A stretch of 64,000 nt of DNA from Rugalucina vietnamica. Taxonomy: Eukaryota; Mollusca; Bivalvia; Lucinida; Lucinidae. The position numbers and the translations under genes were made by a program. Numbering within the stretch: position 1 is the stretch's first letter; each line of letters opens with the position of its first letter. Location of the stretch: assembly GCA_964017185.1 (NCBI GenBank), contig OZ024876.1, positions 11,843,726 to 11,907,725 on the forward strand, read 5' to 3'. Under the pieces are notes generated by a model. It ran no database searches. It saw nothing but the letters and a program-made list of their open reading frames with translations, and was not told where the DNA came from. Below are positions 1 through 64,000 of this stretch, one piece after another.

Positions 1-79
1 CGGTGCTCCACATAAAATTTGGCTTTGATTGGCCAAGCAGTATCAGAGAAGATATTTGAATATTATGGTCATATACATG

Positions 80-2247
80 TGTAACGTGGGGCGAACCAAA
101 GCCACAGCAAACCCCGTCGATGGAAAAGCATGCTCATCCACCAAGGGTGATTTACTGCGCTATATACCCAACACTTACTCGATTCACAAAGTCTCGAGTT
201 TGAAATTTGCATATTTACAAGGGAGGCTACCCCGTCACATTACTTCCCCCTCCGAGAAGACTCATCCCGAGTCTTGGCATGGGGACTACATGGGTAAGGC
301 AACCCCGGTCTGGCGGTTGTCATCATCCCACCGCTGCCACCAAATGTAAGGTGGGGCGAACCAAAGCCACAGCAAACCCCGTCGGTGGAATAGCGTGGTT
401 TACTGCGCTATATACCCAACACCTACTCGATTCACAAAGTCTCGAGTTTGAAAGAATCAGTGACTATTTGGCCTGTATATGCCTATACTTTAGCAGCCCA
501 GAACACTGTTATTAAGCTCCTGATGCTGATTCTTTATGTTGAGGACAATACTTCCATGTCTTATGAAGAAATTCATGCATAGATATTCGCATATTTTATC
601 GTTGTTTGGTAGAAATATCATTTCAAGAGGGGGTGGGGGTCTAAATTTCGTAAAAACTAAAGATCAAAATTTTGAGTTTTTTTTCCGCATGCTCACATTT
701 TTATCACTAATGTGTGTAATTTAGAATGTTTAACTGACAGACACATGCAGGAATCAAGAAAAAATCATCAAAACTGTTTAATGTCTTTACAATTTGAAAT
801 GTTATGTGGAAATTATTTGGGAGGTACCTGTACAGCCTTTGTACTTTTGAAATATTAGATTACCATATTTGTTATAAAGTTATAAATGAAAGTGGTACAA
901 ACTGATGTTTCCTGTCTGGAATCAACTCAAACTCTTACTAAATTTTTTAAACCTGCATGTGGCTTGAAACATGAGTTATTACGAAGGATTCTTTTGGCAT
1001 TCTTTTACATGCAAAATACAATTACCCTGACCCAAACTTTATGGTAAATTCTTACAAGATTGTCATGACCAATGTTGCATAACAGATATATACACATGTC
1101 CTGTTTTATCTATCACGGCTACCTATCTCCACAATTCAGTATAACATATATATGTACAATCATTGCTTGTCATTTTGCTATTATATCTGTGAAGCAAATA
1201 ATGTAATTTATGTTGATTTATTAATTGAATTAATGCTTAAAATCCCAGTCAATAGCTATGGTCACGTGGGGACTTTGTCTCCATTTTATGGGACATTTAT
1301 CCAAAATAAGGACATCATGGCATCTACAAAATGCTTCAAATATAACCCCCCTACTAAACCGACAGGGCTTATATGTAAGGTTGGTTTGACATGAACTACT
1401 TTTCCTGGGCAGGCTCAGACCTGAGCGGTTAACCAGGACAGCATCATAGAAGCTTAGCCTGAAGGCATTAGCAGCCCATCTATTTCCCCAATAAGCAGGC
1501 TCATATTCCCAAACGACCACCCTTGAAAATCTATCTTGTGGCTGTTTGTTACAATGCTGAACTGAAAACCATGTGTCCTCATGACTGATGAATAACAAAC
1601 ATAATTAGCAACTATGTAGGTAACAGGGCGTGATTAAATCAAGGGTGTATTTGTACAGTATGTTGCCAAAATATTGTATCACATATTTGCCAAATCATTT
1701 TTTGCCTGCGCCCAAATTATGAAAATTGTTTTTGCAGCATCCCAGTTCAACTTCACTGCAGTTAAACTATTGTATATGATAGCCCTTTTATATTGCTTCA
1801 ATTTTGATAACTGTATATCTGCTAGTTTTTCCTGAATGAGAAACTAGGACTGATAATCATATTTGGGCTCTCGTTTTGGGGCTCTAGAGTATCGTTCCCC
1901 CCCCCTAGAGCCAGCACGCCGCTTTCATATATTGTGCGGATAATGGCAACACATTAGCAGGCAAAAGCTTTTGTTGGCTCTCGGGGGGGAACAATACTTT
2001 ATAAAACTTTTCCTGATTTCTATATATTTCATAACAAAAATGAATGTTTCAGCTCAAAATATACATACTTGGCCATCGATAATGAAATAATAAATTCTTC
2101 TATCACACAGCCCCTTATTCAGGGAAGCTAACATGCGAATCAAGAGAACAATGACCAACTTTTATTTTTCCTTCAAACCATAGGCATTTGTAAATAGAAA
2201 TAGTCACTGATTCTTTGCATATTTACAAGGGAGGCTACCCTGTCACA
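80..2247 (-). mobile_element. TRIM (miniature LTR retrotransposon), split by a nested insertion
   Basis: Two direct repeats, 80-239 (160 bp) and 345-453 plus 2214-2247 (143 bp), are related LTRs. Read on the minus strand each begins TGTGAC and ends TTACA. The internal region is only 105 bp (240-344). Next to the upstream LTR at 344-327 it has a primer-binding site of the form TTTGGTGGCAGCGGTGGG. Next to the downstream LTR it has a purine tract (GGAGGGGGAAG, near 240-257). Flanking CATG (76-79 and 2248-2251) is the likely target duplication. No coding capacity remains, which is the definition of a TRIM. It is inserted in the tandem element A1 and is itself split at 453/2214. Confidence 0.78.
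454..2213. mobile_element. Spy-like DNA transposon, inserted between AAA and TTT without target duplication
   Basis: This 1,760-bp block has 16-bp perfect terminal inverted repeats (GAATCAGTGACTATTT at 454-469 and its complement at 2198-2213). A shared ATGCCTAT box lies about 10 bp further in on both sides. It interrupts the second TRIM LTR exactly between AAA (451-453) and TTT (2214-2216). The uninterrupted first LTR reads GTTTGAAATTTGCATA at the same point, so no base was duplicated or lost. That target behaviour is the hallmark of the Spy group of DDE transposons. No transposase reading frame was recognised, so this copy looks non-autonomous. Confidence 0.68.
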
Positions 2248-3325
2248 CATGTATAGCCCCGGGGCAGGGGCAGACAACCCCTTAGGACATTTTTTTCTCA
2301 AAAATATCAATCTTCTGTCCATTCGCATACTCCCAGCAAGTTCCCCCCCCACATTTAATTACATTTTACTAATTTTCCCCATTCAAATGCATGAGCAACC
2401 TATGTTGGCCTTGCCATAAAATAGGCCAAGGTCACCGTGTATCATCGACTCCTAAACTTGGTACCAGTTGAATGGCGGACAATCATGTCGAGGGTAAGAA
2501 AATAATTTATTTCTATGTCCTATCGTGATGATACTAATCAAAGAGAATAATGATATTACTTTAACATATTTATGATTAAAATGACATGTGCACATAGTAT
2601 GAACTCGATTTTAAGTGGTGTTTTTATTGAAAATCAAGCGACCTAGTACCCGCGAAAATATATGACTGTTTCGAAATTCGATCGTCTATCATGCATTTGG
2701 TGTTGATAAATTTCAAGACATTGTCAGATATAAGATGATATAAACCTGCTGCTAATATAAAAGTAGTAATTGTCACCAAACATACGCTGAATTGTATAAA
2801 AACGAGTGATAATGTCAGGTACCTCGAGTACGGCGACTTGGAACAGTCAACAAAAACAATGGACGGCGACTTGCTAGCTAACAGTACGGCTGTTTGTTGT
2901 TAAGGAAAGTAACTTGCGCTTTTAAACTCTATATGGTTCGAGTCCCGCACAGTTTCACCCGTCAGCGGTACTGTAAAAGTTGGTACAGATCGTGATAAAC
3001 TGATATTATTTCATAAATAACTTTGCCACCGACATTAACAGCCATATATTAATGAAAAGAAAGCCATATACTGTAGCAATTCTCGTGCGCACGTGCTGTA
3101 AATGCATGGTTTTATTTATGCTCGTTACCGGGTGCAACGCAAAACACGTGCTAATAATGAGTAACTGAATTCCGCTCGAAACAAGCATAACTTTCATTTA
3201 TGAAATGAAATTTTTTTACACGCATGAAAATGTGATGAGGGTGTAAAATATAGTGCACCGTTATTTCTTTCGTTTGTACAGAATTAATACTATAATAGCA
3301 ATCAAACATGATTTTGTCATGCGTA

Positions 3326-3385
3326 AACATTCGCTTGGTCCCTCGGGGAGTGTTGAAACACTCCCCTCGGGACCTAGCGAATGTT
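3326..3385. repeat. Hairpin-forming inverted repeat
   Basis: Two arms of about 29 bp around AACATTCGCTTGGTCCC and its complement face each other with almost no loop. They mismatch at about three positions. The hairpin lies inside the 2433-5946 transposon and is not one of its ends. Confidence 0.75.
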
Positions 3386-3483
3386 AATGAGTAGAAAATC
3401 ATATTTGATCCCTATAATATTATTATATTACTGTATTCAAAATAACATTGATGTTCTAGTGTTGTGCCGAGTTTTAAATACAA

Positions 3484-4186
3484 GATACAAGATACAAGAT
3501 ACAAGACTTTATTTGACCAATTTTGGGCCCAGCAAGGGCATACAAAGATGTTGTACAGAGAATAAGAGAGGAAATCCAAATCAGAGATGAGATAACACAA
3601 ACAAAAACAATTTAATATAAAACAATGTATTAATCCAAGTGTTCATGCAGATACTGACCAAGTTTGTGAAGTATATCAGAGTTTTCATTAGTCAGAATCC
3701 AGAAAAACTTCTGGAAACTATCCAGCTCCATAAAATTTCTGTTGGAGTCATTAATGATTTGAGAAAAGCTGTTTCTGAACGCATTAAACTTTGAGCATTC
3801 CATCAAAAAGTGCTGCTCATCTTCAATTGCACCTGCAGAACATTTGGTACACAGCCTTTCTGACCTATCCAGCTTGATATACCTCCCAGTCTCAATTTTA
3901 AGTCTGTGAGCAGAAATTCTAAACCTTGTAATACTCCTACGGTAGCTGAAATTTCTTATCTCATTAATATACTTTTCACAACCAAAGTGAGTTTTAAGTT
4001 TACAGTATGTATCCAGCTTTCCAGAGCAATAATCTTGTCTAGTAGTGTACCACTCATTTAGAAATAGTTTATTAATTGTTTTCTTAAGGATATTTTTAAA
4101 CTTAAATTTTGACTGAGAGCTAGATACGAGTAAATATCACTGTGGCGAATGCAGTTTGTGCAATTAGGATGTCGCCGACTTCTTTT
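3484..4186 (-). pseudogene. 5'-truncated non-LTR retrotransposon (LINE), C-terminal coding end
   Basis: The minus-strand reading frame ending with a stop at 3630-3632 encodes the C-terminal zinc-knuckle region typical of invertebrate LINE ORF2 proteins. It shows CTKC, then EDEQHFLMEC, preceded by RFRISAHRLKIETGRY. The 3' end carries an ATACAAG-type short tandem tail (about 3484-3506). A 12-bp duplication, TTTTAAATACAA, flanks the copy at 3472-3483 and 4187-4198, as expected for target-primed reverse transcription. Only the last roughly 170 codons remain, so this is a dead 5'-truncated copy. It is younger than the transposon it interrupts. Confidence 0.82.
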
Positions 4187-7100
4187 TTTTAAATACAAAT
4201 TTTATTCGAAAACACGCCAATACAATATACATCTTTTATTCAGATGTAAACGTGAAAATTTTAAATTGAAATTTTGATATTTTTATTATTCTTAGACTGT
4301 GCCTACCATCTATGTTTAAGAGCAAAAATAAGAATAGGAATAAGAAGAAAATGCCAGTATATAGGCGCAAGTGTCGGTGAAGGCCATAATGCAACTCTGC
4401 AAAAGAGCTATGTTGAAATAAAAATAGGTCAAAATATAAAATTTCGTTGCATTGTGGTGTTACAAGTTGCCGTACTGTCTTTTAAGATAATTTACAAGTT
4501 GCCGTACACCAAACTGCTAAATCGCCGTACTCTTGTTTTGGACAAAAACCCTATTAAATCTATACTATGCAAAATAAATTTAGCAATTTTCATTACAGCT
4601 GCCAGACTCTGCACATAATGGATGAAAATTATTTTTTTAATAAAGGCATAACTGGCAACCCTTCTACAAGATCTTGCAACCAAACTCTTTCGAAAAAATC
4701 AAACGTTACAGCGATACTGACGTGACGTCAGAATTAAAGACTCACGATCAAAATTGACAGGTCTGCTTTAAGTGGGAAACCGACATCATGCTTTAGCAAC
4801 TGTTTAGTCATCAATACAAAGGAAAAACAAAACAACGTTTTGAAACGAAATTTTATCGTCGAGAAATAAAGATCCAAAATTTTTGAATTTAATGTTTTCT
4901 CTGGCTCCTTCATTATCGCCTTACAGTTACGTTTCTAAGTGGAATTTCCTGAAAATAAAAACGGCATTGAGTTTAATTGCCTGGTGCACACCAATGTGAT
5001 AAGATAAAGTGGTTTTGCAAAATTCCCTTTCGTGGCTTCAAAACGTAAGCTAACAGAATGCGTTAAACGTCAGCGTTATCTCACTAGGATGACGCGTTAT
5101 GACTCAAAAACTTACCAGTTTTACTCGTCACAGTATCGGCTACATTCTATTTTGTTTGTCTTGTTTTGTTGTTCAGAAATCCATGGAAACCAAGAAACCA
5201 GAAATTAAGACACCTTCGACCACATGACGTCATCTTGACGTCATTCTTTCGGCGGGTAAAGTTTGTACCACCAAAGCCCAATCTCATTTGTCACATAATC
5301 AACATCGTTGATAACGAAGAGATGAAAAAGAAGGGAAACAGATGGAATAAACAAAAGTCAGTTGTTTGCATTGTGTTTAATGGTTGTGAATTTGGCCTTC
5401 ACACCCCTTCTGTATTTCTTGGTTGTTCCAAAAGCCTCTTTAAAGGATGGCGTTTAATTCATCGTATCATGTGCCTAAGACCCTGTTCTTGTCACTTAAA
5501 TGAAAGAAATATCCATATTTGCTCTAACATGAGAAAAAATATATGAACCATCAAAAATTGCTAAATATATTTTGCATAGTATATGTCGTCGGAAACGAAA
5601 CTTTTACTAAGGACGAATTATAATGCCCTAAATATTTTGACACCAAAAACGAAGGGCAAAAGGCTTTTTAAACATGCAAATCGAACACATTTCGGTGGGG
5701 CATTGTGTTTTGGGCGGTACCAGGTCGCACCATTTCAGTCCGGTTTGCTACCTACAGCAACAATTGTTGAGTGAGCGAACCATGGACAACAGCTAAACAT
5801 CTCTAGAAACGAACTCTATAGGTTTAAAAGGAAGATACTCATCAAAACCCATTGAATAAAACGGTATACTTACACCACTCAGAGCCATGTCTTTGCGTTG
5901 TATCGATTCACCTGGTACCAAGTTCCGGAGTTAATGATACACGGTGAAGGTCATCTCAATGTCATGATTTATATAAACTTAGTAGAGCTCTACTGCCTGA
6001 AGTTTCATGCCAGGTTTAAAAATCATAGGCCTTCTGGTTCTGGAGAAGTTATAGCAATGGCGGCCATCTTAGTTATATGACCTGAACCATTAATATAAAC
6101 CTTCATTCTCCCATCCTAAGAATGCTCCAAGCGGTTTGTGAAAAGAAGATCTTTGAATATTATGGAAATGTACATGTATATTTCCCCGGGGTGGGGGGCA
6201 AACCTGCTGCTGGGGTCCATTTTTTCTTCAGAATCATAAATCTTCAATCCATTGGTCCTTTTCCCTTCAAATGACATTTTGACAATTTTCCCCGTTCAAA
6301 TGCATTGACGACCTATGTTGCCCTTGCCGTAAAATAGGTCAAGGTCATTCCAGGGTCATGGTTTATGGCGGCCATCTTGGTCATGTTAATTAACCATTTA
6401 CATAAACTTTTTCCCTTCCTAGGAATGCTCCATTTGAAGTTTGGCCTTGATTTGCCAAGCGATTTCAGAGAAGAAGAGCTTTGAATACTATTATGGTATT
6501 ATACATGTAAATTACCCCGGGATAGGGACAAACCTGCCCCTGGGGTCCAATGTTTTTCAGAATCATAAATATTCAGTCCATTGACCCATTTCCATAAAGT
6601 TTTTCCCTTCAAATGACATTTTGACAATTTTCCCCATTCAAATGCATGGGCGACCTATGTTGACCTTGCAGTAAAAGAGGTCAAGGTCATCACAGGGTCA
6701 TGATTTATATAAATTTCATAGAGCTCCTCCCACTGATGTTTCATGCCAAGATCCAAAATCATAGGCCTTCTGGTTCTGGAGAAGAAGATTTTAAAATGTT
6801 TTTGCTATTTATAGCCATGGCGGCCATCTTGGTCATGTGACCTTGTCCATTTATATAAAAACTTTCATTCTCCCTTCCTAAGAATGCTCTACATGAAGTT
6901 TGGCTTTGATTGGCCCAGCGGTTTCAGAGAAGAAGAGCTTTGAATATTATGGTAATATACATGTATATTGCCCCGGGATAGGGGCAAACCTGCCCCTGGG
7001 GTCCAATGTTTTTTCAGAATCATAAATCTTCAGTCCATTTGCCCTTTCCCATAAAGTTATCCCCTTCAAATGACATTTTGACAATTTTCCCCATTCAAAT

Positions 7101-7283
7101 GCAGAAACTTTGTAGAGCTCCTCATACTGATGCTTCATGCCAAGCTTCAAAATCATAAGCCTTCTGGTTCTGGAGAAAAGGATTTTTAAATGTTTTTGCT
7201 ATTTATAGCCATGGCGGCCATCTTGGTCATGTGACCATGAACATTTATATAAATTTTCGTTTCCCCATCCCAATAATACTACA

Positions 7284-7806
7284 AATTAATGCACCATGCC
7301 GCGAGAAAATGCGCATTCAGCACGACATAATATTTCATGATCGGTTTGCACATGACATGCACATTCTGTACATCATGTTAGTGTGCATGTTCCTGACATA
7401 ACTATCTGGTCGTGTAAATGGAGCCAATATTCATAATTATATCAAAGTGTTTTTGTTTTGTTTTCTAGTGACATGCCTAAAGTTATTTACCGTCAATGAA
7501 ATTGTATTGTGACCGTATTAAATAGAGCTGTGTTGTGAGAAATCATGTTAAATGACATGTCGAATATTTGTGCTTAATACATGTCTATATATGCAAGATC
7601 AGGACAGAGACAACAAACCGTTTATACTGCTAATTTCACAGGAAAAGGTTACCCGTGTCAGTCTAGGACTCCACCGAATTACAACTATCTATATTCACTT
7701 CCTATACGTTCCATCCTTGTTACCATTCTTGAACTTATTCTGTTGTTAATCCTTGTATGCCCAATTTGGGCTTAAGTGAATGAAGTTATGTCTGTCTGTC
7801 TGTCTG
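7284..7806 (+). mobile_element. Truncated retroposon with TCTG tail
   Basis: About 520 bp interrupts a tandem unit of element A1. The interruption is flanked by ACTACA at 7278-7283 and 7807-7812. It ends in a TCTG tetranucleotide run (7790-7806). The end of the body (CTTGTATGCCCAATTTGGGC near 7754-7773) resembles the 3' untranslated end of bivalve LINEs. No intact coding frame is present. Confidence 0.55.
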
Positions 7807-8670
7807 ACTACACAATAAAATCTGGCTTTGATTGGTCGAGCAGTCGAGAAAATTAAGTTTTACATTTAATTTTAAAAATGACCTTTGGCCAAGATCAAAA
7901 AATGACCTTGACCTTTAATACTCACACATTTCATTAGCTCAACATGTTGTCTGTATATACCAACTTTCAGGTCACAGGCTCCAAAACTTCCTGAAAAATT
8001 CAATGTTACACTTTTTTTCCCATTGAAACCCCTATGTAATCAAAATTGACATTGCCATAAAATAGGTCAAGGACAACACAAGGTCATGCATTATATAAAC
8101 TATGATGGACCAGAGTCCCATTGCTACATGACAAGTTTCGTTGAAATCGGTTCACCGGTTCCAGAGGAAGATTTTTTTATGGTTTTTACCATATATGGAC
8201 ATGGCGGCCATCTTGGTCATGTGACCTAGACCATTTATACCCTTCCTAAGGATGCTCCACATGAAGTTTGACTTTGATTGGCCAAGCGGTTTTAGAGGAA
8301 AAGATCGTTAAAATTGTGGACGACGGACAGTCGACGGACAGACGGAGCATGGCTATCCTATAAGCTCAACTTGTGAGCCTTCGGCTCAGGTGAGTTAAAA
8401 TCACATAACTCATCCGCACATTTTGGCCAAGTACTTGCTACAGTAGTTATATTACGAAATAACAATATCAAAATCGTAAAATCGAGCTTGACAGTGTTTG
8501 AGACTAGCCCATAACATTGAAAATATCCGTAAGTTTTACAAATGAAAGACTGCTACAAATTTTCCTGTTAGTTTGGTTGCCATCTCATCAGGATAACATG
8601 TCCGTAAAAAAATACCCCCATATACCCCACTTTTAGACAGTAAAACTGGGATTTACATGGATATACCTAT

Positions 8671-9410
8671 TTTTAGCTCACCTGAGCCGTAGGCTCACAA
8701 GGTGAGCTTATAGTATACCAATCAGTCCGGCGTCCGTCCGTCGTCCGTCGTCCGTCCGTCCGTTGTCCACAATTTCAAAGATCTTCTTTTCTCAAAACCG
8801 CTTGGCCAATGAAAGCCAAATTTTGTGTGTAGCATCCATGGGTAGGGGGAATGAAAGTTTGTTCGCGGTATCTTGATAACATGACCAAGATGGCCGCCAC
8901 GCCCGTATATGGTAAAAACCACTCTACACTCTAAAATCTTCTTCTCAAGAACCGGCGGGCCGATTTCCACGAAACTTGGTGTGTAGCATTGGGGACTCCA
9001 GCCCATCATAGTTTGCGCAAATGATGACCCTGGGATGACCTTGACCTATTTTACGGCAAGGTCAATTTTGGAAACATAGGCTTTTACATGGGATAAAGTG
9101 AAAACTATGGATTTTTTGAAAACTGGCAGATGCAAACAACTAATGGAGTAGATGAAGGTATGTGATTAATTTAGGTCAAGGTCAATTTTGGAAACATAGG
9201 CAAACATGGAAACATGGGAAAAAGTGACAACTAGGTCTCAGGTAAGCGTTTAGAGGACCAATGATCATATGGTAACTATTGCAGCCATAGACCTGAAACA
9301 TGACCAAGATGGCCGTTATACCCATTATGGTAAAAAAAAATAAATCACTTTGTCCATTGATTATACTTGTTGACTCTCAGGTGAGCGATCGTTGCCCTTG
9401 GGCTACTTGT
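8671..9410 (+). mobile_element. Helentron-like tandem-repeat element, copy A2
   Basis: The copy starts with TTTTAGCTCACCTGAGCC and the GGCTCACAAGGTGAGCTTATAG hairpin region, runs through a GTCCGTCC-rich stretch, and ends CTCAGGTGAGCGATC...GGGCTACTTGT. It interrupts MITE H within a T-rich run, ACCTATTTT / CTTATTTTT. The intact MITE copy at 47140 gives the empty site. No inverted terminal repeats or clear target duplication are seen, as expected for Helentrons. Confidence 0.65.
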
Positions 9411-9425
9411 TCTTATTTTTGCTCC

Positions 9426-9500
9426 AAAACATAGATTGTGGGTACTCGTTACAGCCGCCTCGTCGAGGCGGTTCTAACGGGTACCCACAATCTATGTTTT
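9426..9500. repeat. Large palindrome of MITE H
   Basis: Arms of about 36 bp read AAAACATAGATTGTGGGTAC and continue to a CCGCCTCG / CGAGGCGG centre. The same palindrome recurs at about 21265-21335, 31660-31725 and 47155-47235. A single arm survives near 34300-34325. Confidence 0.85.
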
Positions 9501-10004
9501 GAGCAAAAATAAGAAAAATATCAAAACATTCCTGACGAAAGTTTCATTTTTTACGGCTAAAAAAATCTCTGCATATTACATGGGTTTCTATATATGGCGT
9601 ATACTTGTGATGGACATGCTTTCCTGATACATATTGCTACAGTGGTACCAAAACGTCTGCACGGGATCATAATACAGGCATCCAACTATCTTCCGTTGTC
9701 GAACACACAGGGGCCTGTATCATATTTTTTAAGTTTTTAGGGGGATAAATATGTATATATAGACAAGGGTGCTTTCGGTGTCCAAATACCCATGTTCGAA
9801 AAAGATTTACAGCATGAAGACAGTCATTTTTTTGGAAGAATTTTACCGCTAGGGTGGCGGAAATCTGTTTTCTCTACAATGTGTACTATAAATGATCCAC
9901 CACATGGTCATTCTTTGACCATAGTTGCTTGTAAAAGTCCAAAATTTGTCATTTTTAGCCGTTGTAGTTAAGCCTGTCCACACACGTTTTAGGTTTTTTA
10001 GGTC

Positions 10005-10167
10005 ATCGCCTTTGTTTTCGCTACACGGATAGTATATTTCCTCTTCTTCTTAAATCCGAAATTTCAAGCTTCTAGCCTGCTTCTGAGCTTGTACAGCCCG
10101 GTTTGTGTCGGACCTGGTCGGAAATCCCGAAGACCGGTTTTCTCGCGTCGCGGCTCACTCTGTCTTA
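10005..10167 (+). mobile_element. MITE C fragment (right part)
   Basis: This piece carries CGCCTTTGTTTTCGCTACAC, the CTTCTTAAATCCGAAATTTC box, and the GTGTCGGACCTGGTCGGAA box. It ends with a CGCGGCTCAC-like tip. Complete copies are at 11487-11718, 17919-18151 and 47368-47605. It sits within the left arm of the hAT-like element. Confidence 0.65.
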
Positions 10168-11265
10168 TCTCTCTGATCATGGTATTTGTGCCTCACAACT
10201 CGTGCAACCCACTGCATGGTACACTGTAGACTTTTTTCTGTGTTTGTCATTGTTTAGCCATAAGATTTGACAGTTGTCCACCATTTTGGTGAGGTAGATG
10301 AAACAAGCGCTCTGATTGGTTAAATGATTAAGTTTTGATATTAACCAATCAGTTTGATTGACCTTTGAACACAACAATAATGAATAGAATAGAATAGAAT
10401 AGAATAGAATATTTTTATTTTCCAATCAAGGACCCTTTCGGGCATCAAACAAAACATACATAAATCTGATTACATACAACAAACATAATTAACAAAAACA
10501 CAAAATACCAAACTAGCAATAAATCGTGACATGAATACTAGTGTGCAATTTTGATGCTGAGAATGATATTACTTTAGCTCACAAGCTACACTTCTGAATT
10601 TTCTTCAACTAGAAGCATGAAATTGATTGTTTACACAGATTAGTGATAAGATCACTGTGGCCTGTTAAAGGCCTCATAAAACAGCCCATTGCTCCAAGAG
10701 GATTCTTAGCAGGTGGTGATTTCTACTGTCTGAAAAATTTATTGCCGGTCAAACAAAAATGGTACTTGATGTCATACTTTTTCTAATGGTCAGTGCCTTT
10801 GTATTCCTATTTAGACAAAACAACCCCTGTGCTGTCTAAATTCAAAATGTAAACACTCAAGCCATTTTTGTTCCACCATGTTCGCTTCGGATGAAAACCA
10901 CAAATACAAGGTTTCTTGAAATGGGGCTCATTTTAGAGAGCTAAGTATTATTTTCAGGAAACACAGTGCACAATATTTTGGTATATGAGTTTATAAAACT
11001 AGAAAATGCATCCAATGAAGACTATGACCAGTAGGTCCGGTCTGGTAATAAATTCAATAATACTTGGGCCATTCAAAAGTAATAAAATGTGAATAATTTT
11101 TATAATTTTTAGTCCAACTCCTTATTTAGATTTGAATTATAATAACATAAATTTGTTTCATCATATGACTTCTAAAAAAGGATTGCATCACCTTGTTTAA
11201 TGAAAATTTACATTGTTGTTATGGACGTTGTCAATGACGTTACGTATTCCCACAATAGGCAGCCC

Positions 11266-11425
11266 CCGCGGCGGACGCTCTGGCCACATGTGAGACAAGC
11301 CAAGTTCTGCTTGCGGGCGTACCAGGTTTGTTTTTCGCGGGGTTCTCCGGTTTTCGCCCCACCTTCTGATTGGCCCGTCTCATATGAGCTGAAATAAACT
11401 TGAAAGGGATGTTAAACTGAATAAA
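11266..11425 (+). mobile_element. SINE fragment (5'-truncated)
   Basis: The sequence CTCTGGCCACATGTGAGACA through TCTCATATGAGCTGAAAT to a TGTTAAACTGAATAAA tail matches the body and tail of the tRNA-derived SINE at 37491-39086. The tRNA-like head is missing. Confidence 0.7.
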
Positions 11426-11486
11426 AAAAAGTGAGGTCATAACAATTTTTATTACATGACGTTATCCACTGTATAAAAAGCTATGT

Positions 11487-11718
11487 CATATGAGCCGCCG
11501 CATGGGAAAACCAACAAGCTGCATATGCGAAAACAAAGACGCAGATCAGCTTCGCGGTAACCATGAAGCTGATCAGCGCCTTTGTTTTCGCTACACGGAT
11601 AGTACACTTCCTCTTCTTCTTAATTTGCTAGCCTGCTTCTGTGACTCAGTGCAGCCTGGTTTGTGTCAGACCTGTTCAGAAACCACATTGTTGGTTTTTC
11701 CACGAGGTGGCTCATATG
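11487..11718 (+). mobile_element. MITE C, complete copy
   Basis: The terminal inverted repeats are ATGAGCCGCCGCATGGGAAA on the left and the complement of ATGAGCCACCTCGTGGAAAA on the right. The interior contains a GCAGATCAGCTTCGCGGTAA hairpin arm and its partner GAAGCTGATCAGCGCC. The element is non-coding; open frames through it are incidental. A diverged relative may lie at 11905-12090. Confidence 0.75.
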
Positions 11719-12976
11719 ATAATAATAATTTTAACTTCTTATTTAAGTTTGAATTAACAAATTAAGTCTGTTATCTTAGTAGTAGGTTTGTTCCTGTTTA
11801 CACTTTGCAACTTGGTTTATGCATATACATATAGCATCAGTTATGATTCCATTTCAACAATGCTGCAAATGAATCAGGTTATGACAAAAACTGATTTTGT
11901 ATACATGTGAAAACAAAGGCACAGAACAGTACAAACCTGATAAGTGTCTTTGTTTTCGCTACATAAACTGTTTAACCCATTTTTTCTCTTTTTCTCAAAT
12001 TGAATTCAATTGAATCATAATCTGCAAGTGCACATCCCGGTTTGTAAAATACCTGGTTAAAGCACTACAAAAGGTTTTCTTGAGACATGGCCTCAATATA
12101 AATGGGGTTATAAACTCTTAGAATGGGAGGGAAGAGTGACCACTGCAGCCAGTTCACAGCTGGAGTTTATTTAGTTAATGTTCTGTGAAAATCTGTAACT
12201 GTACAAGTGCCATTTAGTGATTAGATAGGGTAATTTGAGCTCTCCTCAAAATGAGGGAATTCTTGAGCTTGTGGTATATAGTAATATGATAGGTGATGCC
12301 TTAAAATGACTGGTAACGCTAGCGGCCTCAGTAATAATACATATAATATTTCATTTCTTATTCGGCTTCGTATATCTACCAGCTTCAATCATAAGATTGT
12401 GAGCACTGATTCTTAATTTACAAATAGCTTTTCTCAAATGGAACTTTTCTAGTTTTAAATATGGAGGTCAGCTTTCAAAATATTTTCTAGAGCAATGAAA
12501 AATGAAGGAAAATGCTTGTTATGGAGCGATTCACAGGAGTTATGAGGCACAAATACCATGATCAGAAAGATTAGACAGAGTATTTTTATTTGATGGTCAT
12601 TAGGTTAGGAGAATCTTTCCTATATTTAATAATATTTCATAAAACCATCAAAAGTGTGTGGACAGGCTTAACTACAACGGCTGAAATATTGGCAAATTTT
12701 GGACTTTTACAAGCAACAGTGGCCACAGAATGACCATGTACTGGATCATTTATAGTACACATTGTAGAGAAAAATTTCTGCCACCCTAGCGGTAAAAGTC
12801 TTCCAAATTAATGACTGTCTTCATGCTGTAAATCTTTTTCGAATATGGGTATTTGCACACCGAAAGCACCCTTGTCTATATATACAAACATATCCCCCAA
12901 AAACCTTAAAAAATTACGACACAGGTCCCTGTGGTCGAACATCTGTCGGGTCTGATTAACATTTTATTTTTTTCAG

Positions 12977-13104
12977 GCTGGTGATACATGGTATGGAATG
13001 TATATTGCCGATTCTCTCCCGGAGGACAATCTTTCTTTCAACGCTAAACTTAACCTCACTGTGCTGGCCAACGATGACCTAGAGTGGTCATATAGAGGTC
13101 AAAC
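12977..13104 (+). CDS. Internal exon 1 of an unrecognised extracellular or luminal protein gene
   Basis: A pyrimidine-rich acceptor (ATTTTTTTCAG, ending 12976) and a consensus donor GTAAGT (13105) bound a 128-nt block open in only one frame. It starts in phase 0 and ends with two bases of a split codon. The translation includes AGDTWYGMYIADSLPED and LNLTVLANDDLEWSYRG, with two N-glycosylation sequons (NLS, NLT). Codon-like composition and glycosylation sites contrast with the surrounding repeats. The next exon (21615) starts with one base, which completes the codon. An upstream exon ending in phase 0 must lie before this one, probably outside the window, because I found no convincing candidate in 1-12976. 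I do not recognise the family. The intron upstream ends in a hAT-like element 43 bp away. Confidence 0.72.
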
Positions 13105-13384
13105 GTAAGTAGCTTCATTTGAATAATTCAACAAATCAACATTTAGGCTGCTAGCCAGAGGGTCGATTGCCCCCCCCCCCCCCTAGGGAATTTTGCAGAC
13201 ATACCCTTTCTTAAAGAACAATTCAATCTGAGTAGAATAAGAGATTTTTGCACCCTGAGCGTTGGGGCGTTATCCTGTAACAGCCTGTTACATATGTTAC
13301 CTTAACAAAATTAAGAAATTATGAAATGGTGTTTTCAGCTACAGAAAAATAACACTAGTTTATCATTTTACTCAACTTTTTCAT

Positions 13385-14340
13385 ACCGTCTGCTTGCTGT
13401 ATGTCTTTAATACATATTAAAATTGGTTGAACAAAGATTTGACCCACACTTACTGTAACATACGTAACATAAATTAAGATACCCTTTGAAAATAACACTT
13501 TTGAGTGATATCATTTACTTGTAAAGTTGCACTATGCATTTTTCCAAAGATATGATATTTATTTCCATCAGCATGTTCAATTGGCAGATAGAAAAACCAA
13601 GGTTTATTTTCCTATCTTGTATACAGTGCCTTTAATGAAGTAATAAGTAGCCCTACCCCCAATTTCAAATGCGAAATTTTCTATTGCAACAAACATGAAG
13701 TATGTAAAATACTTGAAACTGGTGGATATATATCATAGTTCCATACTTTCTTGCTTATCTAATCATGAACCATGGTTCTGAGGATCTGTAACCAAGTATC
13801 TAGGATCAAAGATTTTGATCCAGAATGTTACGTATGTAACAAACATGTAATGAATAACGAAGGGCATTATACATAGCAGGAATACACCCTTCTCATATTG
13901 TCTGCATGAAATATGACCATTTTACACAATAAAGTTGCTTGAGCAATAATCATCTGACACCTACAGTGTAATGTCTGTAGCATTTATTAAAATTACCCTT
14001 TCAAAATTAGCATTGAGAGTGACATCGTATGTTTTTAGTGACTTTTCCAAATACATGTGAGTTTTCCATTACCATGTTCAATGGAGGAGATGGAAAATTC
14101 CTATATTGTATATATTATAATACTAAATGGGTTGTTTAGCAACCCTACTCCCAGTTTCATAAGCCAAATATTGTGTTGCTAATTACACAAAACGTGTAAA
14201 TATTCATTTCTAATGGCTATATTTAATGTTAATAATTATTTGCTTATATTTCATGCTTATTGAGAACTATAGTTCTGAGTGGGTGTTACCATACATCTTA
14301 ATGAGAAATGTAACGTATGTAACATATATGTATGAATAAG
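13385..14340. repeat. Diverged tandem duplication (about 470-500 bp x 2)
   Basis: Two modules share an ordered series of boxes. Each has a GTCTGC region, ACCCTTTGAAAAT / ACCCTTTCAAAAT, TTTTCCAAA, CCATGTTCAAT, CCCTACCCCCAAT / CCCTACTCCCAGT, and a closing GTAACGTATGTAAC-type palindrome at about 13826-13842 and 14310-14325. Confidence 0.6.
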
Positions 14341-15087
14341 GAATGACGTGGGGTACAGCAGATATATATGATGCTATTTGAAAAATAGTGCCAACACTTC
14401 ACGTTTCCCTATGAAGAATTTAGTTTTTGGTGTAAAACAATACTAAAAATCTTATTCATTTCTGATAATAAATGTCTTTTGACCCCATTATGTACTATTT
14501 ATAAAACATTTAGAAATCTCTTTAAAATGCAGAAAAATTAGGGTATTACTACAAAATAGTTTGTAACTGAACTGTTAATAGACCTAGAATGCTGAAAGTG
14601 GTATCAAATTAATGCTATGGCAATGGACTAATGCCCTCAGTCCTCTAGATACATCATCTGAATTTCAGTTTGATGAATATTAATGAAAACTTTAGAAATT
14701 AGAGAAAATACAAAACAAATAGGCAGGTATACCAACAAAATGATTATGTTTTTCAGCAAGCCAAAGTCTGAATGTGCTGAAAATGGCAAGGGCAATTTTC
14801 TATCACCCTCTATAATAAAAAGTCATTTGATGAGCATTGATAAAACATAATGGTAAAATTAGATGTTGGTGATAAACAACCAAAGAAATGAGGCTGTGCC
14901 CGTATTAAACAAGATGAATCTTGGCTACTAGAAGACCTAGGCAGCTATAATTGCTATCTACCTGTTGCTAATAAAATGTTCTTTCACCATATGATGTTAT
15001 GAATAAATCATAAAAATCATATGAATGTTTGTTTCATGATTTGCAACAAGAACTTCAGAAAAAAAGAAGAAATTTGCAGAAACGTGT

Positions 15088-15492
15088 AGGGGTATACCAA
15101 CAAAATCACTTGTATCTCCACTGTCAATAGCTGTCGAGTAGTCAAAATGGCATCAAATGTTACTATTTGGTCACTGTTATGATGAATCATTGTCATAGTA
15201 TCACAATATATATGAATCATTGTCATGTTGTCATATATTGTCATATATACATATCACAAAACATATGAGGTTGAAGCAAAGGTACATGTCTCTCTGTTGC
15301 TGGACACCCTTAATTTTTTGCTATTTACCATTTTTATCGACGTTTTATGAATATCCATGAAATTAAATCTGATATGCTTTGTAAATAAGAGCACTGGGAA
15401 ATTGTGTATTGTCCAAGCAATTATCTGATAACAATTTAGCCCTCTAGGGCAATGAGCAGCCGGGATATAAGTGATTATGTTGGTATATCTCT
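15088..15492. mobile_element. Small TIR element with GGTATACCAACA ends
   Basis: GGGGTATACCAACAAAATCA at 15090 faces its near complement TGATTATGTTGGTATATC at about 15470. The same terminal motif bounds the larger MITE at 22336-29398 and appears singly near 14728. The element is about 400 bp and non-coding. Confidence 0.5.
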
Positions 15493-16340
15493 TCATTTTT
15501 CTCTTATTTTCTCTTATTTATGAAGATTCAATTTTAATATTAGTGACCTTTATCAGATAAGAAGGTTTATATATCAGGTTACATGGTTATAATACACTTT
15601 CATAGCAATCATTTGATACCAGGTTCAGTACAGCAGTGCTATCAGTAACCTAGACACAAGCCATTTTGTAAAGTATACCCTCTTATTTGCCGTGATTCTT
15701 CTCCAGTCTGTAAAGATGGCATTAATATTCAATAATTCCAACTTTACTAATTTCCTACATTCTGATTGGTTGTTTGGAAGACTTTATACTTCGATAAAAG
15801 CAATGCGTAAGAATACTCAGTTTTCACCTTAAAAATGGCGCGACGTTACGTGATAACGTGACGTTTCTTCTCAAAAACGTTGACGTCATCAAACGTCATA
15901 AAAACAATGGATGAACGCGTTTTGAAGGCGTCGAAATGAATATTTTGAATTTTTATTAACATGGACGCATTTTCTTTTAACTGAACATAGTACGGTAAGT
16001 GTGTTAATCTTCCTGTTGTGTGTTGGAATTCTAATATTCCGAGCCCCCAGTTCAAAATCGACATGTCTTTCTATCGGTCAAGACGGCGATATTTTCTCCC
16101 AAAAGCACAATTTTGAATGAAGGGGGGACGTTTTAAAGCTCCCGCTTTGACAGCCTGCTTATAGCAAGTCAGTTATAGCTTCTATTTATTGCGAGAAGTG
16201 AGTTTTATGCTTTGGAAATTTTCAAGATGGCTGCCTCATGATGATCCGTTTTGCTCTATTTTCCTTCCGCTGGCTATGGCTATAAAAATTTAAATCAATG
16301 TAGACAAATGCAGTGTAATGAGACAAAGTTGGAATTATAA

Positions 16341-16494
16341 GGAATGAATTATTATTTTTGTTGATTTTATCGATGTGTAAACTCAGGCGAATCACTCTCA
16401 AACTTTTTCATAAAGCCCTTCGGGCTTTATTCAGTTTGTGAGTGATTCGCCTGAGTTTACACATCGATAAAATCAACAAAAATAAATTTCATTC
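16341..16494. repeat. 154-bp near-perfect palindrome
   Basis: Arms of about 75 bp run from GGAATGAA through TTGTTGATTTTATCGATGTG and ACTCAGGCGAATCACTC. They meet at AAAGCCCTTCGGGCTTT. Only a few mismatches interrupt the pairing. It could form a cruciform or, if transcribed, a long hairpin. Confidence 0.9.
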
Positions 16495-17061
16495 CTATAT
16501 TAAACTTAAAATAAGTTTATTCATTTATCAGACTAGAAGACAAAGTGAATAGCCTAAAGCATCAAGCTGCTACCACTTTTATCATTCTAGGTCTGTTGAT
16601 ATGCCAGACATTAGTAATTGTGTAAGTATACATCTTATTTTTCAGTGATTTTCCAAACTTTTCATAGTTTATTATATTAATATTGACCAATATGCGAATG
16701 AGATAATTTTCAAATAGACCCAATACATCTGTAAAAGTGTCAAATGGTATCACTGGTGTATAAACTATGTGCTAGGATGATAGCTTGGGTCTGAAAGGCG
16801 TTTTTAGGTTTTTTTATGAATGTTAGGCCATTTTAATATTTAAATTAAAATTCACAAATATGCAAATAAGATAATTTGCAAAACTTACCTTGAGATGAAA
16901 CGGCTATAGTGAAGAAGCTTTTAAATGAAACCAAGCTCAGTGGTCTATGATTAGTCATAACGAAAATATGATCAATTTTGTAGGTCACATTAACCCCATG
17001 TGGTATTGGTAACATTGTAACATTACATGAAGTATAAATATAAACAACTTGGTGTTACACC

Positions 17062-17800
17062 GTTACAACTGAGACACATCTAGCAAATGAAAATAACACA
17101 AGTATGTCATTCTTACCTTGCACATTGGTGTTTGCAGCTTTGTACTCCACAAAAACTATTACAGAAACCCTTATTTGTTTATATATGTAAATTCACATAT
17201 TTTGTTACATATGTTACACAAATTGAGAACCTCTATATCAGTTTGATAAGATTATGTATCCCACATATTGCCCTTGAAGAAACTTACAGAAAAATGGTAG
17301 AATTATGGTAAAACAACATATTGTTCAAGCCAAATAAAAATACTGCAAATACAATAAGCTGGTAGCAGTTGTTATTTTTAAATGGCCGTTACACCGTTAC
17401 GCCCCGGCGTACAAAGTGTAAACATCTCTCATTTGAATGCAAATAACACAAACATGACATTCTAATCTTGCACATTGGCGTTTGCAGATTTGTACTCAAC
17501 AGAAACTATTACTGAAAACCTTATTTGTTTATAAATGTAAATTCGCATATTTTTGTTACATACGTTACATACGCTATACAAATAGAGAACCATCTATGTC
17601 AGCTTGATCAAATTATGCATCCCACATATTTTCATTGAAGAATGTTGCAGAAAAATGGTAGAATTATGGTAAAGCAACCTATTTTTCATTCCTAATCAAA
17701 GAATACTGCAAATATAATAAGCTGGTAACAGTTGTTATTTTTAAATACCTGCTACACCGTTACGCCCCGGCGTACAAAGTGCAAACATCTCTCATTTGAA
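17062..17800. repeat. Tandem duplication (about 370 bp x 2)
   Basis: The two units share CATTGGTGTTTGCAG / CATTGGCGTTTGCAG, CAGAAAAATGGTAGAATTAT and ACACCGTTACGCCCCGGCGT. They end at ATCTCTCATTTGAAT. They lie just inside the right terminal repeat of the 13145-17890 element. Confidence 0.8.
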
Positions 17801-17918
17801 TCAGAAAAGATTGCTCTTTAAGATAGACTATGTCTGCAAAATTCCCTAGGGGGAGCAGTACCTTTTGCAGCCAGAAGTCTAATTAATGCCAGAAAATATA
17901 GACACTACGTCTTTATAA

Positions 17919-18151
17919 ATGAGCCGCCCCATGGGAAAACCAACAATCTGCATAGGCGAAAGCAAAGGCGGAGATCAGCTCCGCGGTAACAGCGAAGCTG
18001 ATCAGCGCCTTTGGTTTCGCTACACGGATAGTACCCTCTACTTCCTAAATACGAAATTTCATGCTTCTAGCTGTTTTCTGTTACTGCACAGGTCGGTTTA
18101 CGTCGGACCTGTTCGGAAACCACATTGTTGGTTTTCCCACGAGGTGGCTCA
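17919..18151 (+). mobile_element. MITE C, complete copy
   Basis: The ends ATGAGCCGCCCCATGGGAAA and TTTTCCCACGAGGTGGCTCA are inverted. The internal AGATCAGCTCCGCGGTAACA...AGCTGATCAGCGCC hairpin is present. It lies 28 bp beyond the right end of the 13145-17890 element. Confidence 0.78.
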
Positions 18152-18364
18152 AATGTTCTCATCACAAAATGACCTTTTAGTGATGATTGTAATTATATTG
18201 CTGTTAATGCATGATAACCCCGGCTCACTTTGTCATTTCGTAGATGCAGCTTTTGATTAATTGTTCAATTTTTTCAATTGTTGTCATTCCATTACGAAAA
18301 CTTGCTAATGCAATATCAGTGTCGGGAAACAAAAATTGTGTTTGCTATCTTTTGTGTTTGAATA

Positions 18365-20052
18365 GAGCCGCGCCATGAGAAAACCGGATTTTTGTTTAGG
18401 CGAAATCAAAGGCGCAGATCAGCGCCTTTGTTTTCGAAACATGGATAGTACAATGCCTTTTTAGCTCACCTGAGCCGAAGGCTCACAAGGTGAGCTTATA
18501 GGATTCCGTCCACAATTTCAAAGATCTTCTCCTCTGAAACCGATTGGCTAATCAAAGCCAAACTTCATGTGGAGCATCCTTAGGAAGGGGGAACAAAAGT
18601 TAATATAAATGATCCAGGTCACATAACCAAGATGGCCGCCATGGCTATAAATACTAGCAAAAACCTTTAAAAATCTTCTTCTCCAGAACCAGTGGGCCGA
18701 TTTCCACGAAACTTGGTATGTAGCATCGGGGACACGGGCCCATCATAGTTTATATAAATCATGACCCTAGGATGACCTTGACCTATTTTACGGCAAGGTC
18801 AACTTAGGTCGCCAATGCATTTGAATTGGAAAAAATGGTAAAATGGTATTCAATGGGTAGCACTTACTGGGAATAGGCAAATGGACAGAAGATTCATGTT
18901 AATGGAAAGTTTTAGCCCCCAGGGGGTTGTCTGCCCCTGCCCCGGGGCTATATACATGTATATGACCATAATATTAAAACATCTTCTTTTCTGAAACCGC
19001 TAGGCCAATCAAACCCAAACTTTTTGTGGAGCATCCTTGGGAAGAAGGAATGAAAGTTTATATAAATGGTCAAAGTCACATGACTTAGATGGCCGCCATG
19101 GCTATAAATAGCAAAAACGTTTAAAAATCTTCTTCTTCAGAACCAGAATGCCTATGATTTTGAAACTTGGTGTGAAGTATCTGGGAATGGAGCTCTACAA
19201 AGTTTATATAAATCATGACCCTGGAATGACCTTGACCTATTTTACGGCAAGGTCAACTTAGGTCGCCCATGCATTTGAATGGGAAAAAATAGGAAAATGT
19301 AATTAAATGGCAGAAAACTTGCTAGGAATGAGCAAATGGACAGAAGATTTATGCTTATGAAAATATTTTAGGCCTAGGGGTTGTCTGCCCCTGCCCCGGA
19401 GCTATATACATGTAGATGTTCATAATATTCAAACAGCTTTTTCTCAGAAACTCCTTAGCCAATCAAAGCCAAACTGTATGTGGAGCATCCTTAGGAAGAG
19501 GGAATGAAAGTTTATATAAATGGTCAAGGTCACATGACCAAGAAGGCCGCCATGGCTATAAATAGCAAAAACCTTTAAAAATCTTCTTCTTCAGAACCAG
19601 AAGGCCTGTGATTTTGAAACTTGGCATGAAGCATTAAGGAACGGAGGTCTACAAAATTTGTATAAACCATGACACTGGAATGACATTGACCTATTTCACG
19701 GCAAGGTCAACTTAGATCGCCATGCTTTTGAATGGAGAAAATTGTTATGATGTCATTTGAAGGTCAAAACTTGCAGTTGATTTGCAAATGGACTGAATTT
19801 TTATGATTTGAAAAAGACATTGACTCCAGGAGTTATTCTGACCCTGCCTTAGGGTTATATACATGCATTGTACCAGTCTAGTCTAACAAGTTTATTGGTA
19901 CATGTATATATCTCAGGTCTCAGGTGAGCGTTTACAGGACCATTGGTCCTCTGGTCTTCTTAAATCCAATATCTCGAGATTCTAGCCATCTTCTGTAACT
20001 GCGCAGACCGGTTTATGTCGAAGCTGGTCGGGAACCCCGAAGACCGGTTTTC
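18365..20052 (+). mobile_element. MITE C copy split by a Helentron-like element
   Basis: The left part 18365-18458 starts GAGCCGCGCCATGAGAAAAC and contains CGCCTTTGTTTTCG. The right part 19958-20052 resumes CTTAAATCCAATATCTCGAG and ends near GAAGACCGGTTTTC. The intact copy at 47368-47605 gives the empty site for the insertion at 18459-19957. Confidence 0.68.
18459..19957 (+). mobile_element. Helentron-like tandem-repeat element, copy A3 (complete)
   Basis: It opens TTTAGCTCACCTGAGCCGAA with the terminal hairpin. It then has three diverged units, each with ATGGCCGCCATGGCTATAAA, a TCTTCTTC...CAGAACCAG box, and TGACCTTGACCTATTTTACG. It closes with CAGGTGAGCGTTTACAGGAC then CATTGGTCCTCTGG. Both ends are preserved, making this the best reference copy. 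Insertion was into CTT/CTT-like sequence of a MITE with no clear duplication. Confidence 0.72.
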
Positions 20053-20630
20053 ACTTATTGAACCTCTTTTGGCCACATTTTTCATAAGCATACATCCTCT
20101 GCGTTTTGCCAGCAAGTTTTCCACATTCAGTGGCATTTGACCAAGTCGTGGCGGATCTCCTACTAAACTCCAAACGTTCGTTTAAGAAACTCGAAAATCC
20201 GACGGGCCTTATAAATTTTAATATCAAATATTTTGCTGCCATATTTGGTATATGATTTTGAAATGAAAAATCCTGTCTGAAACAAAAAATATCGACAAAA
20301 CATTTAGTATGGGAGATAAGGGAAAAATCGTTCAAAATGTGATAAAAGTATGAAACTTGGCACAATACCTCCTTTGACTACTTGATTTACAGTGTAAGAA
20401 AACGCCGGGACACAAGTGATGGACAAAAATTGTGGCGGTCATCTTGAATTTCAAAATGGCCGCCAATAAGAAGTTGTCAAGTGAATAATTCGGCTCTCAG
20501 ACTACATAGAGACATGCTTTAAATGTCATTTTATATATTTTGGCACATGAGGAAGCCAGAACAAGGAAGAAAAAAAGCATTAATTTACATGCAGGAGATT
20601 AAACCGAGTTTATGCGCCTGTAAAACTAGT
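20053..20630. other. Intron sequence without recognised feature
   Basis: This is anonymous AT-rich intronic sequence. A 104-codon minus-strand open frame lies across it but has no recognisable motif, so I do not call it a gene. Confidence 0.5.
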
Positions 20631-20800
20631 TTAAGCCCTCCATATATTTTATATAACTGATCATTCCAAGGCGATATTTCTGTGGTGGTTCTAATTGTTT
20701 TATGTTTTAGTGTTGAATATTTCGCCTTATGTACGCTTTCATATTTTAGTTCAGTTTGTGTAACTGAGTGGTCGCCTAATATTGTGCGGCACAGCTATTT
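20630..20800 (+). repeat. Dispersed repeat family E, copy 1
   Basis: ACTGATCATTCCAAGGCGAT, the TGTGGTGGTTCTA box and GTGTAACTGAGTGGTCGCCT match the copy at 63390-63700 in the same order. The repeat is non-coding. Confidence 0.65.
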
Positions 20801-21164
20801 ATGCAATAATGCTTGTTATTTCGTGATTATGAAATCAGTGTTTTTGTCCCAGTTATTGAATCGACAAATTCTCGATTCTATTATTGGTGAATTGTTCACG
20901 CCCAGTCTGCTAATTTTTTTAAAGAGCCATAATTTTCATTTAATTATAGAGTTTCTGAACACATGTTTATGTCTGCAATATTTAACAAAAATTTGGATTA
21001 CTACCTCTTGAAAGTTTCAGCAAGATTTAAGCAATATAAACATCTTAAATAAACGTTAGGACTTTAGTCATCACAGACAGACGGACTATTGTACCTTCAA
21101 CTGATAACACCAAATGACTAAGTATACTTAAAAGTTTGTCCCTATTTAGCTTACTGTAGTTAAA

Positions 21165-21435
21165 TGTACCCATGTCCGTGAGATGTATACCCCCTAAAAC
21201 CCCACTTTCATATAAAAACTGTGGTTTGCAGGGGTATATGTATTTTTTCTTATTTTTTATCCAAAACATAGATTGTGGGTACTCGTTAGAACCGCCTCCG
21301 CGAGGCGGTTTTAACGTGTACCCACAACCAATGTTTGAGCAAAAATAAAAAAAAAATATCCTTTTTTGTCCACTAAAATGTTCAATTTTTGCTTCTGAAA
21401 ACATTCTCTGTATATTGCATGGGCAAGTTTTCGTT
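21165..21435 (+). mobile_element. Hairpin MITE family H, copy 2 (uninterrupted)
   Basis: It starts CATGTCCGTGAG and has the TACCCC...CCCCACTTTCATAT box. The palindrome is at about 21265-21335 with a CCGCCTCCGCGAGGCGG centre. It ends near TTGCATGGGCAAGTTTTCG. Confidence 0.72.
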
Positions 21436-21614
21436 ATGTTCCTTCCTAGGCTATCACTTAGGCTTTATCATGACTTCGATGGCTGTTTCACAGGGCGTGA
21501 AACAGATAATATGTGTCTCTGGTGATGTCGCAATTTAGCATAATGAAACATCCAGGAGAAATGTACTTGACCACATTTAAATTGCGAGTAATCATGTTTT
21601 CGTAAATATTTCAG

Positions 21615-21691
21615 CTTGAGCACTTCGGCGTGTCATTCACCCCAACAATATTCATACAATGCCACCAGAACAGACAAGGCTGTCTTTGAAT
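21615..21691 (+). CDS. Internal exon 2 of the unrecognised gene
   Basis: The acceptor ATATTTCAG ends at 21614 and the donor GTAAGT begins at 21692. The 77-nt exon starts with one base that completes the codon left open by exon 12977-13104, giving Thr. It ends with one base. The translation is LSTSACHSPQQYSYNATR followed by TDKAVFE, with an NAT sequon and one cysteine. The frame is closed by an in-frame phase match to the exon at 32161. The same frame stays open into the intron, which is coincidental. Confidence 0.68.
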
Positions 21692-21799
21692 GTAAGTGTT
21701 TGCACGGTTTCACTGATATTTCGCAACGTATGGTGCGACACCGCTCAAAATTTATCACTCCTCCGTACCCCACGAAAATAGTGCATTTGAAAATTTTGC

Positions 21800-22335
21800 C
21801 TAGGTGAGTTTGACACTGTATTACGAGCACATTTATTTGTGTCTGTTTTATATTTAGTATGCACTGCAAAGTATCACTAGTGTACGACATTTGGGTGTAC
21901 AAAACACGATCTTAAAAGAGACTATTTCTCGTCGGAAGCTTCTATCTGTAAACTAACCCCTCCTCAAATCTGCACCATTCTAGAGGGTAAAACCCAACCC
22001 TAGGGTGGTTGCAAAACGGAATACCGGAAAAACTCAACGGTCAACCCTCCTTTGAACTAGGCTCGTTGGGTAGATGTATGGCTGAGCTATAAGGCGAGGG
22101 GAGTCCTTTTGGTCATAAAATGTTTGGTAACAAATGGGAGTGTCACAAAGTGCGACAATTTGCATTGTGGCCTATGGACAATTTTTGACTGGTGTCACCC
22201 CGTATGTAGATAAAATGCAGCAAAAACACATGTCTTTCTCAGCGCTGTTTTCAGTGTACACTGTATACCCCGGGAGCTAATTTGACCTACCTTGCACCCA
22301 ACAGGACAATTCATGGGTGCTGTGTTTTATTTTTC
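21800..22335. other. Intron sequence without recognised feature
   Basis: No gene or clear repeat was recognised. A short imperfect pairing is possible around the CCAACCCTAGGGTGGTTG-like stretch near 22000, but it is not supported as an element. Confidence 0.45.
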
Positions 22336-23867
22336 TCCAAAAATAAGGGGTATACCAACGAAATCGCTTATACAAGTGATTCATTACTTGCTTTTACTGC
22401 AGTTGGTGTTGTGCCCTGTGGCGGTCCTAAAAAGTCTCCCCGTACATCCTCGATAGTGCAGATTATATTTTCCTTTTGGTCTATTGAGATAGCGATGGTA
22501 TTCTGAGAAATCAGAAAATTATCTTCGGTTTAGATTCATTTTCTTAAACAACGTTTAATTTATTTGGCCCCATTTGGATTCTACAAGTCTTTATTTCGAC
22601 TACCCTGTTGAAAGATGCAAAATTCCAAAATACAGTTATTCTCTTTGGCTCCAAGATGCTAAATCTAAAGGGTCACTACAGAAGCTTAAATAGCCGAAAC
22701 CGCGGTATGGCCCATCCCCTTTCTCATTAATATTGTAAGGTAGGATGGCGTTGGAGGCGACTTAGCATGAATAGTTCATCACTTCAGGGAACACACGAGT
22801 ACCAGGGTTGTTAAGTAACTAATAACGAACTTGTCACATTTGCACTATCATTTAATCAAGTCATTAAAGTCAATAAATTCACTCATTCATCAATATCAAC
22901 AGTCATCCGGCGCGCAAATACACGTTTGTTGCCTTACAAATAAGACTGGTAAACAATATAGGGGCGTTTCTTCAATTATCAATACTGCTCATTAACAACT
23001 AAGCCCCAAAAGAATGTTCATACAACATGAAAACATAGCACAAGAGCGACACTGGCTGGCTGATGACATGGTACTCTGATTGGAAAATCTCACGAAACGG
23101 TGATCTGTCGCGTCCGTCGGCGATAAATAATTTATTCACGAAATACTTGATATGTGGTGGGATCCAATCGTGCAAGTTAAGAGGCAAATACTGAGGTGTA
23201 AAGAGCCTCCAGATGAAATAGATTTATGTAAAACTCAGGTGAACTATGAGAAAATGTGTGTAAATGCCTCAGCTTATAAACTTCGGTAAGTAGTTGTACT
23301 TAGTTACCAACAAACTTTGACCATTTAAAGGTTTCAAGATCTTTCAAATTTCGCGCTCTCGAAACTTGAGATTGGATGCCCAACGTCAGATTTGAATCGT
23401 ATATATAGTAAAGTAGTGTAGTACTACGCCATCAGTCAACCAATCAGATCGCCGTAAAATGACAACACGAGTGAACTACTTCGAGCTTCTCGCAAACAAG
23501 TGCAAGTGATTTCAAACTCCGGAGAAGTCCGAAATAAGAACGTAGAGATCCTTTTACAAACAATGTGATACAGAATAAAATGAAATAAATTGCAACTCTT
23601 CGGACTTCGTAATAATGGAAAGGACGACCTCCAAATATTTCCAAGGGGTGCGCAACGATACATGACGTCGAGCAGACGCTCGCGCGGAAATGACGTTCCG
23701 CATAACAAATACTCACAAAAATCGTTACTGAGATCACATCTCAAGGAGGTCCTCCTCATTAATTATGAAGTCCTTCGATGCAGTAACATCTACTCAGTAA
23801 TATGCAGTCAACGCTTTCTTCGATAACAGCCTTAAATATTTAGCAGGTACAGAAATTCATCCAGTCC

Positions 23868-25164
23868 CCCGGGGAGGGCACTCCCTGGTAAGCAGTGTAC
23901 CGATGCGTGATCAAAGGATTGTTGAACATACCCTAAACAGTGTGATCGACATTTAAAATTTGACCCCCCTTTTCACTGTGTTTGCTTTAAAATGTGACCC
24001 TTTCCTCTGTGTCCCGTCAAAAAGTACCCCTTTCCACTGTAGTCAACTAAAACACTGGAATGCAATAATTCTTTTATAACCACGTGAAGATGCTATATGT
24101 GTAATATGCAAAAAATCTGCCTGATGGCTTCAGAGAAGTAATTTTAAAATATAGACAGACTACAGTAACGGAAGATGGATGCCAGGTACCTGCCTATCCT
24201 ATAAGATCACCTTTGAGACTTTGGCTCTGTTGGGTTAAAATGCTTATAAATGTGGAACTGATATGATCATAAACAAACATTTGGTCATGCAATCAACACA
24301 TGAAATAGCTAAAGTTACAAATAGGCAACATACAGATACAATAAGAAAAGATGGCAAACCTTAAAATGCACATACAAAAGAAATTGTCATCACTGAAACG
24401 AGAAACAGACTAACCACAGAGGAAGTATCGCCTTGGAACTGTCAGTAATAAAGTATTGGGGGTTTAAATTTTTTTCAGGGCTTTCAAGCTTTGCCCTCAG
24501 CATCTGAATTTGTTCAAATGTACACAGAAAATTGACACAAATATATATGAAATAATGGTTGGTTGGTTAATTTTGTGTTTTGTCCCACTAAACAGCTAAG
24601 GTAATATGGCGATAGGAAATTAGTTTAAGTCTTGTACGAAAAACCGGAGAAGCCTGGAATTGAACCCTGGTTTACAAGGCAAGCAGCTTTCCCACTACAC
24701 CACTAGGCTTCTATACATACTTGAAATAAATCTTGATATAGTAGATAGATACCAAGCACTTACATATAGCAAGCATTATGGAGAGCAGGGTACAAAAGAC
24801 AAGATTTAATACAAACCATTTTTATTTGTATGAACTACTCAATTAGCAGAAACAATAATTTCTATTGAAACAACACACATTGTTGAACAGAAAGGGAAAA
24901 TCGTATCTTATCCCTTAGGTTTTAGACATTTTAGTCATTTCGGCCCAAAACATATCGGCCAAGGACGCCTCGGTCCACCCCTTTTCACAGCGTTTTAGCA
25001 GAATTGTAAAAAACATACCCTTTTTCCACAAAAACGACATTTTGCCTACCCTAAATGATGTCAGCGCTGCGCACTGCCCTTCTTGAAAAAAAGTACCCTT
25101 TCTCATCGTTTTTTTGATCACGCATCGGTACACTGCTTACCAGGGAGTGCCCCCCCCCCCCGGG
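23868..25164. mobile_element. 8-bp-TSD TIR element nested in the LTR (hAT-like)
   Basis: The inverted ends of about 45 bp share GCACTCCCTGGTAAGCAGTG then TACCGATGCGTGATC. The tips are C/G runs. TCCAGTCC occurs at 23860-23867 and 25165-25172, an 8-bp duplication typical of hAT elements. The interior is non-coding and holds a SINE. Confidence 0.68.
24556..24721 (-). mobile_element. tRNA-derived SINE
   Basis: The minus strand begins with a tRNA-like head. It has a box A region TAGTGGTGTAGTGGG and a perfect box B GGTTCAATTCC. It continues into a body and ends in a GTTAACCAACCAACC-type tail. TGAAATAA flanks it at 24548-24555 and 24722-24729. The anticodon stem of the head does not pair, so it is a SINE, not a tRNA gene. 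Confidence 0.82.
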
Positions 25165-25674
25165 TCCAGTCCGCAAGGGAGGTTAATCGGTCAATGTTTA
25201 CATTTTGCCGGTGACATTTAAAAACTTGTGAAATGAAAGTTTATAAATTAAGAATTAAAATGACTTCTATCCCTGTGATTGGAAAGTCCTTGATTTCTAC
25301 AAACATTCCTGGTTCAAGTTCGTGTGCAGAAGACAGACTGGCAGTTGAAAACAAACGATTCTTGTGCTTCAGAATTTGACAGTTCGTAACGGTTCCGCTA
25401 AACAGGTAGATTCAAGTCACTTTCGTTTGACCGTTTCTAGATTGCTATTTGTTCTAAACAGTTGATGATCATTCATAATCGGACACATTAACCATGGACA
25501 GCCAGGATAAATTACCGCTCACGTCCTGAATGGTGAAATCTTCATCCTTTTTGTAGACAGTTTACAGTCGGGGTGGGTGGGTAAGTCAATATGATCACTA
25601 CGAAGTCAACGAAGTCAATATGATCACTACCAGTTCGATTGAAGGAGACCCCCCCCCCCCCGGGAGACTCTTAC

Positions 25675-26868
25675 ACTCTCCCCACCTTCAGGAATGAATA
25701 TTCTCCTGAATATTATTACTTATATTGACTGCCACAACACTGTATGACTTACACTTTTATCACTTATTATTGACCTGTGTAGTAGAGAATCAAAGACCTG
25801 CCTTAATACCTCACAAAACCACCCTTAAAACAGCATACATCATGGCTTTATGTGGTCTTAATGCCTAGTCAACGATTTTCACTACACAGGAAATCGTACA
25901 CTATTTCACACTTTGGCTCACTAACACGTTTGTTGAATTCACTTATTGTAGGGTAGCATCCGAAGATTGAAAAGGTTCCTGAGAAGTAACTCGCTTATAT
26001 GAGGTAACAACAGAGGTCCTGGAGTAACATCAGGACCCTGCAAATACGGTTCCACCATTACTCCATTGAGGGACCAAGATATCCCGGGGAAGCACGAGTT
26101 GTACGAGGTATCAACAGCGATCCTGGGGTAACATCAGGACCCTGCCAATACGATTCCACCATTATTCGAACGTTTTTCCAAGAGATTCCAGGGAAACATA
26201 AGTTGTACGAGGTATCAACAGAGATCCTGGGGTAACATCAGGACCCCTCTAATTCCATTCCACCATTTCTCGAACACTATTCCAGGAGATCCCAGGGTAA
26301 TGTCAGGATCTGCTACGGTGATATCGAACAATCTTGAGACACAATTCCCCTTGGGTTGGAAAGTGATTTATCATCACTGACCAGCTACCATGTTGTCGTG
26401 GATGTCACATTAATAAACTTCATAAAATCGTAGTGTGTTGTTGTATTTTGAATCAGTAGGAAAGTGGTAACTCTCCACCCGCCTTTCCGGAAAGACAAAT
26501 AAATAAAGGTATTCTTGATAGAGTCACCCGGTATAGCCTCTCACTGACCTCTGACTCCAAATGAGCCAGAGGGAAGTAATAACCGCTTCTCCGCAATGAC
26601 TCGCCACCCGGTTTAGCCCCTGGATCCAGTCAACTCGCTGCATTCTGACTCCATGTAAGTCAGAATGAAGAGATAACTCTCCACCCGCTTCCTTCGCAGT
26701 GGCATCAAGAAGGTATGTGTCCTGAGTGATCAGTTCAAGATACGATACCAAAGAACGATGTGAGCTCCCATCGATAGAATAATCTTGTCTTCCAGTCTAG
26801 CCTCTGGATCCAGTCTTCCCACTGTCCTCTGAATCCCTCTTCATCTTCAATTTCATCTTTACAACACA
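25675..26868 (-). other. LTR element 3' internal region, with about 108-bp tandem repeats
   Basis: Between the integrase remnant and the purine tract there is non-coding sequence. At about 25990-26330 three to four units of about 108 bp repeat a GTATCAACAGNGATCCTGGG box and an ACATCAGGACCC box. A second short pair with a CTCTCCACCCGC box occurs near 26470-26700. Confidence 0.6.
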
Positions 26869-27208
26869 CTACGGTATGTTCTTCCCGCGACATGGTATAA
26901 GGTGATCAAGATGGTAAACCTTGATAGGATGACTTGGAAATTTCTTCACCAAGTAGATAAGATCATCCAAGTCAGTAACTAAATTTTTGGTAGGACTTCC
27001 AATTACAGCCTGCACCGGTAGCACAACCTCCCTTTCAACATCATCACATTGGAAGTCTTTCCAGTGCTGGAGTTCACGGATGCTTGGTTAGCCATCATGA
27101 CTTGCCGAAGATACTCATCCCACCAAGTAACAGTTTCGTCAAAATATCGAATACAGGCGGCTGAATCAGCATTTACGGTAGGCCATGCCACATCCATCGA
27201 CCCCTGGC
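26869..27208 (-). pseudogene. Integrase C-terminal remnant
   Basis: Downstream of gag, the minus strand encodes the tail of a retroviral-type integrase. One frame gives WWDEYLRQVMMANQASVNSS and STGKTSNVMML, which is the end of the catalytic core. A neighbouring frame gives EVVLPVQAVIGSP and IKVYHLDHLIPCRGKNIP before a stop at 26869-26871, which is the C-terminal module. A frameshift separates the two pieces, and everything upstream in pol is deleted. The remnant has no activity of its own. Confidence 0.72.
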
Positions 27209-28444
27209 CTAGTAAAGAGCAGACGGGTTCTCGTTTCCCGACTCCTGTCCATTAGAAGCTTGAAACTCATCTATGCATTTCTTATAAACTGGACAGTCTT
27301 GAAGAAAGTGCTGAGGAGATTGGCAAATAAAACCTACACCTCGGCGGACAGTTTGCCTACGGGAACTGTCTTTTGCACCATTAGACTGTAGACAACGTTC
27401 TATTATCTCCAGGCGTTCAAGTATTTGATTGAGAATAGGCTCGTTGGTATCCTGGGCTTGCGATCTGTCGTTTGATTTGGACTTGTTATTGTTCCGGTTC
27501 TGGTGATACCTACTATAGTTGGAAGGTCCCAAATCAGCTGTGTCGTTGGTAGCTCGAACAATGTTCTTCTTCTCTGTGCCTTCTCCAAGTATAGCTCCAT
27601 ATCTCTCTACAATCTCTTCTGCAGACTCAATAGTTCGACAGCCCCGATCAATGCATCGGCATTTCATCTCGAGTGTGATAGCTTTGTAAAACAGGTGTAA
27701 GGCAAGAGACTCCTGTGCATCTGTCCCTAAATCTGGATAAGCACGCTGGGCTAGAAGTCTCAGGTCATTTACTAGGGAGGCGATCGTCTCGGCTGATCCG
27801 CTCTCACTGGTCTCAAATTTCGTCAGGTATCGACTCTGTTGACGAACACTGCCGAACCTTTCACTCAATTTCTGGACAAGTCTGTGGTAGGAACTTTGAT
27901 CTTCTGGACTAAGTCCTAAGTTGAAAGCTCTGGCTTGACTCTTCAAGCACGCCGGTAGAATCAACTGTTTATGTGTTTCTGACCAATGCCCAAAGTCCGC
28001 ACAGTTCTGGAAGTAGGCGATATACTGGTCCCAGTCATCTTCACCGTTGTAGAACTCTGGCTTCACCTGCACGCGTCGATGCTGTTGGACTGTGGCCTTC
28101 GGCACTGGCTTAATGTAGCGCTGTGGGTAGAACCTAGCTCCGGCTGATCTGCTTCTGACATGGTCACCGGCCTCATGGCGTCTATCCGGGCTTCGGTTGG
28201 AGTACATGGAAGCAAACATCTCATTAGGTCGATCTCTGGCCCTCTGGTCACGTACTACCTGTGGCTCAGGCACAAGAGCGGGGATAGGGGAAGGAAGTGG
28301 GGATTCTCTTCGGGGAACGTCATCAGGGTCGTAAAGGTTCAGCCTCGGCACTGAACTTAGTTGGATCATATCTCCCTGTCCTTCCTCATCTACGTCATTA
28401 GCGATGTTGAAATGAATTTCACTGTCACTGTCTGTATCAGCCAT
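27209..28444 (-). CDS. gag: Gag-like polyprotein of the LTR retrotransposon
   Basis: This 411-codon frame starts at the first ATG about 160 bp downstream of the primer-binding site. It is the structural protein of a Gypsy-class element and would assemble virus-like particles. Residues 1-120 are acidic and proline-rich. Roughly 130-290 form a capsid-like region, starting KPEFYNGEDDWDQYIAYFQN and including an RFGSVRQQSRYLTKFET segment. A basic, asparagine-rich linker follows. The C-terminal zinc-knuckle remnant is CQSPQHFLQDC. Its first cysteine position reads Gly, so the CCHC knuckle is degenerate. The frame is intact, while pol downstream is deleted. Conservation of gag without pol suggests either a recent deletion or mobilisation in trans. 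Confidence 0.85.
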   Translation of the reverse strand: MADTDSDSEIHFNIANDVDEEGQGDMIQLSSVPRLNLYDPDDVPRRESPLPSPIPALVPEPQVVRDQRARDRPNEMFASMYSNRSPDRRHEAGDHVRSRSAGARFYPQRYIKPVPKATVQQHRRVQVKPEFYNGEDDWDQYIAYFQNCADFGHWSETHKQLILPACLKSQARAFNLGLSPEDQSSYHRLVQKLSERFGSVRQQSRYLTKFETSESGSAETIASLVNDLRLLAQRAYPDLGTDAQESLALHLFYKAITLEMKCRCIDRGCRTIESAEEIVERYGAILGEGTEKKNIVRATNDTADLGPSNYSRYHQNRNNNKSKSNDRSQAQDTNEPILNQILERLEIIERCLQSNGAKDSSRRQTVRRGVGFICQSPQHFLQDCPVYKKCIDEFQASNGQESGNENPSALY

Positions 28445-28606
28445 TATAGTCTTAAATAAAAACGGTTATGTCTCTTCACTTCTTTAAAGTATAAAAATAG
28501 ATATACGTACAAAATCTTAAGTTGATGTTATCATTTTAACCACCACATATAGTTCTTCATCTTCTAGCGTTGATTCGTACCACTGGATGCCTTTTGGAAT
28601 AGACAT

Positions 28607-28624
28607 CCCACTTCTGACACCAAA
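28607..28624 (-). promoter_or_regulatory. tRNA primer-binding site
   Basis: Reading on the minus strand directly after the 5' LTR end TTACA, the sequence TTTGGTGTCAGAAGTGGG has the TGG start and form of a reverse-transcription primer-binding site. It is the counterpart of the shorter element's site at 327-344. Confidence 0.8.
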
Positions 28625-29327
28625 TGTAAGGCACCTCCACTTAGGATGGCGTTGGAGGCGACTTAGCATGAATAGTTCATCACTTCAGGGAACACACGAG
28701 TACCAGGGATGTTAAGTAACTAATAACGAACTTGTCACATTTGCACTATCATTTAATCAAGTCATTAAAGTCAATAAATTCACTCATCATTCATCAATAT
28801 CAACAGTCATCCGGCGCGCAAATACACGTTTGTTGCCTTACAAATAAGACTGGTAAACAATATAGGGGCGTTTCTTCAATTATCAATACTGCTCATTAAC
28901 AACTAAGCCCCAAAAGAATGTTCATACAACATGAAAACATAGCACAAGAGCGACACTGGCTGGCTGATGACATGGTACTCTCATTAGAAAATCTCACGAA
29001 ACGGTGAACTGGCGCGTCCGTCGGCGATAAATAATTTATTCACGAAATACTTGATATGTGGTGGGATCCAATTGTGCAAGTTAAGAGGCAAATACTGAGG
29101 TGTAAAGAGCCTTCAGATGAAATAGATTTATGTAAAACTCAGGTAAACTATGAGAAAATGTGTGTAAATGCCTCAGCTTATAAACTTCGGTAAGTAGTTG
29201 TACTTAGTTACCAACAAACTTTGACCGTTTAAAGGTTTCAAGATCTTTCAAATTTCGCGCTCTCGAAACTTGAGATTGGATGCCCAACGTCAGATTTGAA
29301 TCGTATATATAGTAAAGTAGTGTAGTT
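28625..29327 (-). repeat. 5' LTR, truncated
   Basis: It is nearly identical to 22734-23424 over about 690 bp, including the GGATGGCGTTGGAGGCGACT and CATCCGGCGCGCAAATACAC segments. It stops abruptly after TAGTGTAGT, where MITE sequence resumes, so its upstream (U3) portion has been lost. Confidence 0.8.
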
Positions 29328-29403
29328 TAAAATCACCGATTTTTGTCATAATAAGCGATTTTGTTGGTATACAAACCCCTTTATTTTTCGATATATCTCT
29401 TAA

Positions 29404-29890
29404 TTGATTTTTGAAGGTTTACCTGTAGTAAGTCTTTGGAGACTATTGACCCCCCCCCCCCCGCCCCGCCGTGGCCATTTGAGGGACAATTTATGTAGAG
29501 GACTATTAGCCATTGCCACATACCAAATATCAAAACTGTGGGCCTTGTGGTTTCGGAGAAGAAGATTTTTTTTTTATTTTTCAATTAAAACTGATGTGTT
29601 GCTATGCCAACCAGAGACCCAAAAACAATATGCAACATTTCTAACTGCCAAGTAATGCTGTGTGTATAATTTGGTCATCATCAGCCATTTGGCTGTGGAG
29701 ATATTGATTTTTGAAGGTTCTCCTATAGTAAGTCTATAGAGACTATCAACCCCCCGGGGGTGGCCAGATTTGAACCCAAGGGCATGATTTATGTTAGGGA
29801 CAAGTATCCATTCCCACATACTAAATATCAAAGCCGTGGGCCTTGTGGTGTCAGTGAAATAAATTGTCCTCCGCTTTTTTGGCTTCCCGT
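29404..29890 (+). repeat. Tandem family D, about three units
   Basis: Units of about 165 bp contain AGTAAGTCTNTNGAGACTAT, a C-rich run, a GGCCATTTGA / TGGCCAGATTTGAACCC box, AATTTATGTAGAGGAC and GTGGGCCTTGTGGTTTC. The same unit makes up 48030-49460 and 36620-36960. Confidence 0.75.
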
Positions 29891-29899
29891 CATTACGTC

Positions 29900-30480
29900 A
29901 TTCCGTCTGTCCTTCCGTCCCCCTATAGGAGTGTGTACCTTGTGTACGCAACTCCTCCTACAGTTTTATTTCAATTCTTTTGAAACTTAGCAGTTGTCTT
30001 GATCGTGCTTTGAATATATGCAGGTGGTTTGGATATTATCCTGAGATTAATTTTTGACACTTTCTTCGCAATTTGAACTTAGTCATGTTCGGGTATTTTG
30101 ACAATGAAAGCGAATGAACAGTGGGTTCCTTGAATGCGCAACTACTCCTACAGTTTTATTCCGATTCTTTTGAAACTTTACATATGTCTTGACCATGCTT
30201 TGAAAATAGGTTTGTGGTTTGGATATGATCTTCAAATTAATTTTTTATCATTTTTTAGCAATTTGAACTTAGTCTTGACAGATGTTGTGACCATGCTTTG
30301 AATATATGCATGTGGTTTGGATATTCTCCTCAGATTGATTTTACTACTATTTTTGCAATTTGAACTTTGATATTTTTCGGACATTTTCACAATGAAAGTG
30401 AGGTACCTATTGGGGGCATAATGTTTCATAAACACATTTTCTAGTTTAGAGATGACATTCAAAACGTCATACAGAAATAC
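29900..30480. repeat. Tandem repeat, about 200 bp x 2.6
   Basis: Units share CGCAACTNCTCCTACAGTTT, TTCTTTTGAAACTT, a CATGCTTTGAATATATGCA box, GTGGTTTGGATAT, and CAATTTGAACTT. They follow a TCCGTCTGTCCTTCCGTCCC lead-in like the one in Helentron-like copies. The following 30480-31560 holds no recognised element or gene. Confidence 0.65.
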
Positions 30481-31569
30481 CCTGTCATTAACTTTTTATC
30501 GCCTGTAACGTAACGGCGCTCTCAATTTACGAGGGCCATCCAATAAGTTCTGACAATGTCATCATAAAACAAAACCCATTAGGCTAAGGTGTGATTTAGT
30601 TAAATTCACATGTACCTGCATATATATGGACTGACACCAGCTAGAAAAATATTAACAATGCTGCCAATGCAACGGTTGCTAGGCAACTGAAGACCAGAAG
30701 GTAAAAGGTCATGACATTATAATCCATTTTCAAACAGTTTCATACATACAGCAAAGTCCTCTTTAAGATTTTATATGTATATGAAAAAAGGCCCTACATA
30801 AGTCATGTTTGCCTGCCATAGTGAGTGACTTTGCCTGAAATTGCAACTTTTGTAGGGTTTTGTTTTCGACGTGACCATTTTGACAATGTAATTTTACCAT
30901 AAAATTAGGGTTGTACTGCAAAGTGTAGTAAATTTTATATATTGCAGTCATTGCATGTCAGTCTTTATCTGCGTTCAGAAGACCATACAACAACTACATC
31001 AAAGAATGTATCCATTAATATGTAAGCTGTTATGTATACGTAACGGAAGCGTTCAAAATGTACAATAATACTTACAGTGAGAAAAATGTTAAGTATTATC
31101 TTGTTGCTTAGCAACCGTGCATGGCCGAAGCTAGTGAGTCAATGTTATTGCATTAGCTGCTTTTTGTGGGCCTGTTGGGTATTCCAAATATATCAAAAAC
31201 CACTTATATGACTAACCAAAGAAACACATTGAAGCTTTTGCTTACCCTACCTCCAGTAAAAATACAGACAAAATCGCAATTTGCGTGGTCATGAGTTTTG
31301 ACAGTGCTGCATACAAATGGTTACAGCATCGAATCCGATTGTAATAGAGACTTCATATTTCACACACCAGTAGGCATCATACACCCTTTTAAAGATATGA
31401 GACCATTGTCAGGGTTTATTGGAGTAAGTTAGTTTAGTTTTCGACTGAATGTTTGCTGAAAGTTTACACTGTATGTTCTTCAATATGCAAGCCATTTACA
31501 GTGACTACGACATGTGATTGTCGACCTACAGGCCAAAAGTAGTTATATATGCAAATACGAAAATTTGCT

Positions 31570-31790
31570 CATCTAATATCAAGAGATTTTTTTCAGAAGA
31601 AAATATTGAACATTTTAATTAAAAAAAAGTAATTTTTTAACATTTTCGCTGAAACCATACATTGTGGGTACACGTTAGAACCGCCTCGCCGAAAAGGCTC
31701 TGACGAGTACACACAATCTATGTTTGGATCGAAAATTAGGAAAATAGTTATACACCTGTAAACTCCAGTTTTTCTATACTGACGTCAGCA
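31570..31790 (-). mobile_element. Hairpin MITE family H, diverged copy 3
   Basis: The palindrome core CATACATTGTGGGTACACGT faces CACAATCTATGTTTGGA, with a decayed CCGCCTCGCCGAAAAGG centre. The TATACACCTGTAAACTCCAG stretch is the reversed TACCCC box. The copy is old and degenerate. Confidence 0.55.
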
Positions 31791-32160
31791 AAAAACGTCT
31801 CAGTCAACTTTGACACGTTATACTGACAATATTAACAAATCTAATTATTTTAAGTATTGGTCATATATTTTGTTAACCTTTCACGCATTTTGAAATGCTA
31901 AAATTGAATTATTCAGACAGCTGCTGGAAAAATGACATGCTGTTGAAAATATACACCACTCGCTAAATCCCTATTCTGTTCATGAATCGGTCTATCAGAC
32001 ATCGCTTCTTTCGATTACTGAAAGACTCCTTTGCAATACTAACACATAAGCCATAGAGTGTGATATCCATACGTGACCATATGTTGTTGAAATACATTTT
32101 TTTTTTTTTTTTTTTTTGAAAACCGATTTTTGTTCTCTAGCGTAATTGACGTCACTGCAG

Positions 32161-32359
32161 CTAATGATCAATGTTTAAATGGTCAAAATGGTCAAAACGT
32201 TTTCAACGGCTATCCTGGCATGGCTATTGGACAAAGAATAGTTTCTATTGTTAATTTTTCTGCCTTTCAGCGTGAAACAAAGGTCCTTACGGATAACGTG
32301 TATTTGACGTCTAAGGAAAAAAGCATCAGAATACCATTGCACCATTCTTTGCTTTTCGT
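32161..32359 (+). CDS. Internal exon 3 of the unrecognised gene
   Basis: The acceptor is read as CACTGCAG (ends 32160). Using the nearer CTCTAG at 32140 would put a stop at the junction with exon 21615-21691. The 199-nt exon begins with two bases that complete the split codon (Ser). The translation includes NDQCLNGQNGQNVFNGYPGM, AIGQRIVSIVNFSAFQRET and LTSKEKSIRIPLHHSLLF, with an NFS sequon. The donor is GTGAAA at 32360, a weak match, chosen because it is the only site in the open frame that gives the phase required by the next exon. It lies 43 bp after a 19-nt T run. Confidence 0.6.
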
Positions 32360-33230
32360 GTGAAATAATGCGACCACGTTATGAAAATTAACATGGTGTG
32401 GATATGAATATAACAGCATCGTTTTAGTATAGTTGCTAATGTCAATCATATCGTGGCCACTTTTTGTTAATCAGTGTTTCTATATACCAGACTGTTTGTT
32501 TTCATGAGTAGATTAAGAAAATGTTTCCTGCCATTTTATCTTTCAACTTTCAAAGTCAAGTGAAATTCGTATGACCTATCGTGACTATGCTTAGTAAAAA
32601 AAAAAAACTTAATAAAACATGCACATGTCGAAATAAGCAATAAATGACCTTCATTATGATAAGCATCTATGTCTGATTTCATATTTGGTCAGTTCTACCG
32701 TCAATCCTAATAGGTTGCCATAGCAACTAAGATTTTCAAAAAGACAAATAGAAAATTTTGGATATTTGACAATTGAAGATTTATGACAATTCTAGTTTCT
32801 TATTTCATGAAACAAATATATATGATAAATATATATGATACCTTGATTGTCAAACATCAAAAGTTGTTGTTACGCATAGCTTTGAAAACTGCTGTCTGCC
32901 ATTTTCTTATTTACACTTTCAAGGTCAAGGTCAAAGGACAATGGTCACAGTCATAGAATTCATAGGACTTGTGATAAAATCGAGTTTTATGGTTGAAATT
33001 CGATTAATATTTAGTACAAAACTGGTTATGTGCAAAGTTAATACCAAACGTATTTCTGAAATGTTTCATCGTCAGAATTCGTAAGCACGTCAAAAAGATT
33101 TTGCTACAAAAGCATCGGCGAAAGAGCTACGGTAACAAAAATCGACAGAGGGAATCTTATGCCGAAGCGAACGATTGTCCCGGACTATGGAGTCGCTTCG
33201 AACGCTTCGTTCCTCCTATTCTTTTCTCAG
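32360..33230. other. Intron without recognised feature
   Basis: The sequence is AT-rich, with a short TATATATGATA direct repeat near 32819-32840 and TTTCAAGGTCAAGGTCAAAG at 32918-32937. No gene or complete element is seen. Confidence 0.5.
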
Positions 33231-33400
33231 TGTGAAAAGTCCCTACGTTATTTTCAACTTCACGTGGTCCAGTAATGTCACGTCTCAAAATCTTGATGTT
33301 TTTAAGTTTGTAAAACGACTTTGCACGGCTTTCAAGAATTTTCACGTCAAAAACATCTGTATAATGACGTCAGGATGCATTTTTAAAAATGTGCACCTAG
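33231..33400 (+). CDS. Internal exon 4 of the unrecognised gene
   Basis: The acceptor is TTCTTTTCTCAG (ends 33230). The 170-nt block starts with one base. If it ends at the GC-type donor CTAG/GCAAGT (33401), it leaves one base, which matches the two-base start of exon 35220. The translation includes VKSPYVIFNFTWSSNVTSQN and LDVFKFVKRLCTAFKNF, with NFT and NVT sequons and three cysteines. The 3' border is the least secure in the gene, because an earlier donor would also be possible. The 5' half looks strongly coding. Confidence 0.58.
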
Positions 33401-33815
33401 GCAAGTTTTGAGAAAAGTGCGCATCTTAACCAAATTTGATTTATGCTATATACTATAGGAGAGAAAGTGAAAATTTCGATTGGCCAAGTTATGCAACATT
33501 TTCGATATCGATGAGGCGTTCTTTATTGACGTCAGTATGTATAAAAGGGAATAAATATTATATAGAGATGTTATCCTGATAGTTTGACGTCATGTTCTAT
33601 ACGAACTGCTACACTTGTACGAGGTCGTTTATCTGTGGGCAACTTTTTGTAAGCTGCACTGATTTATTCACGACACCATACACTGTACTATCACTTACGC
33701 CTTCGATTTGTTAAATGAGTTTAACACTCTGATTTTGTCCTGCATCAAAACCTGACCCTAGACAGTTCATTAGGCAAATGTCCTCATTTTTGACGAACCA
33801 GTATTGTAACAGAAA

Positions 33816-34006
33816 CAAATTTTGTTTGTTTGTGTCGAGGCTTAACGTCCCATTTAACAAGTTTTCAGTCATGTCGGGACGGAGCCAACGCTTCCTGGGT
33901 TTAACCAGTACTGTAGAGAGTGTCTTGCTAAAGGACACAACACAGTGACGCTTGTGGGGATCGAACCCAGGACATCTCGGCCGAAGCTCTATCACTACGC
34001 CACGGG
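33816..34006 (-). mobile_element. tRNA-derived SINE
   Basis: The minus strand reads CCCGTGGCGTAGTGATAGAG (box A) and GGGTTCGATCCCCAC (box B). A body with the GTCATGTCGGGAC...complement follows, then a tail in AAACAAACAAAAT-type sequence. A G/GC homopolymer tract at 34006-34033 abuts the head. A fragment of the same body lies near 59490-59540. Confidence 0.78.
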
Positions 34007-34254
34007 CGGGGGGGGGGCGGGGGGGGGGCGGGGGACAAATTTTATATCAAGAAATAAAACTTTTGTATTGGTTCAAAGCAGGAATTCTCTAGTTGCTTTC
34101 AGTATATATTGCCATGTGACACATTTAAAGTTGCACTTAAAAGTGCCTTCATGTTTTATTGTCTAGGCATCCGTTTTTGTTGTTTGTTTCGTGAATCAAC
34201 CATTACGAAAACTTTCATGCAATATACAAAGACTTTTTTCAGCTGTGAAAATTG

Positions 34255-34322
34255 AAATTCACCAGAAAAAAAAATGATAACAAATAGATTTTTTGCTCAA
34301 GACGAGTACCCACAATCTATGT

Positions 34323-34374
<52 letters not shown>

Positions 34375-34485
34375 TATATATATATATAAAAAATAAGAAA
34401 AGTATGTATACCCCTGCATACCCCAGGTTCACTTTATAAAAGTGGGGTTTAAGAGGGTATTCATTGCATGGACATGTTTTCCTGG
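34255..34485 (-). mobile_element. Hairpin MITE family H, copy 4 (rearranged)
   Basis: The ACGAGTACCCACAATCTATG arm at about 34303-34322 is followed by a 49-nt T run and TATATA repeats instead of the second arm. The reversed TACCCC box and the CATGGACATGTTTTCCTGG end (near 34470-34487) then follow. The T-run may have replaced the other arm. Confidence 0.62.
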
Positions 34486-34489
34486 AGTC

Positions 34490-35005
34490 AACATTAGGTG
34501 CCGATTTGCTTCCAATATATAAAGGTTTTGTTTGACTTTGTGGTAACGGATTTTGTTCTATTTTTAACTAGGACAGTACATATTTAACTACATGAAAGCA
34601 AAGAAAAGTTGCCAATAACAACAGCTGCATGATTTATATCAATCCATATCAAATCGCGGAGCATACATTTAAAGATTTTAAACTACTATTTTATGACATA
34701 AAACTCTAACAATGACACCATCAAAGAAAATCTAATCAATTTATTGTCCACATTCTAGAAATTATTGTAGGAAAACAGCTCATACCAGAATTGAACACCA
34801 AAAGTAAAAATCAAGCTTTTTATATCGAGATCTGGTACATGCAAGCACCCAATGATAATGTTCATTACCGCCTTGTGGGATATGTATTAATTCAGACAAT
34901 GCTACATTATTCTTTTATTTATTTATCTTATTTTTTATTGATCTGCCAAATGTACTATTCTATTGTTAATAGTGATCAAACATTCCTTTTAAAGGAAAAT
35001 TCTAT
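34490..35005. other. Intron without recognised feature
   Basis: This is AT-rich sequence with no recognised gene or repeat. Confidence 0.45.
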
Positions 35006-35010
35006 TATTA

Positions 35011-35207
35011 ATGGGCCGCGGCATGAGAAATCCAACGATCTGCGAAGCTGATCAGCGCCTTTGTTTTCCATGCGCGAATATTTTTGTTGCTCTACTTTTT
35101 AAATCCAAACGTTCAAGCTTATGACCATCTTCTGTGACAGTACAGGCTGGTTTGTGTCGGCCCTGGTCAGAAAACTAAATTGTTGGTTTTCTCACGCGAA
35201 GGCTCAT
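35011..35207 (+). mobile_element. MITE C, copy abutting a splice acceptor
   Basis: The ends are ATGGGCCGCGGCATGAGAAA and TTTTCTCACGCGAAGGCTCAT. Part of the internal hairpin is missing. The right end is only 12 bp from the first base of exon 35220, so the acceptor region includes MITE sequence. Confidence 0.72.
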
Positions 35208-35219
35208 ATTGTTTTGCAG

Positions 35220-35355
35220 CTATGTACAGCACTGTCGCTTTCGTGAGTTCTGATCCGAGTCAGTATCTTCTTGCGTTCCAATGCTACGACCTAACAGCAC
35301 TCGAACGAAGATATTGTGGATCAAGTGCTCTGGTTGTCTACCTCCTGGTAAAAAA
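35220..35355 (+). CDS. Internal exon 5 of the unrecognised gene
   Basis: The acceptor is ATTGTTTTGCAG (ends 35219). The donor is GTATGT at 35356. The upstream GTAAAA at 35348 is rejected because it breaks the phase with the next exon. The 136-nt exon starts with two bases (Ala codon with the previous exon) and ends with two. The translation includes MYSTVAFVSSDPSQYLLAFQ, CYDLTALERRYCGSS and ALVVYLLVK. Two cysteines about 11 residues apart and a hydrophobic end resemble a compact extracellular beta-rich domain, but no family is recognised. Confidence 0.7.
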
Positions 35356-35554
35356 GTATGTATGACGGCCATCGTGCTTTGTATAGTGTCAAAAGGTACA
35401 AGTAGACCATGATCAGGAAAATGATAAATTAGAAAGAAATTTCCACTCAAAAACCGAGGTGGGAAAAAACTAATTGATAGTTAGGTCCTTAAATCAAAGA
35501 ATCCTTAAGTGCTGGACGACCTAAAACATGAATTAGAGTTTACATCCCTGTCGC

Positions 35555-35990
35555 ACCTATGCGGCATTCTCACGCGCTCTTATGGCGTTATAGGAAAATG
35601 CAGAACGCCGAGGTTAGCGCGGCATTAACACCACCAACGCCGTAGCAACGAGGTGACATCGCCAGCATACTCCGTGGGGAATCCTACAACGCGCAGGGTC
35701 GGCGTTCTAATAAGAGCGCCGTGTGGACGCCGTGTGGACGCCGTGTGGACGCCGTGCAGACCCCGTGGCAACGCAGTGAGAACATCATCAACGCGCCAGG
35801 TGCTCCGCGGGCGCGCAATGAGATCATAAAGCAAACGCCGTGGTAGGCCAGGGCGTTTGCACGGAGATAGCACGGCGTCCATCGCAATCTTACTGCGTTT
35901 ACACCGCGCTTATACGACGCTTTTACTGCACTTCTGTGGCGTTTTTATGTCGGCTGTCACGGCATGGCGCTTATACCAAGTCCAATGGCG
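35555..35990. repeat. CpG/GCG-rich block with short tandem repeats
   Basis: This is an island of GC-rich sequence in AT-rich intron. It is full of GCGCCGT / ACGCCGTG words, with a GTGTGGACGCC unit of about 12 bp repeated three to four times at 35718-35760. It could be an exapted CpG island or a GC-rich MITE; I see no clear inverted ends. Confidence 0.6.
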
Positions 35991-36046
35991 TTCTTATGAT
36001 AAAAACACAAAAAGATGGAAATGATCTGCGCCTTGTGGTTTCAGAA

Positions 36047-36051
<5 letters not shown>

Positions 36052-36106
<55 letters not shown>
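36052..36106. repeat. Poly-T tract (about 55 nt)
   Basis: An uninterrupted T run follows the CTTGTGGTTTCAGAAAAGAT end of a family D unit. It is probably an expanded AT-rich unit end. Confidence 0.95.
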
Positions 36107-36620
36107 CCCATTATAATAAATATAAAACCGAGATCCTTTAAGTGCAGTGAGCATATGAATGAGAAAAAGCAGTTCCGGCTACTTAAGCCTTTTCAGTGAC
36201 CCTACAGATTTGGCAAAAAGAAACCAAAGAGAAAAACAGGATAGTCGATATAAAGGCTAGTATTATCCAAACAAAGCCAAATAAGTAAAACATTTGTAAG
36301 AAAATGTATCTAAACCGGTAATGAATTAGCAATGAGAATACCCTCACTGATCTCAAAGGACCAAAATGAAATCATAATCTGCGCTATGGATAATGTACGG
36401 GGAGACTTTTTAGGGCCACCACACGGCACAATACCAGCTGCAGTAATAGCAAATAAAACTAAAACTGAGATCCTTTAAGAGATGTGAGCATATTAATGAG
36501 AAAAAGGCTGGGCCATACCGAGTTTCGGTTCAGTGACTCTACAGTTGCGGCAAAATGGAGCCATAGAGAAATACTGCAATTTGGCCACTTTCAACAGGAT
36601 AGTCGATACAAATGCTATTT
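36107..36620 (-). repeat. Family F repeat, two diverged units
   Basis: Two units share GATCCTTTAAGTGCAGTGAG / GATCCTTTAAGAGATGTGAG, ATGAGAAAAAG, CAGTGACTCTACAG and AGGATAGTCGATA. The same sequence lies inverted at 22400-22733. Confidence 0.65.
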
Positions 36621-36960
36621 GTGCTAATGGGGTGGGACCATTTTTACCCCAGGGGTATAATTGGCAGATTTATGTAACAATGCGGCATGCTTAATATAGA
36701 ATCTTTGGGTCTTGTGGTTTCAGAGATGAAGATTCTTAATATGTATTTCCCATTAAAAACTATGGCAGATAATGACGCCCAGGGCGCGACCTATATGAAC
36801 CCGAGGGGTATATGGTTGACATGATTTATAAAGAGGAGTACAATACATTGCTACACACAAAATATGAAAGCTCTGGGCTGTTGAGTTCGGAGAAGAAGAT
36901 TGTTATATGGTTTTCCAATTGTAAGTCTATGGAGGCTGTATGTTGCCATGGAAGCCAGAT
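36620..36960 (+). repeat. Tandem family D, two diverged units
   Basis: GGGACCATTTTTACCCCAGG, CTTGTGGTTTCAGAGATGAA and AGTCTATGGAGGCTGTATG are the D-unit boxes. A poly-T-rich tract follows at 37078-37157. Between 37160 and 37490 no gene or element is recognised. Confidence 0.65.
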
Positions 36961-37490
36961 TTCAGATCCTAACTGCTTCAGACACTACTGATCTTAATAC
37001 AAAGATTATTTCTATACTTCATGTCTTTTTCGCTTTCCAAAATTGAGTTTTGTGGAATTTCAGTAAAAGTGGACTTTTATTTTTTTTATTTATTTATTTT
37101 TTTTTTTTTTTTTATTTTTTTTTTTTTTTTTTTTTTTTTTATTTTTTTTTTTTTTTTGATACATGGCATATTGTATCCTCCGTAGCACAAAAAATGTTGT
37201 GAAATTCCATACATTTGACTGTAGCTAGGCCAAGATATGAAATTTTCGTGATAAACATTTCAGTGTCGCCAGAAAACAGGAAATTGGATTTTATCAAAGA
37301 GCTATAAGTGTTCACGAACTTTTTTTCATGTGTATACATTTCATCTTGTGTGTTGAAACGAAATTTTAACTTGCGCTGCGCACTATTGAAAATTCACACT
37401 CGATGAAATAAACAAACAAAGGAAAAGCAACAATTATATTCCGTACATTTCGAACAAGCCACGATATTTTCAGGTACAGATTCATTTTGG

Positions 37491-39086
37491 GCGGCCCCCA
37501 TGGTCGAGCGGTTAAGCCTAGGTTACATTTGCCCTACGATTAACTTGCGATGATCGTACGATGCCATTTTTTGCATTTTCGTGCGGTCTCCGCAGGGTGA
37601 TCCTACGATGCCCCTACGATTCTACGGCTTCCTACGGCTTCCTGCGGCTTCCTACGGCCTCCGTTGCCTCTACGATTTTGTAGTAGTCTGCACTTTTACT
37701 AATTTTAAAAATCGTAAGACCGTAGCCCGTAGACATGTCGTAGGTAGCATCATCGTACGGGCGCCTTACGGAAACCTTGCGATGATCTTGCGGTCACCGC
37801 ACGGTTTTATGATGATTTTGGGACTAAAATAATAAGATAATCGTAGACCTATAGGTGATCGTGCGGCATCCGTACGGTTATATCACAAGTTTATTAAAAT
37901 CGTACGGACACCTAACATCGTACGGCTATCGTAGGGAGACCGCAAAAAATCGTAAAGACTCCTCACGGCCATCGCACGGGCTCCGTACGATTTCAACTTT
38001 AAGTGTGCGGAGACCCGTTGATTTCCCTACGATTTCCAAACAGTTCCGACTCAGGACGTCGAAGAAAGCTAGAACAAGAAATCGAACGATGCCCGTATGA
38101 ATTGTAAACACCTACGTCGTAGCCCATGATCACATTCGATTTTTAAAAAATTGTAGGGAAATCGCAGACCGAAAAATCGTACAATGATCGGGGCAAATGT
38201 AACCTACTAAGCATGACCCCTTGCGGCCTCCCTACGATCACTGTACGATTTTTGTTCCCAAATTATCATAAAAAAAATCGTGCGACGACCGCTCGATTAT
38301 CGCAGGGTATCCGTACGGTGCCCGTATGATGCTCTACGACGTGTCTACGGTCTACGGTCTTACGATTTTAAAATTTGTAATAGTGCAGACTATTACAAGA
38401 TCGTAGAGGCTACGGAGATCGTAGGAAGTCGTAGAATCGTAGGGACATCGTAAGGTCACCCTGCGGAGGCCGCACGAAAATGCAAAAAATGGCATCGTAC
38501 GATCATCGCAAGCTAATCGTAGGCCAAATGTAACCAAGGCATCAGTCAGAAGTCCAAGGGACTCCGTACGATATCCACTAACAGTCTGCGGAGACCCTAC
38601 AACTACCGTGCGGCCTCCTTGCGTTTTGTATCAAAACGTATAGGGACTCCGTACGGACAACGCACGGGATCCGTACGATATCTACGTTCTATCTGCGGAG
38701 ACATACGACTGCCGTAAGATCGCCTTGCGTTTTTGTTTGAGAACGTCGACAAATGGCAGATCAAAAAATCGCACGATGCCCGTATGAATTGTTAACACAT
38801 ACGCCGTAGCCCACGATCTCCTACGATGTCTAAAAATCGTAGAGAAAATCGCAGACCGAAAAATCGTATGTAACCTAGGCTTTAAGAGCGCTGTTTCTTA
38901 ATCACTCGATCATCTCACCGCTGTGTCTGTGTAGATTCGAGCCCCGCTCTGGCCACATGTGAGACAAGCCAAGTTCTGCTTGCGGGTTGTGTCAGGTGGT
39001 TTTTCTCGGGGTTCTCCCGTTTTCGCCCACCTACCGACCCGTCTCATATGTGCTGAAATATCTTGAAAGGGACGTAAAACTGAATT
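37491..39086 (+). mobile_element. tRNA-derived SINE split by a foldback element
   Basis: The head GGCCCCCATGGTCGAGCGGT with box A lies at 37491-37515. The remainder at 38882-39086 starts AAGAGCGCTGTTTCTTAATC, contains box B GATTCGAGCCCC, then the CTCTGGCCACATGTGAGACA body, and ends GACGTAAAACTGAATTTATT. Joined across the insertion the parts form one ordinary SINE. A truncated copy is at 11266-11425. Confidence 0.8.
37516..38881. mobile_element. TACG-rich foldback element, TTAA target duplication
   Basis: The ends share CCTAGGTTACAT in inverted orientation. TTAA lies at 37512-37515 and 38882-38885, consistent with a piggyBac-type target, although one extra base at the right tip leaves this open. 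The body is packed with CGTACG, TACGAT, ATCGTA and CTACGG words. The segment 37520-37745 is the inverted counterpart of 38335-38540 (for example TGCATTTTCGTGCGGTCTCC against its complement near 38460). The end motif recurs internally at about 38198 and 38530, indicating duplication of ends. No coding capacity was seen. Confidence 0.68.
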
Positions 39087-39099
39087 TATTTTGTCCATG

Positions 39100-39581
39100 T
39101 GCGTTTGATGTCAGACTTCAAAATGAACGAACACCTTTTTTCATTCTGACGAGTAATGCAGGAGTTATGCCGTATAAGGGAAGGTAAAGGTAGGCATGAT
39201 CAGGAAATGGCGCAACCGGAAATAAATTCCCACTCTAGCAGCCGAGGCGGGAAAATACTAAATTAACAATCAGAAGCTTATACTAAGAAAACAATTCGTA
39301 GCCCGAGTGAGCAGCTATTTTCCCAATAGGTGGCCACTCAGTTACCCAAACTTAACTAAAACAAAGTCTATAAAGTATAATGGTTTTTCTGAACTGAAAA
39401 TTCCTATAAATTTCATCAAGTCACCATGGAATTCTGGTTCCGAGAGGCCTCTTTAATCCAACATTAAATTTGGAAATCAATTTATTGTGTTTACGATAAA
39501 ATTTAGAAAATGTTTGTCGAAGTTATACCGATAGCCCAGTTGGAGGAAACAAATTCATTTGCAATAGACATGCTTAAAGTG

Positions 39582-39629
<48 letters not shown>

Positions 39630-39800
39630 AACAACAACAACAACAAAAAAACAAAAAAAACATGCAACGCGCAATCACAAACTGTAAAGCAATGGCACGA
39701 TTTTAATTGGCCATAAAACTCCGATCAGAATCGCTGTGAAACGCTAAGCAGTTAACTCAGACACGAAATAAAATTCGAGTTATATCGCCCTATAAATTAA
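39100..39800. other. Intron with a family E-like fragment and poly-A tract
   Basis: GCATGATCAGGAAATGGCGC...GCCGAGGCGGGAAAA at 39195-39255 resembles a fragment also present near 35405-35470 and 63640-63690. An A run of about 46 nt followed by ACA repeats is at 39582-39645. No gene is seen. Confidence 0.6.
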
Positions 39801-40603
39801 ACACATATGGATTGTATATGGCAAGCCGTTTTACTATTTATTATGCTTATTAGATATCTTGAATAGTAAATAAGATATCTTAATTAGGATATAAGATATC
39901 TCATTTAGCAATAAAGATATCTTCTTTATCAAAAAAGATATCTTATATCCTGAATTAAATATCTTATATAGTAAAGAAGATATCTAATATGCTAAATAAG
40001 ATATCTTATTTGATCCCACAATTAAGATATCTTATATAGCATATAAGATATCTTATTTGATAATTTAGATATCTAATATACTAAATAAGATATCTTATAT
40101 ACTAAATAAGATATCTAATATACCTAAATAAGACATCTTCTTTACAAGATTAATTAAGATATCTACTTTGGTATATAAGATATCTTCATTGCTAAACTAG
40201 ATATCTTAATTAGCAAATAAAATATCTAAATTGGTAATTAAGATATCTTATTTATAGTGGTAAATAAGATATCTTATTTAGGTATAATAAATATCTTATT
40301 TAATACATATGATATCTCATTTAGTATATTAGATATCTAAATTATCAAATAAGATATCTTGATTAAGGCTATAAATAAGATATATCTGTATTGGTATAGT
40401 TGATATCTTTTATAAGTATCAGAAACCAATTGTGATTGGGTAAAACAAATAAGATATCTTATATATTAGATAAGATATCTGATTGGTTAAACCTAAATAA
40501 GATATCTAATATAGGATATAAGATATCTATTTTTAGCTCGACTGCACGAAGTGCATAGAGCTATTGCAGTCACCCCGGTCGTCCACGTTCGTCACACTTG
40601 CGT

Positions 40604-41290
40604 TAAAGTTTTCTAGAAGTCCATATCTTGACAACCACTCATCAGAAAGCATTCATACTTGGACCATAGATACCCTGTAGGGTTAGCTTTCATTCCATGG
40701 CATCGGACCCCTGGGTCCAGGCCTGGGGGTGGGGCTGGAGGTTAAAATCTAGAACACCTTAAAAATAGCTATTATTGTGTTAAAGTTTTCTAGAAGTCCA
40801 TATCTTGTCAACCACTCATCAGAAAGCATTGATAATTGGGCCATTGACACCCTGTAGGGTCGGCTTTCATTCCATAGCATCAGGTCCCTGGGTCCATGCC
40901 AGGGGGAGGGGCTAGAGGTTAAAATCTAGAACACCATTAATAATAATGGCTTTTCTTTGATATTGTTTTCTAGAAGTCTGTATGTTGAAAAAATTTTATC
41001 AGAGGGCTTCCATACTGGGACCATAGGTACCCTGTAGGGTTGAGTTTCATTTCATGGCATCGGATCTCTGGGTCCATGCCTGGGGGGTGGGGCTGGAGGT
41101 TAAAAACTAGAACACTGTAAAAAATAGATGTACTACTGTGTAACTTTTACAAGGAGTCCATATCTTGACAACAACTTATCATAAAGCATTCATACTTCGT
41201 ACACTTTAGGTTCCATGGCATCCGACCGGGTCGGAGTCAGGGGGCGGGGCTAGAGGTCAAAATCTAGAACACCGATTTTTTTTTCTTTTT
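40604..41290 (+). repeat. Tandem array, about 180 bp x 4
   Basis: Units carry TTCTAGAAGTCCATATCTTG, TACCCTGTAGGGTT, CATGGCATCGGACC, GGGTCCATGCC, GGGGCTGGAGGTTAAAA and TCTAGAACACC. Starts are near 40610, 40790, 40968 and 41148. Confidence 0.85.
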
Positions 41291-41389
41291 TTTTTTTTTT
41301 TCTTAATAGAAACAACTTAGGAAGATGGTTGGTCATTCATCTTTTGACTTTTTGACACTGTCTTGTGTGTCACGACGGTAAGGGTCGGT

Positions 41390-42690
41390 TGACCTACTTT
41401 CCATGGTTCAGTGATTTTGCCTTATATGTTGACACTCAATTAGTATATTTTCTTACTTCTTTCAGATTATGGGTGAGTACGACCAGGCCTTTGACCCCAA
41501 TATACTTATAGGTCACTGTGACCTAATTTCACGGTTCAGTGATTTTGCCTTATATCTCGGTACTCAAATGGTTTATGAACAAACTTCTTTCAAAGTATGT
41601 TTGCTTATGACAAGACCTTTCACCCTGAAGTAGTCCTAGGTCACTGTGACCTAATTTCAAGGTTCAGTGATTTTGCCTCATATCTTGACACTCAATTAGT
41701 ATATTTTCATACTTTTTCAGATTATGAGTGAGTATGACCAGACCTTTGACCCCAATATACTTATAGGTCACTGTGACCTAATTTCACGGTTCAGTGATTT
41801 TGCCTTATATCTCGGTACTCAAATGGTTTATGAACAAACTTCTTTCAAAGTATGTTTGCGTATGACAAGACCTTTGACCCTGAAGTAGTCCTAGGTCACT
41901 ATGACCTAATTTCACGGTTCAGTGATTTTGCCTTATATCTTGACACTCAATTAGTATATTTTCATACTTTTTTCAGATTATGAGTGATATGACCAGACCT
42001 TTGACCCCAATATACTTATAGGTCATTGTGACCTAATTTCATGGTTCAGAAACTTTGCCTTATATCTCAGCACTCAAGTGGTTTATGAACAAACTTCGTT
42101 CACACTATGTTTGCGTATGACAAGACCTTTGACCCTAAAGTAGTCCTAGGTCAATATGACATGATTTCACGGTTCAGTGATTTTCCTTTATATCTCGGCA
42201 CTCAATTGGCATATGGACATACTGCTTTCACGATATGTATGAGTATGACAAGACCTTTGACCGTAAAGTATTCCTGGGTCACTGTGACTTAATTTCATGG
42301 TTCAGTGATTTTGCCTTATATCTCGACACTCAGTTGGTATTTTTTCATACTTCTTTCTGATTATGAATGAGTATGACCAGACCATTAACCCAAACATACT
42401 TATAGGTCACTATGACCTAATTTCATGGTTCAGTGATTTTGCTTTATATCTCAACACTAAATGGGTATATGATCATATTTCTTTCACATTATGAGTAAGT
42501 ATCACTAGACCTTTGACCCTGAAATACTTATAGGTCAGTGTGACCTTATTTCACGGTTCAGTGATTTTGCCTTGTGTCTTGGCACTCAGTTGATATATGA
42601 ACACACTTCTTTCAAAATATGAGTGAGACCTCTAAATCTTAGGTAGTTATAGTTAACTTCCATGGTTCAGTGATTTTGCCTTATTGCATC
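41390..42690 (+). repeat. Satellite array, about 127 bp x 9-10
   Basis: Units carry ACGGTTCAGTGATTTTGCCT, TATATCTCGGCACTCAAT, a TTCTTTCA box, GAGTATGACAAGACCTTTGA and AGGTCACTGTGACCTAATTT. Unit copies alternate between two subtypes (TATACTTATAGGTCA and AGTAGTCCTAGGTCA), so the higher-order period is about 255 bp in the left half. Confidence 0.88.
41510..42546. promoter_or_regulatory. Seven perfect estrogen-response-element-type sites (AGGTCA-N3-TGACCT)
   Basis: Perfect inverted half-sites with a 3-bp spacer occur at 41510-41524, 41638-41652, 41765-41779, 41893-41907, 42020-42034, 42404-42418 and 42532-42546. Imperfect versions are at 42148-42162 and 42276-42290. Three sites have the CTG spacer, which is the reverse complement of the classic vitellogenin-type AGGTCACAGTGACCT. 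Each unit also has an ACCTTTGACCC box, a DR1-like pair of half-sites. Sequence identity is certain; any receptor binding is an inference. Confidence 0.85.
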
Positions 42691-44274
42691 AAGGCAAAAA
42701 GATGTATGGGTTACTGGTCGGGTTTGGCCTTATGTTTGACAAAGGTCAGAAGCAGTCGAGCACGCTGTCCTGCGACAGCTCTTATTGTATATAAAATATC
42801 GTATTTGTCAAATAAGATATCTTCTTTAGCATAGTAGATATCTTATTTGAGAATGTAATTAAGATATCTTATATGTTGAAGAAGATATCTTATTTGACAA
42901 ATAAGATATCTTATATGATAAAATAGATATCTAATATACTATTTTATCTTATATGTTAATTAAGATATCTTATTTAGAAAAAAACATTATAGATATCTAA
43001 TTTATCATATAAGATATCTAATTTGTTAAACAAGATATCTTAATTAACAAATAAGATATCTTTAATGCTATATCAGATATCTATATTAATAATTAAGATA
43101 TCTTATATATTTTTACACATAAGTAATCTAATATATCAATCAAGATATCGTATTTGTTAATTTAGGTATCTACATTAACAAATAAGATATCTTGTTTAGT
43201 TAAAATGATATCTTATATAAGATATCTTAATTGACAATTTAGATATCTAATATAACAAAACAGATATCTTATTTGCTATATAAGAGATCTTCTTTATAAT
43301 AGATATCTAATAAAATAAAGTAGATATCTTATTTATTAAAGAAGATATCTTATATACAATATAAGATATCTGTTTGTTTGAATAAATAGTAAAACGGCTT
43401 GCCATACTTGTATCGGTTGCAATTATGGGCTCATTAATTTTGTAGTACAACTTTATACATATTTCATGAATTTTATTAAGGGTGTACAATTCAACTTTTA
43501 CAGAATATAAACACATAAACATTGCACTACACTACCGGGTCATTGCACTGTCACGCTATAGGACCCTGATCTTATGGGACGATTTTCTCGAGCAAAAAAA
43601 TGGCGGACAATCTAAAGATATTTGGATTACCTGTCCCGAACGAAGGTAAATTTAAAGACTTTTAACCATATTTCACTGTTCCTACACAGCAATTTTGGAA
43701 GAAATGTTCATTTTATCAGCCTGTAGTCTTAAATAGAACAATGATGGTTAAATTGTTCAAATCTAGTTTCCAGATACATTAGAAAGTGGTGTGCTCACCT
43801 AGTTTAGCGATGTCATACATGAGGAAAACGTCTAAAACAGAACGAAGAAAGTATCGGCCAGCTTCCTTTGAATTAGTGAATGTGATATTTAAGACAACAG
43901 ATGCTCTGGATAACTTTCGGATGTGAAAACAATATTAATTTATGAGAAAAACAACATTTTATTCCACTGTACACATACCCTTTGTTCCCAGACCAGTACA
44001 GTATTTTTCGAGCAATGTTGCATTCCACTGAACGGGTATTTCGAGAGATTTTATGCTGGTGATTCCCCTAAAACTCTGGACGGGTAGTCCGAGCGATATA
44101 ATAACAGCGAATTTAACATCACGCTGTGGACAAATAAACAGACTAGCACAATTTAGCAAAGTGTGAGGCGCTACTTTACATATACCTCTTCAGAAAACTA
44201 GCTATCAAAAAACATGTATAAACCACCTGTTTAATCATGTTAGATAGGTAAATATTTGGTCACAAGTCTCTCTT

Positions 44275-44278
<4 letters not shown>

Positions 44279-44333
<55 letters not shown>
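44279..44333. repeat. TC microsatellite
   Basis: This is a nearly pure CT dinucleotide run of about 55 nt. Confidence 0.97.
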
Positions 44334-44338
<5 letters not shown>

Positions 44339-45059
44339 AGGGAAGGTGCTAAAAACCTAATCCGACACGTGCTAGGCATGGTCATAACTATGTCAGGTGT
44401 TAACAGACTATAACCTATTGGTGTTAGATTGTGTTTGGTAGACGCTTTATATTTTGTATGACATTGTGTCAAAAAAAAAACTGATGGACCCTTAGCTAAT
44501 CGGACTGCTTCCTGGCAGAACCGTACTTACTAGTCTACAGCATCCCAATATCAAATCCGTTGTCGTTATCGTAATTTGTGTCAGTACTCGGTTGCATATG
44601 CTTCAGTGCAACATGATTTAACAAATCGGAGAGCATTTATATCGTACAGGATAATGACGCTGGTAGTGAATCTTTACCATTTGTCGCACAAATGGATAAG
44701 GATAAGTAGTACCGATGTAATCTGGCACCTGGGATAGCGTTGTCCATTGAACTATGCAATTGAATTTAAAACTTTGTAGAAAATATACCCCACCTATAAA
44801 CCATAAAATGCGGATGGTCAAGGGTCGCCGATGTGGGTTCATTACCCGAAATTGTGCAATGCGGTCCATACTATCTCCCTTTGAATGTTTTCACTGCTTC
44901 CAAAGGATCTTACATTTTTTTTATTTTATCTATTTGTTTATAACTGTGTTCTTGTCAGTTTTTACGATTTATAGTACTGTGCATGTGTAATTGTTTTAAA
45001 TAGCCTTTCAACATAATACCAAAGGTTCAGGTCATATGTTGTGGTAAATGGAATACTAC

Positions 45060-46370
45060 TATTGTGAATAATGAGTGTTCACAATAAAAACGGAGAGGAC
45101 GTCAGAAACATATATTCTAATAACGACTGCTGATATGCCTGGTCGTTCGTCTCTCACTAATAAAGAATAGGGAATAGGGAATGAGAATAAAGAAAGAATA
45201 TTTCTTGAATAGGTTTGTGTGGTTCTTTGATGGTTGACTAGGCCAATTCTAGCTCTAAAGTGTCGGTTACAAGTAGAGCAAGTCAATGTCATGGAATCAG
45301 TGGTGGCCAATTGGTATTGGCTTTGCGTTCTCTGCGCTTTCTTTCAGCATACAGATGCTCTTTTTTCATAGATGGATGCTCCTTTGTTGACGAGACCTCG
45401 CCACTTTGATCGCTCCTGTGCAGTCTGTTCCCAAGACCCCACTGGTATGTCGAAATCCTTCAGAGAGGCTTTGAGGGTTTATATGTAGCATTTCTTCTGG
45501 CCACCTTGAGAGCGCTTTCCCTCCTGTTATTCTCCATATATTACTAAGAAGTCTGTCTCTGCAAGTCGCTCATCGGGCACTCTTATAACATGACCAGTCC
45601 ACCTTAGTTGTGCTAGCTTTAAGACACTATGTGTGCTTTGCATCCTTGCTTTCTTCAGGACCTCCGGGTCTGGAGTCTTGCGTTGCCACTTGATGTATAA
45701 CAGTTTAAGTGGAAATGGTTAAGTCTCTTTGCATGGCGCTGGTATACTACAGGTCTCGCATGTATACAAGAGGGCTGGCAGTACCACAGCCTTATAGACT
45801 TTCAGCTTGGTGTTACGCTTCCAGACATTTGCACAGTATTTCGATTTGTCATTCTGGCAGTGACCTCATCATCAATGTGCATTTCCAGGAAGGCGAGTTT
45901 ATCAACAACTTTCAGTTTTTGTCCATTGCTATGAATCTGGGCAGACAGCTAAACTTGGCCATGATTTTCAATTGTCCATCATGACTAACTGTGTCAAAAG
46001 CTTTGGTGAGGTCGACAAACGTCATGTACAAATCTACATTCTGTTCTTGTCATTTCTCCTGAAGCTGTCTTGCTGTGAAGATCATGTCTATTGTCCCTCT
46101 GTCTGTTCTGAATCCACATTGACTTTCTGGGATAAGTCCCCTCTGATCAAAATGATCATTCAGGCGATTCAACAGAATTTTTGTCACTATCTCCGCAACA
46201 CTGGATAGGAGGGAGATGCCTCTGTGGTTGTCACAGACTTGATGATTTCTTTTCCGTTTGTATAGGCGGATTATGGATGCATCCTTAATTTTTTTGTGGG
46301 ATAGCCTCCTTCCTCCACATACAGTGAAACAACTCTGTCAGTTTCTCTGCCAATACCTGGATAAATCGCA
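45060..46370 (-). pseudogene. Decayed LINE reverse transcriptase, C-terminal half
   Basis: Minus-strand frames interrupted by stops and frameshifts still read as LINE ORF2. From upstream to downstream there is an RT-palm region (near 46000-46300) and VYKAVVLPALLYTCETC near 45750. Then come LKLAQLRWTGHVIRVPDERL near 45590 and a GKRSQGGQKK box. LKASLKDFDIPVGSWEQTAQ lies near 45450. The end is a C2H2-like CSTCNRHFRARIGLVNHQR at about 45210-45280. Many stops show it is long dead. It sits inside the 43552-46993 transposon. Confidence 0.82.
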
Positions 46371-47057
46371 TATCTCACGCAATTGAAATTTGCGTTACAT
46401 ATAAAGAGTCAGGACAAAAATTTTGATGATTCAGTGGTTAAAATACAATCTTTAGGTACTCGAAACACTCGTGCAGAAATGTACTCAGAATACCCGTTCA
46501 ATGTAAAATATGTGCTCGAAATACCCGTTCAGTACTGCTCGAAAAATACTGAAATGTTTTGCACGCGACTTGGGAACTTTATATGTCTGGACAGTGATTA
46601 AAACCAGTAGTTTTTCAGTTTAAGTTTACAGTGTAGCCTTCATGTGAGTTTGTGGGTTTTTAGTGTGATGGAATATTCCTATTTTGACACATAAAGTATA
46701 CTTAACTGAATTTTAGGATGAGTTTTGTCTTTTGAATTTCATACATAATATATGAGCAAAGCCACCCGAACACCTTTGTGTGTCATTTATTTTCTGCATA
46801 CCACTCCAGTGAACAAAAACTGCTTGCACTAACATACACTAGATACAGATCGAGCTGCACATGTATTGCCCTAGGTGAAAATAAACTCAATTGACGTCAA
46901 GAAAAATGTCTGCATCTTCATTACTTATCATCCTGTCCGCCATTTTGGTTTGCTCGAAAAAATCATCCCATAAGGTCAGGGTCCTATAGCGTGACTGTCA
47001 AATCGGTGAATATTGTCCCGAGGTATAATATTGAACGAAGCGAATTTTACAGCATGA

Positions 47058-47325
47058 AAACATGTCCGTGTAATGTACACCCCCGTGAACCCCACTTTTA
47101 TATAGCAAAACTGGGGTATGCAGGGGTATACCTATTCTTTCTTATTTTTGTTTCAAAACATAGATTGTGGGTACTCGTTAGAACCGTTCGTGGAGGCGGT
47201 TCTAACGTGTACCCACAATCTTTGATTTGGACAAAAATAAGAAAAATAGCATTTTTATTTCTGCTGAAAATTTTCATTATTTACAACTTTAAATTTCTTT
47301 GTATTTTGCATGGGCATGTTTTCGT
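47058..47325 (+). mobile_element. Hairpin MITE family H, copy 5 (complete)
   Basis: It starts GAAAACATGTCCGTGTAATG, has the CCCCACTTTTATATAGCAAA and GGGGTATACCTATTC boxes, and the palindrome at about 47155-47235. It ends TTTGCATGGGCATGTTTTC. The uninterrupted TACCTATTCTTTCTTATTTT supplies the empty site for the insertion at 8671. Confidence 0.78.
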
Positions 47326-47367
47326 AATGTTTTAGAAAGGTTTGGACGACTGCTGTTCATAATATTA

Positions 47368-47605
47368 ATGGGCCGCCGCATGGGAAAACCAACAATCTGC
47401 ATAGGCGAAAACAAAGACACAGATCAGCTTCGCGGTAACCGCGAAGCTGATCAGCGCCTTTGTTTTCGCTACTCGGATAGTACAATTCCTCTTCTACTTA
47501 AATCCGAAATTTCAAGCTTCTAGCTCTTTTCTGTTCGTGTACAGGCTGGTTTGTGTCGGACCTGGTCGGAACCCAAATTGTTGGTTTTCTCACGCACAGG
47601 CTCAT
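47368..47605 (+). mobile_element. MITE C, complete copy
   Basis: The inverted ends are ATGGGCCGCCGCATGGGAAA and TTTTCTCACGCACAGGCTCAT. The centre has a perfect hairpin GATCAGCTTCGCGGTAACCG / GCGAAGCTGATC. It ends 117 bp before exon 47723. Confidence 0.8.
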
Positions 47606-47722
47606 TTCCAAATATATCGGAAACTATGGGTGTTTCGTTTCTCTTCTCCGTTATCACAGATTTGAATACATGCGGTGGATGTTACTGGCAGACATGCTGA
47701 CATTTTATTTTATATTTTTCAG

Positions 47723-47865
47723 CCAACGGCCTGATAGCTTTCCGCTCATGTCCGCAGTTAATGACGTGAAACGTAATACAGATGGAGCTCTGACCTTCGA
47801 TGGTTCGCTTACCACAAGCATTGGTATTCCGTTTAGGTTTGTCTATACCATGATCGGTGAACACA
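47723..47865 (+). CDS. Internal exon 6 of the unrecognised gene
   Basis: The acceptor TTTTATATTTTTCAG ends at 47722 and the donor GTAAGT begins at 47866. The 143-nt exon starts with one base, completing the codon from exon 35220-35355 (Asn), and ends with one base. The translation includes QRPDSFPLMSAVNDVKRNTD and GALTFDGSLTTSIGIPFRF then VYTMIGEH. It has no sequons or cysteines. A further exon starting with two bases is required downstream, and I found none that fits before 64000. Confidence 0.72.
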
Positions 47866-48029
47866 GTAAGTACTCAAATGCACCAAAAGGTTTCACTGTA
47901 CGCATTTATACATGTAGATTTGACGAGTACTTACATGTAGTTCGACATCTGTTTAACGCCGCAAAATTAATTTTTTATACATAGTTTAACATTAAACCAG
48001 TATCGGGAAACAAAGTCCGTTTATGCTAT

Positions 48030-48452
48030 CGGAAAAAAATTCAAAAATCTTCTTCTCTGAAACCACAGGGCACACAGCTTTGATATTTTGTATGTGGCAA
48101 TGGCTAATGGTCCTCTACATAAATTGTGCCAGCCATGCCCCAGGGGTCAAATTTGGACACGCCCCGGGGGTAGATAGTCTCCATAGACTTACAATGGGAA
48201 AAACTAAAAAAAAAAATGCTTCTCTAAAACCAAAAGGCCCAGAGCTTCTATATTTTGTATGTAGCAATGTTTGGTAGTCCCCGTTATAAATTGTGCCAGT
48301 CATACCCCTGGGTCAAATTTGGCCATGCCCCGGGGGTCATTAGTGTCCATGCATAGACTTTCATTGGTCGATTCTCAATTAATTTAAATCTCATGAGCTT
48401 ACAATGTGATAATCTCTCAGGTGAGCTACAGGACCAATGGTCCTCTAGTATA
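48030..48452 (+). mobile_element. Helentron-like element with family D units, copy A4 (5'-truncated)
   Basis: Two D units in reverse orientation (CTTCTTCTCTGAAACCACAG, TGCCCCAGGGGTCAAATTTG) are followed by the canonical terminus CTCAGGTGAGCTACAGGACC and AATGGTCCTCTAGTA at 48417-48452. This shows that family D arrays and family A arrays share the same type of element end. Confidence 0.62.
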
Positions 48453-50047
48453 CTTGTATATGATTTTTTAGTTTTAGTAAGTCTATGGAGACTATCAACC
48501 CCCGGGGCGTGGCCAAAATTGACCCCAGGGGCATGAATGGCACAATTTATGTAGAGGACCATTAGCCATTGCTACATACCAAATATCAAAGCTGTTGGCC
48601 TAGTGGTTTCAGAGAAGAAGATTTTTTTTTTAGTTTTTTTTCCTATTGTAGGTCTATGGAGACTATCGACCCCTGGGGAGTGGCCAAATTTGACCCCAGG
48701 GGCATGATTGGCACAATTTATGTAGAGGACCATTAGCCATTGCCACATACAAAATATCAAAGCTGTGGGCCCTGTGGTTTCAGAGAAGAAGATTTTTTAT
48801 TTTTTTTCCTATAGTAAGTCTATGGAGACTATCAACCCCCGGAGCGTGGCCAAATTTGACCCCAGGGGCATGAATGACATAATTTATGTAGAGGACCATT
48901 AGCCATTGCTACATACCAAATATCAAAGCTGTGGGCCTAGTGGTTTCAGAGAAGAAGATTTTTTTAGTTTTTTCTATTGTAAGTCTATGGAGACTATCGA
49001 CCCCCGGGGCGTGGCCAAATTTGACCCCAGGGGCATGGCTGGCACAATTTATGTAGAGGACCATTAGCCATTGCCACATACCAAATATCAAAGCTGTGGG
49101 CCCTGTGGTTTCAGAGAAGAAGATTTTTGAATTTTTTTCCCATAGTAAGTCTATGGAGACTATTGACTCCCGGGGCGTGGCCAAATTTGACCCCAGGGGC
49201 ATGAATGGCACAATTTATGTAGAGGACCATTTGCCATTGCTACATACCAAATATCAAAGCTGTGGGCCTAGTGGTTTCAGAGAAGAAGATGTTTTTAGTT
49301 TTTTCTATTGTAAGTCTATGGGACCTATCTGTTGCCATGGAAACCACAATTTTGATACAATCTGCTCCAAAACCTAATGCCATCAATCCCCCAACCCAAT
49401 TATGGTTCACATTAAATTTGATCAAGATCGGCCTACTAGCTTTAGAAATATTCTTCTTTGAAATTGTGGACGGACGACGACGGACGACGGACGACGACGA
49501 CGACGGACGACGGATGCCTGCCTATCCTATAAGAATGTCAGACAACCCGGACCCAAGTCGACTCGGACCCAAAATTTCTGGGACGACTCGGACCCAAATC
49601 TTTTCGGACCCAAGACGAATCGGACCCAAACCTTTTCGGACCCAAGACGAATCGGACCCTTACTGACGGACGATATACGGACGATATGATAAATGCATGA
49701 TATCCCCCGGGGCCGAGAGGTTCGTGGCTACAAATGACCTAGTGCATTATCTCAGAGACATAATTATTATGTAGATACATGTACTCATCTTTATCTCAGA
49801 TTATCTTCAATGTTCATAAAACCTAAAAGACGCGTGAGCATTCTTTATTTCCCACCTACATGTATAACGGATCATCCAATTATACGAACGAATGAACAGA
49901 ATGGTTTTAGAATGAACGTGTTTTAGACTTTTGATTTATTTTAAACATTGGTTTATGATTTTTAAAATTGTATGAATTTAACTGCGTAAACTTGTTTTTT
50001 AACTTTTATGTTTTATGCAAATCTGTAAAGAGTGATCAACAGTAATT

Positions 50048-50975
50048 TAAGGATGTTCGCTGCTAACATTTGACATTTCGGAACTTCCGGTTTTTCTTTT
50101 GTTGAATATCTCGTAAACGGTTGCAGATATTTTCCTAATTTTTTTTTTTTATATTTGGATACATATTGATGATATGCATTGAATGAGACACGAAAATTGT
50201 CAATCTAAGGAACTTCATTTTTTCACCCCATTTTCTGCACTTTTTCAGAAAAGTTTAGTTGTCACTAAAATTTAGGGGGTAGGGTAGATTAATTGCACTA
50301 GTTCGATGTTTATTTTAGCAGCAGTATATGTGTACATGGTCTTCTAAGTCAGTCTTTCTGACTTTGGTGTGCTAGTTTTAAAATTTTGGGTGGTTTTATA
50401 AGATGGGCTCTAAGAAACAAAACAGCCGAAAAAAGGCTTAAAGTGGCGATTTTCAAGTTGCTGGTTCTCTCTTATATGCACACTACCCTATATTTTTCTC
50501 CATTTTATTTGAACAATATTACCAAGTTCTATGTTGTGTGAAAATACAAGAAAAAGTTTGAATCTACAAATATGGGTTTGGCACATTTCAAAATATTGAT
50601 TTTTTCCGACTTTTCAAGTATGGGGGTAGGGTTGGAAAATGACTCGTAAAATTTTGTCATCCACTTCAGGTTGCAATTTTTTGTATGCGTTTGGTCCAAA
50701 ATAGTCTGTATTACGTAAATATTATGACTTTTGAAAGCATTCTAGGTGAACTTTTGTTCGAGACCGGTATGTTTCAAAGAATTAAAAATTAAAATAACTT
50801 TACTTAATTTAAAACATGGCGTTCAGAGGTCTCATTCAGAGGCATGTAGCTTGAAAAAATGCACACTACCCTATACTTATTCTGTTTTCAAATGTCTTGT
50901 GTTGTATTTTGGAATCAAAAAAGCATGGTTAGAAAAAAAGTTTGAATACTTTTTCATTGGCGGCGAACATCCTTA
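50048..50975. mobile_element. MITE with TAAGGATGTTCGC ends
   Basis: TAAGGATGTTCGCTGC at the left faces GGCGGCGAACATCCTTA at the right, an inverted repeat of about 15 bp around 900 bp. Inside, GCACACTACCCTATA occurs twice (about 50478 and 50862), suggesting an internal duplication. The unassigned stretch 50980-51850 holds no recognised gene. Confidence 0.58.
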
Positions 50976-51859
50976 GCCAATGTTTGATCTGTGAGTCAAA
51001 TGTGACAGTACCGTCCGCCCAAAACAGGAAAGCCGTATCGGTATGATATATTCGATGAAGACTCACATAATTTGCGAGCCATGTAAATTATTATATGAAC
51101 CTCAACGCGACAAAATGTACCTTCGGACATTCTGACCTTACTAGTAGAAAGCAGCAAAATGCGGAAAAATGGTGCAATATACGTTTTAGAAATAACACTG
51201 TATTTGTAATCTTAGAACACTGGGCTACCAAATGAATGAGTTTTAAAACATATTATTTTTCAATTTTTGGAGTTATCTGCCCTTGTTTTAGTCCATAATA
51301 CACATTATTTTCCATTATCTATCGTTAAACGGTAACCATAGCAACCGCATCATCGTGAAAATAGACAAAATAATTACGACAGATTGTCTGGAAGGATAGT
51401 GTGCTACTATCTTAACAATAGGTTCTGGCCAGTGCATAAACAGTTTTAAGCAAATGCATCGAGTTTTGAAGGCTCTACTGGCATGCAGAAATGCATTACG
51501 CAATTTTGACGTCATTTTTAGGACAATGACATCTGTAGGGCTCATATAGTAAATTGGTCATAACTCACAAAATAACTGAAATAATCTGGTCAAATAAAGA
51601 CTAATAAACTCTAGAAACATACTCAAGCCATCTATATATCAGATTTACCACTAAAATATTCCAAATACCGATATACTTAAACCTCTTTGTTAATTTATGT
51701 TTGTTTATTATCGCTTATGGATTACAAAAGTCGTGATTGATAAACAATTATCGGCGTTGATTAAATTATCGAATGAATCGAGATACTTAGTTGAGGTGTT
51801 ACTTGTGCTCAAAGGCGAGTTTTTTTTGTGTATTGTAAAAGTTGATAATGTATAATCAC

Positions 51860-52900
51860 AACATCATCATATCAAATTAGTCACCAAATGTCCAAGTAAA
51901 TTCAATGGTTCTATTGTATTTGCGCACATTTTTCAAAAACTTCGTTTGCTCTAGGTTTTCATTTGCGCACAGAAATGTATATCATTTGCGCACAGTTTTA
52001 GTGTTACATTTGCGCGCATTTTTTGCACCTCTTCCGTGGCGAGCTGCTGGTATTTTATTTATTCTAGGTACGACGAATAAAATATCAGCACTCAGTCTGT
52101 TACCACTTAGGTAGAAGAGTTCGAATATGTTTACACTTTAAAGTAATATTGTTTAATATACATGCATGTTTTTACATTTTAAGTCACCTTGGTTTGTTCA
52201 CGCACTGTCTTTATACTTTCTCAAGTTTTTAATTCACATATTCATCACAGGCTATGCCTTGAATGCTATCTTTCTAATGAACTAAGAAAGATGTATAGCT
52301 TGGACTGGAAATGAGGGCTTGACTTGTCTATACAGTCTTGCGAGCGCAAACATACCATTTATATATCAGTGAGAAAATCTGATTACTGTGCGCAAATGTA
52401 ACATTTACCTAGGGAAATTGTGTGCGCAAATATGAACGTTTACATTGGAAAATTGTGCACGCATATGAATCACATTCTTTTAAAAATTTGCGCAAATGTG
52501 CTGCTACCAATTCAATAGCCCAGGTTACAGAAAATAACATCATGAGCTACATTATTACAGATAAATGACTTAATTTCAAGCTTATCATATTATCACAGAA
52601 TCATCATATCAAATTAGTCACCAAATGTCCAAGTTAATTCATTTAACCCAGGTTAGACAAAATAACATCATGAGCTGCCTTATTACAGATAAATGACTTG
52701 AAATCTCATGTATTTTTCCTAAATGATAGACTGTATATGTCTAAGTCATAATAAATTCTGTTCTGTTCTGTTCCTAAAAGTCTTACCATGTTATCACAGA
52801 ATCATCATATCAAAGTAGTTACCAATTGTTCAAGTATATTCAATAACTCAGGTTACACAAAATAACGTCATGAGCTGCATTATAATCTTAGCAAGTATGC
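51860..52900. repeat. Tandem array, about 135 bp x 3-4, interrupted
   Basis: Units share ATCATCATATCAAATTAGTC, ACCAAATGTCCAAGT, CCCAGGTTACA / CCCAGGTTAGA, and AAAATAACATCATGAGCTGC. Starts are near 51863, 52600 and 52800. A TTCTG pentamer tail of a retroposon lies at 52754-52773. Confidence 0.7.
51907..52508. mobile_element. Small TIR element with TTTGCGCACA repeats, 8-bp target duplication
   Basis: AATTCAAT flanks it (51899-51906 and 52509-52516). The imperfect inverted ends share GGT...ATTTGCGCA. Several TTTGCGCACA or complementary TGTGCGCAAAT words lie in each arm. The 8-bp duplication suggests a hAT-like origin, but the tips are weak. Confidence 0.5.
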
Positions 52901-53124
52901 GTGTTTTATACAAGTTTTATCTACATAATAAAATAGAAATTGTTTGTATGGTGGTCCTTGTTATTGGGTCCGAGTCGTCTCAAAATTGGGTCCGAGTTGT
53001 CTCAGGCTTGGGTCCGATTCGTCTTGGGTCCGAAAAATACCAAGGGTCCGAGTTGTCTTGGGTCCGAGTTGTCCGGCTACCTCCTATAAGCTCACCTGTG
53101 AGCCTTTGGCTCAGGTGAGCTAAT

Positions 53125-54548
53125 AACCCAGGGGCAGGGGCAGACGACCCCCTGAGGACAATTTTTTCCATAAACATAAATATTCTGTCCATTTGCATAC
53201 TCCAAGCAAGTTTCCCCCCATTTAATTACATTTAACTAATTTTCCCCATTCAAATTCATGGGCAACTTAAGTTGGCCTTGCCATAAAATAGGTCAAGGTC
53301 ATCCCAAGGTCATGATTTATATACACTTTGTAAAGCTCCTCTCCTTGATGCTTCATGCCAAGTTTCAAAATCATAGGCCATCTGGTTCTGGAGAAGAAAA
53401 TTTTAAAGATTTTTTTTTTTATTTATAGCCATGGCAGTCATCTTGGTCATGTGACCATGACCACTTGTATAAACTTGCATTCTCTTTTCCTAAGAACGCT
53501 CCACATGACGTTTGGCTTTGATTGGACCAGCGGTTTCAGAGAAGAAGACCTTTGAATATCACTTTAATATACATGTATATTGCCCCGGGGTGGGGGCAGA
53601 CAAACCCCTGGGGTCCAAATTTTTTCAGAATTATCAATCTTTAGTCCATTTGCCCATTTCCTGCCAGTTTTTCCCTACAAATGATATTTTAACTTTTGTC
53701 CCCATTCAAGTGCATGAGCGACCTATGTTGACCTTGCCGTAAAATAGGTCAAGGTCATCACAGGGTCATTATTTATATAAACGTTGTAGAGCTCCAGTCA
53801 CTGATGCTTCACACCAAGTTTCAAAATCATTGGCCTTCTGGTTCTGGAGAAGAAGATTTTTAAAGTTTTTTTTTTCTATTTATAGCCATGGCAGCCATCT
53901 TGGTCATGTGACCTTGACCATATATATATAATTTCTTTCCCCCTTCCCAAGGATGCTCCATATGAAGTTTGGCTTTGATTGGCCAAACGGTTTCAGGGGA
54001 GAAGATGTTTCATTATTATGGAAATATACATGTATATAGCCCCCGGGCAGGGGCAGACAACCCCCCAGGGGCTAAAATTTTCCATTAATATTAATCTTCT
54101 GTCCATCTGCCTATTCCCAGTAAGGTTTACCCATTAAATAGCATTTTACCATTTTTTCCCATTCAAATGCATTGGCGACCTAAGTTGACCTTGCCGTAAA
54201 ATAGGTCAAGATCATCCTAGGGTCATGATTTATATAAACTATAATGGGCCCGCATCCCCGATGCTACATACCAAGTTTCGTAGAAATCGGCCCAATGGTT
54301 CTGGAGAAGAAGATTTTTATAGGTTTTTGCTATTTATAGCCATGGCGGCCATCTTGGTCTTGGTCATGTGACCTGGACCATTTATATAAACTTTTGTTCC
54401 CCCTTCCTAAGGATGCTCCACATGAAGTTTGGCTTTGATTGGCTAAGCGGTTTCAGAGGAGAAGATTTTTGAAATTTGTGGACGGATGGACGGACGACGG
54501 ACGGACGACGGAGCATGGCCATCCTATAAGCTCACCTTGTGAACTATA
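53125..54548 (-). mobile_element. Helentron-like tandem-repeat element, copy A6
   Basis: Three family A units follow copy A5 directly, beginning CCCAGGGGCAGGGGCAGACG. Each has AAAATAGGTCAAGGTCAT and GCCATGGCNGNCATCTTGGT boxes. The element ends GGCCATCCTATAAGCTCACC TTGTGAAC, with the outer half of the terminal hairpin lost. Confidence 0.65.
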
Positions 54549-55149
54549 CAGTACACGATGTTTTTAGCTCACCTGAGCCGAAGGCACACAAGGTGAGCTT
54601 ATAGGATGGCCATGCTCCGGCGTACGTCCGTCGTCGTCGTTCGTCGTCCGTCGGCGTCCGTCCGTCGTCCGTCCACAATTTCAAAGATCTTCTCCTCTGA
54701 AACCACTGGGCCAATCGAAGCCAAACTTCATGTGGATCATCCTTAGGAAGGGGGAACGAAAGTTTATCTAAATGATCCAGGTCACATGACCAAGATGGCC
54801 GCCATGCCCATATATGGTAAAAACCATAAAAATCTTCTTCTCTGGAACCGGTGGACGGATTTCAATGAAACTTGGTATGTAGCATTGGGGACTCTGGCCC
54901 ATCAAAGTTTATATACATCATGACCTTGGGTTGACCTTGACCTATTTTACGGCAAGGTCAATTTTGATTACATAGGCTTTTCAATGGAAAAAGTGAAAAC
55001 AATGAATTTTTCAGGAAGTTTTGTACTCAGTGACCTGAATGTTGGTAGATACAGACAACATGTTTAGCTAATGAAGTGATATGAATATTAAAGGTCAAGG
55101 TCATTTCTTGACCTTGGCGAAAGGTCATTTACAAATTAAATTTTAAACA

Positions 55150-56140
55150 TACACTTGTTGTAGCCATAGCGGATCTGAAGATGATCCGGATCAAAATAAT
55201 TTTCAAAAGAATTTTACAAGAACATAAAACAAGATTTTTTTTAAAACGAACTTGGCCACTTGACTCTTGATTCAACTCTGTTTCATTCCATCGGTCAATG
55301 ATCGTGGATATTGACGTCAATATCTTGTTCACGTCAATGGTTCCCGGCTCATATACAGAAACACGATGGAAAAAGCTTTCTTTTACACAAGGCGGTTCGC
55401 CGAATTTCTCGAAAATGAAAGGTACCATGTAAGTTATCTTTCGATATTGGTTGCTAATATTTTCCCCAATTATTTTCTGTCATTTTGACGAAGTTTCCGT
55501 CCTAAAATCGAATATTACGACATATTTAATGAGAAACTTTGAAATGGTATCATTGTAGTTACTCCGAATCACGTTTAACCGCATACTGTCATTTTATGCT
55601 CTCAAAGGACTTGTATTGTTTGATGTTTGTAACTAAAGGTATATTTTTACATTCTATGTATTTATATTATAAAATTAAGTGTAAACTATGAAATAATCTG
55701 CGTTTTTAACAAGCACCATATGCTATTCAGACGTTATCCAGATCACCCATGGAAAATCGTGTGTTTGGTGGGGGTGGGGTTGAGCAAACATTGCTATGGG
55801 AAAATGACGCCGAAAAAGGCACATGTTTTGGTCCTCGGAATATTTCATAAGGTTCACTGTATGACTACATGCAAAGAATTTGAAGAATAAACCCATCGGT
55901 GGTGATATATAGTCCATGATTCGGATTACCTCCAACCGATCCGCATTGACTTCAATTATGCATATGCTTTCACGCTCCAGTGGTCACAGTCGCGTGCTTG
56001 GTCATAAATGAAAGGCATTATAGATGATGAGGAACAAAATTGGCTTCAAGATAATACTAAGTTTATTATACTCAAATCATTCATAAGCGCATGCGCAGCA
56101 ATTTTCATGAACTTGATCCGGAATGGGTAGAATAATTGTA
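55150..56140 (+). other. Foreign block in copy A7, possible captured first exon
   Basis: This 1-kb stretch has no match to the A units on either side. At 55366-55430 the plus strand reads ATG then MEKAFFYTRRFAEFLENERY H, followed directly by GTAAGT. A TGACGTCAAT (CRE-like) word lies about 50 bp upstream. The opposite strand has a 99-codon frame here with no recognised motif. The arrangement would suit a host promoter and first exon captured by a Helitron-class element, but no family is recognised and chance remains possible. Confidence 0.35.
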
Positions 56141-56363
56141 ATTTTCTCAGTAACTGCTCAACCAATCAAAGCCAATTTTTATGTAGTATTCTTAGGATTG
56201 GGGAATGAAAGTTAATATAAATAGTCAAGGTCACATGACCAAGATGGCCGCCATGGCTATAAATAGCAAAAACTTTTAAAAATCTTCTTCTCCAGAACCA
56301 GAAGGCCTATGATTTTGAAACTTGGCATGAAGCATCAGGGGGAGGAGCTCTACAAAGTTTATA

Positions 56364-57398
56364 CGAGGGTTGGGATTTAAGTTCGTAGACTTTGGCTACT
56401 GATTGAATATATCAGCATTTATCCGATATTTGATGCATTATTATAAAGAAACAACGTCTCCTTGTTTCGTGTTTACAATATTTTTCAAGACACTTCGCGC
56501 AGTGATCATAAAATGATCTCCATAGCAACCTAGGTTTCGCTACCCGGGGCACGTCGAATGTTTAACAATTCTGAAGTTATGTGACGTTGAAGAACACACC
56601 AATAATTATCATTTTGTAAACCAAAATCTGAGCTAAATCAGTTTTAAGGCATTGCAGTATCATGTTGTTATCTCAGTTTAAATTTTTTAGCATTATGTCG
56701 TCGACTTGATTTGTTTTAGGAGAAAATGTTTTGCCAGTCGCGCTGCTTGGAAAAGAAAAATGGCGTTAACAGGCAACGTCGAAACAACAGCATTGATCAA
56801 ATCTTATGTTTGATAAGCCATAATACCCACAGAAATATTCAAAATGATAGGGATATGTTGTACAGTTGCGGAACAGATCGTGCAGTGGTATTTTTAAATG
56901 GTATGTGAGGTTTCAGATGGATGTACGTGAATTTTAACGATGAGAAAGGCACTCGTCTACAATTAGTCTTCAAATGCTACGGCCAACATTCTTGATTTAA
57001 AACACTGATATGCATGATACGCATAGAAAGTTATGTATAAGAACTATATCTGATGATCGTAGTATTTTCACAATAATAATTCCGAAATCCCTGAAGGAAA
57101 TCTTGCAAATAAGTAAAGGCATGGCTTGTTGTTTGGTTACAAACAAGGCGTTTTAATGCTGACACTTATTGAAATTTGACGTAGTTTTGACGTCAGAATT
57201 TTCACGACGTGCCCCGGGTGATGAAAGGTCATTGTGTTTAATTCATTGTTGTGCGAATACCATTTTGAGTAGAACAATGCTTTATACCTTATATGATAGG
57301 TAAAAGAATGTATTTTCAGATTATAGCATTTTAATTTCTGTGTGACAGACATCTGATCTTTTACAAAGAAAGTCTACGAACTTAAATCACAACCCACG
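56364..57398. mobile_element. mariner-like TIR element, non-autonomous
   Basis: The inverted ends of about 30 bp are CGAGGGTTGGGATTTAAGTT continuing to CGTAGACTTT, matching at about 27 positions. TA is duplicated on each side (56362-56363 and 57399-57400). The rebuilt host site GTTTATATAAATCATGA matches the intact units. CGAGGG tips with GTTCGTAGAC are characteristic of mariner elements. At 1,035 bp it is close to full length, yet no transposase frame is readable. Confidence 0.78.
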
Positions 57399-58367
57399 TA
57401 TAAATCATGACCCTGGGATGATCTTGACCTATTTTACGGCAAGGTCAACATAGGTCGCCCATGCATTTGAATGGGGAAAATTGTCAAAATATCATTTGAC
57501 GGGAAAAACTTTATGGAAATGGGCCAATGGACTGAATATTTTTGATTCTGAAAAAAAAAGACCCCAGGGGTAGGTCTGCCCCCACCCCGGGGCAAGATAC
57601 ATGTATATTACCATAATATTCAAAGATCTTTTTCTCTGAAACTTCTTGGTCAATCAAAGCCAAATGTTGTGTTGAGTATTCTTAGGAAGGGAGAATGAAA
57701 GTTTATATAAATGGTCAAGGTCACATGACCAAGATGGCCGTCATGGCTATAAATAGCCAAAAAACCTTTAAAAATCTTCTTCTCCAGAGCCAGAAGGCCT
57801 ATGATTTTGAAACTTGGCATGAAGCATCAGGGAGAGGAGCTCTACAAAGTTTATATAAATCATGACCTTGGGATGACCTTGACCTTTTTTATGGCAAGGT
57901 CAACATAGGTTGTCCATGCATTTGAATGGGGAAAATTAGTAAAATGTTAGTAAAATGTGCCTATGATTTTGAAACTTGGCCTGAAGCATTAATGAATACA
58001 GCTCTACAAAGTTTGTACAAAACATGACCCTGGGATGGCCTTGACCTATTTTATGGCAAGGTCAGCTTAGGTTGCATATCCTAGTTCTCAGGTGAGCGTT
58101 TACAGGACCATTGGTCCTCTTGTTTATTATTATTATCATTGTTTTAAAAAAATAATCCCGAACACCAATTTACATGATTATCACGTCGGTTTTACGATGT
58201 CAGCACTTTTGACGAGTATATATCACGAAAACTGGCCCATGCGATTAACAGAGTTTATTTATTTCACGGACATGTTTCCATAATGATTCTTTTTCAATAT
58301 ATTATTGATTTATTTTTTCAGTATGTGAGATGTGATGCTTCTTGATCATCTAGCTGACGTCACCAAA

Positions 58368-58430
58368 TGAGCCGTCTCGTGGGAAAACCAACAATGTGGT
58401 TTCCGAACAGGTCTGGCACAAACCTATGGG
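58368..58430 (-). mobile_element. MITE C end fragment
   Basis: ATGAGCCGTCTCGTGGGAAA then ACCAACAATGTGG and CCGAACAGGTCTGGCACAAA form the complement of the right end of the copy at 17919-18151. The rest is missing and replaced by a GATATC array. Confidence 0.7.
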
Positions 58431-58431
58431 G

Positions 58432-58925
58432 TGCCGTTTTACTATAAAATCCCGATTTTTTGATATCAGAAATTTGATTTTTTGATATCAGAAATTCGAT
58501 TTTTTTATATCAAAAAATATCATTTGATATCAGAAAATATTTTTTGTTATCAAAAAATCGATTTTTGATATCAGAAAATCGAATTTCTGATATCAGCAAA
58601 TCGAATTTCTGATATCAAAAAATCGAATTTCTGATATCAAAAATTAACTACAATTTTTTGATATCAAAAATTCGATTTTTTGATATCAGAAATTCGATTT
58701 TTGATATAAAAAAATAATCCTGTTTTTATGATATCACAAATTCGATTTTTTGATATCAAAAAATCGAATTTCTGATATCATAAAATCGAATTTCTGTTAT
58801 CAAAAAATAACTATGATTTTTTATATCACAAAATCCATTTTTTGATATCAATAATTCGATTTTGTGATATCAAAAAATGTATTTTTTGATATCAAAAATT
58901 CGATTTTGTAATATCAAAAAAAACT
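58432..58925. repeat. GATATC palindrome array with a shared terminal motif
   Basis: After TGCCGTTTTACTATAAAA the sequence is an array of units of about 20 bp such as TTTTTTGATATCAGAAATTC, each centred on GATATC, in both orientations. The GCCGTTTTACTAT lead-in equals the terminal repeat of the element at 39819-43404, so the two arrays probably belong to one superfamily. No matching right end was found. Confidence 0.75.
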
Positions 58926-58994
58926 TTTAGGTCTTCCTTTGCTGAGAAAAAATGATAGATCCCTCAAATTGTTTATAGGCTTATTGCATGGGCT

Positions 58995-59180
58995 GAGTTC
59001 AGGGCCCAGAATTACAATGCTTCCTTAACTCTTAAGGTAGACCTTAACTTAAGATTTTCCTTAAATTCGACAAAAGTGCATTACAATCGATTTTTTCACT
59101 TTAAGGTAGACCTTAACTTGAGGAAATACTTAAATATTTAAGGTTACTCGATAGCTACCTTAAGTTAAGATTTTACTTAT
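58995..59180. repeat. CTTAAGGT palindrome-rich MITE-like block
   Basis: AAGGTAGACCTTAACTT occurs twice (59034 and 59102), with partial inverted copies CTACCTTAAGTTAAG at the end. The block begins CAGAATTACAATGCTTCCTT. It is probably a small palindromic repeat. Confidence 0.6.
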
Positions 59181-59288
59181 GCAATACACAAAAATGCCCA
59201 GTTTATGCATTATTCACAGAGTTTTGACAATATGTTTATGCACTTTATGTAACTGGGCAACGCTACGTAACATACGTATCACATTTTC

Positions 59289-59292
<4 letters not shown>

Positions 59293-59343
<51 letters not shown>
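59293..59343. repeat. Poly-T tract (about 50 nt)
   Basis: This is an uninterrupted T run. Sequence at 59490-59540 resembles part of the SINE body at 33816-34006. Confidence 0.95.
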
Positions 59344-59659
59344 CATGAAGGAAGACGGAGTGTCTGTGCATGCAAGAGTGAGAGTCTATTTCACTTCATA
59401 ATTTTGTTTTATTTTAATTTTATTTTTAAACGAAGCATCTCAAACATCAGAGATGTTACTTGTACGATGTGGCTAACCACTCAGTCAACAATTTTCAGTC
59501 ATGTCGGGATATTAGCATTGCTTCCATGGAACTTTACTGGTAATGTGTTGAGTAAATTTGCCATTTGTTTGATTATTTAACATGTTGTTTTACGTCCCTC
59601 TCAACATGCTCAACAAATATGTTTATGTTGGTACGTTGCTTCAGTTTTATGGAATTTCT

Positions 59660-61340
59660 ACCTAACATTTAAGAGCAATTCCGTGTAAAAACCAACCAAA
59701 GTGTGGCCACGCATAGTCACAGATTTTAACAAAAACCTGATTTTCGGATAGAGGGTAAAAAACGATGTATTGAAACTTCCCTTCGTTTTTTGAAAATATG
59801 CATGGTTGCCATGGAAACCACACTAGAAGGTTTTGGGCTTCAAAACAGCATTTTTTGAGTAAAAATTGGCTTTTTTTCAAACACAACCTAGACATCACCT
59901 AACTTGGTATCTTAATTTTGAATGCATACAGTGGTACAGATATACATACTCAAAATTAAAGAAACTTAGCATCTTAGTATAATGAACTGTCTTCTAGCTA
60001 TGGTAGTTGTAAGGTGGGTGGGGTTTCCCATTTTTCAATTTTATCAAAAAAGTCATTTTTCAGCATATTTTGAGAACATGAAGAAAAAAATTGAGGTAAA
60101 TTTAAGAGGCCTCACATAGTTGTCATGAAAGATCATTGTCAGCATGGCCAGTTAATATAAAATCTTAGTGGGCACTTCATAAACAAAAATTTCAGAGACA
60201 TCTAAATCTACCTACTAGGACGAGACCCCATAAAATTGTGTTTTTATAATATCAAGGTTAAAGAATGGGGCTATCCAAATAGTTTTGACTTAACACTAAA
60301 TGAGAATTTTAAACAGTTATATAATGATATATAGCATCTAAAAATACTTATAAAGCAATGATTTATTGTATTTAAAGTGTTTAATGACAATGTAGAAGTA
60401 CCCCACCCACTTAAATTAACATGGAAACTGGTACATTTTCAACCTGAAACAGAAATTATTACGAGTAAAATGTGATAAAATGCTATAGTCAAGAGACATA
60501 TTGTATATTTAGTGCAAAACCAATGAATTGTTCACCAGTAAAACAATGGTTACCATGGTAACACTAAGAACAAACATACATGGTCGCATCTTAAATAGCA
60601 ATGGCAAATAGACTTTATTGCTGGTAACTTCATACAATATATCAAACATCATTTTTTTTGATTATTTTTATGTTGAAAATCATTAGCAAAATGTTTAAAT
60701 ACTCATAAATATGCTTTACTGTCTAAGGTTCTCAATGACAGGATAACCTTACCCCACCCACTAAATTAACATTAAGAGCAATTCTCTGTAACCACTTAAA
60801 TCTTTTCACAGGGCCGTGGAACGCATAATGACCGATTTTGCTGAAACTTTCCTACCTTGGTTATTTAAACACAAAACTTTTTATTCAACACTCATTTGGT
60901 CCAATTTCATACCCGTTGCCATGGAAACGGCAAATGAATATTTTGGCAAAATGTGTGTCCGAAAATCACTTAAACTGGGAATTTTCCAGCTGAAACAATT
61001 ACTTTATACAAATTCAGATCCAGCTTCTGGTCCCTGTTTATGAATATATAACACATTCTGGTTAGAAATACAAAAAACAAACATTGATTTGGAAAACCTC
61101 TGATTTTATCGTGGCCCTGCAAAGTGGGTGGTGTTTCGAAGATTTGAAAAATGTGATTTTGAAGCATTTTCAGGGACTATTTTCATAATGAGTGTGGTCG
61201 GTTGCAGATATACGCGCTTATTTACGATATCCAACAGTGTTTTGTTAACCAAGTTCTGAAAAGACATGTTTGGGAAGTTAGGTCTGAATATGCGTAACCA
61301 AAGCAACAATGATGGTACTGTCACAAAACGCAAATTTGTG
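59660..61340. repeat. Diverged direct duplication, period about 1.1 kb
   Basis: AACATTTAAGAGCAATTCCG at 59666 and AACATTAAGAGCAATTCTCT at 60768 begin parallel stretches. Both contain GTTGCCATGGAAAC (59811 and 60915), CCCACCCACT boxes and AATTTTNCA boxes in the same order. Neither unit contains a gene that I can support; the 75-codon frame at 60816 lies wholly in the repeat. Confidence 0.55.
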
Positions 61341-61439
61341 AGTGTCTGTCATTTTGGTCTCATGGAATTCTAATAAGAGGACATAATTGATTGTAAATTA
61401 TTTGATATGTTGCAATTGAAATTACTCTTTAGGAAATTT

Positions 61440-63330
61440 TGCATATAATCTTCAGTGACCTTCTAAAGGTCATGGTCAAGGTCAAGGTCACAGAATGTTC
61501 AAGTTGATTTATGCATAATAGAGGCTCAAATTTCTTACTTTATTGAATATTTATGCATATCACAACAAAGTATTTCATGTTGAGATATTTTTTGTCCACC
61601 AGGTGACTTCAAGGTCAAGGTCAAATATCATTCAGACAATCCTCCTGCTGACCTCAAATAACCTTTTAAGGGTCAAGGTCAAAAATGCAAGAAAATGGCT
61701 TAAATTGGCATTTTCTTACCAGTATTTTGTTATGTTTCAAAGGGTGTGTTGCAAAATTTCCTTAATATTTGTTTTGAAAGCTTGAGATATGTTGTATATG
61801 AAACAAAGGTTAAGAAAATATGGCATTGAATCTACAGTGACCTTCAGAAAGTCAAGGTCAAGGTCACGTTAGAGAAAGATAACAAAAATTGGCTTTTTTT
61901 GCTCATGTTATAGTTGATTTGGCCATAATTTAGGCTCAAGCTTTTTTCCTTATTGAATATTTATGCACATCACCACGATGTTTTTCACGCTGAGATATTC
62001 TTGTCCACCAGGTGACTTCAAGGTCAAGGTCATGAAAAGGTCAATTTTTCAGGGGGTAAAATGAAGTTTTTTGTGGAAGAAGCAAACAAATTAAAGTGTT
62101 AATTTTTATCTTATTAAGCTTTTTCATTTACATATGTGTTGCTAGGTTCAATATCATTCAGACAATTCACCTGCTGGCCTTAAATTACCTTTTAAGGGTC
62201 AAGGTCAAGGTCAAAAATGTAAGAAAATGGTTTAAACGGGCATTTTCTTACCAGTATTTTGTTATTTTTCAAAGAGTTTGGTGCAAAATTGCCTAAATAT
62301 TTGTTTTGAAAGCTTGAGATATGTTGTATATGAAACAAAGGTTAAGAAAATATGGCATTGAATCTGCAGTGACCTTCGAAAAGTCAAGGTCAAGGTCACG
62401 TTAGAGAAAGATAACACAAAATTGGCTTTTGTTTGCTCATGTTATAGTTGATTTGGCCATAATTTAGGCTCAAGTATTTTTTTCCTTATTGAATATTTAT
62501 GCACATTACAACGAAGTTTTTCACGCTGAGATATATTTGTCCACCAGGTGACTTCAAGGTCAAGGTCACGAAAAGTTCAATTTTTCAGGGGGTAAAATGA
62601 AGTTTTTGGTTGAAGAAGTAAACAAATTAAAGTGTTAATTTTTATCGTATTAAGCTTTTTCATTTAAATATGTGTTGCAAAGTCCAATATCATTCAGACA
62701 ATCCACCAGCTGGCCTTAAATTACCTTTTAAGGGTCAAGGTCAAGGTCAAAAATGCAAGAAAATCGTTTAAACGGGCATTTTCATACCAGTATTTTGTTA
62801 TTTTTTCACGGAGTTTGGTGCAAAATTGCTTTAATATTTGTTAAAACGCTTGAGATATGTTGTATATGGAACAGCAGTTAAGAAAAAATGGTATTGAATA
62901 TGCAGTTACCTTCAATGGCATTGAATCTGCAGTGACCTTCTGAAACTAAATTCTTAAGGTAACAGAATCAAGAAAATGACATGAAAATGTCATTTTTGGC
63001 CAATATTCAATTTTATGCTGCAATAATTGCTCCATGACATTCGAGTTATCATGGATGATTATAAATGTTTACACAAAGTCTTTCAATCTGTGATAATTTT
63101 GTCCACCAGGTGACTTCAAAGTAAAGGTCAAGGTCTCAAAACTTTGAATTTTAGGGGGTAAAATGGAGTTTTTGTGTTAATTGTAAACACATTAAATTAT
63201 TAATTTCAATCATAGTATGCTTTTTCATTTAAATATGTGTTGCAAAGTACGATATAATTCAGACAATACACCTGTTGACCTAAAATAGCCTTTTAATGGT
63301 AAAGGTCAAGGTCAAAGATGCATGCATTTT
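61440..63330. repeat. Satellite array, about 540 bp x 3.5
   Basis: Units share CAGTGACCTTC, TCAAGGTCAAGGTCA, TTTGTCCACCAGGTGACTTC, TTTTTCAGGGGGTAAAATGA, AATATCATTCAGACAAT and CTTGAGATATGTTGTATATG. The CCACCAGGTGACTTC landmark lies near 61599, 62006, 62545 and 63104. The first unit lacks the block between the CAAGGTCAAGGTCA and ATATCATTCAGAC boxes. Confidence 0.85.
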
Positions 63331-63389
63331 GTCTTGCGCATGTGATCCGGATTTCATTCCCCTCACCTATAGAGGTTCTCCAGAGCTAC

Positions 63390-63700
63390 TGTGAGGTTAG
63401 GGCCCAGTAAAACCGGTTAAAGTCCCCCCAGTAATTTTGTTTTACTGATCGTTCCAAGGCGGTGCTTCTGTTGTGGTTCTATTTGTTTTTGTTTTGGGGT
63501 CGAATTTTCTGCTTTTTGAACCTTATGTGGATTTACATATTTTTATTTAAGTTTGGGTAACTGAGTGGCCACCTGTTGAGAAATAGCTGCTTCTTCGGAT
63601 AACGATGTGTTTTCTGGTGCCTGGTTGTCGGTTTAGTTTTTTCCCACCTCGGTTTCTTTCTGATTGCACCTTTTCCTGATCGTACACAAATTTGAGAGGC
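63390..63700 (+). repeat. Dispersed repeat family E, copy 2
   Basis: ACTGATCGTTCCAAGGCGGT, GTTGTGGTTCTATTTGTTTT and GGTAACTGAGTGGCCACCTG match 20630-20800 in order. The copy then extends to TTCCCACCTCGGTTTCTTTC and TTTTCCTGATCG. The last 300 bp of the window (63700-64000) contain nothing recognised. Confidence 0.68.
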
Positions 63701-64000
63701 CTTATACACTCCCCATGAAAGAACATTTTCATCTAAGGCAAATCTGAAAAAAAAAATATTAGTGGGCACTTCATAAGCAAAGTTTTCAAGGACAATTAAA
63801 TGTGAGCACTAAAGCAAGATCTCATAAATTCATGTTTTCATAATACTGAGATTGGACCTGTGGCACTCCATACTTTTCTATACTGATACCTATATCTAAA
63901 CATAAATCAGTTAAACATGCATGATTATAGCTGTTTCATATGCTGTACATTATATTTCAAACTTTAAAAAACAAACATTAAACAGTTTCGCACCAAAATC

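Follow-up and report, generated by a model that had tools for sequence, protein, structure and literature searches.

The closest described counterpart of the element reported here is Cg_HINE of the oyster Crassostrea gigas, which is dispersed through the genome with no chromosome preferred (PMC7492417). As far as its description was available to us, Cg_HINE has subterminal inverted repeats (subTIRs), an inverted repeat and a 3′ palindrome, inserts at T-rich sites without duplicating its target, and carries satellite-like arrays in its center, exceptionally two in a row (PMC7492417). For DINE-1/HINE elements of Drosophila and mites, the portion of the report available to us describes comparable end architecture, insertion at T-rich or TT sites and central repeats, and does not mention receptor sites (PMC4067079). 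The main text of the Cg_HINE paper uses neither "transcription factor" nor "binding site" (PMC7492417). The multiplication of a consensus nuclear receptor element by an abundant mobile element has a human precedent: according to the accessible part of the source, the human genome contains 108,582 DR2 elements, 90% of them in Alu (PMC1785376).

The sequence analyzed here is a stretch of 64,000 nucleotides from the lucinid bivalve Rugalucina vietnamica (contig OZ024876.1, positions 11,843,726 to 11,907,725; hereafter the window). It contains an element that shares with Cg_HINE the features listed above, and two internal arrays in succession. The two elements are likened by layout. As a difference, the array unit in R. 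vietnamica is 128 bp long and carries an estrogen response element (ERE) and a DR1-like site. The comparison with DINE-1/HINE, from another host, is also one of layout. An internal inverted repeat, GCAGTC, is placed as in the DINE-1/Cg_HINE layout, whereas the subTIRs are 10 bp long compared to 12–15 bp in the mite element, and lie 24 bp instead of 38–60 bp from the 3′ end. Alu-DR2 elements arose largely by CpG deamination after dispersal, as far as the source could be consulted (PMC1785376). In contrast, each HINE copy carries several inverted-repeat sites within an array, and the unit types suggest that the site was present ancestrally. Among 483 array units, 216 carry AGGTCACTGTGACCT, the most common form of the site and the reverse complement of AGGTCACAGTGACCT, spacer included. 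We take AGGTCACAGTGACCT, a sequence present in at least three papers on EREs, to be the classical vertebrate ERE; the correspondence is one of sequence. Among titles and abstract openings of the open-access literature, we found no paper on EREs or nuclear receptor sites in a Helentron or a mollusc satellite.

Results

The Carrier Element. BLAST comparison of the array region with 20 paralogous 10-kb loci (L009–L028) reveals similarity that begins near position 40530 and ends near 42786. Copies at these loci have the same termini (TTTTTAGCTCGACTGC... and ...GCAGTCGAGCACGCTGTCCTGCGACAGCTCTTAT). Paired ends across copies delimit a mobile element of 2,256 bp on the plus strand (40530–42785, TTTTTAGCTCGACTGC ... 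GACAGCTCTTAT), and all features of this element that are listed in this paragraph are given for the same strand. The 5′ subTIR GCTCGACTGC (40536–40545), 6 bp from the 5′ end, is the exact reverse complement of the 3′ subTIR GCAGTCGAGC (42752–42761). Part of the 5′ subTIR has its complement in the internal inverted repeat GCAGTC (40566–40571). Six base pairs from the 3′ end lies the hairpin GCTGTC-CTGC-GACAGC (42764–42779) with a 6-bp stem and a 4-base loop; its folding z is only −0.8, and its energy alone is not unusual. TRF identifies two internal tandem arrays, the first with a period of 177 bp and 3.4 copies (40598–41197), the second with a period of 128 bp and a 255-bp dimer register (41390–42627). 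Since the longest stop-to-stop frame in the window copy has only 67 amino acids, the element is non-coding.

In the window and L009–L028 we located 25 left ends and 24 right ends, which form 24 pairs. The search criterion was the element ends, not the adjoining T-run or AT. In all 24 pairs a run of 2–8 T precedes the 5′ end and AT follows the terminal CTCTT; in 19 of them another T follows the AT. Apart from T-runs, the flanks of these 24 occupied insertions show one 4-bp duplication and none longer. With T-runs included, the flanks match over 4, 5 and 6 bp in 4, 2 and 2 of the pairs. The flanks of different copies are mostly dissimilar. The 19 flank pairs that are alike reflect chiefly one repeat to the left of six copies. 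Long flank matches (~165–200 bp) are 77–83% identical, and all flank matches 72–100%, whereas 40 scored arrays are mostly 95–98% identical to the window array. Since the flanks are far more diverged than the elements, we consider the insertions to be independent. The diverged repeat common to the left flanks (77–83%) occurs at L009, L010, L011, L014, L015 and L019, as if the element landed preferentially in or beside one other repeat.

By its subTIRs, 3′ hairpin, T-rich insertion sites, lack of coding capacity and central arrays, the element is best classified as a HINE, that is, as a non-autonomous element of the Helentron type. A free satellite can be ruled out, as the sampled arrays lie between identical element ends. 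Rep-type Helitron domains (PF14214; 150 of 409 candidates scored) are abundant in the genome, many of them in open frames of more than 2,500 amino acids, and a mobilizing partner is therefore plausible. The element may have been mobilized in trans by Helentron proteins, the candidate frames for which are recognized by the Rep domain alone.

The HINE is nested within an outer element (39817–43406) with perfect 24-bp terminal inverted repeats (TATGGCAAGCCGTTTTACTATTTA, 39817–39840 and 43383–43406), in which arrays of GATATC-centred palindromic repeats flank the HINE on both sides. These GATATC repeats were considered as possible HINE ends and rejected, given that L009–L028 lack the terminal inverted repeats (39817/43383) and have other flanks. 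They belong to the outer element.

Elsewhere in the window, a related inverted-end sequence with five differences adjoins another GATATC palindrome array (58425–58920), and the two may represent a sibling of the outer element that lacks a HINE. The sequence TTTTTAGCTCACCT, two bases different from the HINE 5′ end, occurs at 8670, 18458 and 54561. Its neighbors are CGTC-type microsatellites (8670, 54561) or a 454-bp array (18458), and these loci are possibly other HINE families. An open frame of 411 amino acids on the minus strand (27209–28444) looks, to our eye, gag-like.

The ERE Array. The second internal array consists of 127/128-bp units, nine of which contain an ERE-type site, and partial units found by nhmmer extend it to about 42695. 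Motif searches locate an exact AGGTCANNNTGACCT (AGGTCA-N3-TGACCT, IR3) in seven of the nine units, namely AGGTCACTGTGACCT at 41510–41524 and further sites starting at 41638, 41765, 41893, 42020, 42404 and 42532. The site at 42148–42162 has one mismatch, and that at 42276–42290, at the end of the following unit, has two; all nine are read on the plus strand. The spacers of the seven exact sites are CTG (three times), CTA (twice), TTG and GTG. The exact motif count thereby confirms the number of perfect sites and the spacer variants given in a preliminary description of this DNA. With up to two mismatches, the window contains 16 ERE matches, whereas 100 shuffles average 2.2 matches and never exceed 6.

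The ERE is adjoined by a 31-bp block, AATTTCACGGTTCAGTGATTTTGCCTTATAT (first copy at 41525–41555, plus strand), which recurs once per unit and is conserved like the half-sites. On its minus strand the unit also reads GGGTCA-A-AGGT, a DR1-like pair (41742–41752). This pair had been described as part of each unit, but the exact sequence ACCTTTGACCC is present in only five of nine (41742, 41870, 41997, 42125 and 42509), and three more are one base off. Paired AGGTCA sites were found in none of 24 arrays of the family to which the 177-bp first array belongs. No relation to tRNA or Rfam families was detected at 39500–43700, and none in the window at gathering scores.

Abundance of the Site Genome-Wide. 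The genome contains 22,978 exact EREs, compared to 20 matches of the reversed control, which excludes chance as an explanation. When one mismatch is allowed, the count is 33,090, and that of the control 2,055. AGGTCA half-sites with a 4-bp spacer (IR4) number 260 (control: 25), so that the IR3 spacing is about 88-fold more common. Exact counts are 24,213 (control: 246) for the neighboring block, and 17,415 (control: 62) for the DR1-like sequence GGGTCAAAGGTC. HINE 3′ ends with up to two mismatches occur 2,789 times, the reversed control 0 times. The places listed by the genome searches are a partial and non-random selection; among 95 distinct listed sites from one chromosome, 92 have a neighbor that lies at most 1.3 kb away and deviates from the 128-bp register by no more than 8 bp. 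In the 51 sampled loci the site is intact in 383 of 483 full units, and in 303 of 383 when loci found via the ERE are left aside. The spread of one mobile element accounts for most of the ~23,000 perfect EREs. The idea that a mobile element spreads ERE-type sites is thus borne out on a very large scale (22,978 sites, 2,789 3′ ends).

Conservation of the Half-Sites. Intact half-sites next to drifting spacers had been read as a sign of constraint. We compared the 15-bp site with the rest of the unit in the 51 sampled loci. Hits of nhmmer were retained if they covered at least 110 of the 128 positions, which left 483 of 594 rows and zero full units at L039, L055, L057 and L059. Loci L029–L042 were found via the ERE and may be biased toward intact half-sites; ratios are therefore given with and without them. 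New alleles were counted in the seven unit types with at least eight members (445 of 483 units, 51 loci), where an allele counts as new if it differs within its unit type and is not common in any unit type. The half-sites contain 27 new alleles in 5,273 cells and the 70 columns of the remainder 149 in 31,109 (ratio 1.07, 95% CI 0.68–1.62). Without the ERE-found loci the counts are 23 in 4,168 and 124 in 24,609 (ratio 1.10, CI 0.67–1.72). Adjusted for base, the ratios are 1.02 to 1.08. The half-sites mutate at the rate of the rest of the unit, and in the dispersed copies examined there is no detectable constraint on them, within a confidence interval that still allows a reduction by up to about one third. 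The spacer apparently mutates faster (ratio 1.5 to 1.6 after the allele filter, from 9–10 events). Sorted by divergence class, the ratios of half-sites to other columns are 0.82, 1.14 and 1.18, each with wide intervals, and a further value of 4.3 (CI 0.4–21.5) comes from a single unit.

Cruder counts had given lower values. The first one yielded a ratio of half-sites to rest of 0.58, and of 0.62 and 0.75 against other backgrounds; with more loci and alleles at no more than 20%, the ratio was 0.67–0.79, and 0.80–0.96 for singletons. All these counts include alleles that are the normal base of another unit type and that pass for mutations in the variable remainder. Once alleles common in another unit type are set aside, the depletion disappears. 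Constraint as deduced from the ratio of 0.58 is therefore rejected as an effect of mixed unit types and conversion.

The conservation that is visible in the array is older. In the first 329 units, column conservation is 97.9% for the half-sites, 82.3% for the spacer and 88.2% for all other columns. By this measure the ERE template ranks fourth of 114 placements, and the top three lie in the adjacent block. The seven common unit types differ from each other at 2 of the 12 half-site columns, 2 of the 3 spacer columns, 5 of the 31 columns of the adjacent block, 3 of the 12 columns of the DR1-like stretch and 37 of the 70 remaining columns. Compared with this remainder the half-sites vary less (2/12 vs 37/70, p = 0.028), and constraint at the time when the array formed is therefore possible. 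They do not differ from the adjacent block (2/12 vs 5/31, Fisher p = 1), and 26 of 128 template placements, the ERE among them, are equally or more invariant. Since the adjacent 31 bases are just as invariant, we describe the conserved part as a 46-bp block with the ERE at one end. The earlier case for constraint thus does not hold: the dispersed copies give the very outcome that the preliminary description had named as its refutation and lend no support to half-site conservation as a sign of function, and the older conservation extends over 31 bases beyond the site.

A Matching Receptor. The genome gives 75 matches to the zinc-finger C4 (zf-C4) domain. With the human ER-alpha DBD as a query, we found two neighboring pieces on C4 with 79–80% identity, which we read as two exons. 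They translate as LCQVCSDNASGFHYGVWSCEGCKAFF... and ...YVCPATNTCTIDKHRRKSCQACRLRKCYEVGM, and contain CEGCKAFF; another locus translates to CEACKAFF. We take these P-boxes to be of the ER type and the ERR type, respectively. At C4:30355688–30356251 and in its vicinity, the initial part of zf-C4 is matched over and over by short stretches spaced 82 bp apart, a run that resembles a tandemly duplicated exon fragment.

The preliminary description also held that mollusc estrogen receptors bind such elements without hormone. As far as the source could be consulted, this is correct for the ER of the mollusc Marisa, the DBD of which binds the core ERE GGTCAnnnTGACC without ligand; for the ERR of this mollusc the same paper states no apparent binding, with the data not shown (PMC3778743). 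The array sites can probably bind receptor, and we infer that a host receptor of the ER type could occupy them where chromatin allows.

AGGTCA Dimers in Other Arrays. The genome holds 136,183 copies of a second dimer, AGGTCAAGGTCA, compared to 122 of the reversed control. It is a direct repeat without a spacer, and we take it to represent the extended half-site type of ERR/SF-1. Outside the element, the window holds 36 occurrences of TCAAGGTCA, against a Markov mean of 0.3, and 22 of AGGTCAAGGTCA (mean 0.0), the latter for example at 6336, 6678, 9173, 53290, 53746 and 61479–62738. About one AGGTCAAGGTCA per unit is present in several types of array between which no other similarity was detected. 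We compared seven loci, picked for holding AGGTCAAGGTCA, with each other and with eight stretches of the window. They comprise arrays of 146, 151, 168, 354 and 466 bp and stretches that do not score as arrays. Among these loci and window stretches no similarity outside AGGTCA was found at E 1e-3, with two exceptions: two loci of the 168-bp type, and a group around the ~455/466-bp arrays.

A further set of arrays was assembled independently of the motif (window and L009–L028; 78 arrays in 15 families). In four of the 15 families at least one array has 0.5 or more dimers per unit, whereas no family does so for any of 40 permuted half-sites. In the same sample, outside the element family, TCAAGGTCA is present in 36 of 133 2-kb blocks, which places it third among 67,003 complex 9-mers. 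As far as the source was available, the oyster genome is reported to have ER, ERR and two NR5 receptors and no NR6 (PMC4070562), so that NR5A or ERR would be natural candidates for a receptor of the AGGTCAAGGTCA sites.

Discussion

We favor the interpretation, with a probability of roughly 70%, that the ERE array is hitch-hiking cargo, that is, an internal tandem repeat of a young HINE that was dispersed in a burst of rolling-circle transposition. Its starting point is direct observation of the element ends, the nesting, the copy number, the near-identity of sampled copies, the site counts and the lack of detectable half-site constraint in dispersed copies. The ancestral 128-bp unit would already have contained the ERE (IR3) within the conserved 46-bp block, and the array would have grown by duplication of units and dimers. 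Rolling-circle transposition, possibly with Rep/helicase proteins of full-length relatives, would then have carried the element to ~2,800 places and multiplied the ERE to most of its ~23,000 perfect copies. Any effects on gene expression or receptor titration would be by-products of the burst, with no selected function for the individual copy.

Three other explanations concern the ERE array itself. The 46-bp block could serve the structure or recombination of the array and, much like a CENP-B-box-like segment, favor unequal exchange or array maintenance; its resemblance to an ERE would then be accidental. Equal conservation well past the ERE is consistent with this idea, as is the ability of the site to form a hairpin as a single strand (z −4.6). 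Conserved segments in common have also been reported for monomers of related oyster HINEs, according to the part of the source available (PMC7492417). Yet AGGTCA halves at the exact IR3 spacing match a nuclear receptor site, and most units contain a second, DR1-like receptor site. Among 2,809 pair cells of the palindrome, 93 are changed on one side and none on both, and with zero compensatory changes its preservation by base pairing is rejected. We consider a structural motif rather unlikely. Selection could instead act on receptor binding. The sites might form a sponge that titrates the host ER to the benefit of host or element, or single copies might be kept by natural selection as host enhancers. 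In favor of a sponge are the 22,978 perfect sites of the assembly, an ER-type DBD in the genome, and binding of the element by a mollusc ER in the absence of ligand, as the accessible text reports (PMC3778743). Alu DR2 elements that recruit RAR in vivo are a precedent for enhancers, as far as that source goes (PMC1785376). Both proposals conflict with the behavior of the half-sites, which are unprotected after dispersal. Because the average constraint on them does not differ from zero within error, only a minority of copies, if any, could be maintained as enhancers. Selected enhancers are therefore very unlikely as an explanation of the array, and a selected sponge is, if anything, slightly more improbable still.

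A single neutral burst does not account for the AGGTCA dimers that recur in other arrays. A germline receptor of the ER, ERR or NR5A type could open or transcribe the carriers of such dimers, so that dimers would be favored recurrently in unrelated arrays. The abundance of AGGTCAAGGTCA (136,183 vs 122 in the control) argues for this mechanism, and so do the four of 15 families in which some array reaches 0.5 or more AGGTCA dimers per unit (three of 14 in an earlier grouping), the 0 of 15 families for each of the 40 permuted half-sites, and the third place of TCAAGGTCA among 67,003 complex 9-mers ranked by how widely they occur in the sample outside the element family. However, one of the four families is the very ERE array by which the sample was defined, only six of ten arrays qualify in the ~455-bp family, and 11 of 15 families are devoid of dimers. 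A very old common origin of the motif, or duplication of the hexamer, could also account for the pattern. On balance we regard the germline-receptor mechanism as distinctly unlikely. We are equally doubtful about the broader proposal that arrays of unrelated mobile elements have repeatedly gained about one receptor dimer per unit, and that the receptor is a host factor exploited for germline accessibility or transcription. The arrays concerned would be the 128-bp HINE array with IR3 and those with AGGTCAAGGTCA in units of 112, 146, 151, 168, 354 and ~455 bp, along with AGGTCAAGGTCA-bearing stretches that are not scored as tandem, a situation that can be likened to the CENP-B box common to some centromeric satellites.

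Conclusions

What makes the array interesting is its scale, together with a matching receptor in the same genome and the richness of other arrays in receptor sites. ERE scans, ER ChIP experiments and reporter designs in this species would be dominated by one mobile element. The same circumstance provides a natural experiment, since thousands of near-identical arrays in many contexts could be examined for ER binding, accessibility and titration. The abundance of AGGTCAAGGTCA may be a bigger story than the ERE array. The more common occurrence of this dimer in other arrays makes convergence of transposons on host receptors a testable idea. If this idea is true, ~150,000 consensus receptor sites would both drive the spread of the elements and buffer the receptor.
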